Assembly: GCA_963281255.1 (NCBI GenBank)
Contig: OY725497.1
Coordinates: 1,612,001 to 1,676,000 of the forward strand
Reading direction: 5' to 3'
Length of the DNA stretch: 64,000 nucleotides
From: Aphrocallistes beatrix
Lineage: Eukaryota; Porifera; Hexactinellida; Sceptrulophora; Aphrocallistidae
Shown here: piece after piece, positions 1 to 64,000 of the stretch
How positions within the stretch are numbered: position 1 is the first letter of the stretch
Layout: every line of letters starts with the position of its first letter
Notes under the pieces: generated by a model
The model's input: only the letters and a program-made list of their open reading frames with translations
Database searches by the model: none
Told to the model about the DNA's origin: nothing
Translations under genes and position numbers: made by a program

Positions 1-1194
1 CAGAATTTTCTAGCTTTTCACATCACACCTATTTCAGCATACTTGTAGAAAATGGCTTCTAAAGATGATAGTTTCAATTTGAAATGGAGAGCGTATATTG
101 AATTTCGTACAAAACTCAATATCCAGTGCGTACTGATTCACAATGAGTTGCAGGAGATACTAGGCATGGATTGTCCTTCCAGATCCACCATTGAGCGATG
201 GGCTGCACGATTTAGGTCTGGAGATACTGATGTGGCAGATTTACATCGCTCAGGGAGACCGATATCCGTCAGCACTCCAGACAATATAGCAATAATTGGG
301 AGAATGGTGATGGAAGACAGGTTTTTAACCGTCGATCAGATAGCACATAGTATGGAGATGTCATCAGGAGCAATTCATTCAATTCTGACCATTCGTCTTG
401 GCTACCGATCTATTTGTGGCAAATGGGTCCCACATATTCTGAGTGAGAAACAAAGGCTCACCCGAATGAATACAGCCAAGAAGCTCTTGGAAACATATGA
501 TAAGTGTGATTCTAGGCGCCTATCAGAAATTATAACTGGTGATGAGACTTGGGTACCGTTTTCCACTCCATATAGCGAGTATAAAATGCGATCGTGGGTG
601 AAAGGAGATGAAAAACCGGCACAAGTTCCCAGGCCCGATTTCAGAAACCCGAAGGTAATGTATACAATTTTCTTCAACAGTGGCGGTATTGTATTACAAT
701 TACCTTCTGAGAGTGGTAGATCAATCAATGCGACCTATTTTACTCAGAAAATCCTCCCAAACTTGATTAAAAATGTAAATGATGCTCGTCCAAAGGCTGG
801 AATGAGAGGTATTAAATTATTGATTGATAATGCCAGTTCCCACACAGCCAGGCTTACCAAGAATTTTTTGGAATCCGAAAGGATAGAATTACTTCCTCAC
901 CCTCCATACTCACCAGACCTAGCTCCCTGTGATTTTTGGCTCTTTCCAAAGTTGAAAATCTATCTCCAGGGTAAAGAATTTGACACGAGACAAGCACTCG
1001 GAACTGCTTTATACCAGTACTTCAAATCCATCCCCGAAGAAGAGTACAGAAAAGTGTTTTTTCAGTGGGTTGAAAGATTGAGAAAGTGTGTGTCAGTAGG
1101 AGGGGATTACTTTGAATAAAAAATCTACTACATTAGTCTCTATAGTGTATACACTTACTTTTGTGATATGACCCGCAAGACTTTTTGAATGCCC
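1..1194 (+). mobile_element. mariner element, copy 1 (5' end cut by the window edge)
   Basis: The 3' terminal repeat reads, outward in, GGGCATTCAAAAAGTCTTGC and lies at about 1168-1194, followed by a TA dinucleotide that would be the target duplication. The 5' terminal repeat lies outside the window. The 50 bases before the transposase start resemble the same region of copy 2 near 24.55 kb (both have a CTTCAGCATACT-like stretch), so the two belong to one family. Confidence 0.85.
52..1119 (+). CDS. mariner-family transposase, full length
   Basis: A cut-and-paste DNA transposase of 355 codons, the usual length for mariner, with no internal stop. The N-terminal 110 residues contain the two helix-turn-helix DNA-binding regions. 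The WVPHIL linker motif is at residues 125-130. The catalytic triad is visible: D164 in TGDETW, D259 in LIDNASSH and D294 in APCDFWLF. The 34 residues between the last two give the mariner DD34D spacing, and the family signature YSPDLAPCDFWLF is intact. The ATG was chosen because copy 2 starts at the same residues (MASKDDSFNL). The gene could still be functional, but activity cannot be judged without the 5' terminal repeat. It is unrelated to the host genes nearby. Confidence 0.95.
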   Translation: MASKDDSFNLKWRAYIEFRTKLNIQCVLIHNELQEILGMDCPSRSTIERWAARFRSGDTDVADLHRSGRPISVSTPDNIAIIGRMVMEDRFLTVDQIAHSMEMSSGAIHSILTIRLGYRSICGKWVPHILSEKQRLTRMNTAKKLLETYDKCDSRRLSEIITGDETWVPFSTPYSEYKMRSWVKGDEKPAQVPRPDFRNPKVMYTIFFNSGGIVLQLPSESGRSINATYFTQKILPNLIKNVNDARPKAGMRGIKLLIDNASSHTARLTKNFLESERIELLPHPPYSPDLAPCDFWLFPKLKIYLQGKEFDTRQALGTALYQYFKSIPEEEYRKVFFQWVERLRKCVSVGGDYFE

Positions 1195-1554
1195 TAGTAC
1201 TTCCTCAAAAAACAGCAACGACATAGTTGCATTAGACTTCATTCAGGAGAAATGTTAAAATGTCCGATTTTAGTTAATTTTCATTTGATTTTAGACTTGT
1301 AAATATCAATATGGAGCAGAATTATATTACTCAATAATTATTATTGTGCAATATTAATATTATTATTCATATCCATATAAGGATAAAACTATACAAATGT
1401 TTAAGACTAAATAACTTCATAATGAAAATATATAGAGATTAGGTTCTTTTATATGAGAAGTTTATTAGGTCTCACAACGCCTTTCCTTAAAATATTTTCA
1501 TGATCAGCGAATAGTAACTCATCAACAATTGCATCATGTATAAAAAAATAACAA

Positions 1555-1750
1555 ATAAATACCCCAGTTTTCCTCAATTTTTTTCATGCAGTCGCCATCT
1601 AGACATCTCACAAATGCGCCGGGATATCAAGTGTGTGTAGTGGTCTGAAACAGACATTGCTCAAATAAGTTCCGCTAGATGATACTCAGTTGGTATCCCT
1701 GTCCATTAATGGCGACTGCATGGTAAAGGGGGGGAAAACTGGGGTATCTT
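1555..1750. repeat. small foldback element
   Basis: Two inverted arms, each starting ATACCCCAGTTTTCC and running into an ATGCAGTCGCCAT segment, enclose about 110 bp. The right arm includes a run of G. This is probably a miniature inverted-repeat element or its relic. No coding content. Confidence 0.5.
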
Positions 1751-2022
1751 TTTGTTAATTCCTTTTTCTCGGTTATTTTGCTCCTGGCCGAACCTAAGTG
1801 ATTAAAGTCTGAAATTCTGGGACATGGCCTACTTAATGGAATCCATGAATGCAAACCTATAATTCTTTGATGCATAAGGCACAAAAGACTATTCTAGCCA
1901 CTTCTGAAGTTGCAGATTTTTCCTATGACGTACCATTTTTTACAATATTTAATGCAACCAAATTCTATTGTTTCAAGTTTAACACTAGTTCCCAGAAGCA
2001 TAGCTTACTCAATATAATTCTT

Positions 2023-2148
2023 CACAGTAGACTGAAAGTTATGGACTAGAGAAATAATACATGATTACCCGAAAATTGCTAATCATGTAGAATAGACCTT
2101 AAAAATTTATTACGAGCATATATAAACATGATGTCAGAGTACATACAA
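2023..2148 (+). repeat. Fragment of the 1.07-kb P-type foldback element
   Basis: This diverged segment matches the left arm of the elements at 43616 and 55994. It has the 'cacagtagactgaaa' start, 'taatacatgatta', 'catgtagaatag' and 'gcatatataaacatgat' in the same order. The outer CATAGCCTACTC terminus and the rest of the element are missing. Confidence 0.7.
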
Positions 2149-2487
2149 GGGTGGGCTGAAAAGTTTTGAGAACAAAATACTTTTATCAATAATAGAACAC
2201 ATACAGCAACATTAATTTTCTATATAATGCCCCTTTTCTTTGATACATTAGGTCCAACCTAGATTTAACACCTGGGTTCCAGAATAATAAACCTTTTCTG
2301 GCTGGGGCTTTGACTATATGTCAACCTCCGTTCTCAAGGACTCATCGTCCTCAAATCGCGGTATTTCAATTTTCCAAACAAGTAAGGTCACTTAGAGCCA
2401 AATCAGGACTGTGTGAGGAATTGTTGAGTTCTTCGAAACTGCAATGTTTAATTGCGGCTTATGAAACACGAGATGTGTGCACAGGAT

Positions 2488-2690
2488 CACAGCTAGGGGT
2501 TACAATCCCGGGATCCCGGATTCCGGGATCCCGGTCCATTTACCTCCGGGATTAGTTTTATAATCCCGGTCCCGATATTTCAATCCCGAGATTACCTTCT
2601 CACTCCCGGGATTACCTTCTCAATCCCGGGATTACCATCTCAATCCCGGGATTACCTTCTCAATCCCGGGATCCCGAATTTAGTGTTATG
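2488..2690. repeat. Minisatellite of about 20 bp in a hAT-like terminus
   Basis: Roughly five copies of a 20-bp unit (ATCCCGGGATTACCTTCTCA) follow a GGGATCCCGG-rich palindromic stretch and a 'cagctaggggttacaatcccgg' start that resembles hAT-type ends. No matching second end or target duplication was found, so the hAT reading is only a suggestion. Confidence 0.55.
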
Positions 2691-2999
2691 TCTACTCTAT
2701 GTTTAAGCAATTGAACAATTTCCTTATAATTACCAATCACACTACTTGGAAACAAGATCGTATTTACAATGGTAACTTACAAATATACTATTCAGTGTCA
2801 AATAACAACAATACGATTTACAAGTATGTACTGTATTACTATTTACTAATCTATAAATAGGCTTTCTACAATAATAAATAATCAAAAATTATCCCCCCTC
2901 CGAAGTGCTATAAATTTATTTTTTATATTATAAATTTTTATTCATACTTGTATTAATTATAATTAATTAGAACCTTTGAACTGCTTGTGAGGTGCTGAT

Positions 3000-4600
3000 T
3001 TTTCTATTTCTGGAGTATACTTGGACACTGCTATCCTTAGGTCTTCTCACAAAAATATGTCATTGGAAATGGCAGCAATAGCAATCTTTCAGCTTCTTTG
3101 AACAGATTTGGTGCTATCCTCTTCACGAAAAACCAGAAGTTAGATTTGTCAGCACAGGAATATTTAGCTTTTGCCTCCACATTTGCTTGTATATATAACA
3201 ACTCCTCTATTAGTATGTCTGTGTGTCTATCATATCTTCTTGCAAAATATCCTTCGGAGCTAGTAGGTATTTAGAGATAGATGAAACATCAAAAAGCGAT
3301 TGGAAAAGTCTGTAGCTAGATTCAGCAAATGTTCCCGGACGATGATAGTCAATTTACCTTCAATAAGTGGTGAAATAGAAAGAATGACTTCTATACGTGG
3401 GAACATGTTCCATTGTTTGCTAAAAACGCGTAAACGAAAGAATTGTAACTGATTTTGAAAAGCAGTCACAATTTCTATAGCCGCTTGAATGATTATTCCG
3501 TCTCCCTGTAACCTAATATTGCTAAGATTATAGTATGTGAAGATTTCAGTGAGATAAGCTAATTTCAGCTTGAAATAGATTGACGAAAACTCTTCTGCCT
3601 TGAAAAAATCTTTTTCAGCAAGAAATTCACATAACTGGTCATAAATAGTATACACGCGTTCAAGGGTTTTTCCCCTACTAAGCCAGTGAACATCTGTATG
3701 GAAAAGAAGGGCGTCATGTTCGGCATCCGAATCTTCACATAGCTTTCTCAGTATACGTTCGTTCAACGGACTAGATTTAACAAAGTTTACAATTTTGATT
3801 ACAAGGCCTGTTTATTAAGCATACAATTGATAAAACTGCAATGCGGAGGAACTCTTGAAACATCCCCAGAATCCAGTTTCTCTGCCAGTCATATATCGAG
3901 CTCCATCTGTACTAACACTAACAACTTATCTTAACTTCATTTCATGCTAGTCAAAATAGGATCTAACCATCTTGAATATATCTTGTCCAGTGCAACGATT
4001 CAAAATAATCAACGAAAAGCAATTCTTCCTAATGCATTCGTTTTCTATGAAGTGGATACAGACAATAAGAGTAGAGTCTGCTCCAAATGTTGACTCATCT
4101 AACTGAATGCTGATAGGGATATCCTTTATATGCCGAACCAATTGATCTTCTAATTTCTCTGAAATTTCTCTAATCCTCCTTTTTACTATATCATTAGATA
4201 AGGGGATTTTCTTTAGTTTCTCAGCTGCTTCACTTCCCAAACATCTTAGCACTAGCCAGCATTGAAGGCTTGATTAGAGTTTTTCCATCAGTGTGAGGTT
4301 TTTCAAGCCTTGCGATATGCAATGATGCGTCACGGGATGCTTAAGTACAACTTTCCAAATCTGTAGATTGGGTGAAAAGAGAAAATGATTTCTGTTGATT
4401 CAAGTAAACTTTTTTTTCTGTGAAAAGTATTCTACTGGTTGCCCTACCTCTGTCGGATGTTTTGACAATTGATGTGCTTTTAAATGATGAGGCCTCATAG
4501 AATCATTCGCCAAACATACATGGCAGGTCAAACAAAAAGGTTTCAATTCGTCTGGACTAGAAATGAATCCAAACTGAAGATATCGGTTGATTCTTACCAA
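3000..4600 (-). pseudogene. hAT transposase relic (ZBED5/SCAND3-like)
   Basis: Broken pieces of one hAT transposase lie in order on the minus strand. A BED-type zinc finger region is at 4600-4400 (CLTCHVCLANDSM, then HLKAHQLSKH). A middle part is at 4252-3947 (IQLDESTFGADSTLIV). The segment at 3766-3260 contains LLFHTDVHWLSRGKTLERVY, a hallmark of this group. Finally, a C-terminal dimerisation region at about 3220-3030 has FVKRIAPNLFKEAERLL and PMTYFCE. Several frameshifts and stops separate the pieces, so this is a dead copy. Terminal repeats were not identified. Confidence 0.8.
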
Positions 4601-4609
4601 TTATTTCAT

Positions 4610-5306
4610 GCACAAACTAATTAATTGGTTTTTATAATTATTTTCATCGGGTCTTACACCGAGTTATCCTTACTAATCTTTTTTTTTGCTCTTTATGGTG
4701 TAAGAAAATCCGAGTTTACTAGTATTCAATCGAGTTTTTATTACTCGCGGTTTGTTCTTATAATCGTATTATTATTATTACCGTTTTTTTTCTTAATTCG
4801 GTTTATTCTTACTTCGAAATATTATTACTATCGGTTTACTATTTTGATCTGAAATGAAATGGTAGGAAAAACCGGTTTCAATTGTATGAAATTAATCTGT
4901 GAACCATCTATGTGTATTGTATTGAGACCTAATAATCCTTTCACTGTTTCTTCTAAATTGTTTTGTTACATTTAATACTTCGCTCAATCAAATTTCTCCC
5001 AGTTTGGTTGCGCTCGAATGAGTTTGCTCAATTGAGGAAACTCCATTAAAATAGACAAATTTAAAAGCATCGAGCCACACACAACACACTCACAATTACA
5101 TTAATACCCAGAAGAAATCAGAAATTTCAGTTTCATACGGCGTAGCCCTAGATAGAAGTTCCTAATACAATTCTAAGTCTTCACAACCTGTATTATTAAA
5201 TTTTGACTGCAAAATGTAACAAAAGTCTTGGCCGGTAATGAGCCTTATTAGTATTCAGTGTATACTAATAGCTATAGCATCCATTGTAACTACTACATCA
5301 TAGTTA
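4610..5306. other. AT-rich stretch, nothing recognised
   Basis: The stretch from 4625 to 4850 is low-complexity T/A-rich sequence with imperfect CGGTTT/TTCTTA repeats. A hydrophobic 75-codon frame there is a by-product of the composition. The rest shows no coding or repeat signal that I can identify. Confidence 0.5.
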
Positions 5307-6647
5307 CAGTATGTCCCATAATTATTTAGAATTTTAATAATGACTCATAATTTTTTTTGTTAATTAGTAACATTGTTCGCCTGCTTTTATAAGATAACTG
5401 ATATTGTGTAGTTTAATATTTTATTTTAGAGCCATTGTTATCTATCAATAGTTGGCACCGCTTTGGCATCGAACTCCAATATGGCTCGAGAAAAAATACA
5501 TCTATACTTTCCCATATAGCAACAACATCATCCTTGAGAGCTTTTAGAGTGGCTGGACCTCTTTTAATCAATTCCTGTTTCAACCACGCAAACAAGTTCT
5601 CGATGGGGTTGACATCTGGACTCTGATCTGACTGGGCCAGTCTATGGTATTTTGTGGCATATTCTCTTCCATCCAAGCCTTGGTTATCTTAGCAGTATGT
5701 TTCGGGTCATTATCTTGGACGAGAAACCACTTCTCTCCATGTAAAACACGTGCCTGTTGTAACAAATGTCCATTTAAAATCTCGCAAAATATCTGGGCAG
5801 TTAGATTCTCCCTAAAAATATATAGTGGGAATGTCCTAGCTGACGAAAATGCGGCCCAAATATGGATTTTCTGGGTATGTTTAACTGTTGGTGTAGTTCT
5901 GCTGGTGCCATTTTTGGTCCACATGCGAACACGACCTCTATTTATCCAGATGGATGCTTCATCAGCGAAGATTGCGTCTTCCCAGAAGTTTCTGATATTC
6001 CTGTAAGCCCATTCAACCCTATTAGAACGATTTTTTTCAGATAACATCGGAACTGGGGTGGGGTACGGCTTAGTGTAGTTTAATTTTATTAAACATCGAG
6101 CTACGGTATTTTTTGACACATCAACTGGACATTTGCTTGCCATAGATCTTAAAGAAATATATGGCGTCCTTCGTATTTGTTGTGCAATGCTGTTTCGTAG
6201 AAGTGGAGCCAATTTAGATGGTCTGCCACCTCCCTTGCGATGTTTCATTGAGATATTCGCCTGAATCCTGGTTTTAACGTTGTAGACTGTAGCAAGAGAA
6301 ACACCAATAAGATCAGAAATTTCTCTAGGTGTATGTTTTTTAGCGTCTAATAGCACTCTAATCCGAGCTCTCTTCTCAGTTTGAGTCATTACAATTATAT
6401 GGACCTAATATATGAATAGTTAAATACAGATTAAGAAACTATGCAATTTTGGTCGCATCATCATGACGTCATCATTATATAAAAATTGGAAAAATCCATT
6501 TTAGAATAGGTTTTAGTGTATTACTACATTATCAACGATTATTGACATAAGGTTGATTAATAAAAGTACCAGTATTAGAGCTTAATCTAGTCAGATATCG
6601 AAAAAGATTGAATCAAGCAAAATTCTAAATAATTATGGGACATACTG
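5307..6647 (-). mobile_element. Tc1-like element A, complete ends
   Basis: Terminal inverted repeats starting CAGTATGTCCCATAATTATT lie at both ends, each flanked by TA, the Tc1/mariner target duplication. The 1341-bp length is normal for Tc1. The single transposase gene inside is frameshifted. Confidence 0.93.
5413..6389 (-). pseudogene. Tc1-like transposase, one frameshift
   Basis: The ATG at 6389 opens a transposase with an N-terminal paired-like helix-turn-helix (about residues 1-50) and a GGGRPSKL hinge. The first catalytic aspartate is D143 in IFADEAS and the second is D226 in LVQDNDPKH. A small insertion around 5595-5615 then breaks the frame just after WPSQ. The other frame supplies SPDVNPIENLFAWLK with the catalytic glutamate and runs to a normal C-terminus ending GSKIKY at 5413. 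Apart from that break the protein looks intact. It is about 60% alike by eye to the intact transposase at 48248-49240, and both end FKIKY or SKIKY. Confidence 0.92.
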
Positions 6648-6754
6648 TAGTTACTACTATATAGATATGTATTTATACTGAGGCATATTGTTTGTCTACC
6701 ACACTTTGTTAATTTACCTCATTTTTCTTAGCATCACTTTTTGGTAACAAACAG

Positions 6755-6898
6755 AATGACGGCGATCGTGCGATTGAGCTCCGTTCTAAAGCAATTGGAA
6801 TGTTTGAATTAGGCCTGACACAAAGGGAAACGACTGATAGGCTTGGGATTGGAGAAAGATCAGCAAGATGGTGGAACCTTCATAAATCTATCCTTCTT
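6755..6898 (+). pseudogene. N-terminal fragment of a Tc1-like transposase
   Basis: One frame reads RSKAIGMFELGLTQRETTDR followed by LGIGERSARWW, the helix-turn-helix of Tc1-type transposases. No catalytic part follows; the next sequence is the hAT relic on the other strand. Confidence 0.6.
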
Positions 6899-7137
6899 TT
6901 CCTCCAACCACTCCAAATATCACGCGTGTTCATATTGAAATAAATCTGGGGCAAGACCCTCATTATATATCATTAATACACTATTTAATGTTCTCCCTCT
7001 CAAGCGGTTTCGTAGATCAGTTTTCACTCTTGAGAGAGCTGAAAAGCCTCTTTCGAAATCCGCAATAGAAATCGGTTGCACCAACCCAATTGCAGCTAAC
7101 TTTGTTAAGTTTGAACGTCTCTATTATTTGTCAGATA

Positions 7138-7290
7138 CAATCGACTCCGCTTAATAGGGCCACTTTTGGCAGGACCGGAATAGTTCTCACACATTGAAGC
7201 TAATACAAAATATTTTCGGTTAATAGGGTTCTCCGCTTAATCGGGGCAAAATGTCCTCTGACCGATGGTCCTATTAAGCGGAGTCGACTG
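7138..7290. mobile_element. Miniature inverted-repeat element, TA duplication, pogo-like ends
   Basis: The ends are inverted copies of CAGTCGACTCCGCTTAATAG (left copy CAATCGACTCCGC...) flanked by TA. The 153-bp element carries internal repeats of the 'cttaatagggnn' motif and has no coding capacity. It lies inside the hAT relic. Confidence 0.88.
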
Positions 7291-8053
7291 TATATCCTTC
7301 TTATAATTCTCGAATTGTGGACTACAGGCCCTTTAGCCCCATATTGTTCTAACTCCTTCAAGAAGGACGGAATATTATTGTAATAGCTTCCAGGAGTTAA
7401 AGAAGTGTATCGATAGTTGCCTTTGCACCCAGTTCTAGGGGTTTAACAACTGTAAAATCAATATCTTTCGCTGAAATGCACGTTGAGAGAAGCAATATAC
7501 TTAAAGGACATGATAAATGTGAGGAGATCAGCGGCTTCTGCATTACTCCTTTCTGTTGCTTCTTTGTCTAGGCTCAGTATAACAACTAAAAACATTTTTA
7601 AAGATTACTCACTGCTCTGTCATGTGACAGCCATCTTACATCCTTTGCTTATGCGAGTTTTAATTGTGGGTCATCAAGAACCTCTTGAATATAATGTAAA
7701 CCAGTTGTGCGAAGAGCAGAATTGTCGTAAATCTATAAAGTTGATCCAGTTGATCTTGTGATGGATACATCAGTCGTCTCGTCGATGCATAGAGAGAAAA
7801 AAATGAAGAGTCCTTTAGATGAGCGATAATTGGCTTTGCAACTATCTCTGCAAGAACATGGACCTGCTCATATTTGATTCACTCAGATCTGTACTGAGCA
7901 TTGGGCCCATGTCTCAGGTCTTGGAGATATGTCGCGCCTAATGATTTAGCAAGGTCGCAGAGTTGAAGGAAGTTGGTTCTGTGTGCTATCTCTCGCTTAT
8001 TAAGAAAATACATGCACTTTAATCTGCCAACAGGTGCTTTGCGCCATCTGATA

Positions 8054-9397
8054 CAGTCTGTTTCATAATTATTTACAATTTTTGAGGTGATTTTGAATGA
8101 CCATAACTTACTATGAAATCTGTTAGGCAGTACTTCAATGCAATTTTTCTCAACTATACACTCATCCTAACGATTTCTATTGATACCTTTCCAACTCTTT
8201 GATACTCAACTTTTTTTTAAATTTTTTCACTTCCGGCGGGCTTTTTTCTCTCTTTTTGGTCTCGAAGTTAATTCTGACAAGCTAGTTAAGGCAATTCAAC
8301 TAATTTTCAGCGAATAATGCAGAAACAACTTAGAGAAGACGTGGCTAAGCTCATTGAAACTTCAAAACTTCCAATGAAGGACATTGCTTCTATGTGCGGT
8401 GTCACCCTGAAGACGGCCTATTATGTTAAGCAACGAATTTCAGCGGGCGAAAGCATTGAGCACAGGGGCGGAGCTGGGCCTAAAAGGTGCCTCAACAAAG
8501 GAGACAGGATCTCACTCTCTCTAAATATTAAAAACAATCCCCGAATTTATTTGCGGACTATGTAGAGTAGTCTAAAGGTTTCACGAGACGTTGATGTGTC
8601 GTATTCAACGGTGAGGAGATGCATCAAAGAGATGTCCTATTCCAAGAAAACTGCAATCAAAGGACCAAATATTACTCCCTCCCATGAAGCATTGAGAGTT
8701 TTATGGGCTAAGAAACACAAGTTCATCAATTGGAACAAGATCTTCTTTACGGATGAGTGTTCCATTTGGCTTTGTGGCGGGAAAGTACAGATGTGGACCA
8801 AGGGTACTCAAAAGTCCGTCATCAACATTCCGAGACATTCACCCAAGATCCATATTTGGGGAGGGATATCTACTCGAGGAACTACTCCTGTGCATATTTT
8901 TAGAGAGAATTTCAATTCTATCGCATATTGTAATGTGATAAATGAATGTTTGACAGAGACAGCAGACCTACTCTACCCAGACGGTTGGAAACTCCAGGAG
9001 GATATTTCGAGCATTCATAAATCCAAGCTCTCTGTCTCATACAAAGAGGAACGCGCCATTAGATGTATAGATTGGCCATCCTGCAGCCCTGATTTGAATC
9101 CTATAGAGAATTTATGGGCTGTTCTGAAGAAAAGGATTCTAAACAGGGCTCCTAAGACGATTGAAGATGTAAAAAACTATGTAGATATAGAGTGGGGAAC
9201 CTTTGATCCTGAATTCATTGGCAACTTCACAAAATCTATGCGTAAGCGGTACGACCTTGTGATAGCTGCTCAAGGCAAAAAGATTAACTATTAAACCACA
9301 TAGAACCAAAATAAAACTTGAATGAGTGAGTACATATCAACTTGAGTTTTCAAGTTACATTGGGTATAATAATTGTAAATAATTATGAAACAGACTG
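8054..9397 (+). mobile_element. Tc1-like element B, complete ends
   Basis: Inverted repeats starting CAGTCTGTTTCATAATTATT lie at both ends with flanking TA. The 1344-bp element is inserted within the hAT relic of the opposite strand. Confidence 0.93.
8317..9294 (+). pseudogene. Tc1-like transposase with a single in-frame stop
   Basis: The frame stays the same from ATG 8317 to the stop after KKINY at 9294, about 325 codons, broken only by a TAG at 8563-8565 just after LRTM. The helix-turn-helix is in residues 1-50. The first catalytic aspartate is in FFTDECSIW. The second is in LQEDISSIHKSK, where the usual DN is DI. The glutamate is in SPDLNPIENLW. By count, 34 residues lie between the last two, the standard Tc1 spacing. 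Apart from the stop and the lost Asn the copy is well preserved. A fragment of a close relative lies at 57.1-57.4 kb. Confidence 0.92.
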
Positions 9398-10006
9398 TAT
9401 CACAGATTTAAAAGCCATCTCTAATCCCCCACCTTTTCGATGTTGTCAAATGAGAGCGAAACTGGGCATTTTATGCCAGAAACGTTACAAGAGCAAAGTG
9501 AAAGGAAGCCTAAAGGAAGCAAGAGCGAAGTGATGCTTCCAATTCGAATGCGCTGATATGGCTTTCGCTCTTTGTGTGTTTAACCAGTACCTGGCGAGTC
9601 AGAGACCTTCAAAGTATGTATATCTAAACTGCCTATCCCAGCACAGACTTCTTTGGGCATCGATTGTGCTTTCGCCATCATGAACAAACCTTGCAAGTAT
9701 TCTCATCAATTGATTCCATCTTAGGAAAATCTGCTAACCTTCTTGAGGCAAATCCACTAAGTATTGTCTTGGAGTACGAAGTATTAATGGATTCATTCAT
9801 TTCAGGCATATAATAATGCTAAACAAGACTGATTTATAAATCAGTGGTAATAAAATTTAGAGTTTGCGCAGAACTTTGGGATATTTCTAAGTAATGATGC
9901 CAAAACTTTTAACAATCTTTGAAGTATAAATTTATGCACAGTTTCCTAATAACATTAGTATGAACATTTGCTAACAGCACTAACCATGTGTATTGAAATA
10001 GATGTA

Positions 10007-10455
10007 CACTCCCTGGACAAAAATGTTCGTACCCCCAACGTTTTCCATCCAAATTGTTATATTACTGATCAATTAAGTCTTTACATCTAATCAGACCGGA
10101 TACACTAAATCTGGCTTAAAATGCGTTTCCTTCACATTCAAATTACTCACTTTATAAGCTGTCAACTTAATACTCTCTTTCAACATTAAAGTATATTCGG
10201 CATTTGCTATCTTATGGCACATATCACGAGTTATCACCATTGTATATGATGGCATTAGTGGTACGAGGCGGCACAGTTTGAAATTATTTACCTTGTGGAA
10301 GATATTCCAGTGGAAAGAGTATAAAATCAGTAATTCGAATATGGAGAATTCGAATTTGAAGTTAAATCAAACTTATCTCTTACAAATTAAATGCCATTGA
10401 ATCGCTCAATAACTTTGTATTATAACTATTTGTATTGAAAATTTTTTCGTCCAGG
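10007..10455. mobile_element. Non-autonomous TA element (CACTsCCyGGAC family)
   Basis: The left end reads CACTCCCTGGACAAAAATG after TA. The right end is the inverted GTCCAGG next to TA. The same terminus (CACTGCCCGGACAAAAGTAT) marks the larger element at 39358-41409. Related internal sequence (a 'cacatatcacgagttatcaccatt' stretch) recurs around 14.47 kb. No coding capacity. Confidence 0.65.
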
Positions 10456-10475
10456 TATAACTAGGGTTTGTATTA

Positions 10476-11761
10476 CAGGGTGTATCATAAGTGTTGTCGG
10501 GTAGTAGAATTGCCTAAGTAGTCATACTATTGTACTATAAACATAAGTGGTCTTCATTTATTAGTTCGGTATTGCTTAGTATTCGGTTGCACTTTGCAGA
10601 AAATTATTAATTTATTTCTAGCTAAGCTTAAATTCCAGAATTTTTACTAACGCTGTCAACTTGTTGTTTTCTGTATAATAAATGTCCGAGATCATGTTTT
10701 AGAGCTCCGTAAGGAGGCCATGAATGCTGAATGCAGGAATGACTCAGAAAGATGTTGTATTAAAGCTCCGAGTTAGTTTGAGATCAATCGAATGTTGGTG
10801 CCACTTGGAGAAACTTGGAGAATCTCAGACCAAAAGTCGCCCTGGGCGAAATTCAACTGTTAAAAAGGCCGCCAAAATTGTGATTTCGAAACTCGTTAAA
10901 ATAGGAAAGTCTACTAGGAAACTGGCAAGAATAGTGGGTAGTAGGGGATATCCTATTTCCCATTCAACTGTTTACCGTTATCTCAGGGATAGCTTAGGAG
11001 TGAGATCCTTTAAAAGGCCAAAAGTCCCGAGATTGACTGCGAAGATGAAAGAAAACAGTTTCAAATTTGCTGAATCTCGCAAAGAATGGACTGTTGAATA
11101 TTGGAAACGCGTTTGTGTTCCAACGAAACACCCTTCAATTGTTCAATATCCCAAATAGACTAAATAGTCGTGTTTGGGCTCGGAATTCAGCTGAAGTTTA
11201 TCCTTGTGTTCAAGTCAAATTTCCTGGAAAAATTAACGTCTGTGGTTTGATGTCACATCGTACAGTATCTGAGTTGCAAATTGTTATGCAAAAACTATAA
11301 ATGGTTGAAACTATATTCTGGAAAAGACCTGTAAGGATGCCATTGAACATAGGTCGGATTATGGTTCAATAATGGAGAAGTCAATGCTCCCAAACATGTC
11401 GAATTTTATTTTCATGCAGGATGGTGTGTAGAGCATTTCCCAGGGTTTAGACGTAACGTAAAGGTGAGTGGCCAGGCAACACACCCGATCTCAATCCTAT
11501 CGAGAATCTATGGTCTATTTTGAAAGATGGTGTCTGTCAAATGGAGAATGTCACTAAAATCGAAGACCTGATTTTTCGAGTAAAAAAGGCCTGTGCAAGC
11601 ATTGACCCAAATATCTTGGAAAATCTAGCCGTCAGTATGCCTAATCGTATAAAATCAGTGATAGATAGTCGAGGAGATTACATAAATAAATAGATACATG
11701 ATATACATTCTGGGTTTTTAAATTCAATTATAGTGCCCAACAACACTTATGATACACCCTG
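10476..11761 (+). mobile_element. Tc1-like element C, complete ends
   Basis: Inverted repeats beginning CAGGGTGTATCATAAGTGTT are present at both ends, each with TA outside. It lies directly upstream of the CEP131-like exon on the same strand, perhaps in an intron or the promoter region. Confidence 0.9.
10724..11693 (+). pseudogene. Decayed Tc1-like transposase
   Basis: The first 140 codons keep the helix-turn-helix region (MLNAGMTQKDVVLKL; SHSTVYRYLRD). The centre around 11160-11450 is broken into several frames, with VWARNSAEVYP and GKINVCGL still readable. Around 11470 another frame restarts with WPGNTPDLNPIENLWSILK, which carries the catalytic glutamate, and runs to a C-terminus at about 11693. 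This is a dead copy from a Tc1 subfamily different from elements A and B. Confidence 0.85.
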
Positions 11762-12041
11762 TATGTCGGTTAGTGATATTAAGTTGATTTTGGCATTTGT
11801 GGCACAAGGTAGTACTGATAGATAATTTTAAAACATTGGAAATGAATATTCTTTAGAAATATTCTACTAGAACTTATCCAAATGTGTGGATCTCAATCTG
11901 AAATCTGATTTTTTTCATTCTTTACTGTTTAGAATTATTGGGTTTCACGGAGAGAAACAAATTTTAGTATTATTTGGATTTGAAATAATTAGGTGGTTGA
12001 TTAATTTTGTCTGATAGTCTATAAATATGTGTATACCCTAG

Positions 12042-13489
12042 GCATTGGTAACGAAATCAATGATAAACATATAGCAAAAGGAAATGGCTCTTGTCAGAAG
12101 AATGTTGAACTATCCCCTTCAAAAGATGTGATTTTGTCAAATTCAGATTTAGAATTGAGCAATGATTGTTTCATTATCCATTTTCTCAACGTTTTATTAA
12201 GAAAGATTATGATTGAAAATTGTCTAAATCGAGAAAGTAGATCAAAATATTCTGCTTTAATGCCTCACAATTTTAATCGAAAGAAAAACATTCAGGATAT
12301 TCATCAGCATATTTTCATTAGAGACCTCTTAATTGAAAAGAAGAAATTACTTCTACTTTGCAAAAAGGTAATTGGGCTATTGAAGTCAATTTTACCAGAA
12401 GATGTCAACATTGAAGAATTTTTCAGCCAATATAATGAAGTTGGAAAATCAAAAACCCAAAGTTTTGTTCCGCAAGACCAATTTAGTAAAGAAAATACGA
12501 TATATCTAATCAAGGAGATGACTATTAGGAGTTTAGAGCCAAATATTGAAATTTTAATTCATAAACATAATAGAAAAATTAGAGAACTAAATTCTTTACA
12601 TCAATTTGAAATTAATGAACTTGAAAACAAAATTAAATCGTCTTATTCTGGAGTGGTAAGAAGTTTAGAACAAAAGTTCGATTATCAGCTAAAATATTTT
12701 TCAAACAATTTACAATGTAAATCTTTGCAAGAATCTAAAAAAATAGCAATCCGAATAAACGATGAATCTGAAAGAAGTAGAAGTGAACACATATTGCAAC
12801 TTAAGTCAAAAATAGCGGCAATTCGGAAAGAACTACGAGATTTGAAAATTATTTTAACTGATCAAAATGATGAGTTAATTGACCTGAATCAAAATATACA
12901 TATTTTCTTAAAGAAACTTAAGGTTCGATTAACTGAAGAGGTTAGTGAAAGATGTTTATTCTATCTTCAAAGATTAATGAGACTTTTGGAGTCGAAATGT
13001 GAACAAATATTGGAAATAAAACACAAATTAAATGAAAATATTTTCGATCATACTATATCTCAAGAATTATTTAAGTTGAAGAAAGAGAGAGATGAAGAAA
13101 TTGAGAATATAATATTTAAATTGGAACAGAATTTCAACGATGAAAAGCATAAATTGAATATGAGAAACGAAAGAAAAATATGTAAACTTAAGGAAGAATA
13201 TGAACATAAATTGAATCAATTGATTAATACAAGTCAAGCGACCATTCAAAGTGCATTTCCTCTTGAATTTAAGAATGATTTGGTTTTAAAATTGGGATGC
13301 TATTCGAGTGATGTTCATGATTCTTTAATTAAAAATAATATTAGCTCTGATTATCAAAGTGCTAATGATTATGATAAAATAACCTATGAGAGAATATCTT
13401 ATTTGGAAGAAACAATTGAGCAATTAAAATTGGAGAATACACACCTAAAAAATTATATTAGAAAGATTGATATACAGAAAGATAATTGA
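12042..13489 (+). CDS. CEP131/AZI1-like coiled-coil protein, C-terminal exon
   Basis: An open frame of about 480 codons, rich in Lys, Glu, Leu and Ile, and mostly predicted coiled coil. Several segments line up with the C-terminal half of CEP131 (AZI1), a centriolar-satellite protein needed for cilia formation. They are IEKKKLLLLCKKVIGLLKS (residues about 102-120), RSLEPNIEILIHKHNRKIRE (167-186) and KKERDEEIENIIFKLEQNF (351-369). The last precedes a KLKEEYEHKLNQL helix. These match the LEPEIQ...HK and GRDKEIE...LE stretches known in the family. Vertebrate CEP131 is about 1,080 residues, so upstream exons are expected. The frame is preceded by a plausible acceptor (TATACCCTAG at 12032-12041) and has no early Met codon. 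The stop is TGA. A poly-A signal follows 48 bp downstream. Confidence 0.7.
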
Positions 13490-13536
13490 AATGTTAATTG
13501 CTTATTACTATCCAATGTATTTATCATTTATCAATG

Positions 13537-13542
13537 AATAAA
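13537..13542 (+). terminator. Candidate polyadenylation signal
   Basis: An AATAAA hexamer lies 48 bp after the stop codon of the CEP131-like gene. In AT-rich DNA such hexamers are common, so the support is mainly positional. Confidence 0.45.
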
Positions 13543-13915
13543 AAGTTGACTATTTTGCGGTCAAATAATTCCACTTTCGGATTTTGCAGCATTTTCTCTT
13601 TTACTATACTGTCTTCAGTCTTGATGTATTATAGTTTATGCAATATTTTATAATTTCATATTATAGACTTTTTAAGGCCAATGCCATTGTTTTTGCACAA
13701 ATTAGGATTGAGTTCGAAGATAAAAAGAACCACAATTTTGAATCCTAGTAAACTACAGTAAGCAAGCAAATACATGCTCACAAACTAAAATACTTTCTTG
13801 AACGGAATTTTTAACACGTTATGGATATACAAAATTCGCCATATACTACAAGTAGTACTTTATTTATTATTTCTTGATCAGTGAGAAATATCACCATAGT
13901 TAGGATAAACAGAAG

Positions 13916-14060
13916 CATAGGCGCCGAACCCGAGGGGGCTGGGGGGGCTCGAGCCCCCCCTGGATTCGAAGATGGCCCATTGGCGCAATACAAAATTTAG
14001 GGTTGGCCCCCCCTGGAACCCCGAAATTGTCCTTAGATTTCGAAAAGTTCGGCGCCCCTG
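13916..14060. mobile_element. hAT-type miniature element with 8-bp duplication
   Basis: The element starts CATAGGCGCCGAACCC and ends in the inverted GTTCGGCGCCCCTG. Both sides carry AACAGAAG as a perfect 8-bp direct repeat, the hAT target-site length. The GC-rich 145-bp core with runs of G and C stands out from the AT-rich surroundings. Three overlapping small frames on the minus strand are by-products. Confidence 0.85.
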
Positions 14061-14273
14061 AACAGAAGTATCCCATATCTCGTTCATTAGGATGTATGTA
14101 GTTGCGGTGAGGATTTAGCTTCCCATTTGAAACACGACAGCACAAAAAAGTGAATTACTAGCTTAGTTCTCTATTTAGTTTTGTTATGTTGGTTTAACAT
14201 TTATAGCTTCAACTTATTTTAATTTGGTTTGCCTTTTGTGCTTGTCTTATTTGACACAAGTACTGAATAGAAT

Positions 14274-14680
14274 CGCACCAACAGGATCCTACCAAAGGTA
14301 TTCGTACGCCTCAATATTTCCCATTAAAATAGTTATAATACTGATCTATGAGATCTATTATTTTTCCATAACAAATTGACTAAATTTGGCTCTAAATTCA
14401 TTTTCTTTACTTTCAAATTTCCTTTTAATTATTATCACTCAAGGTAAATATTACAACCTTTGTAACCCTGTACCACATGTCACGAGTCATCCCCATTATA
14501 TATGATGACGCTATTTGCCCATAGTATTACAGATAAGAATATATAACCTTTAGGTGGAGTATTCTGAAAAATTGTAAGCTAAATTAAGTGTATTTTTTAC
14601 TGAATGAATGATAGTCCATAAATATTTTAGAAATATAACTATTTGTAAAGGAAGTATTGTGGCATACCCCGGTGGAATCT
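14274..14680. repeat. Degenerate relative of the 10.0-kb TA element
   Basis: Shares a 'cacatgtcacgagtcatccccatt' core and several flanking blocks, in the same order, with 10007-10455. Ends are too worn to place. No coding signal. Confidence 0.45.
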
Positions 14681-14883
14681 ATACTGATCTACTGAATGGT
14701 GGAATCTGGGAGAATCTGACTGAATAAATAGCAAGTAAAACGGCTCGAAATCAATACAAGTATTGTGTTGATCCTCCCTGAATACTGATATTTGGTGACG
14801 CCATTATTGTGTACTAGTATCACATAATTCGACCTTGGTTAAGTTGTGCTCTCTGTCACTCACTAATTAGTTCGAATTGAGTG

Positions 14884-14990
14884 TAAGAATCTCACGGTTG
14901 TGGAAATCTCACGCTACACTAGAATATCCCTGGTTTACCTAATACAAGGGTATAAGAATCTCACGGGTGTGGAAATCTCACGCAACAGAA
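14884..14990. repeat. Two direct copies of a ~36-bp unit
   Basis: The unit 'aagaatctcacgg-tgtggaaatctcacg' occurs at about 14886-14917 and 14952-14983, itself built from two ATCTCACG halves. The last codons of the minus-strand exon run into the second copy. Confidence 0.7.
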
Positions 14991-15760
14991 CTCTCGAATG
15001 ATTATCTGTTGATTGGTTGGGAATATTCTTAGATTCTAACATCATTTGGGAGTTCTTGTTCGATGTTTTGGATTTGGGTTTTGACTTGGATATGGTAGAT
15101 ATTGATTTTGTCAATTCATGTGATGAATATTTTAAAATACCTCTACCTGGTCTAAAATAGCTTCTCTTCTTTCTCCCTTTCCTCCAAACCTCTTCCATTT
15201 CGTCATCAGCTTTTAGTTTCTTAGTTTTTTCTCTCTTAATAATTTTGACACTTATGGGTTCGAAAGCGAACTTAAATGCCTCAACTCTCCCAATGATCCC
15301 CTCGCGTAACTTCCGTATGAAATCTCCTGCTGTCAGGTTGGATTTATTGTATAATATTGTTAATTTAACGATGCTCATCCAATTTCCGGCAATAGCATTA
15401 GTATATGTAATAGCAGAATTAATAGGGTATAATTTGGGACCCAGTATCAATCCAAACCATAGAGGACAAATCGCCATGTAGTATGTTGTTAAGAAATTCG
15501 GTAAATTTGGTAAGAAGTAAATATTTTCTTTCCAAACATGTTTAAGTTCTGTAATAATCCTCCTACAATTATTTAATTCAGTTTGAAAATGAATCTCGAA
15601 GGGAGATCTTGTTTTATATGTAGTTTCATCCCCTAGAGTATTAGAGAGTTCTTCATCTAGCTCTTGGAAATATTCTAGATAAATCGTTGAATCCTCGTAT
15701 CTAATACGAAAAGCATTGTCGATTTTGTGGAAATATGTTTGGAGCTCAGGGAATAACTTC
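14935..15760 (-). CDS. Unrecognised protein, last exon
   Basis: An open frame of about 275 codons on the minus strand; no family recognised. The first 200 residues look globular: LQTYFHKIDNAFRIRYEDS, then FLPNLPNFLTTYYMAICPLW, then a WMSIVKLTILYNKSNL segment and FKFAFEPISVKI. A very basic, low-complexity tail follows (KKLKADDEMEEVWRKGRKKR, then Ser/Lys-rich). The start was placed at an acceptor-like TTTATCTAG ending at 15761, because the frame upstream soon meets a stop and has no ATG. It is therefore probably the 3' exon of a spliced gene, with a candidate upstream exon at 16002-16187. The C-terminus reads into a short direct repeat, so the true stop could have been changed by that duplication. 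Confidence 0.55.
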
Positions 15761-16001
15761 CTAGATAAAGTTATCACATACAAAATGCATTAAAAAGTTG
15801 TTTAATTTCATTGAACACCGTGCAACTGATCAGTCGAGCAATTAGAGACAAAATTTTATGTTTTAGTTCTTTGTGTATTCGAAATTTATTACCCAGTTTA
15901 TAGCTAAATCAATTCATAACGTGTGCAGAACAAATATAAATCACAGTTTTCAGAGTGGAGGTGGTACTAGTACATGAAGATGTATTATGAGTGTAATCCC
16001 A

Positions 16002-16187
16002 TTAAACATTGAGGTAGTTTTCCAAGTTAAATTTGCAGAAACTGTTGCAAACGCTGCTTATCATTGCCCAGCTAAAGTCAATTTCGTTCTGATTCGGCAC
16101 TATCTGTTTGTTAATTACCTTCCTCACATCATACAGCCACTGATTGAGAAAATGTGAAATCTCTACATTGGTTTGTTCGTTAGATAT
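16002..16187 (-). CDS. Possible small exon
   Basis: After an acceptor-like CTGAAAG, a frame of about 60 codons reads NVEISHFLNQWLYDVRKVIN and continues with hydrophilic, Trp-containing sequence to a TAA. It lies just upstream of the unrecognised exon on the same strand and may be part of that gene. A consensus donor (AGGAAG|GTAATT) occurs inside it, but the phase does not join cleanly to the downstream exon, so linkage is unproven. Confidence 0.3.
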   Translation of the reverse strand: MSNEQTNVEISHFLNQWLYDVRKVINKQIVPNQNEIDFSWAMISSVCNSFCKFNLENYLNV

Positions 16188-16739
16188 CTTTCAGCAAGTG
16201 GTATTGGGCTTATCTTGGCTTCAGGGTGTTTAACTGATAAGGCGTAATATAGGATATTTTTCTGAAATTTGTTTAGCTTTCTGATTACTATCCAGTTGCA
16301 TCAAAATGGAAAATTAAAGATTTTTTTTTCAAAATCTTTCAATAAAAGAATTTGTGGTTAGCCATATAAATGAATAATAAATGGAGTATGACAGAACATC
16401 TGTACATATCCATTGATATTATTACATAGGATAGTATTTGCTTATGACATTTTTGTGCAAATTATTTCTTGCCAATGTTTACAATCAAACCTAGACTTGG
16501 CCAAGTATTTTGACTTTTCTAAGCACCTCATTCGAGTGTAAATAATTGAAATTTCCATGTTTTGCTATGGAGACTTTCTCTGAATCGATAAAGAGTGAGT
16601 AATGGCAATTAGAAGGACTAGAGATTTCAAGACGTTGAGCAATTGCTTCTCTATTTTTACCTACTCGGTGGCGCCTGTGCGAAACATCATTCGAAAAGTA
16701 TTCATTCATTCGAGAGTGATCCAGTGGCAGTATATGCAG

Positions 16740-16850
16740 TATTATATAAGTACAGTATTATATAAGTACGTACTAACCGAGTTGATATTGCATAGGAAGC
16801 TATATAATAAATGAATTTTGGTTCAGAGAAATGAATACGTAACGCTAAGT
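16740..16850. repeat. Fragment of the pogo-like element at 34350
   Basis: About 85 bp from 'agtacgtactaaccgagttgatattgc' to 'ggttcagagaaatgaatacgta' matches the middle of 34350-34536. The termini are not preserved here. Confidence 0.7.
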
Positions 16851-17005
16851 GAAATTAAAATCGATCAATTTCAGTTTCAGTATCAGTTGACAAAAATAGT
16901 ACATTTCAGTTTCAGTTTCAGTTGAAGACCAGGGTCTCCTTGGGGGAGCTTCTCTCCACAAATTCCTCATAAAATCTAATTCAAGTTTTTTTGTAAAAGA
17001 GTACC

Positions 17006-17194
17006 ATGGCCAGCAGCGCCAATTTTTATGAGCAGTCGGTGAGGATTTGTCTGAAAGTGGGTGATAGTGGGTTCCACAATGTTTGGCAGTGGCAGTGGCC
17101 GGAAAAGGAAGGCAGGATGCGTACTTTATCTAGCGAGGCACTTAAAGAACGAACCATGATTGCATTTAATCGTGATTTCTTAGATTTGATCTAG
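17006..17194 (+). CDS. Small open frame of uncertain status
   Basis: A 62-codon frame opens at a reasonable Kozak context (ACCATGG) and has higher GC content and less biased codons than its surroundings. It begins MASSANFYEQSVRICLKVGD and ends FNRDFLDLI. No family recognised; just upstream lies a short run of TTTCAG repeats (16868-16921). It could be a short gene, a first exon or a relic. Confidence 0.22.
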   Translation: MASSANFYEQSVRICLKVGDSGFHNVWQWQWPEKEGRMRTLSSEALKERTMIAFNRDFLDLI

Positions 17195-17524
17195 TAGTTA
17201 TAATAGCATGTTTAGCATATTTAGCATGGCTTCAATCAAGCACATTTGAATAATGAAACAATTACGAAACTTGCAATTCGCTGCTGCAAAAAGAAATCCA
17301 CAATGACGTATGAGATATTTCCTGTTAATTCTATTGTATAAGAACTTTATGACACAAAATTCATAATCGTTTGAAAGTTTTTGAGTAAATACACTGGGCC
17401 ATTCTGGTTTAATTTAATTTCTGATAGGTGTGGAGAGATAAAGTCCCATTCGTGCATCGACAATTCAAATTCGCCTCTTTAATCTCTGTGCATTCTTGTG
17501 TAATGGTGCATTCTTCAATAAAAC

Positions 17525-18288
17525 TTAAGATTGTGATTCTATATTTTTAGTATGATCAGTGAATTCCTTTCTCTCTGGTTCAATTGGTTCTTCAAATACA
17601 TTATCCCCCGACAAGTAGCAATTTTCCGAAGATATACTAGCTTTTGTGGGCCAAATTATTTTAGGGAGACGAGAAATATTTATGCTAATTGGTAAGGTCG
17701 TTACCTGTGTACTAGAATATAGGTTTTTCACCTTCAATTGAATCCCGCTATTGTCTTTTTGCCAGAAATTCATTAACTTTGCCATCAGTTCTAAATGATT
17801 CATCCAAATACGATTTACATAGCTTTCCTCAAAAGGAAAAAGAATCGCGCCAATTTCGAATTAAGTCGAGATTATCTACGACCTGAAATTCAATAGATGA
17901 TAACTTGTCTAATGCATCAATAATCTTGGACGATAGGGAATGGCTTTGAAGGGTTCTCTTATCATTTTCTAAAATTAAAGAATATTAAAAAGTTTACATA
18001 CTACGTATTATCATATAATTATAATTATAATTATAATTTCAACTTATAAAACATACGTATCTTACCGTAATGCTTTGGTTCTGGATTCGCCTCAATATCA
18101 CCACAAATAGCCATCAAGTTATAACGAACGACCAGTAAAGACAATGAAATATTGAATAGTGTAAATAATCCAGAATTTGCTAAGACCATTCGACAAATTT
18201 TTAATTTTTCAGAACAGTAAGTTGAAAACACCAATAGTGAAACGCCATGGCCCAAAATCAATACACATAGTAATAAGGAAATGCTATT
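17525..18288 (-). CDS. Spliced membrane protein, two exons visible
   Basis: Exon a (18288-18066) begins after an acceptor TCTGTATTAG. It encodes two hydrophobic stretches (LLLCVLILGHGVSLLVF and SGLFTLFNISLSLLVV) and ends at a strong donor, G|GTAAGATA. A 97-bp intron full of TAATTA repeats ends TTTAATTTTAG. Exon b (17968-17525) continues in frame for about 147 codons (NDKRTLQSHSLSSKIIDALD ... ENCYLSGDNVFEEPIEPERK) to a TGA. Joining in frame across consensus sites is the main support, with two long open frames in AT-rich DNA. The product would be a membrane protein with at least two transmembrane helices and a hydrophilic C-terminal tail of about 150 residues. The first exon is not settled: a 10-codon exon starting MTMIHKFLRR near 18.39 kb is possible. 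The family is not recognised. Confidence 0.6.
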
Positions 18289-18299
18289 CTAATACAGAG

Positions 18300-19075
18300 A
18301 TGAAGATAGAAATAAAAAATATTAGTCTTAAATGATTAATATACACTCTGCTTATATAATATAAACTCTCCTTAAGAACTTGTGTATCATTGTCATTTGA
18401 TACTAAAACAAGATATTTGTTAACATAATTCCGTAGTGACAACAGCTAATCCATGGGGCAATTTTGGTCATTTCGTATTACGACATAGTTAGTGATGATG
18501 CACATGCTATACAATGATCGCTGTCATTATCAGAATACAATGTCACTTCAAGTCCGACGATAATATTTTGACTGGGATTCAGTCAATTTCATATTATTCA
18601 ACAATCACTTGTTTCGAGTAATTAAAAACAAAAGTAAATAATTAATACAATGTAAATAAAATGCCTGTCAGGAAATAACCAAATATTGTGGCAGATACTA
18701 GATATCCAAAGGAATATTATACAAGTAAATCGAAAATAATCACTTTGTTTTTGTTTATGTTAGTATTAGTAATAGTATATGTATATGTTATATGTTGATA
18801 TGTTAGTAATAGTATATGTTAATGAAATAAATAAATAGAATCCTTTTTAATCAAACAGGTAGAAATATAAGAGAAATTAACCAAGTTTGCTGACTTACTA
18901 TCAGCTAGTCTGGAATGCTATGTATTATTAATTGAAATAGCGTAATACCACATTGCTGAAATATCCCTCCTACACATTTGGGATTGATATCTCTTAATAT
19001 GGGAAACTTATAGCTGTTAATACCATGCTCAGTTTTCGCTGTTGAAAGTGCTGCTAACTTCACATCCATTACATT
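18300..19075. other. AT-rich intergenic stretch
   Basis: Nothing beyond a few short AT-rich repeats (GTATATGTTA motifs near 18.78 kb) is seen. It may hold the 5' end or promoter of the membrane-protein gene. Confidence 0.4.
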
Positions 19076-19265
19076 ATTCGAGTTTGAATAGTAAGGATAT
19101 ATCTCAGTAACGAATTGATTGAGAAATTACCAAGCACAGGATGTTGATTTTTGGCATGTGGGAGTTTTTTGGCTATGGCTCAGACGAAAATGTCGACTCA
19201 TCATGGAATTATGACGTCATAGTCACCTTTTTTTATAATTTGAAATTTAAAATAAAATTTACAGC
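19076..19265 (-). repeat. Partial hairpin/microsatellite element
   Basis: Contains, in order, a worn GAGTTTGAATAGTAAGGAT end, TAACGAATTGATTGA, 'tgatttttggcatgtggga', 'ggctatggctc' and 'atcatggaattatgacgtca', as in the repeats at 39.4-41.0 kb. The GC-rich half is missing; the integrase relic follows. Confidence 0.75.
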
Positions 19266-19286
19266 TCATGATAGCTTAATGCAACA

Positions 19287-19790
19287 TTGCCGCCTCAACC
19301 CCAGCGCGAGCTTCATCCGATGCCACCACCAGATAGACCCTGGTGTCACATTGAGATGGAACTTATATGCAATATGCCAAATAACTCGCAGGGCTATGTT
19401 CACATATTATTGTTGGTGGGCGACCTTTCAAAATATGTAGTTGCAAGGCCATTGAGGACCCAAACAGCCAATGAAATTTTAATCATCACCATCAGCACCA
19501 TATATTCTATCATCGCCACTTATTGTATAAATATGTGATTGTAGTAGCATATAACGTAAACAAGATTACGTACCACAAAACATTTCATTGAGGTCTTCTT
19601 AGAACAATTATCGATTCGCAATTACGATACATCTCGTAGAGATTAATCCAGTTATTGTAGGAATTCAAGCGACTTCACGAGAAACTACATGTTGATGTTC
19701 GTAATACTCGAGCATACTACCCTCAAAGCAACGGATTAGCTGAATCTCACAAGAAGATTCTGAAAACGTGAGTTGAAGGACTGATATTTA
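19287..19790 (+). pseudogene. Retrotransposon-type integrase relic
   Basis: One frame reads MPNNSQGYVHILLLVGDLSK followed by YVVARPLRTQTANEIL, the front half of a DDE integrase core of the Ty3/gypsy type. The first catalytic aspartate position appears as Glu (IEMELI). About 200 bp further on another frame gives TRAYYPQSNGLAESHKKILK, the block around the catalytic glutamate. The middle part with the second aspartate is lost in frameshifts. No reverse transcriptase, LTR or primer site was found, so the element class stays open (LTR retrotransposon or Ginger-like DNA transposon). Confidence 0.75.
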
Positions 19791-20069
19791 CTACTAAGTT
19801 AGGGCATTCCTCTCTACTGTTCCAAAATTAATGGACAGATCAACTCTCAAAAACTCATAAACACATTATTTAGCTGGATAACTTAAGCAAAAAAGATGAA
19901 ATTTGGTGATGAAACTGTGAAAATGGAATGGTTTGAGTATGAACTCTGCATTCTTAGCCTTGTTGTGAGTCATTATTGAAGTCTAAATGGCACTCAATCG
20001 AGAGAGTTACATTCGCCGTTTATCTAATTGAACATTTTATAGGTATTCGAGCTATCAGAGGACCATTTT

Positions 20070-20700
20070 TTCGGGATGAAAGACAGCTCTTATAATTTTG
20101 CTAAGAGGAATCAAATCTTCCAGGATACTCCTAAATTCTCTCCAGTTTCCCCTGAATGGCAACAAGGAAAATGCTCGCAGCTTCGTGTCCCCTACATTGA
20201 AGGAATACAACAGCATACAACAATGACTGGAAAACTGTTGTATAAATATATACCCTGGCTACAAGAGGACATTATCGGTGACGTAAATTGCTTTTTTCGC
20301 TGCTTGTATAAATAATTGCGGCTCGTAATGCTTTTATGCTAAGTTGCGGAAGGAGCTATGTAGACACATCATAACTTACGGCAGCAGAGAGATGATAGGA
20401 TATTTCACTACGAAACACAAAAACACGACTACCCCTTTGCAACACCTTAAATAAACTTCGATGACTACTGATGGTGTGTGGGCAACTGACATAGAGAATG
20501 TCGCTATGTCTCTTACTACTTCTCAAAACCGACATTTATGTTGCTCAGAAACGTTTCAAGAATGATGGCCCTGATTCATAATGTATTCTGGTTGCGCTTT
20601 CAAGGATCGAGTGAAAATGAAAAAGTACAAGCAATCTATATAGCCAATTTTAATGAACATTACCAACCTGTAATCTGACTTGCCGATTCACTTAAGGCTT
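20070..20700 (+). pseudogene. OTU-type cysteine protease relic
   Basis: The frame at 20076-20315 ends DIIGDVNCFFRCLYK, close to the GDGNCFFR active-site block of ovarian-tumour (OTU) proteases; the block's second Gly is Val here and the Cys is kept. Around 20.46 kb a second frame reads DGVWATDIENVAM, and around 20.65 kb a third reads NFNEHYQPVI, the family's late catalytic-His block. The blocks are in the right order and spacing but in different frames. This is a dead copy lying about 300 bp after the integrase relic, so both may come from one mobile element. Confidence 0.6.
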
Positions 20701-20984
20701 TGTATACTGACGCAGATAGTTTTGTAGAGTGTATGGTTATTGATGATTGATGAAAACATTTTAATGATGAGTTAGATCATATTATTGAAATTGAAAAGCC
20801 TGCTGATAATATTAGCAAAAGCTAATTCTATGTTATAATCAATTGATCTAGAAAGGGAAGCGAGTAGAAGGGGAAATGTGATTTCCAAACTGATTTTGTG
20901 AATCCCTTGCAAACGGACGAGCCCAAATGGGTCCTAATGTGACTGACTACCTGGAACGGTAGTTCCTAGATCCATGGTTCATTA

Positions 20985-21121
20985 TTAAAATGACTCATTC
21001 TGGTACGATAAAAATCCATTAATTAAATTTTTAATCGTAATGAAGACGACATAACAGAGTGATGAGTCATCATTATGTGAGGATAGTTGTTTCATATGTT
21101 CAGAATATTCATATATTCAGC
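20985..21121 (+). repeat. Left part of a hairpin/microsatellite element split by the P-like transposon
   Basis: Contains 'cataacagagtgatgagtcatcatt' and 'ttgtttcatatgt' in the order seen in intact copies. The matching right part resumes at 24114. The GC-rich end is worn away. Confidence 0.7.
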
Positions 21122-21379
21122 CATAGCCTACTCTATATAAAGCCTCACAGTAACTAATAAATATTTGACCAAGGATGCACAAGTCGAGGTAATATATTAA
21201 ATAACTACAATAATTTATCCATCAATAAAAGTTTTAAACATGGCTTGATATGTATATACTCATAATGTGATTTTATTTGGCTTCTATATTCTCGATGCAT
21301 CTACCTGATTCTTATCTTACTTTTTTCGTTGTAACCGATGAGTTTTCCATTTTTTTGTTAGCTGCAAATTTTATCATTC

Positions 21380-23656
21380 CCAGCAATTGCTCTGCCCCTG
21401 GCTGTAGGAGTAACTATGATAAAGACGAGCGTATTTCCGTATTCAAATTGCCACAAACACCAGATCAACTTAGACATGCTTGGCTCAGAGCTCTCCCTCC
21501 ATAAGGATGATATTGATAAGCTCAAGGTAGTATACGTTTGCGTGAGCACTTTAGAGATGAAGATGTTGAATATACGCACAGAGTACCGAATGGAGACGGG
21601 AGTTATCGGGAAATTCCGCGAAGCAAACTGAAGCTGAAAGAAGGTACGGTGCCATCTATCCTGCCAGGGTGTCCAGCATATTACTCCTCACACTCCGCAA
21701 CCAAAAGCAGTCGTCCGTCTCGTGACTCTAAGGATGATGAACTGTTCAATCAAGCATTGACGCTCAGTCTGAGGTCAGAAAATAAAGAGAATGAAAGGTT
21801 CGTGGTTAAGAGCTTCCTGGATTTACAAGATAAGTTACCCTCTCTATCTATTCCTAAAACTTGGTTACTACCCAGATGAGCGTACTTTAATTTTTATGCG
21901 TCCTAATTTAGAAAATTGTAAAATTCTTGTAGATGTCTACCTTACCTATTGGTAGAATTTGATTTGTCCATAAAAGCCTTTCGTAAGGGTGAAAATGTTC
22001 CCATCAATTTTTTATAAGGGATACCCGACAACTCGAATTGATTCTGGATGAAATTTCTAGTCCACTATATACCCACACTAAGGATACCGTTACCGATTCT
22101 TCTAACGCGTCACATATTGCATCCGCAGAAAGCCATATTCAACACATTATTGATACCATCCATGATTCCGTTTCAGATGACGAATTCATGATTGTCCCGA
22201 AGTTTCTAGGTTCCAATTCATTCTATGTCAGCTTCAAAATAGCCTTGTACCGAAAAACAGGCGGAGATATAACATACTGACGCAAATATTGGCCCTCAAA
22301 GCACATCTGATTTCGCCTGCTTGTTATAAGTATCTTCAGAGCATGTCTTTTTTATCTCTCCCCCATTTCAATACTTTAGAAAAATTGTATTCGTCTTTTG
22401 GGCTTGAAAACGATTTTCTTTCCTTTCTTAAGCAAGCTACCCAATCGTTTTCTCCTGAGCAGAAGCATGTTATTATCCAAATGGATTAAATACATGTCAA
22501 ATCAGATATCTCTTTACAAAGGAGGCGAAGTGTTTGATTCTAATCTCGATCCCGATGATCCTACCAAAACTGTATTCGCTATCATGGTGTCTAGTCTTTA
22601 TAAGAAATGGTCTTGTATTGTCCGTCTATTGCCTTGCGCTTCTATATCAGCTGAAAAGATATTTGATATTATCCGCTCTTGTATTAAAGATGTTGAACAT
22701 TGCTACCGACAACTTTCCGCTTAATGTGAAACTTTTCAAATTGTTTTCGCCCATTTGTAAACTGGAGACCCGAGTACCCCAGCCTTGTGATATAAACAGA
22801 AGTCTTTTTCTAACTTTTGTATTCGTGCATATCCTGAAAACAATTCGTAATAATTGGTTGAATCAAAAATCTGAAAGTAAAACCTTTTCATATCCTGATT
22901 TAGATTGTATTGCCATTGACCGATGTGCTTACCCCTTGAACTTATCGTATGCTTCTTTTCGTGATATCCGTATCCTTTATAATTCTGAGAGAAATAGTTT
23001 GGCGAAACTAGCTCCACGTTTGACCTTAAAATCATGTTAGCCTTCCTGTATCGAACGTCAAAATGTTAAATTGGTGCTAAAAATAGTTAATGAATCCACC
23101 ATTTCTGCAGCTGTTTTGGCTATTCAGAACGACCAACGCTGTTCAGCTTTTAAATCAAACACTTGAGTCTTCGTTGGGACTCGATTGTCCTGTGGAAAAT
23201 ATTTAATGTCGGCGTACCGTATAAACATGTGCGATTGAATGACCCGATGTCTAAGCCTTTGATGTTTAATGACGAGCGTTTGAAGTATCCTTCGGAGTTA
23301 GTCCTAGAATCTATCGTTACTGCTTGGAAGATTTTTGTTAGCATCGAAAACGATAACGAAATGATGGCATTGTTAGTAGAAGGACCATCCTTGTCGATCT
23401 ACCAATGAATTATATTTTGGATGCCGATGTCTGTGATTCACGGGTAAATGTATGCACGTTTTGTGTTGTGAATGGTTGTCATATCCTGCGCAAAATTCTA
23501 TTTGTTGCGAGTAACTGCTTTTTAGCAAATAAAGTAAAAAATTATAATTCGATGGTTATTTCTAGAGGCATGGAGAAGCGAAAATTAAAAAATTCCAATA
23601 ATAAGTATTTTAGTCTATCAATAATTGTAATATATTATAGTAACTACTTCTTTTAG
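21380..23656 (+). pseudogene. THAP-domain P-element-like transposase, decayed
   Basis: The N-terminus is a THAP zinc finger broken over three frames: CSAPGCRSNYDKDERISVFK at about 21390, DDIDKLKVVYVC at about 21505, and REHFRDEDVEYTHRVPNGDG from 21538. The core follows with VIIQMD-I-YMSNQISLYKGGEV at about 22470-22530 and TKTVFAIMVSSLYKKWSC. Next come KLFKLFSP, RSLFLTF and HILKTIRNNWLNQK at 22730-22870, the P-type block normally reading HLLKTIRNN. Later blocks are NDPMSKPLMFNDERL (about 23240) and a worn C-terminus with NYNSMVISRGMEKRKLK (about 23545). At least six frameshifts or stops separate the pieces, so this copy cannot make a transposase. Confidence 0.88.
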
Positions 23657-23669
23657 TTTATTTTATCTT

Positions 23670-23760
23670 AGTAGAGATTCAGAAGTCCAGTAGAGATTCA
23701 GAAGTCCAGTGAGGTTCAGAGTTCAGTAGAAGTTCAGCAAAAGTTCAGTAGACTTTTAGT
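23670..23760 (+). repeat. Short tandem repeat of TTCAG-AGT units
   Basis: 'gattcagaagtccagtaga' is repeated twice and then decays into further 'gttcag-agt' units. It lies inside the 3' part of the P-like transposon, the kind of subterminal position where transposase binding repeats may sit; that role is a guess. Confidence 0.5.
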
Positions 23761-24113
23761 GACGTTTAATAGAGATCGATAGCTTAGCCATTAGATTTTG
23801 ATGTTTTGTGACTTAAATTGCAATATGTGACGTTATTTGCTAGTTTATCTAAATGTTATAAAATCAAATCTTTATAGTACTTGTAATTCACAATTTATAA
23901 TTAATTTTAAATAAATATAACAATCGGGAGGGAATTATCTCAAACCAGTTTGAATTAAATGAATGTAGAACTAAAAAATCGACCACAATCATTTCCTGCA
24001 TTTAGTTCAACCTATATTCAATTAATATGATGTTTGTGATAGTTACTTCGACTTGCGCATCCATGGTCAAATATTCATTAGTTACTGTGAGGCCTTATAT
24101 AGAGTAGGCTATG

Positions 24114-24390
24114 ATACAGCCTATTACAATTTCAACCTTCTATCACTCAAAGTGGCTGAGTTATTTCCAAATGAGCTAAAATTTCTAATTATAGAAAGGG
24201 TGAAAATGATGTCATAATTTTATGATGACTCGACATTTTTGTCTGAGGTCAACTTTGCTGAGCCATAGCCAAAATGCTCCCACATGCCAAAAAACAGCTT
24301 TCTGTGCATGGCAGTTTCTTCAATCAATTCGTTACAGAGATATAAATGTATATGCACACATACAATATTCGAGTTTTAATAGTAAGGCTT
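24114..24390 (+). repeat. Right part of the hairpin/microsatellite element split by the P-like transposon
   Basis: Resumes with 'tttcaaccttctatcactcaaa', then 'tcataattttatgatgactcgac', 'agccatagccaaaatgctccca' and 'cagtttcttcaatcaattcg'. It ends in the usual GAGTTTTAATAGTAAGG. Confidence 0.8.
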
Positions 24391-24399
24391 TTTACTATA

Positions 24400-25089
24400 A
24401 TATGCTGTTCAATTAGTCTTGCGGGTCATACTATATTTCGCTATTTGTAACAGTAAACCAGTCTGTTTTAATATATAATACAACCTTATATCTTAGCTTA
24501 ATTCACTGAAAATCTTAGCTTGATTGAATAATAACTTTAAGCTTCTGATCAATTCATTTACATATCACTTCAGCATACTAGTAACATTATGGCTTCCAAG
24601 GATGACAGTTTTAACCTGAAATTGAGGGCGTACATCGAATTTCGCACAAAACTCCATATCCAACCAGTACTCATCTACAACGAGTTGCAGGGTATATTAT
24701 GCATGGATTGCCATTCCAGATTTATGGTAGAGCGATGGGCTACACGATTTCAGTCTGGAAATACAGACGTCACGGATCTACCTCGGTCTGGAAGACCAGT
24801 GCCCGTCACCACCCTAGAAAATGTTGCTCTAATCGAGAGTAAAGTCGTGGAAAATAAGTGTATTACAATCGATCAGTTAGAGCAGGGTATGGAAATCTCA
24901 TCGGGGGTCATTTATTCTATTCTGACTACTCAGCTTGGATACCGATCGATTTGCGGGAAATGGGTCCCCCACATCCTCAGCGATCAGCAAAAATTTGCAC
25001 TCGTGAATACGGCCAAGAAACTCTTGGAAACCTATGAGAACTGTGATCCTGGACGTCTAGCAGAAGTAAAAACCAGTGATGAGACTTGA
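24400..25089 (+). mobile_element. mariner element, copy 2, 3'-truncated
   Basis: The 5' terminal repeat is similar to the end of copy 1 (TCTTGCGGGTCATA core at 24416-24429). The element stops being recognisable after the first catalytic block. It sits next to the end of a hairpin/microsatellite element. Confidence 0.85.
24589..25089 (+). pseudogene. mariner transposase, N-terminal half only
   Basis: Opens with MASKDDSFNLK like copy 1 and stays collinear through the DNA-binding region and the KWVPHIL linker to the first aspartate block. There TGDETW has become SDET followed by TGA (W to stop) at 25087-25089. The catalytic D2 and D3 parts are gone and the downstream sequence is unrelated. Confidence 0.92.
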
Positions 25090-25950
25090 GTATAGTATAT
25101 GGACCATTTAGGAGTTGATTAAATGAGATGTGCATTAATACTACGCACTGTCAACACGGGTTTTATTTATTTAATTAAGTTTTAATTAAGTTTCAGCAAT
25201 GTTCTAAACAAACTGAGAGGGAGGATTATGAATGCAGTTTCATGTTAAGCAAGAGGGTCTCTTTCCTCTGCTTGTACTAAGCATCCATAAAGTGAAAGAA
25301 CGATTACTGCAGTTGGATATGGGGTTTACTCGGCCTCACTGAGAGGTATAAAAGCGGACGAAATTCATAATTTAACTGACACATACAGGGCTCAAAGTCG
25401 TACATACTACTCTATAAAGACTTTGACCACTGCTAGCGGTAATAAAGCTGAGAAAAATGAAACAATAAAAATGTTCGTTTTTAAGAAAAGTCATCGAGAC
25501 CAATGTTTTCAAGTGAAATACCTTACTTAATATACCAAATGTTATCACGATTCAAGGAGGATAGAAATGTAAGGACAAAAATTATTATTAATATAAAACT
25601 TCAATTCTCAAACGATTATGAGTTACCCGTATAGTACACGTTTGAAGGGAGTCAAGTGGAAGACGTTCTAGAATCTAGATTCTCTACTTAAATATTTCAG
25701 TGCGACTCTACCTTTTGTAAAATAAAACTCGCTAGCACCTGTATATAATTTTCTCACTATTTTAATGCAAGGCACTTTGTAACGAATTGATTGGTTTTCT
25801 GCTTTATTTTTTTAAAAGGTGCTAAAAACAAATTGTGCAAAATATTGTCCATTTGCAATCAATGTGATTAGATTAGAAAGCATTATGCCACAACTTAATT
25901 GAAACTTAGCCACGAAACATCTTAAAGGGATAGATTATTATATACTAGGC
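25090..25950. other. Non-coding stretch with one TATA-like site
   Basis: No reading frame or known repeat seen. GAGGTATAAAAGCGG at about 25344 is a good TATA-box match, but no gene can be tied to it. Confidence 0.35.
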
Positions 25951-25954
25951 TTCC

Positions 25955-26125
25955 TTTTTTTGGGAAATAATTTTTGATGCGTAATGATGACGTCACAACA
26001 GAATGATGGGTCATCTTTTTTGATGATGGTTGTATCATATGTGTAGAATATTAATGTACACAGTCTATTAAAATTCAGCCTTCTATCACCTAAAATGGAG
26101 TTATATTCGAAAACTGAAATTATTT
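25955..26125 (+). repeat. Partial hairpin/microsatellite element
   Basis: Contains 'ttttgatgcgtaatgatgacgtca', 'gatgatggttgtatcatatgtg' and 'attcagccttctatcacct' in the standard order, with both ends lost. Confidence 0.75.
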
Positions 26126-26330
26126 TTGAAATTAATCAAAAATTCAGAAAACATCCTTTATATGGACTTATTGAACATAAGCTAAGACTGTTCTGTGGAT
26201 ATACATTATATTAGAATACAGTGGAAGTTGTGGAACCTGCATATAACGGCCACCCAAGGGACTGGACAAAATTGGCCGTTATACACAGGTGACCGTTATA
26301 TACAGGTTATTGCCAAAACCCTATCTACTA

Positions 26331-27416
26331 CGGGCGTTCAATAAGTTCTGATCAGTACACTGGAAAACATTTAAAATACACAATAAACAAGCTGTTAATG
26401 TTTTCAATTTTGGCTTTTACCTGCTTGGTTTTGTGAGGGCGGGCATTATCGTGCAATAATTTTAACCCCTTTGCTCCAGTACTAGGTCTTCGTTTAAAAA
26501 GTCTTTGTTCAACTTCACGAAGACACTGGTTAGTATAGAAATTCCCTGTAATGGTTTGTCCTTTTGGAGCTATTATCTGCGCAACTGGGCCATATCAATC
26601 AAAGAATATACAGTACATCACCTTGGATGACCTGAAATCGGGCCTAGGGATCATTGGTGGATCTGAGTGACTCTCCTTCCACACCTTATTCGCTTCTTTA
26701 GATAGAGGTGTGCTATACTGTACCCACGTTTCATCACCAGTCACTACTTCAAATAAACGGCGAGGGTCAGCTCCTTTATACAATTTTAAGAGGTTTCGGC
26801 AACATCTAACCCTGGTTGCCATTTGGGCCTTTGTTAAGTAATGAGGGACCCATCGAGCACAAACCTTTGATAGATTGAGTTTTGACTTTAGAATGTGATC
26901 AACACTTCCCGTTGAGATCCCAATAATATGAGCTAACTCTTTAACAGTGATATGAGGATCTGAATCAACGAGTTCCTTAATAGCACTGGAATACTTGGGG
27001 ACAACCGCCGTAACAGGTGCTCCAGCCCGAGGGTCATCTTCCACAGACTCTCTACCTACTCTAAAGCGCTGGGCCCATCGTCTGACTCCAGGATAAGATA
27101 GAGCACTTTTCATGCCGTAGACTTGCACCAAGTCAACATGTATATCGTGCGCAGATTTCCCGAGCAGAGTACGAATCTTAACGTATGATCTCTGCTCAAT
27201 ATTAGAATTCTTCTTTGATGACGCCATAATTGATTAGTATGCAAAATCGGTTTTACAAAATAATGTGTAAATCGTATATCGTATATGGAATATCAAGATG
27301 AAATAAAAACTGACTTTTAGGTAATTGATAAAATAAACATATTCTATGAGCGAATTATGGTACTTGTACAATATAGTCATGTTATCTCTTAATGATCAGA
27401 ACTTATTGAACGCCCG
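26331..27416 (-). mobile_element. mariner element, copy 3, internally deleted
   Basis: Near-perfect inverted repeats CGGGCGTTCAATAAGTTCTG lie at both ends, each flanked by TA. The 1,086-bp element is shorter than a full mariner because the region for the last third of the transposase is missing. It sits inside the foldback element 26219-27756. Confidence 0.92.
26405..27227 (-). pseudogene. mariner transposase, truncated
   Basis: Starts MASSKKNSNIEQRSYVKIRT at 27227 and is open for 210 codons through the WVPHYL linker and the first catalytic block (VTGDETWVQYSTP). A TGA in place of a Ser codon after IFFD ends the frame. The same frame then continues through TITGNFYTNQCLREVEQRLF to the second aspartate in LLHDNARPH, and stops being recognisable after KTKQVKAKIEN. 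The third aspartate is absent. This mariner subfamily differs from copies 1 and 2. Confidence 0.92.
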
Positions 27417-27759
27417 TAGTAGAATGAAACATAGTTACTACATGTAGTTCCATTACTTGAAGTAATTACATGAAACTTGTTTATCGTTCGTAACTCATGT
27501 CCTGTAATAAATACATGAAAAGGTGAAAAAGGAGTGGCCGTTATAGACAGGTAGTGGCCGTTATAGACAGGTGATGGCCGTTATACATAGTTTTAGGGTC
27601 AGTAAGGGACTACAAAAGGGTGGCCGCTGGCCGCGATGAGCAGGTGACCGCTATACACAGGTTCAATATTATGGAATTTCGGACGGGACTGTTCATTGGT
27701 GACCGCTATAGACAGGTTACCGTTAGATAGAGTGGCCGTTATAGCAGGTTCGACTGTAT

Positions 27760-28405
27760 TTTCAAATCCCTAAGTCTGCCCCAATCAATCAAACCAATTT
27801 TAAATTTACTGACTATATAATACTTGTATGAATGAAAGTTTTTGGCCAGTCCCAACAATGTATTCTTATATATTGTATTCACTGTTCTCATTGACTCTCT
27901 CAACTTTCTTGCTAAATGAGATTTTTCAGTGTCTTGTTTGCTCTAAGAACCCCCGGGTTGGATGTTCCAATATATCCTGGACTAGCTACACCTTATTAAT
28001 TCTCACGTTAACGATCTTGTCCTGTGCCTAGCTATGTTACCTTTTCAAAATGATAAGAAGTTAAGAGAAAAGGAGTATTCCTTTTAAAAACGCATTTTCT
28101 CTCGCGTGATGATTCATTTGTGATCCTGGGGACACTTCATGTCTCGCTGTCCTGAGATTGGCTGCCTTCGGTTGTGGTGAAAATTGTTCTTCGCTATGTA
28201 AAATTGGAAAAGACATAGAGGGAGTTGTAGAGATTTTCAGAGACGGCTGTTGTGATATCAGTGAAGTTCACGAATTAACGTCAACCGTCGGTAGAGTTAC
28301 CGCCGAAATGATGAAGCTTCCCTAAGTGAAGAGAGAAGACAGTGTATTTCATTGGAAACTCATCTATATATACGGAATGTGTTTTTCCACGGAGTTTCAT
28401 GGTTA
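27760..28405. other. Mostly unassigned; one short coding-like frame
   Basis: From about 28117 to 28325 on the plus strand a stop-free frame of about 68 codons (GENCSSLCKIGKDIEGVVEI, then FRDGCCDISEVHELTS) has a balanced, protein-like composition. It has no ATG near its start and no recognised family. A 67-codon frame at 27828-28031 is hydrophobic and not convincing. Confidence 0.25.
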
Positions 28406-29433
28406 CAAGCGCGCTTCGCTTGCTTGCGCGCGGCTGGCGGACACTTTATGTCCGCCGGAGGTTCCCTTCGGTCGCCTGGAGGTGACATTGGTTAATTAAA
28501 CGGGATATATCATCTCTAAATATGTCCATCTTCGATATCACTCGAAAAAACACCAAATTTGTCAATTTTTAAAATTTTGATGAGTAATGATGACGTCATA
28601 GCAGAGTGATGAGTCATCATTTTTTGATGATAGTTGCATCATATGTGAGACGTGTTAGTACACAGATTCTATTAAAATTTCAGCTTTCTATCTCCTATAA
28701 TGGCTGAGTTATGCCCGAATAACTGTGTTGCTTAACTTTGAAAAATGTGACAATGACGTCATAATTCCATGATAAGTCGACATTTTCGTCTGAGCTCAGA
28801 ACTTACTGGAGCCATAGCCAAAATACTCCCACATGCCAAAAATCAGCTTTCTGCGCCTTGCAGTTTCTTCAATCAATTCGTTACAGAGATATATATATAT
28901 ATATATACACACAAACAATAATTGAGTTTTAATAGTAAGGACAAGCGCGCTTCGCTTGCTTGCGCTGCGCGGCTGGCGGACACTTTGTGTCCGCCAGAGG
29001 CTCCCTTCGGTCGCCTGGGGTCACATTGGTTAAATATAATGGAGATAACGTTTCTAAATACGTCTGACCTACTGTTATAATCGATTTCGTACGAAAAATC
29101 ACCAAATTTATCAATTTTTAAATTTTTGATGAGTAATGATGACGTCATAACAAAGTGATGAGTCATCATTTTTTGACGATAGTTGCATTATATGTGAGGT
29201 ATGTTAGTATACATATTCTATTAAAATATCAGCCTTCTATCTCATATAATGGCTGAGTTATGCTCGAATAACTCTGTTGCTTAACTTTTTAAAATGTGAC
29301 AATGACGTCATAATTCCATGATGAGTCGACATTTTGCTCTGAGCTCAGAACTTACTGGAGCCATAGCCAAAAGACTCCCACATGCCAAAAATTAGCTTTC
29401 TATGACCGGCAGTTTCTTCAATCAATTCGTTAC

Positions 29434-29474
<41 letters not shown>

Positions 29475-29500
29475 AACATTAATCGAGTTTTAATAGTAAC
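28406..29500 (+). repeat. Two head-to-tail hairpin/microsatellite elements
   Basis: Unit 1 (28406-28941) and unit 2 (28942-29500) abut exactly: AATAGTAAGGA of the first is followed directly by CAAGCGCGCTTCGC of the second. Each has a GC-rich end with hairpins (GGCGGACACTTTGTGTCCGC), a body with two TGACGTCA palindromes, a CAATCAATTCGTTACAGA block, a (TA)n run and the end motif GAGTTTTAATAGTAA. This orientation is called forward here. Confidence 0.92.
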
Positions 29501-31290
29501 GATTTCTAAAAGTTTGCAATATAAATTTTATTTACGAATCATGCGTATACCATATTTCGAGTCCATTGAAAATTATTTCCAAATCAGGTTAAATATTAGT
29601 CCAGAGATCCTCATTTTACCAATTCAATTGATATCGGTTAACAGATTAACCGCTCCGAAAGGAACCAAAATAACCAAGCCCTAAAATCTGTTAATGTGTT
29701 AACCAAGCCCTTCCCTGGTCATAACAAAAACGGGATAATGATACTGCACAGCCAGAGGTCCGCAAAAACAGAGTGAAGATAGTAATCTTGGGAAGGAGTT
29801 TTCATATGAGCAAAAATATATATACTTGTAGATCAAATTAGTATTTAATGGTATAATTATAAAAAATTAATTATCCAAAAAATGCAAATTTTCCAAAGTA
29901 CACAGTCATTTTCTGTTACAGCATCTTCCAGTGTAAAGGCTGTCGTTATTTTGCTCTCTATAAGGTAGGTGGCGGAATTATGGGATGATGTTCGTTAAGT
30001 CAATACATATGCCATGTTATGCCATGACTTGCAAACGATTTCTATTTTTTAGGACGTGCTGAAACTCTAACTCACAGAAAAAAATGATCCTCAACGATAC
30101 CAGAACTATTGCTCATTTAGCGAGACATGGGTAAGGTTTCAGAGTAATCTAAAACCCTTTGGTCTATACAATTCGCAGGCTACCTATCAGCAACGCGGGC
30201 GACTACGGTTCAAGAGGGACTAGGAATGCTGAGTCATTTGCATACGACACCATAGTGCATTCGAGTGAATTCACTGCGCATCTACAATAACCTGGCAAAA
30301 GAATTGGAACACATCATTATTTCTTATAGAAATAGTACTAAATGAGACTATTTGTTATAACCAATACTTCGAACGTACAGTATACACCTAATTGAGTTTC
30401 AGATTCGAAATATGCAACTTAGTCATAATAGAAGATTTCTAAACAAATTTTCTTCGCTCAGTTTTTAAATTATCAATCAGTGCCACTGTGGGCCACATAT
30501 GTGCATTTTAACCACTTAACAAGATATTAATAAATTACAATCGGTGACACAGGTTGATAATTTTATTACCTAGGATGATCAATTTATTCGAAATCTTCAA
30601 CTATGACTGATTCGAATGTAAAATCTGGCTCTTAGGATATCATAGAGCAGGCCTTCCCAAATGGTGGCGCGTAGACTATTTAGTAAAAGCCATCACCCAT
30701 AATATACTCAATATTTACAGGGATCAAACATAATTCCTTAGGGTAAAAGTCTACTACTATACATAGGCGGTGATTTTTCTATTGGGTGAGCGAGATTTTT
30801 CTCACCATCACAGGTCAATTAATGTCTCAATTATTATTTTATTTACTACTAATATATAGCAAGTACAATCAGATATTGAGTTTATAATGATGAATAATAA
30901 CTAGAAATCGATTGATGAAAATATATTATAAATAATATATTGATGAAAAAGATATGCAAACTAATATATTAAGAAAAAACCTTCACAAATTAAATGATGT
31001 TCACCTTATATTAAATTATTTGTTAAATATGGTGTTGCATTTCGATTAAATCATTATTTTAATAATTCTTCATAACAAGGAGATCGATAATGCATCCATA
31101 TTTAAAACTCTAAACATGATATTAATTTTTTAAAGTTTAAAAGATGGGCATGAAGATATACGTATATGCATATACATTTTCCCATGACTTTCTTCCAATT
31201 CTTAAAGCCTAATCGCACAGTGGGCTCTTTGCTGGAAATAGGGCGAAGTTTTCACCCACTCAGAATAGCATTCTGATTGAACAAGTGTAT
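29501..31290. other. AT-rich non-coding stretch with one worn repeat
   Basis: About 30286-30640 resembles the inside of the TA element at 40.98-41.41 kb ('aaattatcaatcagtgccac', 'acaggttgataatttta', 'aatcttcaactatgactga'). It begins with a CTGGCAAAAGAATTGG end. The remainder shows nothing recognisable. Confidence 0.45.
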
Positions 31291-31293
31291 ATG

Positions 31294-31850
31294 TTGTGAT
31301 TGGCGGACATTTCGTATGCGGACATTTCGTATACGGACAATTCGTATACGGACATTTCGTATACGGACAATTCGTATACGGACATTTCGAATAACGGACA
31401 TTTCGCATAACGGACATTTCGTATAATGGACATTTCGTATACGGAAATTTCGTACAGTGGACAATTAGTCTAAATAGAATCGAATGTCACTCGACCCCCC
31501 CACACGCCAGACAAAATGCCCAAATTCACTGCCCATTTCAGTGTTCACAACTGAAAATGCTCACTTTCACTTTGCTCTTACAACATTTCTTACACAAAAT
31601 GCCTACATTTCCGCTCTTTTGGCAGCATTACTTTCTCAAAATGTCACTCGACCCCCCCCACACACCAGACAAAATGCCTAAATTCACTGCCCATTTCACA
31701 GTGTTCACAACTGAAAATGCTCACTTTCACTTTGCTCTTACAACGTTTCTTACACAAAATGCCTACATTTCCGCTCTTTTGGCAGCATTATACGAAATAT
31801 CCGTATACGAAATGTCCATATACGAAATGTCCGTATACGAAGTGTCCGAT
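31294..31850. mobile_element. Foldback element with inverted minisatellite arms
   Basis: The left arm (31299-31460) is about eleven copies of a ~15-bp unit, GGACATTTCGTATAC. The right arm (31788-31848) has four inverted copies. Between them are two direct copies of a ~155-bp unit that starts AATGTCACTCGACCCCCC (31483 and 31640). Flanks share ATATGTTGT (31279-31287 and 31855-31863), a possible 9-bp target duplication of the Mutator-like length. Overlapping frames with CPYTKCPYTNC repeats are by-products of the unit. Confidence 0.7.
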
Positions 31851-31923
31851 TACCATATGTTGTTATAGTATAATGCATAGTAGCATGGTTTTGATAGTTG
31901 AAATTTCTGGTGTGTGAATCAGA

Positions 31924-31957
31924 GTTAAAAACAAAATGCCCATAGGAAAGGCCAACC
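31924..31957 (-). repeat. Terminal fragment of the TTAA element seen at 60991
   Basis: 'aaaacaaaatgcccataggaaaggccaacc' directly before TTAA is the inverted match of the left end at 60991. Its TTAA coincides with a TTAA inside the P-type foldback half that follows, so it appears to have inserted there. Confidence 0.75.
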
Positions 31958-32200
31958 TTAAAACAGCTTAGAAATTGCCAAAATCGTGCTTAAAATGACC
32001 TGTTGCGCAATGCTATGATGACTAATCGAAATTTTGACAACGGATATATGTACTTTGATGCTATGTTTATATATCCTGGTATTACATTCTTAATGCCTAT
32101 CCTACATGGTTAACGATTTTAGGCTAATCGTGTATTAATCCATTCGGCTATTACCGCATCCTTGGTTATTTACTGTGAGGCATTATTAGAGTAGGCTATC
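31958..32200 (+). repeat. Right half of a P-type foldback element
   Basis: Matches the right arm of 43616-44682 from 'acagcttagaaa' through 'tgttgcgcaatg', 'gacaacggatatatgt' and 'ggctaatcgtgtattaatcc' to the terminal GAGTAGGCTAT. The left arm is missing. Confidence 0.88.
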
Positions 32201-32349
32201 GATAAGCATTTGTTGTTGAAAGTTTTATTCCATCACTTTCATTATCAAGTAATTAAGTTTCAAAGATTGTGTAGAATCTAATCTTTAAATGGATATGATT
32301 AATCTTGCCATGGATATGCTAATGTTGCTTGAAATATTTTGGTAATATA

Positions 32350-32854
32350 CAGTCGACTCTCGTTAATACGAACACGGATAAGGAGTACAATCGGATAAGA
32401 AGTACAAGTTTTGATTCCCCAACCTAATATATGGCAAAATATATACAAACGAACTCCGGTTAACACGAACACGGATAAGACGAAATATCGGATAATAAGT
32501 ACGATTTGTGGGTCCCCTTCAGTGCGTTTTCAATACTAAATAGGTTAATACTAACACGGATAATACGAACAGGTGTGTGCCTACGAGCACTTTGAATATG
32601 GTACGTAGTATGTACGTAGATAGATACTAGACAGATATTTCTCAATGAAAATACAGTCGAATCTCGTTAATACAACATGGATAATGAGTTCTCTATTTGA
32701 CAAGTACAATTTCATACTCTCACGTAGTTATCACTATGTATATTAAGCATTTTGGACAAATGTGGCTATGTACGTGCTTCGGTTAATACGTACTCCGGAT
32801 AAGGAGTACAAATCTCCACGGTCCCTAGGTGTACGTGTTAACGAGAGTCGACTG
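32350..32854. mobile_element. Foldback TA element, CAGTCGACTCTCG ends
   Basis: Ends are inverted copies of CAGTCGACTCTCGTTAA flanked by TA. The 505-bp interior is filled with variants of 'taatacgaacacggataag', and a second terminus-like CAGTCGAATCTCGTTAATA occurs at 32654, so it may be composite. Confidence 0.85.
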
Positions 32855-32863
32855 TAATTGAGA

Positions 32864-33356
32864 CAAGCGCGCTTCGCTTGCTTGCGCTGCGCGGCTGGCG
32901 GACACTTTGTGTCCGCCAGAGGCTCCCTTCGGTCGCCTGGAGGTGACATTGGTTAATTATAAGGGAAATATCATCTCTAAATATGTTCATCTTAGTTTTA
33001 AAATCGATATCACTCGAAAAAATACCAAATTTGTCAATTTTTAAAATTTTGATGAGTAATGATGACGTCATAGCAAAGTGCTGAGTCATCATTTTTTGAT
33101 GAAAGTCGCATCATATGTGAGGTATGTTAGTATACAGATTCTATTAAAATTTCAGCCTTCTATCTCCTATAATGACTGAGTTATGCTCGAATAACTGTGT
33201 TGCTTAACTTTTAAAAATGTGACAATGACGTCATAATTCCATGATGAGTCGACATTTTGCTCTGAACTCAGAACTTACTGGAGCCATAGCCAAAAGACTC
33301 CCACATGCCCAAAATCAGCCTTCTACGCCCGGCAGTTTCTTCAATCAATTCGTTAC

Positions 33357-33405
<49 letters not shown>

Positions 33406-33429
33406 ATAATCGAGTTTTAATAGTAAGGA
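32864..33429 (+). repeat. Hairpin/microsatellite element, complete, forward
   Basis: Runs from CAAGCGCGCTTCGCTTGC through the GGCGGACAC...GTGTCCGCC hairpin and two TGACGTCA sites to a (TA)20-like run and AATCGAGTTTTAATAGTAAG. One of the best preserved copies in the window. Confidence 0.92.
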
Positions 33430-33605
33430 TGTATAAACTGGTTCTTATTCGTTGTGTACTCGGAACAATGAAAAATAATAGTTAAATATTAAAAATTAAG
33501 CTCTCTCGCAAAATGAAATCTCCACTGCATCTGTTAACGGGTGTTAAATCCAGAGTACTAGAAATCTATTCCTATTACATAGTGTGAAATGAATATTTGA
33601 TTTTA
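33430..33605 (-). repeat. Fragment of a repeat shared with 35.1 and 60.6 kb
   Basis: 'aaactggttcttattcgttgtg', 'gttaaatattaaaaattaagctctctc' and 'ttcctattacatagtgtgaaatgaat' occur in inverted order at 60755-60890 and as a diverged copy at 35060-35230. No ends defined. Confidence 0.65.
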
Positions 33606-33618
33606 TAATCAATAATCG

Positions 33619-34306
33619 CACTTCGCTTGCGATGCTCGGCTGGCGGTCACTTTATGTCCATTGGAGGCGCCGGGACTCATATTGATTTATTATAAATGAG
33701 TTAGCATCTCTAAATATGTCTGTCTTACAGTTAAAATGGATATCGCTCGAAAAATCACCAAATTTGTTCCATGCTGAGGTCAGAACCTAGTGGAGCCATA
33801 GCCAAAAGACTCCCACAAGACAAAAATAAGCTTTCTGTGCTGCAGTTTCTTCAATCATTTCATTACATATATATATATATATATATATATATCCTTGCTA
33901 CTGAAACTCGATTAATGTTTATTGTATATATATATATTTTTTGGCTATGGCTCCACTAAGTTCTGACTTCAGACGAAAATGTCTACTCATCATGGAATTA
34001 TGACTTCATTATCACCTTTTATTATAATTAGAAATTTCAGTTTTTCGACTATAACTAAGCTATTTTCGGTGATAGAATGATGACTCGTCACTCTATTATA
34101 ACGTCATCATTACGCATTAAAAATTATAAATTGACAAATTTTATGATTTTTCGAGTGGTATAGATTTTAACAGTTTTACAGAAAGATATATTTAGAGATG
34201 TTATCCCAATAATTATTAATTAATGTGACCCCAGGTGCAAAAAGGCGCCTCCGGTGGACACAAAGTGTCCGATAGCCGCGCAACGCAAGCAAGCGAAGTG
34301 CACTAG
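33619..34306. repeat. Two hairpin/microsatellite elements in opposite orientation
   Basis: 33619-33890 is a forward copy with most of its middle deleted. 33891-34306 is a reverse copy starting TCCTTGCTACTGAAACTCGA and ending in the GC-rich AGTGTCC...GCAAGCGAAGTGC block. They meet at a (TA)n run. Confidence 0.8.
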
Positions 34307-34310
34307 TATA

Positions 34311-34910
34311 TCCTTACTATTAAAACTCGATTAATGTGTATTTATATACAGTAGAACTCGGTTAGTACGTATCCCTCCGGGAAGCGGAAAAAAGTACGTA
34401 CAATCCATAAGTACGTACCAACCGAGTTGACATTACATAGGAATCTATATAATAAATGAATTCTGGTTCAGAGAAATGAGTACATACTAAGTCGAAGTAC
34501 ATTGTATCCCGAGTACGTACTAACCGAGTTCTACTGTATATAACGAATTGATTGAACAAACCGCCAAGCGCAGAAGGCTGATTTTTGGCATGTTGGAGTA
34601 TTTTGGCTATAGTTCCGCTAAGATCTGACCTCAAACCAAAATGTCAACTCATCATGGAAATATGAAGTCATTGTCTACTTTTTTTCAACTATCATCAAAA
34701 AATGATTAATCATCACTCTGTTATGACGTCATCATTACTCATCAAAATAATTTATTTTTCGAGTAATATCGATTATAACAGTAAGACAAACGTATTTAGA
34801 GATGTTGTTTACCTTATAATCAATGAATGTGAATCTAGGCGTCTAAAGGACGCCTCTGGCGGACGCAGTATCCGCCAGCTGCGCAGCGCAAGCTCGCAAA
34901 CCGCACTTGT
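34311..34910 (-). repeat. Hairpin/microsatellite element, reverse, with an insertion
   Basis: Begins TATCCTTACTATTAAAACTC, continues after the nested element (34350-34536) with TAACGAATTGATTGA and ends at the GC-rich GGACGCAGTATCCGCC hairpin and 'cgcacttg'. Confidence 0.85.
34350..34536. mobile_element. Miniature TA element, CAGTAGAACTCGG ends
   Basis: Inverted ends CAGTAGAACTCGGTTAGTAC, flanked by TA, enclose 187 bp with further 'agtacgta' repeats. It is inserted in the microsatellite of a hairpin element. A fragment of the same family is at 16.74 kb. Confidence 0.92.
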
Positions 34911-36090
34911 ATTTATTCAAAGGTTTCAAGATATTTGATAAACATTCGTTTTCTTCTATCACTTATAATTTTGTAGTTGTTAATTTTAAAACATTTGTAT
35001 AAGATGTTCCTTATATGGTATGATTAATCTACTCAGTAATATTTGTGCAGTATATTCGAGATCTATTCAAATAGTTTCTAATCTAAACCGTTGTGTCCTC
35101 CAATCAGTGAAAAAGAATATTTAAATATCAAAATTAAGCTCTCTCACAATCTCTAATCTCACACTAGCTTCTGGTAACGGGTGTATTTCAGAACAATTGA
35201 AATTTATTCCAATTACATAGTGTGAAATGAATAATTAATTTTAAAAGCAAGATTGTAAAAAAATTGTGCATCATCAAAAAAATCTGCAACTGTAGGTGTT
35301 AAAATTGTCTCATGCACCTTATGCGTAAAAAAATAATAGGGTAGCAGTCATGGGTTCATGGATGAGTTATAGCTTGTCTGGATTTTAAAATTATATGTGT
35401 CGCGAAGTGCTTAGATAAAAAATCGTATAGTAACTTCGTCTGCCGAGAATCAATCCACACCTTCTGTCCAGAGTTCATTCTTTTCAGACTTATTGTATTC
35501 CCGAAAAATCCGTTATGGGGAAAATAAGAAAACAAAAATATAGGGAGGCACCCATTTCAGAAGTTGGCCACTATAGATAGTATAGTCGGCGTCTGGTAAC
35601 ACTATTAGTGTAGTTATGCCTATTTGCTCAACCACAGATGCTGTATAGGATTTAGACTGAGTAACTAACTTCATATTTATTTCTAGTTCGAAACTCATAT
35701 TATGTATTCATTCTTACTAACTAAGTAGGTCTATTCAAAAACCGTATTACTTGGGTTGAAGACTTTTATCTTAATTAACCAACTATTTTGAAAGTGAGTT
35801 TATTTCTGCAGTTTTTTAATTGGGGATATTCTTTGGTCTAGTGTTGTCGTTCAAAACCCGTGTGCACATTAGTGGACCTCAAATCGGTGTTAGGTGTTCC
35901 TCAGAATATCGGCCGTCCTTTGACAGTACTTTTTTTGTAATTCGAATTTTAATATCAGAAATTCAGAATTCTTGCGAAATAAATTAAGACTGAAAATCTC
36001 TATAAGTGCATTTTCGATTCTTAGTGAACCATGTCCAGGGAAAATAAGGCTGACTGTATTTCCTCATGATCTTCCAAGATTTATTTACCA
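34911..36090. other. Worn repeat and upstream region of the caspase-like/SH2 gene
   Basis: 35060-35600 is a diverged inverted copy of the repeat at 60490-60900 ('tctgtccagagttcattcttttcagactta', 'gaggcacccatttcagaagttggcc'). From 35600 to 36090 nothing is recognised; it should contain the promoter or an upstream exon of the gene that starts at 36091. Confidence 0.55.
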
Positions 36091-38067
36091 ATGTTTGAAC
36101 CTAGCAAATTTTTGATGGCTACTATGAGTTCTTTGGATACTAATTATTTGGGGTATGCTGTCCTGATAGTAAATTCATACAGAGAAAACACTTCACGATA
36201 TCCTGTAATTAATGGGACTGGTTATGATGAAAAAGAACTAAAGTTCAAGTTAGAAGAAGTTGGTTTTTTTGTTTATTCAATGTATTGTGCAGAGATTAAA
36301 GACTATCGTTCTTATATTTATAAACTCAATAGTATGCACAAAAATTTCCCATTTATCCTTTTTATTTTTAGTGGCTACGAGAACGGCTCACAGATTATTT
36401 TTGAAGATGGCAGTGGTATCGAATATGAAAATGTTTATAATGATTTGTCCAGTCCATTAACTTCATGGTCGAAATGCCCTAAAGTGATTATTATTAATAC
36501 TTATAAACCCCGATTAGGTTTAAAATCTCTCTTCAATATTAAATCAAAATCACTCCCATTTTTTAAGAGACCTCTCTGTTTGACTTTACAAGTCAGTCAT
36601 TCCGCTGGTGCAGCTGAAAAGCGTGGTCCTAATGTCCATGATATATTCGTTTCCAAATTTATTGAAGAATTGAATATTTCTGATCAGGGAGTTCATAACT
36701 CTGATTTTAGTTCTATTTTGAAACATGTGAAAAGATCAATAGAAACAATTTCTAGAGATGCTGAATTGAACATTACAGTGAGATTAGATGATCAACTCAT
36801 TGAACCTCTAGAATTATTTTTCCTTCCTTCCTTAAAAAAAAATACTTCCACTTCTCTGTCCGGAAATCAATCAATCGATACAAACATTTTTGATAATATT
36901 ACTAGTATTACTGATGGACTAGAAACCGTAGATTGGTTCTACGGTAATATGTCACGTGAGTCTTCTGAATCCCTTCTGAAATATGATGGGGATTTTCTAA
37001 TACGTCAAAGTGACTCAAAAGAAAATAGTGGTAGATATGTTATGTCAGTTCTCTATCGCAATATGCTTTATCAAATCCCCCTTTTTATTTCAAAGTTTGG
37101 TGTGCACATAAAGAATGAACCTTCATTCAAAAAATTAACTGAATTGGTTAATTATTATTGTTTACAGTCTCACCCGATTCCAATACATGATACCTTAATA
37201 CGTATCCTCCAAACACCCCGTCTCCAAACATCTCAATCACTGTACAAATATTCTCAACCTACTTTAATAATACCTAAGCCAGAGAACAATTTCGAGAAAT
37301 GGTTTCATGGGAGGGTTGAGCGCGATTATGTTCAACAATGTCTTTACAACGATGGTGATTTTCTGGTTTGGGAATCTGATTCATGTTTTGTTATAAGTTA
37401 TGTTTATCATAAAGAAATTCATAATATATATGCTTGTTTTACATCCGATGGTGAAGTTTCAACAGATCTCATTTCTGGGAAATTTGAGAGCATAAATGAT
37501 CTTGTTCAACACCTTATTTTGCACCATTCCTATTATAGAGGAGTTCTTCTAAAAAATGCTATACCTCCACCTATTTCTCCTCTGATATATACTCAGTCTT
37601 CAAACATTCCACCATCAAAACATAATTATGTAAGTGAAATTGATGTTCATTCTCCAGGGATTGTTTACTCGCCGCTCAAAGAAAAATCATTTAATAAATT
37701 TGAAAGGGATGAAAATCTACTTATTGATGCTTCAATTCCTCTAATTAATCAAAAATGGTTTTCTAAAACACTAAATAGTTCTGATGTAGTTAGAATTCTC
37801 GAAAGAAATGGGGATTTTTTAGTAAGGACGAGCCAAAATAGACCTGGACATCTTTCACTTTCTGTCAAAGCAGGTGGGAAAATCCAGACTTTTGGCATTT
37901 TCGCAGGTGGAAATGGTGGATACACACTTGATCCTAATGCGTCTCCTGAGTTTGAAAACATATGCGAATTGATATATTACTATGTGACAACAAAACAGCA
38001 ACTTCCTGCTACATTGGGCCCAGATACCTTTCTCAAACGACCAATAATGATTTCAAAATGCAATTAA
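36091..38067 (+). CDS. Pseudo-caspase with three SH2 domains
   Basis: A 658-codon uninterrupted gene. Residues about 18-246 have the caspase fold pattern: GYAVLIVNSYRENTSRYPVI, then NGTGYDEKELKFKLEEVGFF. A p10-like part follows (LCLTLQVSHSAGAAEKRG; HDIFVSKFIEEL; ILKHVKRSIETI; ELFFLP). The catalytic positions are lost. The SHG histidine block is SGY (residues 94-96, His to Gly). The QACRG cysteine block is NTYKP, with Tyr at 138. Three SH2 domains follow. SH2-1 (about 281-370) has FLIRQS with the phosphotyrosine-binding Arg305. SH2-2 (about 403-490) has FLVWES, Trp427 replacing that Arg. SH2-3 (about 555-650) has FLVRTS with Arg579. The likely role is a scaffold linking phosphotyrosine signals to cell-death or signalling complexes. 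It should be catalytically dead and cytoplasmic (no signal peptide or membrane helix). The ATG at 36091 is the first after an in-frame stop at 36067. Confidence 0.85.
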   Translation: MFEPSKFLMATMSSLDTNYLGYAVLIVNSYRENTSRYPVINGTGYDEKELKFKLEEVGFFVYSMYCAEIKDYRSYIYKLNSMHKNFPFILFIFSGYENGSQIIFEDGSGIEYENVYNDLSSPLTSWSKCPKVIIINTYKPRLGLKSLFNIKSKSLPFFKRPLCLTLQVSHSAGAAEKRGPNVHDIFVSKFIEELNISDQGVHNSDFSSILKHVKRSIETISRDAELNITVRLDDQLIEPLELFFLPSLKKNTSTSLSGNQSIDTNIFDNITSITDGLETVDWFYGNMSRESSESLLKYDGDFLIRQSDSKENSGRYVMSVLYRNMLYQIPLFISKFGVHIKNEPSFKKLTELVNYYCLQSHPIPIHDTLIRILQTPRLQTSQSLYKYSQPTLIIPKPENNFEKWFHGRVERDYVQQCLYNDGDFLVWESDSCFVISYVYHKEIHNIYACFTSDGEVSTDLISGKFESINDLVQHLILHHSYYRGVLLKNAIPPPISPLIYTQSSNIPPSKHNYVSEIDVHSPGIVYSPLKEKSFNKFERDENLLIDASIPLINQKWFSKTLNSSDVVRILERNGDFLVRTSQNRPGHLSLSVKAGGKIQTFGIFAGGNGGYTLDPNASPEFENICELIYYYVTTKQQLPATLGPDTFLKRPIMISKCN

Positions 38068-38379
38068 GATTTTATTATTTTTCTATTTTCCTTATTATAT
38101 ACAAGCGTGCTTATTCGCTTTTGATACTTTAGTTCTCACTTCAGGGAATCTGTGCGCGCTTATAACATAAGCTGACATAACTGAGCTTTTAATATTCCAT
38201 TTTTAGACAGTTTTAATACTACACGTATACATATTAATATTTTTTATGGTCTAATATGATTTTGAATATTAATTTGGAAGCTTTAAAACAGATAAGCTAT
38301 CATATAGCGTTTTCGCAGCATGCATTTCCTGTTTCCTTTGTGATTAAATACTAGGATCAGTCCAAAAGGTTTGTCATAC

Positions 38380-39327
38380 AAAAAACTATTACACATAAAC
38401 AATTCAAATTTTCAGAGTACTGTCCAGAAGATTCCATGCAAAAATCCATGCGATGAAACCAACTATCGAATGGGTTATTCCATTTTTCATGTGGTGGACT
38501 GTAGGGGGGGATACCAACTGGACAGAAATTTCAGCTAGAAAATCGTGTCGCAGGTGCTGTGTGTGCAGAAGCGTTATCATTGTGAAGGAGTAGACCTCGG
38601 ATTCCGCTCTATGGACGACGAGTTCTCCAAGCATCAAAGGCCTTAGGAAGACAATGGTTGATTTACTAATCCGTGTCTACCGTCCGACGATCCTCGAGGG
38701 AATGATGGCTACTGGTCCACTCTTGCAGAATAATGCTGCCACCATCTCCTTGCCAACACTGAACCTTTAATGGTGGTTCTTCTCCAGGTAAAACCCAAAT
38801 TGAAGATTGCTGCTTTGTTTCCGGGTCGTACAGCACACCCTCGATAGACACTTCATTCTTAAAATCCGAACACCCAAAATATAATATTATTCGCCTCTAT
38901 GCTTTGACTATCTACAAATAAAATTGAGAAACCTCGTAAAATAAGCGATCATAGCGGGATAATATCCTTAAAATTCTAACAATACAACTTTGTTAATTAA
39001 TGCCCTATTGAATTAGTGTTATTTCACTAATCAGAACAGAGTTGTTCAGATCAGCGAGGAGGGTGTACTGTATTGATAAATCCAAGTCTCATCACAATAT
39101 AGGATATTATGAATACGTTTGGATTCACCGTCGTTAAACTTCCTCAACAGAAAATTGCACCATTCTCCCCTGCTCTCCATCTGGAAATTTGTCAGGTAAT
39201 GAGGGATCCAACGTGCTGCAGTTTTCCTGATACCGATATGATCGTGTAGTATGGTATTAATAACTGCTTTTCCGATCCCTAGGCTCCCAGCAATCTTCAA
39301 AATTGTAAAAGGGATGAATAGATACAA
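38380..39327 (-). pseudogene. mariner transposase relic
   Basis: On the minus strand, 39327-39046 reads ARWIPHYLTNFQM (linker) and ILYCDETWIYQYSTPSS (first catalytic block, G to C before D). After a break, 38851-38666 has SIEGVLYDPETKQQSSIWVL. Near 38.58 kb another frame gives LLLHNDNASAHTA (second aspartate), followed by IPPYSP. The N-terminal DNA-binding part is lost at the insertion point and several stops are present. Confidence 0.75.
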
Positions 39328-39357
39328 TAGTGCTACTCAGGTAATAAGCTTAGTATA

Positions 39358-39431
39358 CACTGCCCGGACAAAAGTATCTGCGCACTTCATTATCTCACGT
39401 GCATCCTTACTATTAAAACTCGATTAATATT

Positions 39432-39464
<33 letters not shown>

Positions 39465-41409
39465 GTTACGAATTGATTGAAGAAACTGCCAGGCGCAGAA
39501 AGCTGATTTTTGGCATGTGGGAGTCTTTTGGCTATGGCTCCAGTAAGTTCTGAGCTCAGACGAAAATGTCGACTCATCATGGAATTATGACGTCATTGTC
39601 ACATTTTAAAAAGTTAAGCAACACAGTTATTCGGGCATAACTCAGCCATTATAGGAGATAGAAGGCTGAAATTTAAATAGAATCTGTATACTAACATGTC
39701 TCACATATGATGCAACTATCATCAAAAAATGATGACTCATCACTTTGTTATGACGTCATCATTACGCATCCAAAATTTTTAAATTCACAAATTTGGTGAT
39801 TTTTCGAGTGATATCGATTAGCACAGTAGGACAGACATATTTAGAGATGTTATCTCCCTTATAATTAACCAATGTGACTCCAGGCGACCGAAGGGAGCCT
39901 CCGGCGGACACAAAGTGTCCGCCAGCCGCGCAGCGCAAGCAAGCGCGAAGCGCGCTTGTATATATATATCTCTGTAACGAATTGATTTAAGAAACTGTCG
40001 GGCGCAGAAGGCTGATTTTTGGCATGTGGGAGTCTTTTGGCTATGGCTCCAGTAAGTTCTGAGCTCAGACGAAAATGTCGACTCATCATGGAATTATGAC
40101 GTCATTGTCACATTTTAAAAAGTTAAGCAACACAGTTATTCGGGCATAACTCAGCCATTATAGGAGATAGAAGGCTGAAATTTAAATAGAATCTGTATAC
40201 TAACATGTCTCACATATGATGCAACTATCATCAAAAAATGATGACTCATCACTTTGTTATGACGTCATCATTACGCATCCAAAATTTTTAAATTCACAAA
40301 TTTGTTGATTTTTCGAGTGATATCGATTAGCACAGTAGGACAGACATATTTAGAGATGTTATCTCCCTTATAATTAACCAATGTGACTCCAGGCGACCGA
40401 AGGGAGCCTCCGGCGGACACAAAGTGTCCGCCAGCCGCGCACCGCAAGCAAGCGCGAAGCGCGCTTGTATATATATATCTCTGTAACGAATTGATTTAAG
40501 AAACTGTCGGGCGCAGAAGGCTGATTTTTGGCATGTGGGAGTCTTTTGGCTATGGCTCCAGTAAGTTCTGAGCTCAGACGAAAATGTCGACTCATCATGG
40601 AATTATGACGTCATTGTCACATTTTTAAAAGTTAAGCAACACAGTTATTCGGGCATAACTCAGCCATTATAGGAGATAGAAGGCTGAAATTTTAATAGAA
40701 TATGTATACTAACATACCTCACATATGATGCGACTTTCATCAAAAAAATGATGGCTCATCACTTTGTTATGACGTCATCATTACGCATCAAAAATTTTAA
40801 AATTGACAAATTTGGTGATTTTTCGTTTGAAATCGGTTTTAACACTAAGATGGACATATTTAGAGATGTTATCTCCCTTATAATTAACCAATGTCACCTC
40901 CAGGCTACCGAAGGGAGCCTCCGGCGGACACGAAGTGTCCGCCAGCCGTGCAGCGCAAGCAAGCGAAACGCGCTTGTTTAATACTAAAATGGGTCTATTC
41001 ATGAAGATTAAAACTCCGAAATGGTAAGTGATACAACTAATCAGGTTTCAAATTCGAAATCTTCGCATTCGAATTATTTATTGTAGGATATTTCTAACTA
41101 ATTATTAATTCCCAATGTTTTCAAATTATCAATCACTGCCACCTTGTGCTACATATGTCCATTTTTATCACTATACTTGATGGTAATGTGCTACTCCTTG
41201 TGGTACAGGTTGATAATTTTACCCATTGGGTTGAGCAATTTATTAGAAATCTTCAACTATTACTAATTCGAATGTGAAGATTTCGAATCTTAATTCAGAC
41301 TCTTAATAGCTCTTAGAGTTTGAATTCTTTTCCCTTCATGAAAAGATCCAATTTAGTACTATTTGTATGGGGAATAATATAGTGTACAAATACTTTTGTC
41401 TGGTTAGTG
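39358..41409. mobile_element. Non-autonomous TA element carrying a tandem repeat array
   Basis: The ends CACTGCCCGGACAAAAGTAT and the inverse of CACTAACCAGACAAAAGTAT are flanked by TA and sit inside the mariner relic. Most of the interior is the array 39414-40977; the remainder (40978-41409) is non-coding and related to 30.3-30.6 kb. Confidence 0.8.
39414..40977 (-). repeat. Tandem array of three hairpin/microsatellite elements, reverse
   Basis: Unit 1 (39414-39960) has the outer TCCTTACTATTAAAACTCGA end. Units 2 (39961-40468) and 3 (40469-40977) start directly in the short TA run and lack that outer end. The period is about 508 bp. Units 1 and 2 are almost identical over the last ~480 bp, so the array is recent or homogenised; unit 3 differs at more sites. 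Confidence 0.93.
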
Positions 41410-42393
41410 TATAGCTCAAATTTTCAGTATAATCTTTCCAGTATAATCCTACATAATTAAGAACATAATATCAAATTATTGAAACTTTAGAATCACTATC
41501 ACCTGTGTACGACAAATCTTTTGGACTGACCCTCGTAGTAGATATATAGCTTTTTGATTGGTTGTTTCCATTCCTCTTATGTTTTCTTATTACATTTATT
41601 AATTTAATTAAAATAAATAAAGGTGTGCTAAATAATTCATAACCTCTTTATGACGAATTGTGCAGCAGCGAAGTGTCCGGGATTTGATATTTTTTTCTCT
41701 GCAATTTGATAATTTTATCTCTGTAGACAATTTCCATATTGACATCAACAGGTCTACAGGCAAATATTTGTTTCTACATAAACTAATCTATTTATAGTCC
41801 AGGACCACGAGGGGGGGGGTCAACCGAAATTTGAGATGTATGAACTCTTTTGGTGGTTTTGAGTTCTTGGGGGTCAACTTGACAAAATTAAGCACATGCC
41901 ACTTTGGCATTTTAGTAATTTTTTATGCAAGTTTAAATATTTTTGGGGCGCCTGAATAATACTAAATGCTCATGTAGAGTGTTGATTTATGTTTATTTGA
42001 ACTCATGGAATATTGGGGAGCAAAACAAGGGGTCACTCGATGGGATTACTGGAGGTTTGAGATTGGATGGATGCACATTCCTGCGTCGTCAAGGAAAATA
42101 TTCAGCTCGAATATGATCATGTGACCCCTCAAATTTCTCCAAATTTGATGCTGAATACGAATATCTTATATATTAAAACGCTAGGATTTGTTTGTCCGAA
42201 TTGATTGAAGAATTTGCAAGTCGTAGAGATATGAAAATTTGCATGTAGGTGTCAAATGATATGACACGATTAAGTTCTAATATCTAATCGAAATTTTCAC
42301 AACTCTACAAAAAAATGGAAAACAATTTTTCACACCTTTTCTATACAATATATATGACTACACACAATAGAAATCATTGTACTGCACTACAAT

Positions 42394-42592
42394 CAGGGTT
42401 TCATCTAACTTTCCAAAGTCATACGCCTAAATGGGCGCCGCCATTTTAAAATGCGCCTAGACTGCATTTTTATGTTTTATGCCACCCGCCTATGTAGGCG
42501 TATGCCGCGCGCCTAAATCATACGCCTAATTATGATCCATGGGATCAAATACGCGCCTCTAGGCGCGCCCAGTACGCCTGGATGAAAGCCTA
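42394..42592. mobile_element. hAT-type miniature element with 8-bp duplication
   Basis: Starts CAGGGTTTCATCTAAC, ends in the inverse of TAGGCTTTCATCCAGG. Flanked on both sides by ACTACAAT (42386-42393 and 42593-42600), a perfect 8-bp direct repeat. The interior is GC-rich with repeated 'atacgcct' motifs in both orientations. Confidence 0.9.
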
Positions 42593-42923
42593 ACTACAAT
42601 AGATTGTCATTGTCATGAGTACTTCAAAGCCACAACTTATGTTTGATATCTTAAATGTATTATAGTGTATAGCAATAAAAAAGATTATGTGCAAATCTTC
42701 ACACTATTATTTGTATATTTTCGCAAGCGAATTGTCAACATTAAATACTAATTGGATATATTATGGCTGATCCAACCAAGATTATTTTACATTCAGGAGG
42801 TGGTCATAGGAATTTTCCAAACCAGGGCCAAAGAAAAAACATCCGAGGCCCTTCCTATGGTTTTGGCTTAGGTGTTCGAATGAAATCGGGCACCGCAGAA
42901 TCAAACTGACGTACCCCTCTTTA

Positions 42924-45107
42924 CAGTATGTCCAAAAATTATTGGCAGTGAACTTTATAGAATTAAAGGATGTTTATATCAGTACATATTGAGAACAATT
43001 TGGATCAGATTTTTGGTGATGTGGAAAAAAGTGCAATTTTGGGTGATTTTGCTAAATGTACCTAATTTGATCTAGTAAAATTATAACTTTCTCTCGTTTC
43101 TGATAATGAATTCAATGGATTTATGAAATAATTCCATGGCGAATAAAAGGTATCTGGTGCTAAATCGTCATAGAACATCGATTATGAAGACATTTTTGAC
43201 AGAAGCAGTGACCTCGATTCTCGATTTTCGCTGCGTGCCAGGACACATTTTTTCTCCATAAAATTCACCCTACAAAACACAGTTCCAGGTCTTAGACTCG
43301 AAAAATCTTTTAAAACCATTGAAAATATTCGAATTACGATCTCTAAAGACCATAATAACTAAGATTGTTTGAGTATAAAAATTTTTATACCTAATGATGC
43401 TTGTATCAGAACTTATGAGCCACCCTGTATGTAAATATCTTTTAGTAGTGTGATTTTTTACTATTTGCTTAAAGGATTCAGCAAGATATAGTAGGCTTTG
43501 AAGGTCAGAATTAGGTGAATAATTAACTTTCGCACAAAATGACAATGCAAAAATTGTAATTTCACTCTTAAAATTCGCAAATTTATACTTGCCATGTTTA
43601 AAGTAATAGTTTAGCCATAGCCTACTCTAATAATGCCTCACAATAGACTGAAAAACATGGACTAGGGATGAAGTAATAGCCGAATGGATTAATACACGAT
43701 TAGCCTGAAATCGTTAACCATGCAGAATAGGCATTAAGAATGTATTACCAGCATATATAAACATGATATCAAAGTACATATATCCGTTGTCAAAATTTCG
43801 ATTCGTCATCATATCATTGCGCAACACGTCATTCTAAGGACAATTTTAGCGATTTTCTAAGCTGTTTTAACCCTATTTCTAAATGGTATTAAGGTGTGAT
43901 TTTTGTGTAGAACCAAGATTAGTACGAGTTGATTTGAAAAATTTAAAATTTCTCAATGGAATGTTGTCACATTCCTGCGTTGCTATGGTAAAGCATTTTG
44001 GTCAGTTTGGGTCATTTCGTGCAAACTGTAGTAGCTAGATCTTCAAATTCGATCGTGTTTGATAGGCAATGGCCTACTTCCTATTAGGTGATAATACAAC
44101 TTGAACTTCTAAATTCAACGAGTTTTGAGTTATGGGTTGATTTTAAGAATGTGGCCAAAACACTAAATTGTCTCATAACTCTATAGTCTGTTAATTTAGA
44201 AGTTTAAATTGTATTATTACCTAATAGGAAGTAGCCAATTGCCTATCAAATAAAATCAAATTTGAAGACCTAGTTCTTACAGTTTGCAGGATATGGCCCA
44301 AACTGACCAAAATGCTTTACCATGGCAACGCAGGAATGTGATAACATTCCATTGAAAAATTCTAAATTTTTCAAATCAACTCGTACTAATCTTGGTTCCA
44401 CACAAAAATCACACCTTAATACCATTTAGAAATAGGGTTAAAACAGCTTAGAAAATTGCCAAAATCGTGCTTAAAATGACCTGTTGTGCAATGATATGAT
44501 GACGAATCGAAATTTTGACAACGGATATATGTTATTTGATGCCATGTTTATATATGCTGGTAATACATTCTTAATGCCTATTCTACATGGTTGACGACTT
44601 TAGGCTAATCGTGTATTAATCCATTCGGCTATTACCGCATCCTTGGTTATTTTACTGTGAGGCATTATTAGAGTAGGCTATGGTTTAGCTAATAATTAGG
44701 ACTCTAGTACAATTATATTATATTTAAAAATAATTTTTCTTGATAAATCTGAATATTTTTTCCAGAACCTAAATATTGCTGAATCCTTTAATAAATACTC
44801 AAAAATTACTCAACTAAAATATATAGACATTCTTAGATATTTGCATAACTAAATTCAATAATATATAAGAATACATTGCTATACTGTGGTAGACAGGGAT
44901 TTTCAAATTTGCTACAAAAAATGAGTTTGCATTTCAGAAAAGGTGCTGGTTAACCGCAAGGTATGATAGTATCACTCAAAATAGTGTGTATATATATGAT
45001 AGGATGAAAACTCTGAAATGAGAAATCCTGAAATTGCAATACTCTTCCTAAACATATTCATAATATACATAGTTAAAGTTCATTGCCAATAATTTTGGCA
45101 GATACTG
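42924..45107. mobile_element. Tc1-type element without a gene
   Basis: The left end CAGTATGTCCAAAAATTATT and the right end, inverse of CAGTATCTGCCAAAATTATT, lie beside TA. Apart from the nested P-type element (43616-44682) the interior holds no transposase. The block 43205-43390 recurs at 58380-58530. Confidence 0.8.
43616..44682. mobile_element. P-type foldback element, complete copy 1
   Basis: A 1,067-bp element starting CATAGCCTACTCTAATAATG at both ends and flanked by GTTTAGC on each side (7 bp, perfect). The two arms are inverted copies over nearly their whole length, about 500 bp each, around a short centre at about 44.15 kb. The right terminus shares CCTCACAGTAA and ACCAAGGATGC with the P-like transposon at 21122. 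No coding capacity. Confidence 0.93.
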
Positions 45108-45739
45108 TAAATGCCTATCCCTTCCAATATCGATTGGACCAGCCATAACAACTCAATTAGGTTTTAATGTTGATATTCGAAATCAGTATTAAATTTGGAG
45201 CAGTATTTCCCTCAGGATTATTGGAAAGCACGTTAATTTTGATTTTTTGTGCAGTTTATTCGGGTTAATTGCGTTATTTAACAAAAAAATCACGTTATTC
45301 GACAAGCTAAGCGTGCTAAATAGCTCTCTTAACGCGTTAGGCGGGAAACACTGATTTGGAGAAAGTTGAGGGGGGTCACATGACCATATTCGAGCTGAAT
45401 ATTTTCCTTTGAAGACTCAGGAATGTGCAACATTCCAATCTCAAACTTCCTAGTAATTCCATCAAGTGACCTTGTTTTGCTCTCCTATACTCCATGAGTT
45501 CAAACATAAATCAACACTCTACATGATCATTTAGTAGGATTTCCTGAATGCGGAATTGTCAATCATTTTGTCGACCCTAAATATTTAAACTTGTCTAAAA
45601 AAATTACCAAAACATGCCAAAGTGGCATGGGCTTAATTTTGGTCAAGGGGACCCCCAAGAACTCAAAACCACCAAAAGATTTCATACTTCTCAAATTTCT
45701 CGATTGACCCCTAAATGCAGGATTTGGTCCTGGACTATT

Positions 45740-46330
45740 AGCAATAGGAAAATAAGTAGTATGCTTGATTGACATATAGTGCTTTACTTAATGGCAATTA
45801 CACAGGAATATTCTTATTAAATTGTGATTCAGTTTTTCCTATAAACACGTAATATTCATTCTTTTAAATTACATAAATCCCTTATACGCACGCTCCTCGA
45901 AATTTCTCAAAAAGTCGCAACATTCGTCCATGATTCAACTCTGGGCACTTTCTCTAGGATGTTATCCATAAGATCTGAAAAGTGGCTTACGAGTTGCATA
46001 GACTAATGATACATGACATCACTTCTCTTGGTTGAATATTGATGCTTAGATCCACCAAGCTTCGCTGCTTGAATCCGCACCATCTCTTTTTCCAGTTCAT
46101 TTAACTGCCGGCACACTGTGGCCTATCTCAGACAACATCCACCTTTATTAAATCAGGGCGTCGCCATCCACATTTTAATCGTAAAAATACCAATAGCGGT
46201 ATTCTTCGAACTGTATATATTGTACAGCCACTAAAGGGGACACACAAATGTATGATAAGATTTTCTACATCATTCATTACTCCATTTTCATCATGATTGA
46301 TGACACCAATTGTGAGCTTTCATTTATTAC
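45740..46330. other. Unassigned stretch with a weak coding-like patch
   Basis: On the minus strand at about 46115-45915 a frame reads RQLNELEKEMVRIQAAKLGG and, after one TAG, LVSHFSDLMDNILEKVPRVE. The composition is protein-like, but the frame is broken and no family is recognised. It may be an old gene or transposon relic. Confidence 0.3.
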
Positions 46331-47322
46331 AAGCGCGCTACGCTTGCTTGCACTGCGCAGCTTGCGGACACTTTGTGTCCGCTAGAGGCGCCATTTGGGC
46401 GCAAGGGGTCACATTGAGTAATTATAATGGAAATAACATATCTAAATACGTCTGTCCTACCGTTATAATTGATATCGCACAAAAATCACAAAATTTATCA
46501 ATTTTTAAAATTTTGATGAGTAATGACGTCATAACAAAGCGTTGAGTCATCATTTTTGATGATATTTTCATCATATGTGTGGTATGTTAGTATAAAGATT
46601 CTATTAAAATTACAGCCTTCTATCTCCTATAATGGCTGAGTTATGCTCAAATAACTGTATTGCTTAACTTTTAAAAATGTGACAATGACGTCATAGTTCC
46701 ATGATGAGTTGACATTTTCGTGTGAGCTCAGAACTTAGTGGAGCCATAGCCAAAAGACTCCTACATGCCAAAATCAGCTTTCTGTGCCTTGCAGTTTCTT
46801 CAATCAATTCGTTACATATATATACTATATATATGTAACGAATTGATTGAAGAAACTGCCAGAGGCTCACTTCCGTCGCCTGGGGTCACATTGGTTAATT
46901 ATAAGGGAGATAGCATCTCTAAATATGTCTGTCCTACTGTTATAATCGATATTGCTTGAAAAATCACCAAATTTGTCAATTTTTAAATTTTTGATGCGTA
47001 ATGATGACTTCATAACAAAGTGATGAGTCATCATTTTTTGATAACATATGTTAGGTATGTTAGTATACATATTCTATCAAAGTTTCAGCCTTCTATCTCC
47101 TATAATGGCTGAATTATACTCGAATAACTGTGTTGCTTAACTTTTAAAAATGTGACAATGACGTCATAATTCCATGATAAGTCGACATTTTGCTCTGAAC
47201 TCAGAACTTACTGCCGCCATAGCCAAAAGACTCACACATGCCAAAAATCAGCCTTCTACGCCTGGCAGTTTCTTCAATCATTTCGTTACATATATATACT
47301 ATATATATAGTATATATATATA
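46331..47322 (+). repeat. Two hairpin/microsatellite elements, forward, in tandem
   Basis: Unit 1 (46331-46826) starts CAAGCGCGCTACGCTTGC. At 46826-46862 a short inverted piece (GTAACGAATTGATTGAAGAA) joins it to unit 2, which lacks the GC-rich hairpin and starts at AGAGGCTCACTTCCGTCGCC. Unit 2 runs into a (TA)n stretch that a pogo-like element interrupts. A reverse-orientation end (TCCTTACTATTAAAACTCGA) lies just beyond at 47828. Confidence 0.88.
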
Positions 47323-47324
47323 TA

Positions 47325-47818
47325 CACTCGAACCTCTCTTATCCGGGCAGTGCCGGACCGGAAGGTGCCCGGATAACAGAATTTTCCCGGATATCGGAGT
47401 ACCGGATAGGAGAGGTGCCCGTAACTCAGAAATCAACTTGAATAGCAGTTTATAGTGTTAAAACTGTCAATTTGTATAATGGGTGAGTTTAAACAATATA
47501 TAGTGCCCGGAACTTAGAGGTTATTAAAATTTGAGTTCCGAATAAGAGAGGTGATTGTAAAATAGATATTCTATAAAAGAAAAGAAACTATTCCATTGCG
47601 ATTGATTAATACATTTTAAGCAGTATTTACCCCTGAATATATTAGATGTCGCAATTATCTTGCCAAATTCATTAAATAATATTACATAATGATTGCTGGA
47701 ATTGTGGTTAATAATTGACTTGAATATAGGACAATGCATATTGACTAAATGTCGAAAGGGCTGTCCGGTTGAGAGAGGTGCCCGGATATCGGAGGTCCGG
47801 ATAAGAGAGGTTCGAGTG
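47325..47818. mobile_element. TA element, CACTCGAACCTCTC ends
   Basis: Inverted ends CACTCGAACCTCTCTTATCC flanked by TA; 494 bp. Subterminal copies of 'ggtgcccggata' occur near both ends. The interior is AT-rich and non-coding. Inserted in a microsatellite. Confidence 0.92.
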
Positions 47819-48140
47819 TATGTACATATCCTTACTATTAAAACTCGATTAATGTTTGTGTATGTGTATATTAGTCAGGTCAAAATAGGAAGCAAATAGT
47901 CCCAACCCCAAAAAAATTGCTAGAAATTGTTTTATTGCATTTTTCCATTGTATCATGTCTTATGAGTAACATACTAAAAGTTTACCGAAATCGGAATATC
48001 AGAAAGTGATTTGGCACGACCCCATCGTTGACCCCGGACTATAAAAATCGCCGGTTTTGAAAACTGAGATTTAAACTTTCAAATGAATGCAAATCAGTTT
48101 TTATTGTCATATTATCAAATTTCCTGCATTTTGATATATA

Positions 48141-49496
48141 CAGTATGCGGCCATATTTATTTAGAATGACTAAAATGTAGATATATGGATAATAGAGGAG
48201 GTTCATTGTACTTTTTAAACTGCAATCTAATGATACATAAGTAGGGGCTAATATTTAATTTTAAAACCATGGTTATCCAATACCATATTGCATCTTTTAG
48301 GCATTGACTCCCAGTATGGACGTAAAAAATCAGGATCTATGTTTTCCCAGATTTTTTGAAGACGTTTCTTCAGTTCTCCAATGGTCGTCGGACGCTTGTG
48401 CGGGAGTCGATTTAGTTGGTATTTAATCCAGGCGAACAGATTTTCAATCGGATTTAAATCCGGACTTTGGCTGGGCCATATGAAGGTATTCTTGGGCATT
48501 TTTTCTTTCATCCATGCTTTGGCAACGTTAGAACTGTGCTTAGGGTCGTTATCTTGGACCAAAAACCATTTATTCTCATGGAAAACCTTGGCTTGGTCTA
48601 ATAAATGCCACTCTAGGATCTTACAAAAGGATGACCCAGTCAAGTTTTGACTAAATATGCATAAAGGAAATGTCCCACACGAGGAGAAGGCAGCCCAGAT
48701 GTGTATTTTAGACGAGTGTTTTGTTGTAGGATAAAATCGTTTTTTGTTCCCCTTTGTCCATATCTTTACACGACCTCTTGATAACCAAAATGAAGCTTCA
48801 TCTGCGAAAATCGCATGCTGCCATCGAGTACGCTTATTTTTCTTGGCCCATAAAATGCGTTTAGACCTGTTAGCTTCACTAAGCATTGGTACAGCTGTCG
48901 GGAAACCCTTATGGTATTTAAGTTTTTTTGCGGATCGACGCACGGTACGAATGGAAGCTGTACCCCCTGAAGAAAGTATTTTGGCATGTATATCATGCAA
49001 TGTAATTGCTCCATTACTTCTTCTGATTTGTTGCGATACTTTGTATTTGATTGCATCGTGTACAACTGGAGGTCTACCAGCCCCCTTTTGATGGTTTAGT
49101 GTGGCATCTTTGATCATTCGCTTTCTTGTATTATAAACTGTGGCCAATGAAACATCAACTATTTGAGAAATCTCTTTAGGAGTGTGTTTTTTTCCATCAA
49201 TTAGTGTTTTAATTTGTTGTCTCTTTGAATATTGCGACATGAATTCAATAAAGGAATCTAACTTATTTTAGAAAGATACACAGAAAATAATTAAACATTC
49301 CGATGACGTCACCAATATTTAAAATAAAAAAGTATACACGAATAATATTTTAGAAAGTGAGAAGTCATGTTTTTCGAAAGAGCATTTTCATACAAGAGTT
49401 ATACAGGCAGTATGATGTTGATAATTTAACTTGGTTGTGTATAAATCGTAATAATACTGTATTCTTGGTTTTCTAAATAAATATGGCCGCATACTG
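48141..49496 (-). mobile_element. Tc1-like element D, intact
   Basis: Near-perfect inverted repeats CAGTATGCGGCCATATTTAT at both ends, TA on each side, 1,356 bp, and an uninterrupted transposase gene. Every part needed for an autonomous Tc1 element is visible. Confidence 0.95.
48248..49240 (-). CDS. Tc1-like transposase, intact
   Basis: 330 codons from ATG (MSQYSKRQQIK) to a TAA after HGFKIKY. An N-terminal paired-type helix-turn-helix (residues 5-45) is followed by the GAGRPP hinge at 53-58, a second DNA-binding helix set to about 110, and the DDE core. D147 is in IFADEAS, D230 in LVQDNDPKH and E266 in SPDLNPIENLF. By direct count 35 residues lie between D230 and E266, one more than the usual Tc1 DD34E; element A has the same spacing. 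No frameshift, stop or missing key residue was found, so the element may be active or only recently silenced. Confidence 0.95.
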   Translation of the reverse strand: MSQYSKRQQIKTLIDGKKHTPKEISQIVDVSLATVYNTRKRMIKDATLNHQKGAGRPPVVHDAIKYKVSQQIRRSNGAITLHDIHAKILSSGGTASIRTVRRSAKKLKYHKGFPTAVPMLSEANRSKRILWAKKNKRTRWQHAIFADEASFWLSRGRVKIWTKGNKKRFYPTTKHSSKIHIWAAFSSCGTFPLCIFSQNLTGSSFCKILEWHLLDQAKVFHENKWFLVQDNDPKHSSNVAKAWMKEKMPKNTFIWPSQSPDLNPIENLFAWIKYQLNRLPHKRPTTIGELKKRLQKIWENIDPDFLRPYWESMPKRCNMVLDNHGFKIKY

Positions 49497-49519
49497 TATA
49501 TATTGACTATATTTTAAGC

Positions 49520-50025
49520 AAAAAATTTTTGACCCTCCCTAGCAACACCCTGGAATGTGAAAATTCCAATCTCCAAATTTGGTGTAAACCATATCGAGTG
49601 ACCCCTTGTTTTTCTCGGCTATGCTTGCTGAGTACGAATTTCTCAATATAAATAGTCTAAACGTTGGTTTTAAATATTATGGTTTGCGGCTGGTGGTATT
49701 CATGTATTTTTAACGGTAAACATACTCATAAAATTTTGTTTTGTCCCTTTAACTCCTATGAAATATAAGAATGGAAAACTTATGTGGCATACACGTAGAT
49801 GGATAAATATTGATATGTTCACATTCAATTTCATCTTCGGTTTCATCATCCGATGCAATCCCTTTATCATATTTTCATATTGCCACAGTTGTCATTCTTG
49901 GCATCGTCCACATGCTTGAGAACAGTTGAGTCCTTGTTTTTCTGCAGCTACATCTGAGACTACTAGCCTATGGAACAGTTCCAGTGGATTATTTTCAAAG
50001 AACAAAGAAAACTTCATAATTGCGG
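49520..50025. other. Worn repeat fragment and unassigned sequence
   Basis: 49520-49640 is a fragment of the 41.8/45.4-kb inverted-repeat arm ('ggaatgtgaaaattccaatctcc', 'atcgagtgacccc'). The rest may be tail sequence of the P-like relic on the minus strand. Confidence 0.4.
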
Positions 50026-50029
50026 TAAT

Positions 50030-51622
50030 ACTATTTGTTAATTTTTTTCAGTTTCCGCTTCTCCACACCCTTGGCAACTACAAGTGAATTATAATTTTTG
50101 ACTTTATTTGCAAAAAACAGGTAACAGCTACGAATATAAGTTTCTATAGGATGTAAGAGCCACTTGTAGCACAAGAAGAACAGGCTTTATTCGTATTCAC
50201 TAGCCATTATATAATTTATTGATAATTCGATAAGAATTTTCCTGGATGATCCTTCAACTAATATCATCATGAGTTCATCATGATTTTCAATGTAAAAGAA
50301 AATCTTCCAACAATTACAAGACATTCTAGTACCATCTCAAAAGGGTATTTTCAAGATCCACAATCAGAGAGGTCTAATAGTTTGGATTGCGATAGAGACA
50401 TATCATCAATAAAGAGATCTTTTTCGAGAGTTAAGATATCCAAACACGTATAAGACAATGAGAACATTTAAAGTATCGATGTATTGAATAGCCAGCAATA
50501 AATGCTAAGGACTGAAGTACCTGGATGTCACACAATGGAAGAGAGGTCTGATATTGTACTCAGGAATGGACCTAAATCAACTTCAATGTTACAATCTGTA
50601 CTTTCTATTGAAGAGAAGGTTTGAATAAACTCTTGTAAACATGCCGTACTAGAAACGGTTTGCTTGGAAAACAAGTTTAAGATATTCGATATTTTAAGAC
50701 GACGCTCTGATTCTAAAATCTGAAGATAGGAAATGTGATAACTTGCACCTGACATAATATGATAAAACCAAAACGATGTCCACCGGGTTTGTCTGTAAGA
50801 AAGGTGTTAAGAGATAAGAATAACCACAGTTCTCAGGTAGGAAATTTGTCATCTCAGGCAACGCAAGGCATGCATGTCTGAAGTTTGTAAAGGTCTGCTT
50901 GCTTAGTTTTCCACCTTTCTCAGGTAGTGATTGCCAAGCTTCCAACCAATACAATGTGGGTAAGAAAAACAAATCGCACATAATTAAATGTCAAATGACT
51001 AGACCAGCGGTTCTCAAACATTTCCTCATTGTGTACCCTTAAAGCAGGATTTTATGCGGCTCGTACCCCTTCAAATTGATCACAACCTTACTTTATAAAT
51101 ATTATGTTTACAATCCCTTTAACCCAGTTGTGCAGAATATACTTGTTTTATTAATATAGAAATATAGCGCAAAATGAATTAATGGGATGGATGTGCTTGC
51201 ATTTTGCGCACTAGGTTATCAATTCGTGGTACAGTTTTCGTAAGGGCCAGACGGAGATCATCTTCGACTGCCATCCGCGCTCGAAATTTGTTCTTGATTA
51301 GAAAGAGCGAAGAAAATCCTTGCTCACAGAGATAAGTGCTGGGAAACATTAATAAGGGTTTTACAGCTATTTTTGCCACGTTGGGATACATCACGCTCAT
51401 TTCGCACCAAAACTTGGTGAGTGTTCGAATTTATCTCAAAATACAATTTAAATCAGGATACGAAAAGAGTTTACTTTCAGATTGTTGATTCAAACAATTA
51501 TTGAGCATTGTTTTAAGAAGGTGCACAAAGTAAATGTCAAGAAAAGGCTTCTATGTATATCATTAGGGTGTAGAACCCTTGTTTCCAATTTCCCGAGAGG
51601 AGAAAACAATTTGAAAAGTTTA
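50030..51622 (-). pseudogene. Second P-element-like transposase, core and C-terminal pieces
   Basis: Read on the minus strand: LKLFKLFSPLGKLETRV and NDIHRSLFLTF at about 51622-51530 match the core of the copy at 22.7 kb. Next, GGKLSKQTFTNFRHACLALP and SYLLTPFLQTNPVD lie at 50915-50790, and SGASYHISYLQILESERRLK at 50752-50690, the P-type C-terminal domain. Last, KNYNSLVVAKGVEKRKLKK lies at about 50105-50045. Multiple frameshifts. A hAT end fragment interrupts the middle and a TTAA element is inserted at 51620. The THAP part is found beyond that insertion at 54.54-54.74 kb. Confidence 0.8.
51005..51415 (-). pseudogene. 3' end of a hAT element (ZBED5/Charlie-like)
   Basis: A terminus CAGCGGTTCTCAAACATTTC at 51005 is the usual hAT end of this group. 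From 51400 to 51179 the minus strand encodes VKPLLMFPSTYLCEQGFSSL followed by KNKFRARMAVEDDLRLALTK, the hAT C-terminal dimerisation domain, ending in PRIDNLVRKMQAHPSH. The rest of the element is missing. It splits the P-like relic. Confidence 0.85.
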
Positions 51623-54189
51623 AGGATACCACCCTCGAAAAACCTTGCCTGGAGTGAAAAAAAAACGACAAAATTTTTTATCGCTAATTTCATTGTATTA
51701 CTGAGCGGTCTACCATCTGATATCACTAGTTGGACAGTATTTATTTTGATTTTTATGAGTTAACCCCCTAAAGTTTAGCGTTACTAAAAATTGAAAAATT
51801 ATTTGGAGGTTTTTAACTCATTTACCAATTGGTTTTTAACTTATTTGATAATTTTTTAATGATATGGACCTTAACATTGTTTTGGCACCTTTGGAGATTA
51901 TATAACACAAAGATTTAGAAGAATGGACAAATAAAATCCAAACAAAATAGCTCGATAAGGGAGTTCATTTATATAATGCTCGGGAAATCGCCTGTTTGAT
52001 ATCAGAAATATAATTCTGATCGTTTGAAAAAAAATTTTGCTCGGATCCGACCATTTGCTCTTGAGATATCGTTTATTATAGGTAAAGTTCGGGCATAATA
52101 TCTCTCTATGTTCCCGAAAGAGGCCGATGTCATATCTTAAAAACTATTGAAGATAAATAATCTATTATATTCTTAAATAAAAGGATATATGTGAAAATAT
52201 ATAGGTTCCTCGAACATTCTTTTGTCAAAAAATGAATAATTCTCGACACATCATTGATTTAATTATAATACAAATTCTATGGAGAACTTTGAATATATTA
52301 GAAAATGGCTAATCTAATCATTAAATATATATTCAAATGTGGCTATTATGCTAAATAATGAATACAATTGTCGTTAATAATGTGTACAGAAAATTGGAGA
52401 ACTTTTGATAATTATTTTGAAAGTTCTGCCTTTGGACCTCGCAGAATCGGTCAAAAACCCCCATTTAGGATCCAAAAAGATATATCTCTCTATCTCTGTA
52501 ATTATAAGCCCAAATTCTTGGTACTCACTTCCTAATATACTTTTTATGAGGGCACAAATATGATTCACTGATAATAATTGCACTACATCCTATGGAATGT
52601 AAGTTTTAGATCTTTTTCATATGATAACGTAGCATTTTTCGAAAACCCTAACTTGGAAACTAAAAGTCGTAGACTTTCGCTCTAAATTCCTAACATACTT
52701 TTTGGAAGCTCTTTATTCATTCTAAACTGATAGATTATACTTCGTAGTGCTAGGAATATGAATTATTATTTACTATTATCTCAAAATACTCGAGGTTAGG
52801 AGCCTCAAGGAAATTTGTTGATTTTCTGGGTACTCTTGCTATTTTTTGTAAATATTTGGTTCGAATATACCTAAATCAGCAGTATAAATTTGTCAAAAAA
52901 TAAATATTTCTTGACTTATCATTGATTTTATTGTAATACAAATTCTATGGAGAACTTTGACTATATTAGAAAATGGCGAATCTAGTCATGGAATATGTGC
53001 CCAAATGTAGCTATTAAACTAAAAAATCAATGCAATTGGTACTAAAAATGGATACTGAAAATTGGTTCACTTTTCATGATTATTTTGGTAGTTCTGGCCT
53101 TTTACGTCCCAGATTCGGTCAAAACCCCCCATTTATGGTCCAAAAACTGATTCCTCCCTATCTCTTGAAATATAAACCCAAATTCTTAGCTCTCAATTCC
53201 TAATATACTTTTCAAGACGGCATATATCTGATTCTTTAATAATAAGTGTACTACGTCGAATGGAATGCTCAGTTTTAAATTTTTATCACGTGATGACGTA
53301 GCATTTTTCGAAAATCCTAACTTGAAAACTAAAAGTCGTAGACTCTCGCTCTAACTTCTTAATATACTTTTTAGAAGCTCTTTATTCATTCTAAACCGAT
53401 GAATTATACTTTGTAGTGCTAGGAGTGTGAATTATATTTCCCAATTGGTTCAAAATATTCGGGGTTAGAGGCCTCAAGGAAATTTGTGATTTTTCAGTAT
53501 AATTTTGCTATTTTCCTCAAAATATGTTGGAATATATCTAATTCATCAGTATAAATGCGATAAAATGCCCATGGATGCTTTTATTTATCGTTAATAGCTC
53601 ATTTTACATCGTTCTTAACATTAATACTTCAAATCCCTATATCTCGGGACTTTAAAATTCCAAAATTGACCGTCTTTCAAAAATTTTGACTCAAAATTGC
53701 TTTGAGATAGAGGTTTGAAAATTTCAAGAGTGGTTCCATATCATTAGGCGATGAACGTAGGATCACTCGATTTTCGATATCTTATAAATTTGTGATTTTA
53801 TTGCTGATTTCCAAAGAAAATCGGGCTTTTTTCGCCGTTTTTTGGCAATATTTTTTCAAACCCCTATACAATTAACAATTTTGGTTATTTTAACTTTCTT
53901 TTGGTCTTGTGCGATTGCGAATTTGATAGACTATATATGAATAAATTATCGAAGCATTTGATCCAAACATGTGTTTCAAAAAAAATCAGAGTGGTAGAGG
54001 GCTTACCATTAAGATGTGCTAGGGGAAAACGAAAAAAAAACGATACTAGAAATGCGAACCAAAAACTGTTTGGCATGTCTCAATATTTTTTAACTGCACT
54101 ACCTGCCCACGCTTAACATCTTATATATCTCTCTTCTTGATATATGCTGTAAGCCAAACCTAAGGATTTTTCACGGGCGGTATCCTTAA
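51620..54189. mobile_element. TTAA-flanked non-autonomous element, copy 1
   Basis: TTAAGGATACCACCCTCG at the left and the inverse of TTAAGGATACCGCCCGTG at the right: TTAA at both borders, as for piggyBac-type insertions. A segment of about 655 bp is present twice in tandem (about 52235-52893 and 52894-53550). No transposase; the 71-codon frame at 53901-54116 is not convincing. It is inserted in the minus-strand P-like relic. Confidence 0.82.
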
Positions 54190-54539
54190 TAACTCATTTT
54201 ACATTCTTCTTAACATCTAAACTTAAAATCTCTATATCTCGGGCTTTAGAGGTGACATAGAAATTTCTTTTAATAGCATTTCTAGTTGACGAGTGTCACT
54301 AAGATATATTTGAGATATTGGAAAGATTTCACCTTTGCGATATGCTTTAACATACAAATCAAATATACTGTGAAGTAAACACCAATGTAAATATTAATAA
54401 ATATTACTAGTATCTAGCTTAGGACGCATACATACTAATGTACTTGGACTCGGATACCATTATGACCATGTTTCATAAATAGAAAGAAGTGGTAATTTAC
54501 CTTGTAGATCTTGGACGTGTAGATCAGAAACTTTTTATT
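54190..54539. other. Short unassigned gap
   Basis: Resumes after the TTAA element with 'ctcattttacattcttcttaac' and a 'ctatatctcggg' stretch similar to sequence inside that element. No coding signal. Confidence 0.4.
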
Positions 54540-54735
54540 CTCCTCAGTATTTAGCTTAAAGCACTTTCGCGGGATTTCCCGATAGGCACCATTACCATTG
54601 GGTATTTTGTGTGTATATTCAATGTCTCCATCTTTGAAATGCTTGGAACAAACATAAACAGCTTTGAGTACATCAAGGCCATCTCTGTGAAGTATCGACT
54701 CGATACGCCATCAGAAGGTGATATCTTTTTGAATA
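54540..54735 (-). pseudogene. THAP domain fragment of the second P-like transposase
   Basis: On the minus strand one frame reads LHRDGLDVLKAVYVCSKHF and continues KDGDIEYTHKIPNGNGAYRE, then IPRKCFKL. It is collinear with DDIDKLKVVYVC and REHFRDEDVEYTHRVPNGDG of the copy at 21.5 kb, and better preserved because the VYVC-x2-HF zinc-ligand block is in one frame. The N-terminal CxxC half is not seen. Confidence 0.8.
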
Positions 54736-54761
54736 CATACATCTCTATAGTATGTCTAATA

Positions 54762-55521
54762 CATAGGGCATTCCAAAAGTTCTCGTCCCAAATCTGTATC
54801 TCAAATGAGAGTGAAAATAGGATATTTTCGATTTGTCCATTGTATTCCTTAAGGGATCAGCTTCCAATTTGTATATTGGTTTATTTTAAGAAGACAATTA
54901 TTGTGGTTCCTATATTAGATTTTTGTGCATCGGTTTAGGGCACTGCCTTTGAACGTGATTTTGGGGTTCCCTTTGATATATTTCAGTTCTGAGCAGATTT
55001 AGATTAAAACTGATCCCGCCATCCAATTCTACGCATCAACTAACATATAGATTGAATTCTCTGAAGTATTATAGTTTGAGGCTGAGGGAATAATTGTGTT
55101 TTGAAGTGGTTTACTACCATTTTTGTCCCACTTTTTGAGTGGCGAAAATTGACAATCTACTAAAAGTGGCATGATATTTTTTCAACACGAGCAATACTAT
55201 TGAACACCTCCCGATTACTTTTTCACATTGGTTCTTAATTATTTCACCTTTTAATGTCCTTATTCTACGATTTTCACAACTTTTATTCTCCAAATTTAGT
55301 TTTAAGCCATTTTCAATGGGAAGATTCCAACTTTTCGACACTACCCTAAACCGATGCATAAAATTCTAATATAGGAACCACAATAATTGTCCTTTTAAAA
55401 TAAACCAATGTATAAATTGGAAGCTGATTCCCTAAGGAATACAATGGACAAATTGAAAATATCCTATTTCACTCTCATTTGAAATACAGATTTGGGACGA
55501 GAACTTTTGGAATGCCCTATG
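54762..55521. mobile_element. Foldback element with 180-bp arms, mariner-like ends
   Basis: The arms (54762-54945 and 55340-55521) are inverted copies starting CATAGGGCATTCCAAAAGTT, beside TA. GGGCATTC-AAAAGT resembles the end of mariner copy 1 (GGGCATTCAAAAAGT), so a mariner-type transposase could have moved it. The small frames in the arms are by-products. Confidence 0.85.
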
Positions 55522-55524
55522 TAT

Positions 55525-55993
55525 AACAAATACCAATGACCTATCTGTGGATAAAATGCAGTTGCAAATGCATTGTAGACAATTGGATATTTGACTACTG
55601 TATGTAGACTTATTACGTATCCTGGGGGCACAGGGGAGAAGTGCCCCTCCCCCGCCAGCACTTAATGACGAAATTTTACAATTATTTTGCCATTTTCTCG
55701 CGAAGTATAAACTAACTTCGATAAATCTGGCCATATTATAACAAAATGTTGTCAGCTTCCAGGTGCTTTGCTCCTGGGCTCTGGGGGGCTTATAGCGCCC
55801 CCTAGACCCCCCGAGTGGATCCTATGTCCCCCGTTAGAAAATCCTGGCTACGCCACTACTGATACGCCTTCAAAAAATTCTGGGGAGAACCCTGGAAGCT
55901 ATAGCAAAAAGGTGTATAAACAATAAAAATAAGCCCAGAGTCTCAATACGATCAAATCCTAACATTTATACTCATACGGCAGGAACTTCAGGC
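55525..55993. repeat. GC-rich repeat relic, hAT-like end
   Basis: 55615-55860 has runs of C and G ('cccctcccccgccag', 'cccccctagaccccccgag') and an end 'aaatcctggctacgccactac', whose inverse (AGTGGCGTAGCCAGGATTTT) is a common hAT-type terminus. The other end is not found. Confidence 0.4.
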
Positions 55994-57059
55994 CATAGCC
56001 TACTCTAATAATGCCTCACAGTAGACTGAAAATCATGGACTAGGGATGAAGTAATAGCCGAATGGATTAATACACGATTAGCCTGAAATCGTTAACCATG
56101 CAGAATAGGCATTAAGAATGTATTACCAGCATATATAAACATGATATCAAAGTACATATATCCGTTGGAAACATTTCGATTAGTCATCATATCATTGCGC
56201 AACAGGTCATTCTAAGGACAATTTTAGCGATTTTATAAGCTGTTTTAACCCTATTTCTAAATGGTATTAAGCTGTGATTTTTGTGTAGAACCAAGACTAG
56301 TACGAGTTGATTTGAAAAATTTAGAATTTTTCAATGGAATGTTGTTACATTCCTGCGTTGCTATGGTAGAACATTTTGGTCAGTTTTGGCCATTTCGTAC
56401 AAACTGTAGTAGCTAGATCTTCAAATTCGATCGTGTTTGATAGGCAATGGCCTACTTCCTATTAGGTGTTAATACAACTTGAACTTCTAAATTCAACGAG
56501 TTTTGAGTTATGGGTTGTTTTAAGAATGTGACCAAAACACTAAATTGTCTCATAACTCTATAGTCTGTGAATTTAGAAGTTTAAATTGTATTATTAACTA
56601 ATAGGAAGTAGCCAATTGCCTATCAAATAAAATCAAATTTGAATACCTAGTTCTTACAGTTTGCAGGATATGGCCCAAACTGACCAAAATGCATTACCAT
56701 AGCAACGCAGGAATGTAGCAACATTCCATTGAAAAATTCCAAATTTTTCAAATCAACTCGTACTAATCTTGGTTCTACACAAAAATCACACCGTAATATC
56801 ATTTAGAAATAGGGTTAAAACAGCTTAGAAAATTGCCAAAATCGTGCTTAAAATGACCTGTTGCGCAATGATATGATGACGAATCGAAATTTTGACAACG
56901 GATATATGTTATTTGATGCCATGTTTATATATACTGGTAATACATTCTTAATGCCTATCCTACATGGTTGACGACTTTAGGCTAATCGTGTATTAATCCA
57001 TTCGGCTATTACCGCATCCTTGGTTATTTTACTGTGAGGCATTATTAGAGTAGGCTATG
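55994..57059. mobile_element. P-type foldback element, complete copy 2
   Basis: 1,066 bp, termini CATAGCCTACTCTAATAATG, flanked by TTCAGGC on both sides (7 bp, perfect). Its arms and centre closely follow copy 1 at 43616. It lies just upstream of a Tc1 fragment. Confidence 0.93.
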
Positions 57060-57099
57060 TTCAGGCGTATAATTCAAGTACTACAAATCTAGAATTATC

Positions 57100-57363
57100 T
57101 ACAGCCTAAAGGATTTCCGTGGCATGCGCACTATCAATTGACCATTAAACACCCATGATTGAACCCAATCGAGAATTTAAGGGCTGTGCTCAAGCATACA
57201 ATCCAAGTAATAGCCCCAAAGAGCATTCGAGAAGTGGAAACATGGTCAAAGAGGAGTGGGAAACTTTTGATCCTCCCTTTCTCCACAACTTCTCAAGTTC
57301 TATGAGGAAGCGATGCGATTTGGCGATAGCTTCGGAAGGGAAGAAGATTAAAGACAGACAATT
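57100..57363 (+). pseudogene. C-terminal fragment of a Tc1-like transposase
   Basis: One frame reads NPIENLRAVLKHTIQVIAPK (glutamate block). After a frameshift another reads KEEWETFDPPFLHNFSSSMR and RKRCDLAIASEGKKIK. The end resembles element B at 9.2 kb (FDPEFIGNF...MRKRYDLVIA). Confidence 0.85.
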
Positions 57364-58531
57364 TTGAAATTTTAAAGTTCCGAGGCATATATATTTTAAG
57401 TTTAAAGGAATACAAACAATTTAAAAAGACACATTAAGGATAGATAAAAGCTTTTACAGGGATATTTAATCACATTTACACTTTAAATTGATCATATTTT
57501 CTTGGCCCTTTACCTAAATTAGTTTTTCAAAATGATAAGTAGAATGTTTTATTAAAAATTCACCAAAAACCTATAGTCTATGCTCATGTATTTATGTGCT
57601 ATAGACTCTTAATTAATGTCCAACATTTTCTTTATAAATTGCCATTCTTCAAATAAAAATAAGTCGGATTCTCCAATGTTTTATCTTTAATTTCTTCACA
57701 GCATACTGTACTATATACATAACACATGTACTTGGTATATTCTGATTTTGGCCTTTTTTATGGTAAATTCCATTAACTAACAACATGTTTTACAAAATAT
57801 GAATGCTAACTACCCATATAATCATTAAAACACTTTTTAATAGTTGCTTCTACTCAAAATTAATTATATTTTAACAATCAAACAACACCATCAAGAGATT
57901 TACCTTCTTGATTATAGGTGTTGGACGCGGTCCGCCGATCACGATCCCCACCGTAAATTGAAATGTTGGTCCTGTTCTGCACCCGCTGTCGATAATTATA
58001 GTAAATAGTATATGTGTGCACGTGTGATTGCTATAAGCAGCATGATAAACAGTAAAAATCTATCAAATCATATTTTAGATTATCAATAAACCTAAAAAAT
58101 ATGTTCTAATCTTTTAGTAAGCACAATGATGGTGAATCCAAATGCAGGGCAGGAACAAGCAGTATAGCAGATACAGCATTTAGCCTTTATCATAGAATTA
58201 GTATTACAGATATTGCAAAAAAATCTGATCCAAATGGTTCTCAAAATGCACTGATCTAAGCATCCAATATTCCTACAAATTTCGAGTGTTTGAGGAAAAT
58301 GTATGAGCTAATTTTTCTAGAATTTGAAGACACATTTGAAGACTCAGAAAAATAATTTGAAAAGCAGCGTGTCTGACTCGTGATTTTCGCTGCGTGCTGG
58401 AACACATTTTTTCTTCACAAAACTCACCATACAAAACACATTTCTAGGTATTGGACTCGAATATCATTTAAAATCATTGAAAATTTTCGAATTACAATCT
58501 CTAAAGATCATAATAACTAAATTATTTGAGT
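57364..58531. other. AT-rich stretch, one shared repeat block
   Basis: 58380-58530 is a copy of 43205-43390 ('gattttcgctgcgtgc', 'acaaaacaca', 'cgaattacaatctctaaag'). Otherwise nothing recognised. Confidence 0.5.
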
Positions 58532-60468
58532 TTAAGGATACCGCCCGTGAAAAATCCATAGGTTTGGCTTACAGCATATATCAAGAATAGAGATATATAA
58601 GATGTTAAGCGTGGGCAGGTAGTGCAATTAAAAAATATTGAGACATGCCAAACAGTTTTTGGCTCGCATTTCTAGTTTTTGAGTTACAGCGTCTCAAAGT
58701 CGTTTTTTTCCATTTTCCCTAGCACATCTTAATGGTAAGCCCTCCTGCACTCTGTGATTTTTTTAAAGCACATGTTTGGATCAAATGCTTCGAAAATTTA
58801 TTCATAGATAGTCTATCATATTTGCCACTTCATAGGACCAAAAGAAAGTTAAAATGTTAAAAATTGTAAATTTTATCGGTGTCCGAATAAAAAGGGCCAA
58901 AAAACGGCGAAAAAAGCCCGATTTTCTTTGCAAATCAGCAATAAAATCACAAATTTATAAGATATCAAAAATTGAGTGGTCCTACGCTCATCGCCTAATG
59001 ATATGGAACAACTCCTGAAATTTTCAAACATCTATCTCAAGGCAATTTTGAGTTAAAATTTTTGAAAGACGGTCAATTTTGGAATTTTAAAGTCCCGAGA
59101 TATAGGGATTTGAAGTTTTGATGGTAAGAACGATGTAAAATGAGCTATTAACGAAAAATAAAAGCATCCATGGACATTTAATCGCGTGTATACTAATGAA
59201 TTAGATGTATTCCAACAGATTTTGGTGAAAATAGCAAAATTATACTGAAAATTCACAAATTACCATGAGGCCCCTAACCCCGAATATTTTGAACCAATTA
59301 GGGAATGTAAATCATATTCCTAGCAGTACAATGTATAATTCATCGGTTTAGAATGAATAAAGAGCTACCAAAAAGTATATTAGGAAGTTAGAGCGAGAGT
59401 CTACGACTTTTAGTTTTCAAGTTAGGATTTTCGAAAAATGCTACGTCATCACGTGATAAAAATTTGAAACTTAGCATTCCATTCCATGTAGTACATTTAT
59501 TATTTAAGAATCAGATATATACCGTCTTGAAAAGTATATTAGGAATTGAGAGTTAAGAATTTTGGTGTATATTTCCCGAGATATGGAGGAATATGTTTTT
59601 GGACCATAAATGGGGGGGCTTTGACCGAAATTTGGAGATAAATGCTTTGAACTACCAAAATAATCATGTTGGGTGCTTCAAAGTTTCTGTATACATTGCT
59701 AGTGACTATTGCATTGTTTTTTGAGTATAATAGCTACTTTTGGAAACTTATTTCATGACAAGATTCACCATTTTCTAATATATTCAAAGTTCTCCATAGA
59801 ATTTGTATTACAACAAAAACGATGATTAGTCTAGAAATATTTACTTTTTGACAAAGAGATGTTTGAGGAACCTATATATTATCATATATATCCTTTCATT
59901 TAAGATTATTATAGATTATATATCTTCAATAGTTTTTAAGCATTGACATCGAGCACTTTGGGGGCCATAGAGTGGTTTGATGTCCGAACTTTACCTACAA
60001 TATACTATAACTTACGAACTAATGGTCCGATCTGAACAAACTTTTTTTTAAAATGTTCAGAATTTTTTTCTATACACAATAGCTAATATCACAACGGCCA
60101 TTTCCCGAGCATTTTAGAAATGAAGTCCCTCATAAAGATATTTTTGATTGGATTTCAGGTGCCTCTTTTTCTAAATTCATCTGTTTTATAATATTTAAAG
60201 GGGCCAAAACCATTTTGAGGTTCGTATAATTGAAAAAATATCAGATAAGTTAGAAAATAATTGATGAATGCCCCGCAAAATCACGAATAACTTTCCGATT
60301 TTTAGTACGCCTGAGCTTTAGGTGCCCAGTTCTAGAATATCAAAATAAATACCGTCCAACAAGTACGATTAGATGGTAGACTACTCAATAATCCGATGGA
60401 ATTGACAATAAAAAATTCCACAATTTTTTTTAATGTTTTGCGATGTTTTTCGAGGGCGGTATCCTTAA
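58532..60468. mobile_element. TTAA-flanked non-autonomous element, copy 2 (inverted to copy 1)
   Basis: The left end TTAAGGATACCGCCCGTG matches the right end of copy 1, and the right end (inverse of TTAAGGATACCGCCCTCG) matches copy 1's left end. TTAA lies at each border. The ~655-bp segment doubled in copy 1 is single here, which explains the length difference of about 630 bp. Non-coding. Confidence 0.85.
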
Positions 60469-60489
60469 TACATTTTATGCATAATAAAG

Positions 60490-60900
60490 CTTGTAACAAA
60501 ACTCATTTGTCACCCTGTATAGTGGCCAACTTCTGAATGAGTGCCTCCCTATAATTTTTTATCTCTATAACGGATTTTCAGGAATACCATAAGTCTGAAA
60601 AGAATGAACTTTGGACAGAACCTATTATTTTTTTATGCACAAGGTACATGAGACAATTTTAACACCTTGTGCACTTGCAGTGTTTTTCTGTGACCCACCA
60701 TCTTTTTACAATATTGATTTTAAAATTATTCATTTCACACTATGTAATAGGAATAGATTTCTAGTGTTTGGATTTAACACCCGTTACCAGCTGCTAGTGG
60801 AGATTTGAGATTGTGAGAGAGCTTAATTTTAGTGTTTAACTATTATTTTTCATTGTTTCGAGTACACAACGAATAAGAACCAGTTTAATCTAGGTACTAT
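60490..60900 (+). repeat. Repeat shared with 33.4 and 35.1-35.6 kb
   Basis: Blocks 'gtggccaacttctgaatgagtgcctcc', 'aagaatgaactttggacagaa', 'tttatgcacaaggtacatgagacaatttt' and 'tgagagagcttaatttt' are found inverted at 35.1-35.6 kb and partly at 33.4 kb. A weaker match to the third block is at 1870. Ends are undefined. Confidence 0.7.
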
Positions 60901-60990
60901 TTGTATACATTTCAATTATATTACCAAAATTTTAATGAGCTAGAATAATCTTATCCTTATAAGGATTATATTCTGGAATATGTTTGAAAC

Positions 60991-62316
60991 TTAATGTTGG
61001 CCTTTCCTAAGGGCATTTTGTTTTTTATCAAAAATTGGCCAAAAGTCATTTTTAATCATTTTTAGATCCCTTAAAGGGGTTCTAAACATTAACTTCGATT
61101 TCTAGAATTTCAATTCTAATATTTCGCCACTTAGAGCCACTTGTACCACCTGGAGTCGCCCAAAAAGGACAAATTTTTGATACGAAATGTCTCATATCCA
61201 TAACTTCCTTGAACCATGTCAGATCATCCTTTTAATGCTAAATTCGTGCTCAGCACTAAATTTCCAGCAATTTGATATATATATTGGACACATTTGGATA
61301 TTTTTTTGGCTACTGGTTCCTAGCAACGGCCAGGAATGTGAAAAAATTCCTGTCCGTTGCTAGGCACGGACAACCAAAAAATTCTCCAAATATGGCCATA
61401 TATATATCAAATTGCTGGAAATTCAATGCGGGACAAGAAATCAGATTTCAAAGGATGATCTGACATGGTTTAAAGAAGTAATTGATCTGGGATTCCGGCG
61501 GATACTATCGAATGTGGTTATTTTGGGCGACCAGTCATCAATGACCAGTTTTTCAAACTTTTGATGGTGAAAATTTTTGATATACTATATTTTGTAGTTA
61601 AATACTGCTATAAGTTGTCGAATAAGGATATTTGCATGCTATTTAATATTTCAAAGCAGCTAAAACTGATGGAAATTGTGGGATATATATAAATATTTTC
61701 TAAACCCCATTTTCTGAGACTTTTTTTTCAGCAATTATAAATGTGATAACTTTTTGAAAATTTAACATAGAAGCAAAGACTCAACGGTTTTTAATAGATC
61801 TCGAATAGTAGGACATAATGAACAGACATAATTTTGATATTACGAATAAAAGAGAATTATGAGAAAAATAGAGACAAAATTGCTAAAAAAAATTTCTTCG
61901 GATATTTAAGTGTGAATTTTTAACAATTTTCAAAATTTCAAAAATAATTCTTTTCATTAGATAGATCATCCATTAGTGAAAGAATTTAAAAAGTTTCTAA
62001 AGGATTGGAAGCATATTGTGTCCGATTTCGTTCTTGTGAATTGACCAATTTTTAACATTTTTTTTTGTCTGTTGGATTATTTCCATTATTAACTGCGGTT
62101 GGCTAAGTATTTTTTCTATTTATAGTCAGACCCCAAACTTGTATGGCTTCCCCGCCCAAAATGGCTTAACAGGAAATGACGCAACAAAACACCTCGCCAA
62201 GCGCGGGTTAATGCAGTTTTGAAGATAACTCTGCGATTCAAATCTGCATTGAAAAAATTAAATGAATCGTTTGAAAATGTTAAAAGTTAGCTATTATAGG
62301 AAAGGCCAACATTAAT
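60991..62316. mobile_element. TTAA-flanked element, second family
   Basis: TTAATGTTGGCCTTTCCTA at the left and its inverse at the right, with TTAA at both borders. Inside, 61262-61425 is a strong palindrome with arms 'aatttgatatatata...tcctagcaacgg' and its inverse. No coding sequence. Confidence 0.75.
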
Positions 62317-62394
62317 AACTTGATAACGAAAGTGACAGAAGAAAACCTTCAGCGGACAAATGTTCATCATATAATTTCACACCTTTTAAAAATA

Positions 62395-63195
62395 TATATG
62401 AAAACAGCGGCTTTGCATACTTGCGCTGTGCGGCTGGGAGATACTTTGTGTCCGCCGGAGGCGCACTCTGGGTGCCTAGGGTCACATTGATAAATTATAA
62501 GGTAGATAATATCTCTAAATACGGCTGTCTTACTGTTATGACCGATATCACTCGAAAAATCATCAAATTTGTCAATTTTCCAATTTTGATGCGTAATGAT
62601 GACGTCATAGCAGAGTGATGAGTCATCATTTTTTAATGATAGGTGCATCATATGTGAAATATTAATATACACATTCTATTAAATTTTCAGCTTTCTATCC
62701 TCTAAAATGGGTGATAGATAGTAGAAAAAATCTAATTTTTAATAATAAAAAACTCATAATTCCATAATGAGTTGACATTTTCCTCTGAAGTCAGAACTTA
62801 GTAGAGCCATTGCCAAATTCTGCACATGCCAAAAATCAGCTTTCTGTGCCTGGCAGTTTCTTCAATCAATTCGTTGCATATATATATATATATATATAGA
62901 AGCGCTTCGCTTGCTTGCGCAGCGCGGCTGGCGGACACTTTGTGTCTGCCGGGGGCGCCCTACGGGCGCCTGGGGTCACATTGATTAATTATAAGGGAGA
63001 TGACATCGCTAAATATGTCTATCCTACTGTTATATTCGATATCGCAAGAAAAATCACCAAATTTGTTAATTTTTAATATTTTGATGCGTAATGATGACGT
63101 CGTAACAGAGTGATGAGTCATCATTTTTTGATGATAGTTGCATAATATGTGAGGTGTATTAGTATACAGATTTTATTAAAATTTCAGCCTTCTAG
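62395..63195 (+). repeat. Two hairpin/microsatellite elements, forward, in tandem
   Basis: Unit 1 (62395-62899) has a worn GC-rich end and finishes in a (TA)n run without the outer motif. Unit 2 (62900-63195) starts GAAGCGCTTCGCTTGC, has clear hairpins (GGCGGACACTTTGTGTCTGCC; GGCGCCC-TAC-GGGCGCC) and is cut off after 'ttcagccttctag'. Confidence 0.88.
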
Positions 63196-64000
63196 TTTGA
63201 AGATCACTATTTTTCTGATGAAATATCACTTTAATAACTTATATATTTTGTAATTGATTCATAATACTAATATAATATTATTACTTTTGATTTATGTAAC
63301 GGAAATCTTCTATAAGAACGCGAGTATTTTAAGTATAGACGTCAAATGTACCATAGGTATGAGTTTTTTTATTGAGATAAAAAATATTCTTTACTAGACA
63401 ATGATATATATGATCCAGCATTGCAAATAAATTGAGAAAAGCAGGCAATTGGGAATGCAAAATAATTAAGATAATCCTCCCTATTTTTTGATTAAAAAGA
63501 GGTACCGGATATTCGATCTATTTTTCTATGTATAATGCATCAGCTACATTTGTTGCAGAACTTTTGAGACACCCTGTATCAGGGTTGGCTAATTTAACCC
63601 ACCCCCTGGGTTAAACCCGGATTAAACCCGGGTTAAACCCGGGCTGGGCAAAACCCCTTTAGTGGGTTAAAGTGGGTTTTATTCGAGTGTTATTTTATGC
63701 GATATCAATTGTTTGGATTGAGAATCCATATGTTGCTAGTATTATATTGACATTCGGAATGATTGTTGTTAACACCTGATGTGCGAACAATGGGATTTCT
63801 TAAAAGTTAGAACAATCTGAGGTGTTAGTAAACAATCAAAGGATATTAATATATAATGCAGTTGCTTATCCTAAGCATAGTTACTACATGTATAATGGCG
63901 CTTTATACAAACAATGACTCCTTTTCATTTTCTTGCATTTTGCTTACATCCTAAGTACCGAGGAAGAGGTCTGGATAGAGAACAGCTAGAATCCGCTCAT
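63196..64000. other. AT-rich stretch with one hAT-like terminus
   Basis: At 63579 'cagggttggctaatttaaccc' opens a segment of GGGTTAAACCC-type palindromes to about 63680, resembling a hAT element end. The other end is not in the window. The rest shows no feature. Confidence 0.4.

Follow-up and report, generated by a model that had tools for sequence, protein, structure and literature searches.

The window, that is, the whole stretch of 64 kb of Aphrocallistes DNA analyzed here (C11:1612001-1676000 of genome G000, which comprises 100.5 Mb in 28 contigs), carries a gene whose single open frame joins a pseudo-caspase p20-like head to three SH2 domains (Table 1). Of the window's 11 open reading frames that reach 150 aa or more, this frame is the longest, and the genome reading of the same frame is open for 665 codons with no stops. 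The first-pass annotation had called a single-exon gene at this position, and the frame proves genuine, as it runs uninterrupted from ATG to stop and is kept in a paralogue and in relatives. Judged from the open frame alone, the gene appears to have no further exon. Genes of one exon are frequent in glass sponges, and the Aphrocallistes genome report counts, for Aphrocallistes, 19,578 genes and 12,409 single-exon transcripts and, for Oopsacas, 16,340 genes and 9,872 such transcripts (PMC10282587). Elsewhere in the window, a mariner-type transposase frame of 355 aa lies at 52-1119 (+) and a Tc1/Tc3-type transposase frame of 330 aa at 48248-49240 (-), while transposase-like pieces were recognized, by eye only, at 5580-6389, 8596-9294, 24589-25089, and 26595-27227. 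A 486-aa frame at 12029-13489 (+) has the look of a coiled coil by eye and is without a Pfam match.

Table 1 Features of the gene, with positions counted from the first letter of the 64-kb window
Feature	Position	Strand	Basis
One-frame gene, pseudo-caspase p20-like head and three SH2 domains	36091..38067	+	ATG-to-stop frame, 658 aa; seven relatives
Caspase p20-like domain, about residues 20-142	36148..36516	+	Pfam C14 in relatives, hhalign, PDB profile matches
Ile40 at the P1-pocket Arg column	36208..36210	+	hhalign alignment; Ile in 6/6 covering members
Tyr96 at the catalytic His column	36376..36378	+	hhalign and PDB-profile alignments; Tyr in 7/7 covering members
Tyr138 at the catalytic Cys column, motif NTYKP	36502..36504	+	hhalign alignment; Tyr in 7/7 covering members
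p10-position region, residues 158-246	36562..36828	+	kept among relatives; p10 likeness by eye
SH2-1, residues 280-372	36928..37206	+	Pfam; genome HMM match 36934-37158; betaB5 Arg305 kept (GDFLIR)
SH2-2, residues 402-492	37294..37566	+	genome HMM match 37300-37512; betaB5 Arg replaced by Trp427 (GDFLVW)
SH2-3, residues 552-652	37744..38046	+	genome HMM match 37756-37983; betaB5 Arg579 kept (GDFLVR)

The carboxy-terminal part of the protein is the more readily recognized. Pfam places SH2 (PF00017) on three stretches of the window protein (E = 3.3e-38), near the limits proposed for them at first pass, and the other Pfam matches up to E 10 were to two DUF models, both of which overlap the SH2 domains. 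The FLVR arginine of SH2-1 is present in 7/7 covering members of the family, in the motif GDFLIR or GDFLVR, and that of SH2-3 in 8/8 members, in the motif GDFLVR or GDFIVR. The reading of three SH2 copies had, however, missed what sets the middle one apart. SH2-2 reads GDFLVW in 8/8 members, with a tryptophan in place of the phosphotyrosine-binding arginine, and on the alignment this constant tryptophan is a positive trait that characterizes the family. Among the best 60 of 267 PDB matches, the nearest relatives of SH2-1 are SHC, SYK, ABL, and VAV2, and those of SH2-3 are SHP-2 and Fer.

The head shows its affinity through the family rather than through the window protein by itself. An HMM search, suggested at first pass as a check, found Peptidase_C14 (PF00656) in 5/8 family members (E = 0.078, 0.0015, 7.5e-4, 2.7e-4, and 3.4e-5) and SH2 in 8/8. 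P0006 is the single member above the curated PF00656 cut-off, and the three members without a C14 match include both of those in which the region is wholly or partly missing. With the window protein alone, the C14 model was not reached in Pfam even at E 10, and its head alone retrieved no caspase from PDB, the one match being a chance one to seipin (E = 0.71). Aligned by hhalign with 11 caspase sequences from its own genome, the head profile scored 49.8 over 118 columns (P = 1.7e-6). None of 200 column-shuffled head profiles scored as high, their maximum being 27.7, while the reversed head profile gave 17.6 and the SH2 profiles, used as a control against the same caspases, gave 16.6 and 12.3. 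In addition, when the head profile was run against PDB by hmmsearch with E up to 10, 14 of the 14 chains matched were caspases, CED-3 included, each match being weak and nonsignificant when taken singly (E = 0.3-1.5). Collectively, the relatives and profiles support the descent of the p20-like head from a caspase p20 domain, as far as sequence comparison can carry it.

The caspase pattern had initially been traced through residues 18-246, and while the p20 half of that claim is supported, the p10 half is not. The p10 part alone scored 12.9 against the caspases, a value equalled by shuffles in 31/100 cases, and when the p10 part was shuffled with the p20 part anchored, 44/100 versions scored as well. 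Since a forced alignment brings the expected p10 motif positions together, a worn caspase p10 in residues 158-246 is possible. Caspases and c-FLIP dimerize via the p10 half; with p10 homology unsupported, caspase-type dimerization is not implied by the sequence of the window protein. Pfam gave no match to CARD, DED, or death domain in the 658-aa frame, upstream of which a further exon may lie.

Within the p20-like head, the residues on which caspase catalysis would depend are replaced (Table 1). The first-pass annotation had described dead catalytic blocks reading SGY and NTYKP. Both motifs are correct and both columns hold tyrosine, but the His column lies one residue further on than had been thought, at Tyr96. 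The third position, occupied by isoleucine, corresponds to the P1-pocket arginine, which we take, in role and numbering, to be Arg64 of caspase-3. Moreover, aspartate is absent from residues 140-160 in 7/7 covering members, so that this linker offers no obvious caspase-type self-processing site. Read from these aligned columns, the head has lost the His-Cys dyad as well as the P1-pocket arginine.

Seven relatives of 432-683 aa (P0002-P0008) were identified among about 5.8 billion proteins, with 41-46% identity in the alignment. P0002-P0006 are complete, P0007 is without the beginning of its head, and P0008, the hypothetical protein LOD99_11314 of Oopsacas minuta, misses most of the head and most of SH2-1. 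The gap in LOD99_11314 is perhaps a gene-model or assembly fault, and a fault of this kind in the record would hide the architecture. Each of six relatives (581-683 aa) is predicted as one protein having this domain order, and the layout, whose recurrence in related genomes had been put forward as a check, is the same wherever the records of the seven relatives are complete. Because one of them comes from Oopsacas, we infer that P0002-P0007 belong to glass sponges as well. The alignment search, taken up to E 1, returned 22 proteins, of which eight are the family, the window protein included, and 14 are generic SH2 proteins. Outside the seven relatives, the architecture was not found in the approximately 5.8 billion proteins by this search, which reaches just those relatives that share short exact words with the query, and only generic SH2 proteins lay beyond.

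Taken region by region, the family members are on average 45% identical to the window protein in the p20-like domain and 46% in the p10-position region, and 52%, 55%, and 52% in SH2-1, SH2-2, and SH2-3, respectively. With 45% set against 52-55%, the head is held about as firmly as the SH2 domains. The linkers at residues 247-274, 373-401, and 493-543 have a mean identity of 13-19%, the exception among linkers being that between the p20 and p10 parts (residues 139-157), with 54%.

Two further genes of the same genome bear on this architecture. The first, at C9:260315-261958 (-) (locus L022, 2316-3959), is a paralogue of 547 aa that carries the same head and two SH2 domains on one frame. Its head is 29% identical to the window head over residues 17-141 (E = 2.1e-4) and joins the family with E = 2.1e-13 by hmmsearch (Z = 20000) and P = 2.4e-10 by hhalign, whereas its direct matches to caspases are weak (Pfam E = 0.083, hhalign P = 0.0012). 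The His column of the paralogue holds tyrosine (LGYS) and its Cys column phenylalanine (MDTFD). Because this head is also dead at both columns, the loss of the dyad probably predates the duplication that separated the C9 and window genes.

The second gene, at C3:6311412-6313050 (-) (locus L021, 4913-6551), encodes a caspase with SHG and GCRG motifs followed by SH3 and SH2. Two introns (81 and 97 bases, with GT-AG at their borders) are inferred in it, and its caspase part is recognized by Pfam in two of the three exon frames (E = 1.1e-6 and 1.4e-21). The SH3-SH2 module finds its best PDB matches in Src (E about 1e-16), and no kinase stands behind the SH2 of this gene, the frame ending after SH2. 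Its counterpart in Oopsacas is LOD99_7762, a hypothetical protein of 487 aa with PF00656 and PF00017, with which it shares 62% identity across 97% of the query. When LOD99_7762 is aligned with caspase-3 (5iar), the His, Cys, and two Arg positions are all present in it, and the C3 protein shares them. This caspase-SH3-SH2 gene may be of more interest than the window gene itself.

Genome-wide, 58 caspase places were set against 62 SH2 places, and the single pair within 20 kb of each other is the C3 gene. The window gene and its C9 paralogue are not among the 58 caspase-model matches, presumably because their heads have diverged too far for the caspase family search. To place the SH2 domains of these genes, a tree of 48 domains was built from 39 of the 62 genome SH2 places, taken as retrieved regions, and six further places from the window gene (three), the C9 gene (two), and the C3 gene (one), with the domains of P0002 as the only ones from relatives. 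C14:16547, which holds a stop, was dropped, and 16 places that were partial, stop-containing, or near copies were left out. With 27 of its 45 inner branches open, the tree is silent on an internal duplication of the three SH2 domains of the window protein.

Set beside known systems, the window protein shares single traits with several of them. Like the long form of c-FLIP, it combines a conserved caspase-derived domain lacking the dyad with domains suited to recruitment. However, c-FLIP is recruited through tandem DEDs and keeps its p10 pairing with caspase-8, whereas the window protein has SH2 domains for any recruitment, no DED matched in its frame, and a p10 that is not recognizable. Membership of the window protein in c-FLIP is not supported, and a c-FLIP-like mechanism for it is unproven. 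As described in part of the c-FLIP literature, c-FLIP both helps and hinders caspase (PMC4819448). With the caspases (PF00656), the window head shares a p20 core that aligns and motif positions that fall in register, but it differs from them in having Tyr and Tyr for His and Cys, Ile for the P1 Arg, no linker Asp, and no detected p10. Compared with SH2 adaptors and with the SH2 domains of SHP-2, Fer, and SHC, SH2-1 and SH2-3 are ordinary, with the FLVR arginine present, whereas the protein as a whole has three SH2 domains, the middle one without the arginine, and a caspase-like head where those proteins have a phosphatase, kinase, or PTB domain. Likewise, the caspase-SH3-SH2 type represented by LOD99_7762 resembles the window protein in placing a caspase fold and SH2 in one polypeptide, but its dyad and P1-pocket Arg are intact, it has one Src-type SH3-SH2 instead of three SH2 domains, and it has introns. 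The two architectures are probably separate fusions.

An engineered parallel exists in the artificial adaptors joining DED to PTB or SH2, which, as cited in a later article, divert signaling by tyrosine kinases toward caspases (Howard 2003, cited in PMC2575513). They resemble the window protein in tying phosphotyrosine recognition to the caspase pathway, a tie that for the window protein is proposed, and differ from it in being engineered and in using a DED in place of a caspase-fold domain. A less direct input from tyrosine kinases has been described for caspase-8, which is phosphorylated and binds the Src SH2 (PMC4839753). In Amphimedon, SH2 or caspase is reported as being among the alternative tails of TRADD-N proteins, a different layout (PMC8195603). 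Titles and abstract openings in the open-licence literature yielded no description of a caspase-SH2 fusion, and the words 'caspase' and 'SH2' are absent from the main text of the Oopsacas and Aphrocallistes genome papers (PMC10280926, PMC10282587).

Our preferred reading, which we hold with moderate confidence, is that the product of the gene is a phosphotyrosine adaptor headed by a pseudo-caspase domain, so far known from glass sponges alone. Once a tyrosine kinase has acted, SH2-1 and SH2-3 would bind two phosphotyrosines on a receptor or scaffold and so dock the protein there, with SH2-2 serving as a structural spacer or making a phospho-independent contact. The dead head might then recruit, hold, or restrain a caspase-type partner without cutting. 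As candidate partner we favor the separate caspase-SH3-SH2 protein with its intact dyad, on the grounds that the two proteins have domain types in common and occur together in two species, the present one and Oopsacas. A pseudo-enzyme scaffold coupling tyrosine-kinase signals to a caspase-type complex had been envisaged from the outset. The dead head on an SH2 adaptor has held up, with the seven relatives keeping the dead motifs where they cover them and the domain order where their records are complete, whereas the link to a caspase complex is one that we infer. That link gains some support from the presence of the intact-dyad caspase-SH3-SH2 protein in this genome and in Oopsacas, and loses some because the p10 is unsupported and no death-fold domain was matched in the frame.

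An unlikely alternative, though one with several observations in its favor, is that the protein is an ordinary phosphotyrosine adaptor in which the p20 fold has been reused for other partners, with no caspase contact and no role in cell death. The dyad and P1 Arg are gone, the linker is without Asp, and the p10 is not recognizable, and the head, kept approximately as strongly as the SH2 domains, has some constrained role. However, the genome has 58 caspase-model matches, and the intact-dyad caspase-SH3-SH2 gene indicates that the pairing of these domains recurs.

We consider it distinctly doubtful that the protein is a decoy acting against the caspase-SH3-SH2 protein, competing for the same phosphotyrosine sites or for caspase-domain pairing, as c-FLIP does on caspase-8. 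The two proteins do resemble each other in having a head of caspase type and, at the carboxy terminus, an SH2 with the FLVR Arg intact, and each is present in Oopsacas as well as in this genome. Nevertheless, their SH2 domains are not close, that of the C3 protein being Src-like and those of the window protein resembling SHP-2, SHC, and Fer among the best 60 of 267 matches; the SH2 tree, poorly resolved as it is, does not join the window and C3 domains; and the surface needed for p10 pairing is unsupported.

That the gene is an artefact is highly improbable even though it sits among mariner/Tc transposase frames: a decayed gene is argued against by the intact, stop-free single frame and the seven relatives, transposon cargo by the retention of the gene in relatives and by the adjoining transposases lying on separate frames, and two neighboring genes read as one by the six relatives predicted as one protein in the same order and by the C9 paralogue, whose single frame spans the two halves.

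The initiator caspases of well-studied animals are assembled by death-fold domains (CARD, DED, and Death). Beyond the adaptor reading of the window gene, we tentatively suggest, at somewhat less than even confidence, that glass sponges fused phosphotyrosine recognition to the caspase fold, probably more than once, giving rise to an intact caspase-SH3-SH2 protein and to a line of dead-caspase proteins, each carrying two or three SH2 domains, that tune it. If this is true, tyrosine kinases could switch a caspase on or off without a death-fold adaptor, and the proteins would be the natural equivalent of those engineered adaptors. Natural fusions of SH2 and the caspase fold in early-branching animals, one dead and one with catalytic residues, would constitute a direct shortcut from kinase to caspase and would offer a compact system for the origins of pseudo-enzymes and the wiring of kinases to cell death. 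In particular, the invariant Tyr-for-His and Tyr-for-Cys replacements and the Arg-to-Trp swap in SH2-2 make clear point predictions for binding.

The genome also holds caspases of more familiar appearance. A cluster of about 109 kb at C17:338779-447685 contains 25 of the 58 caspase matches. None of the eight DED matches in the genome lies above the curated cut-off. Five of the nine CARD matches stand directly before a caspase match on the same strand, in open frames of 833-1739 codons; these CARD-caspases lie at C18:3320924-3322009 and within C17:419564-448110, four of the five in the C17 cluster.
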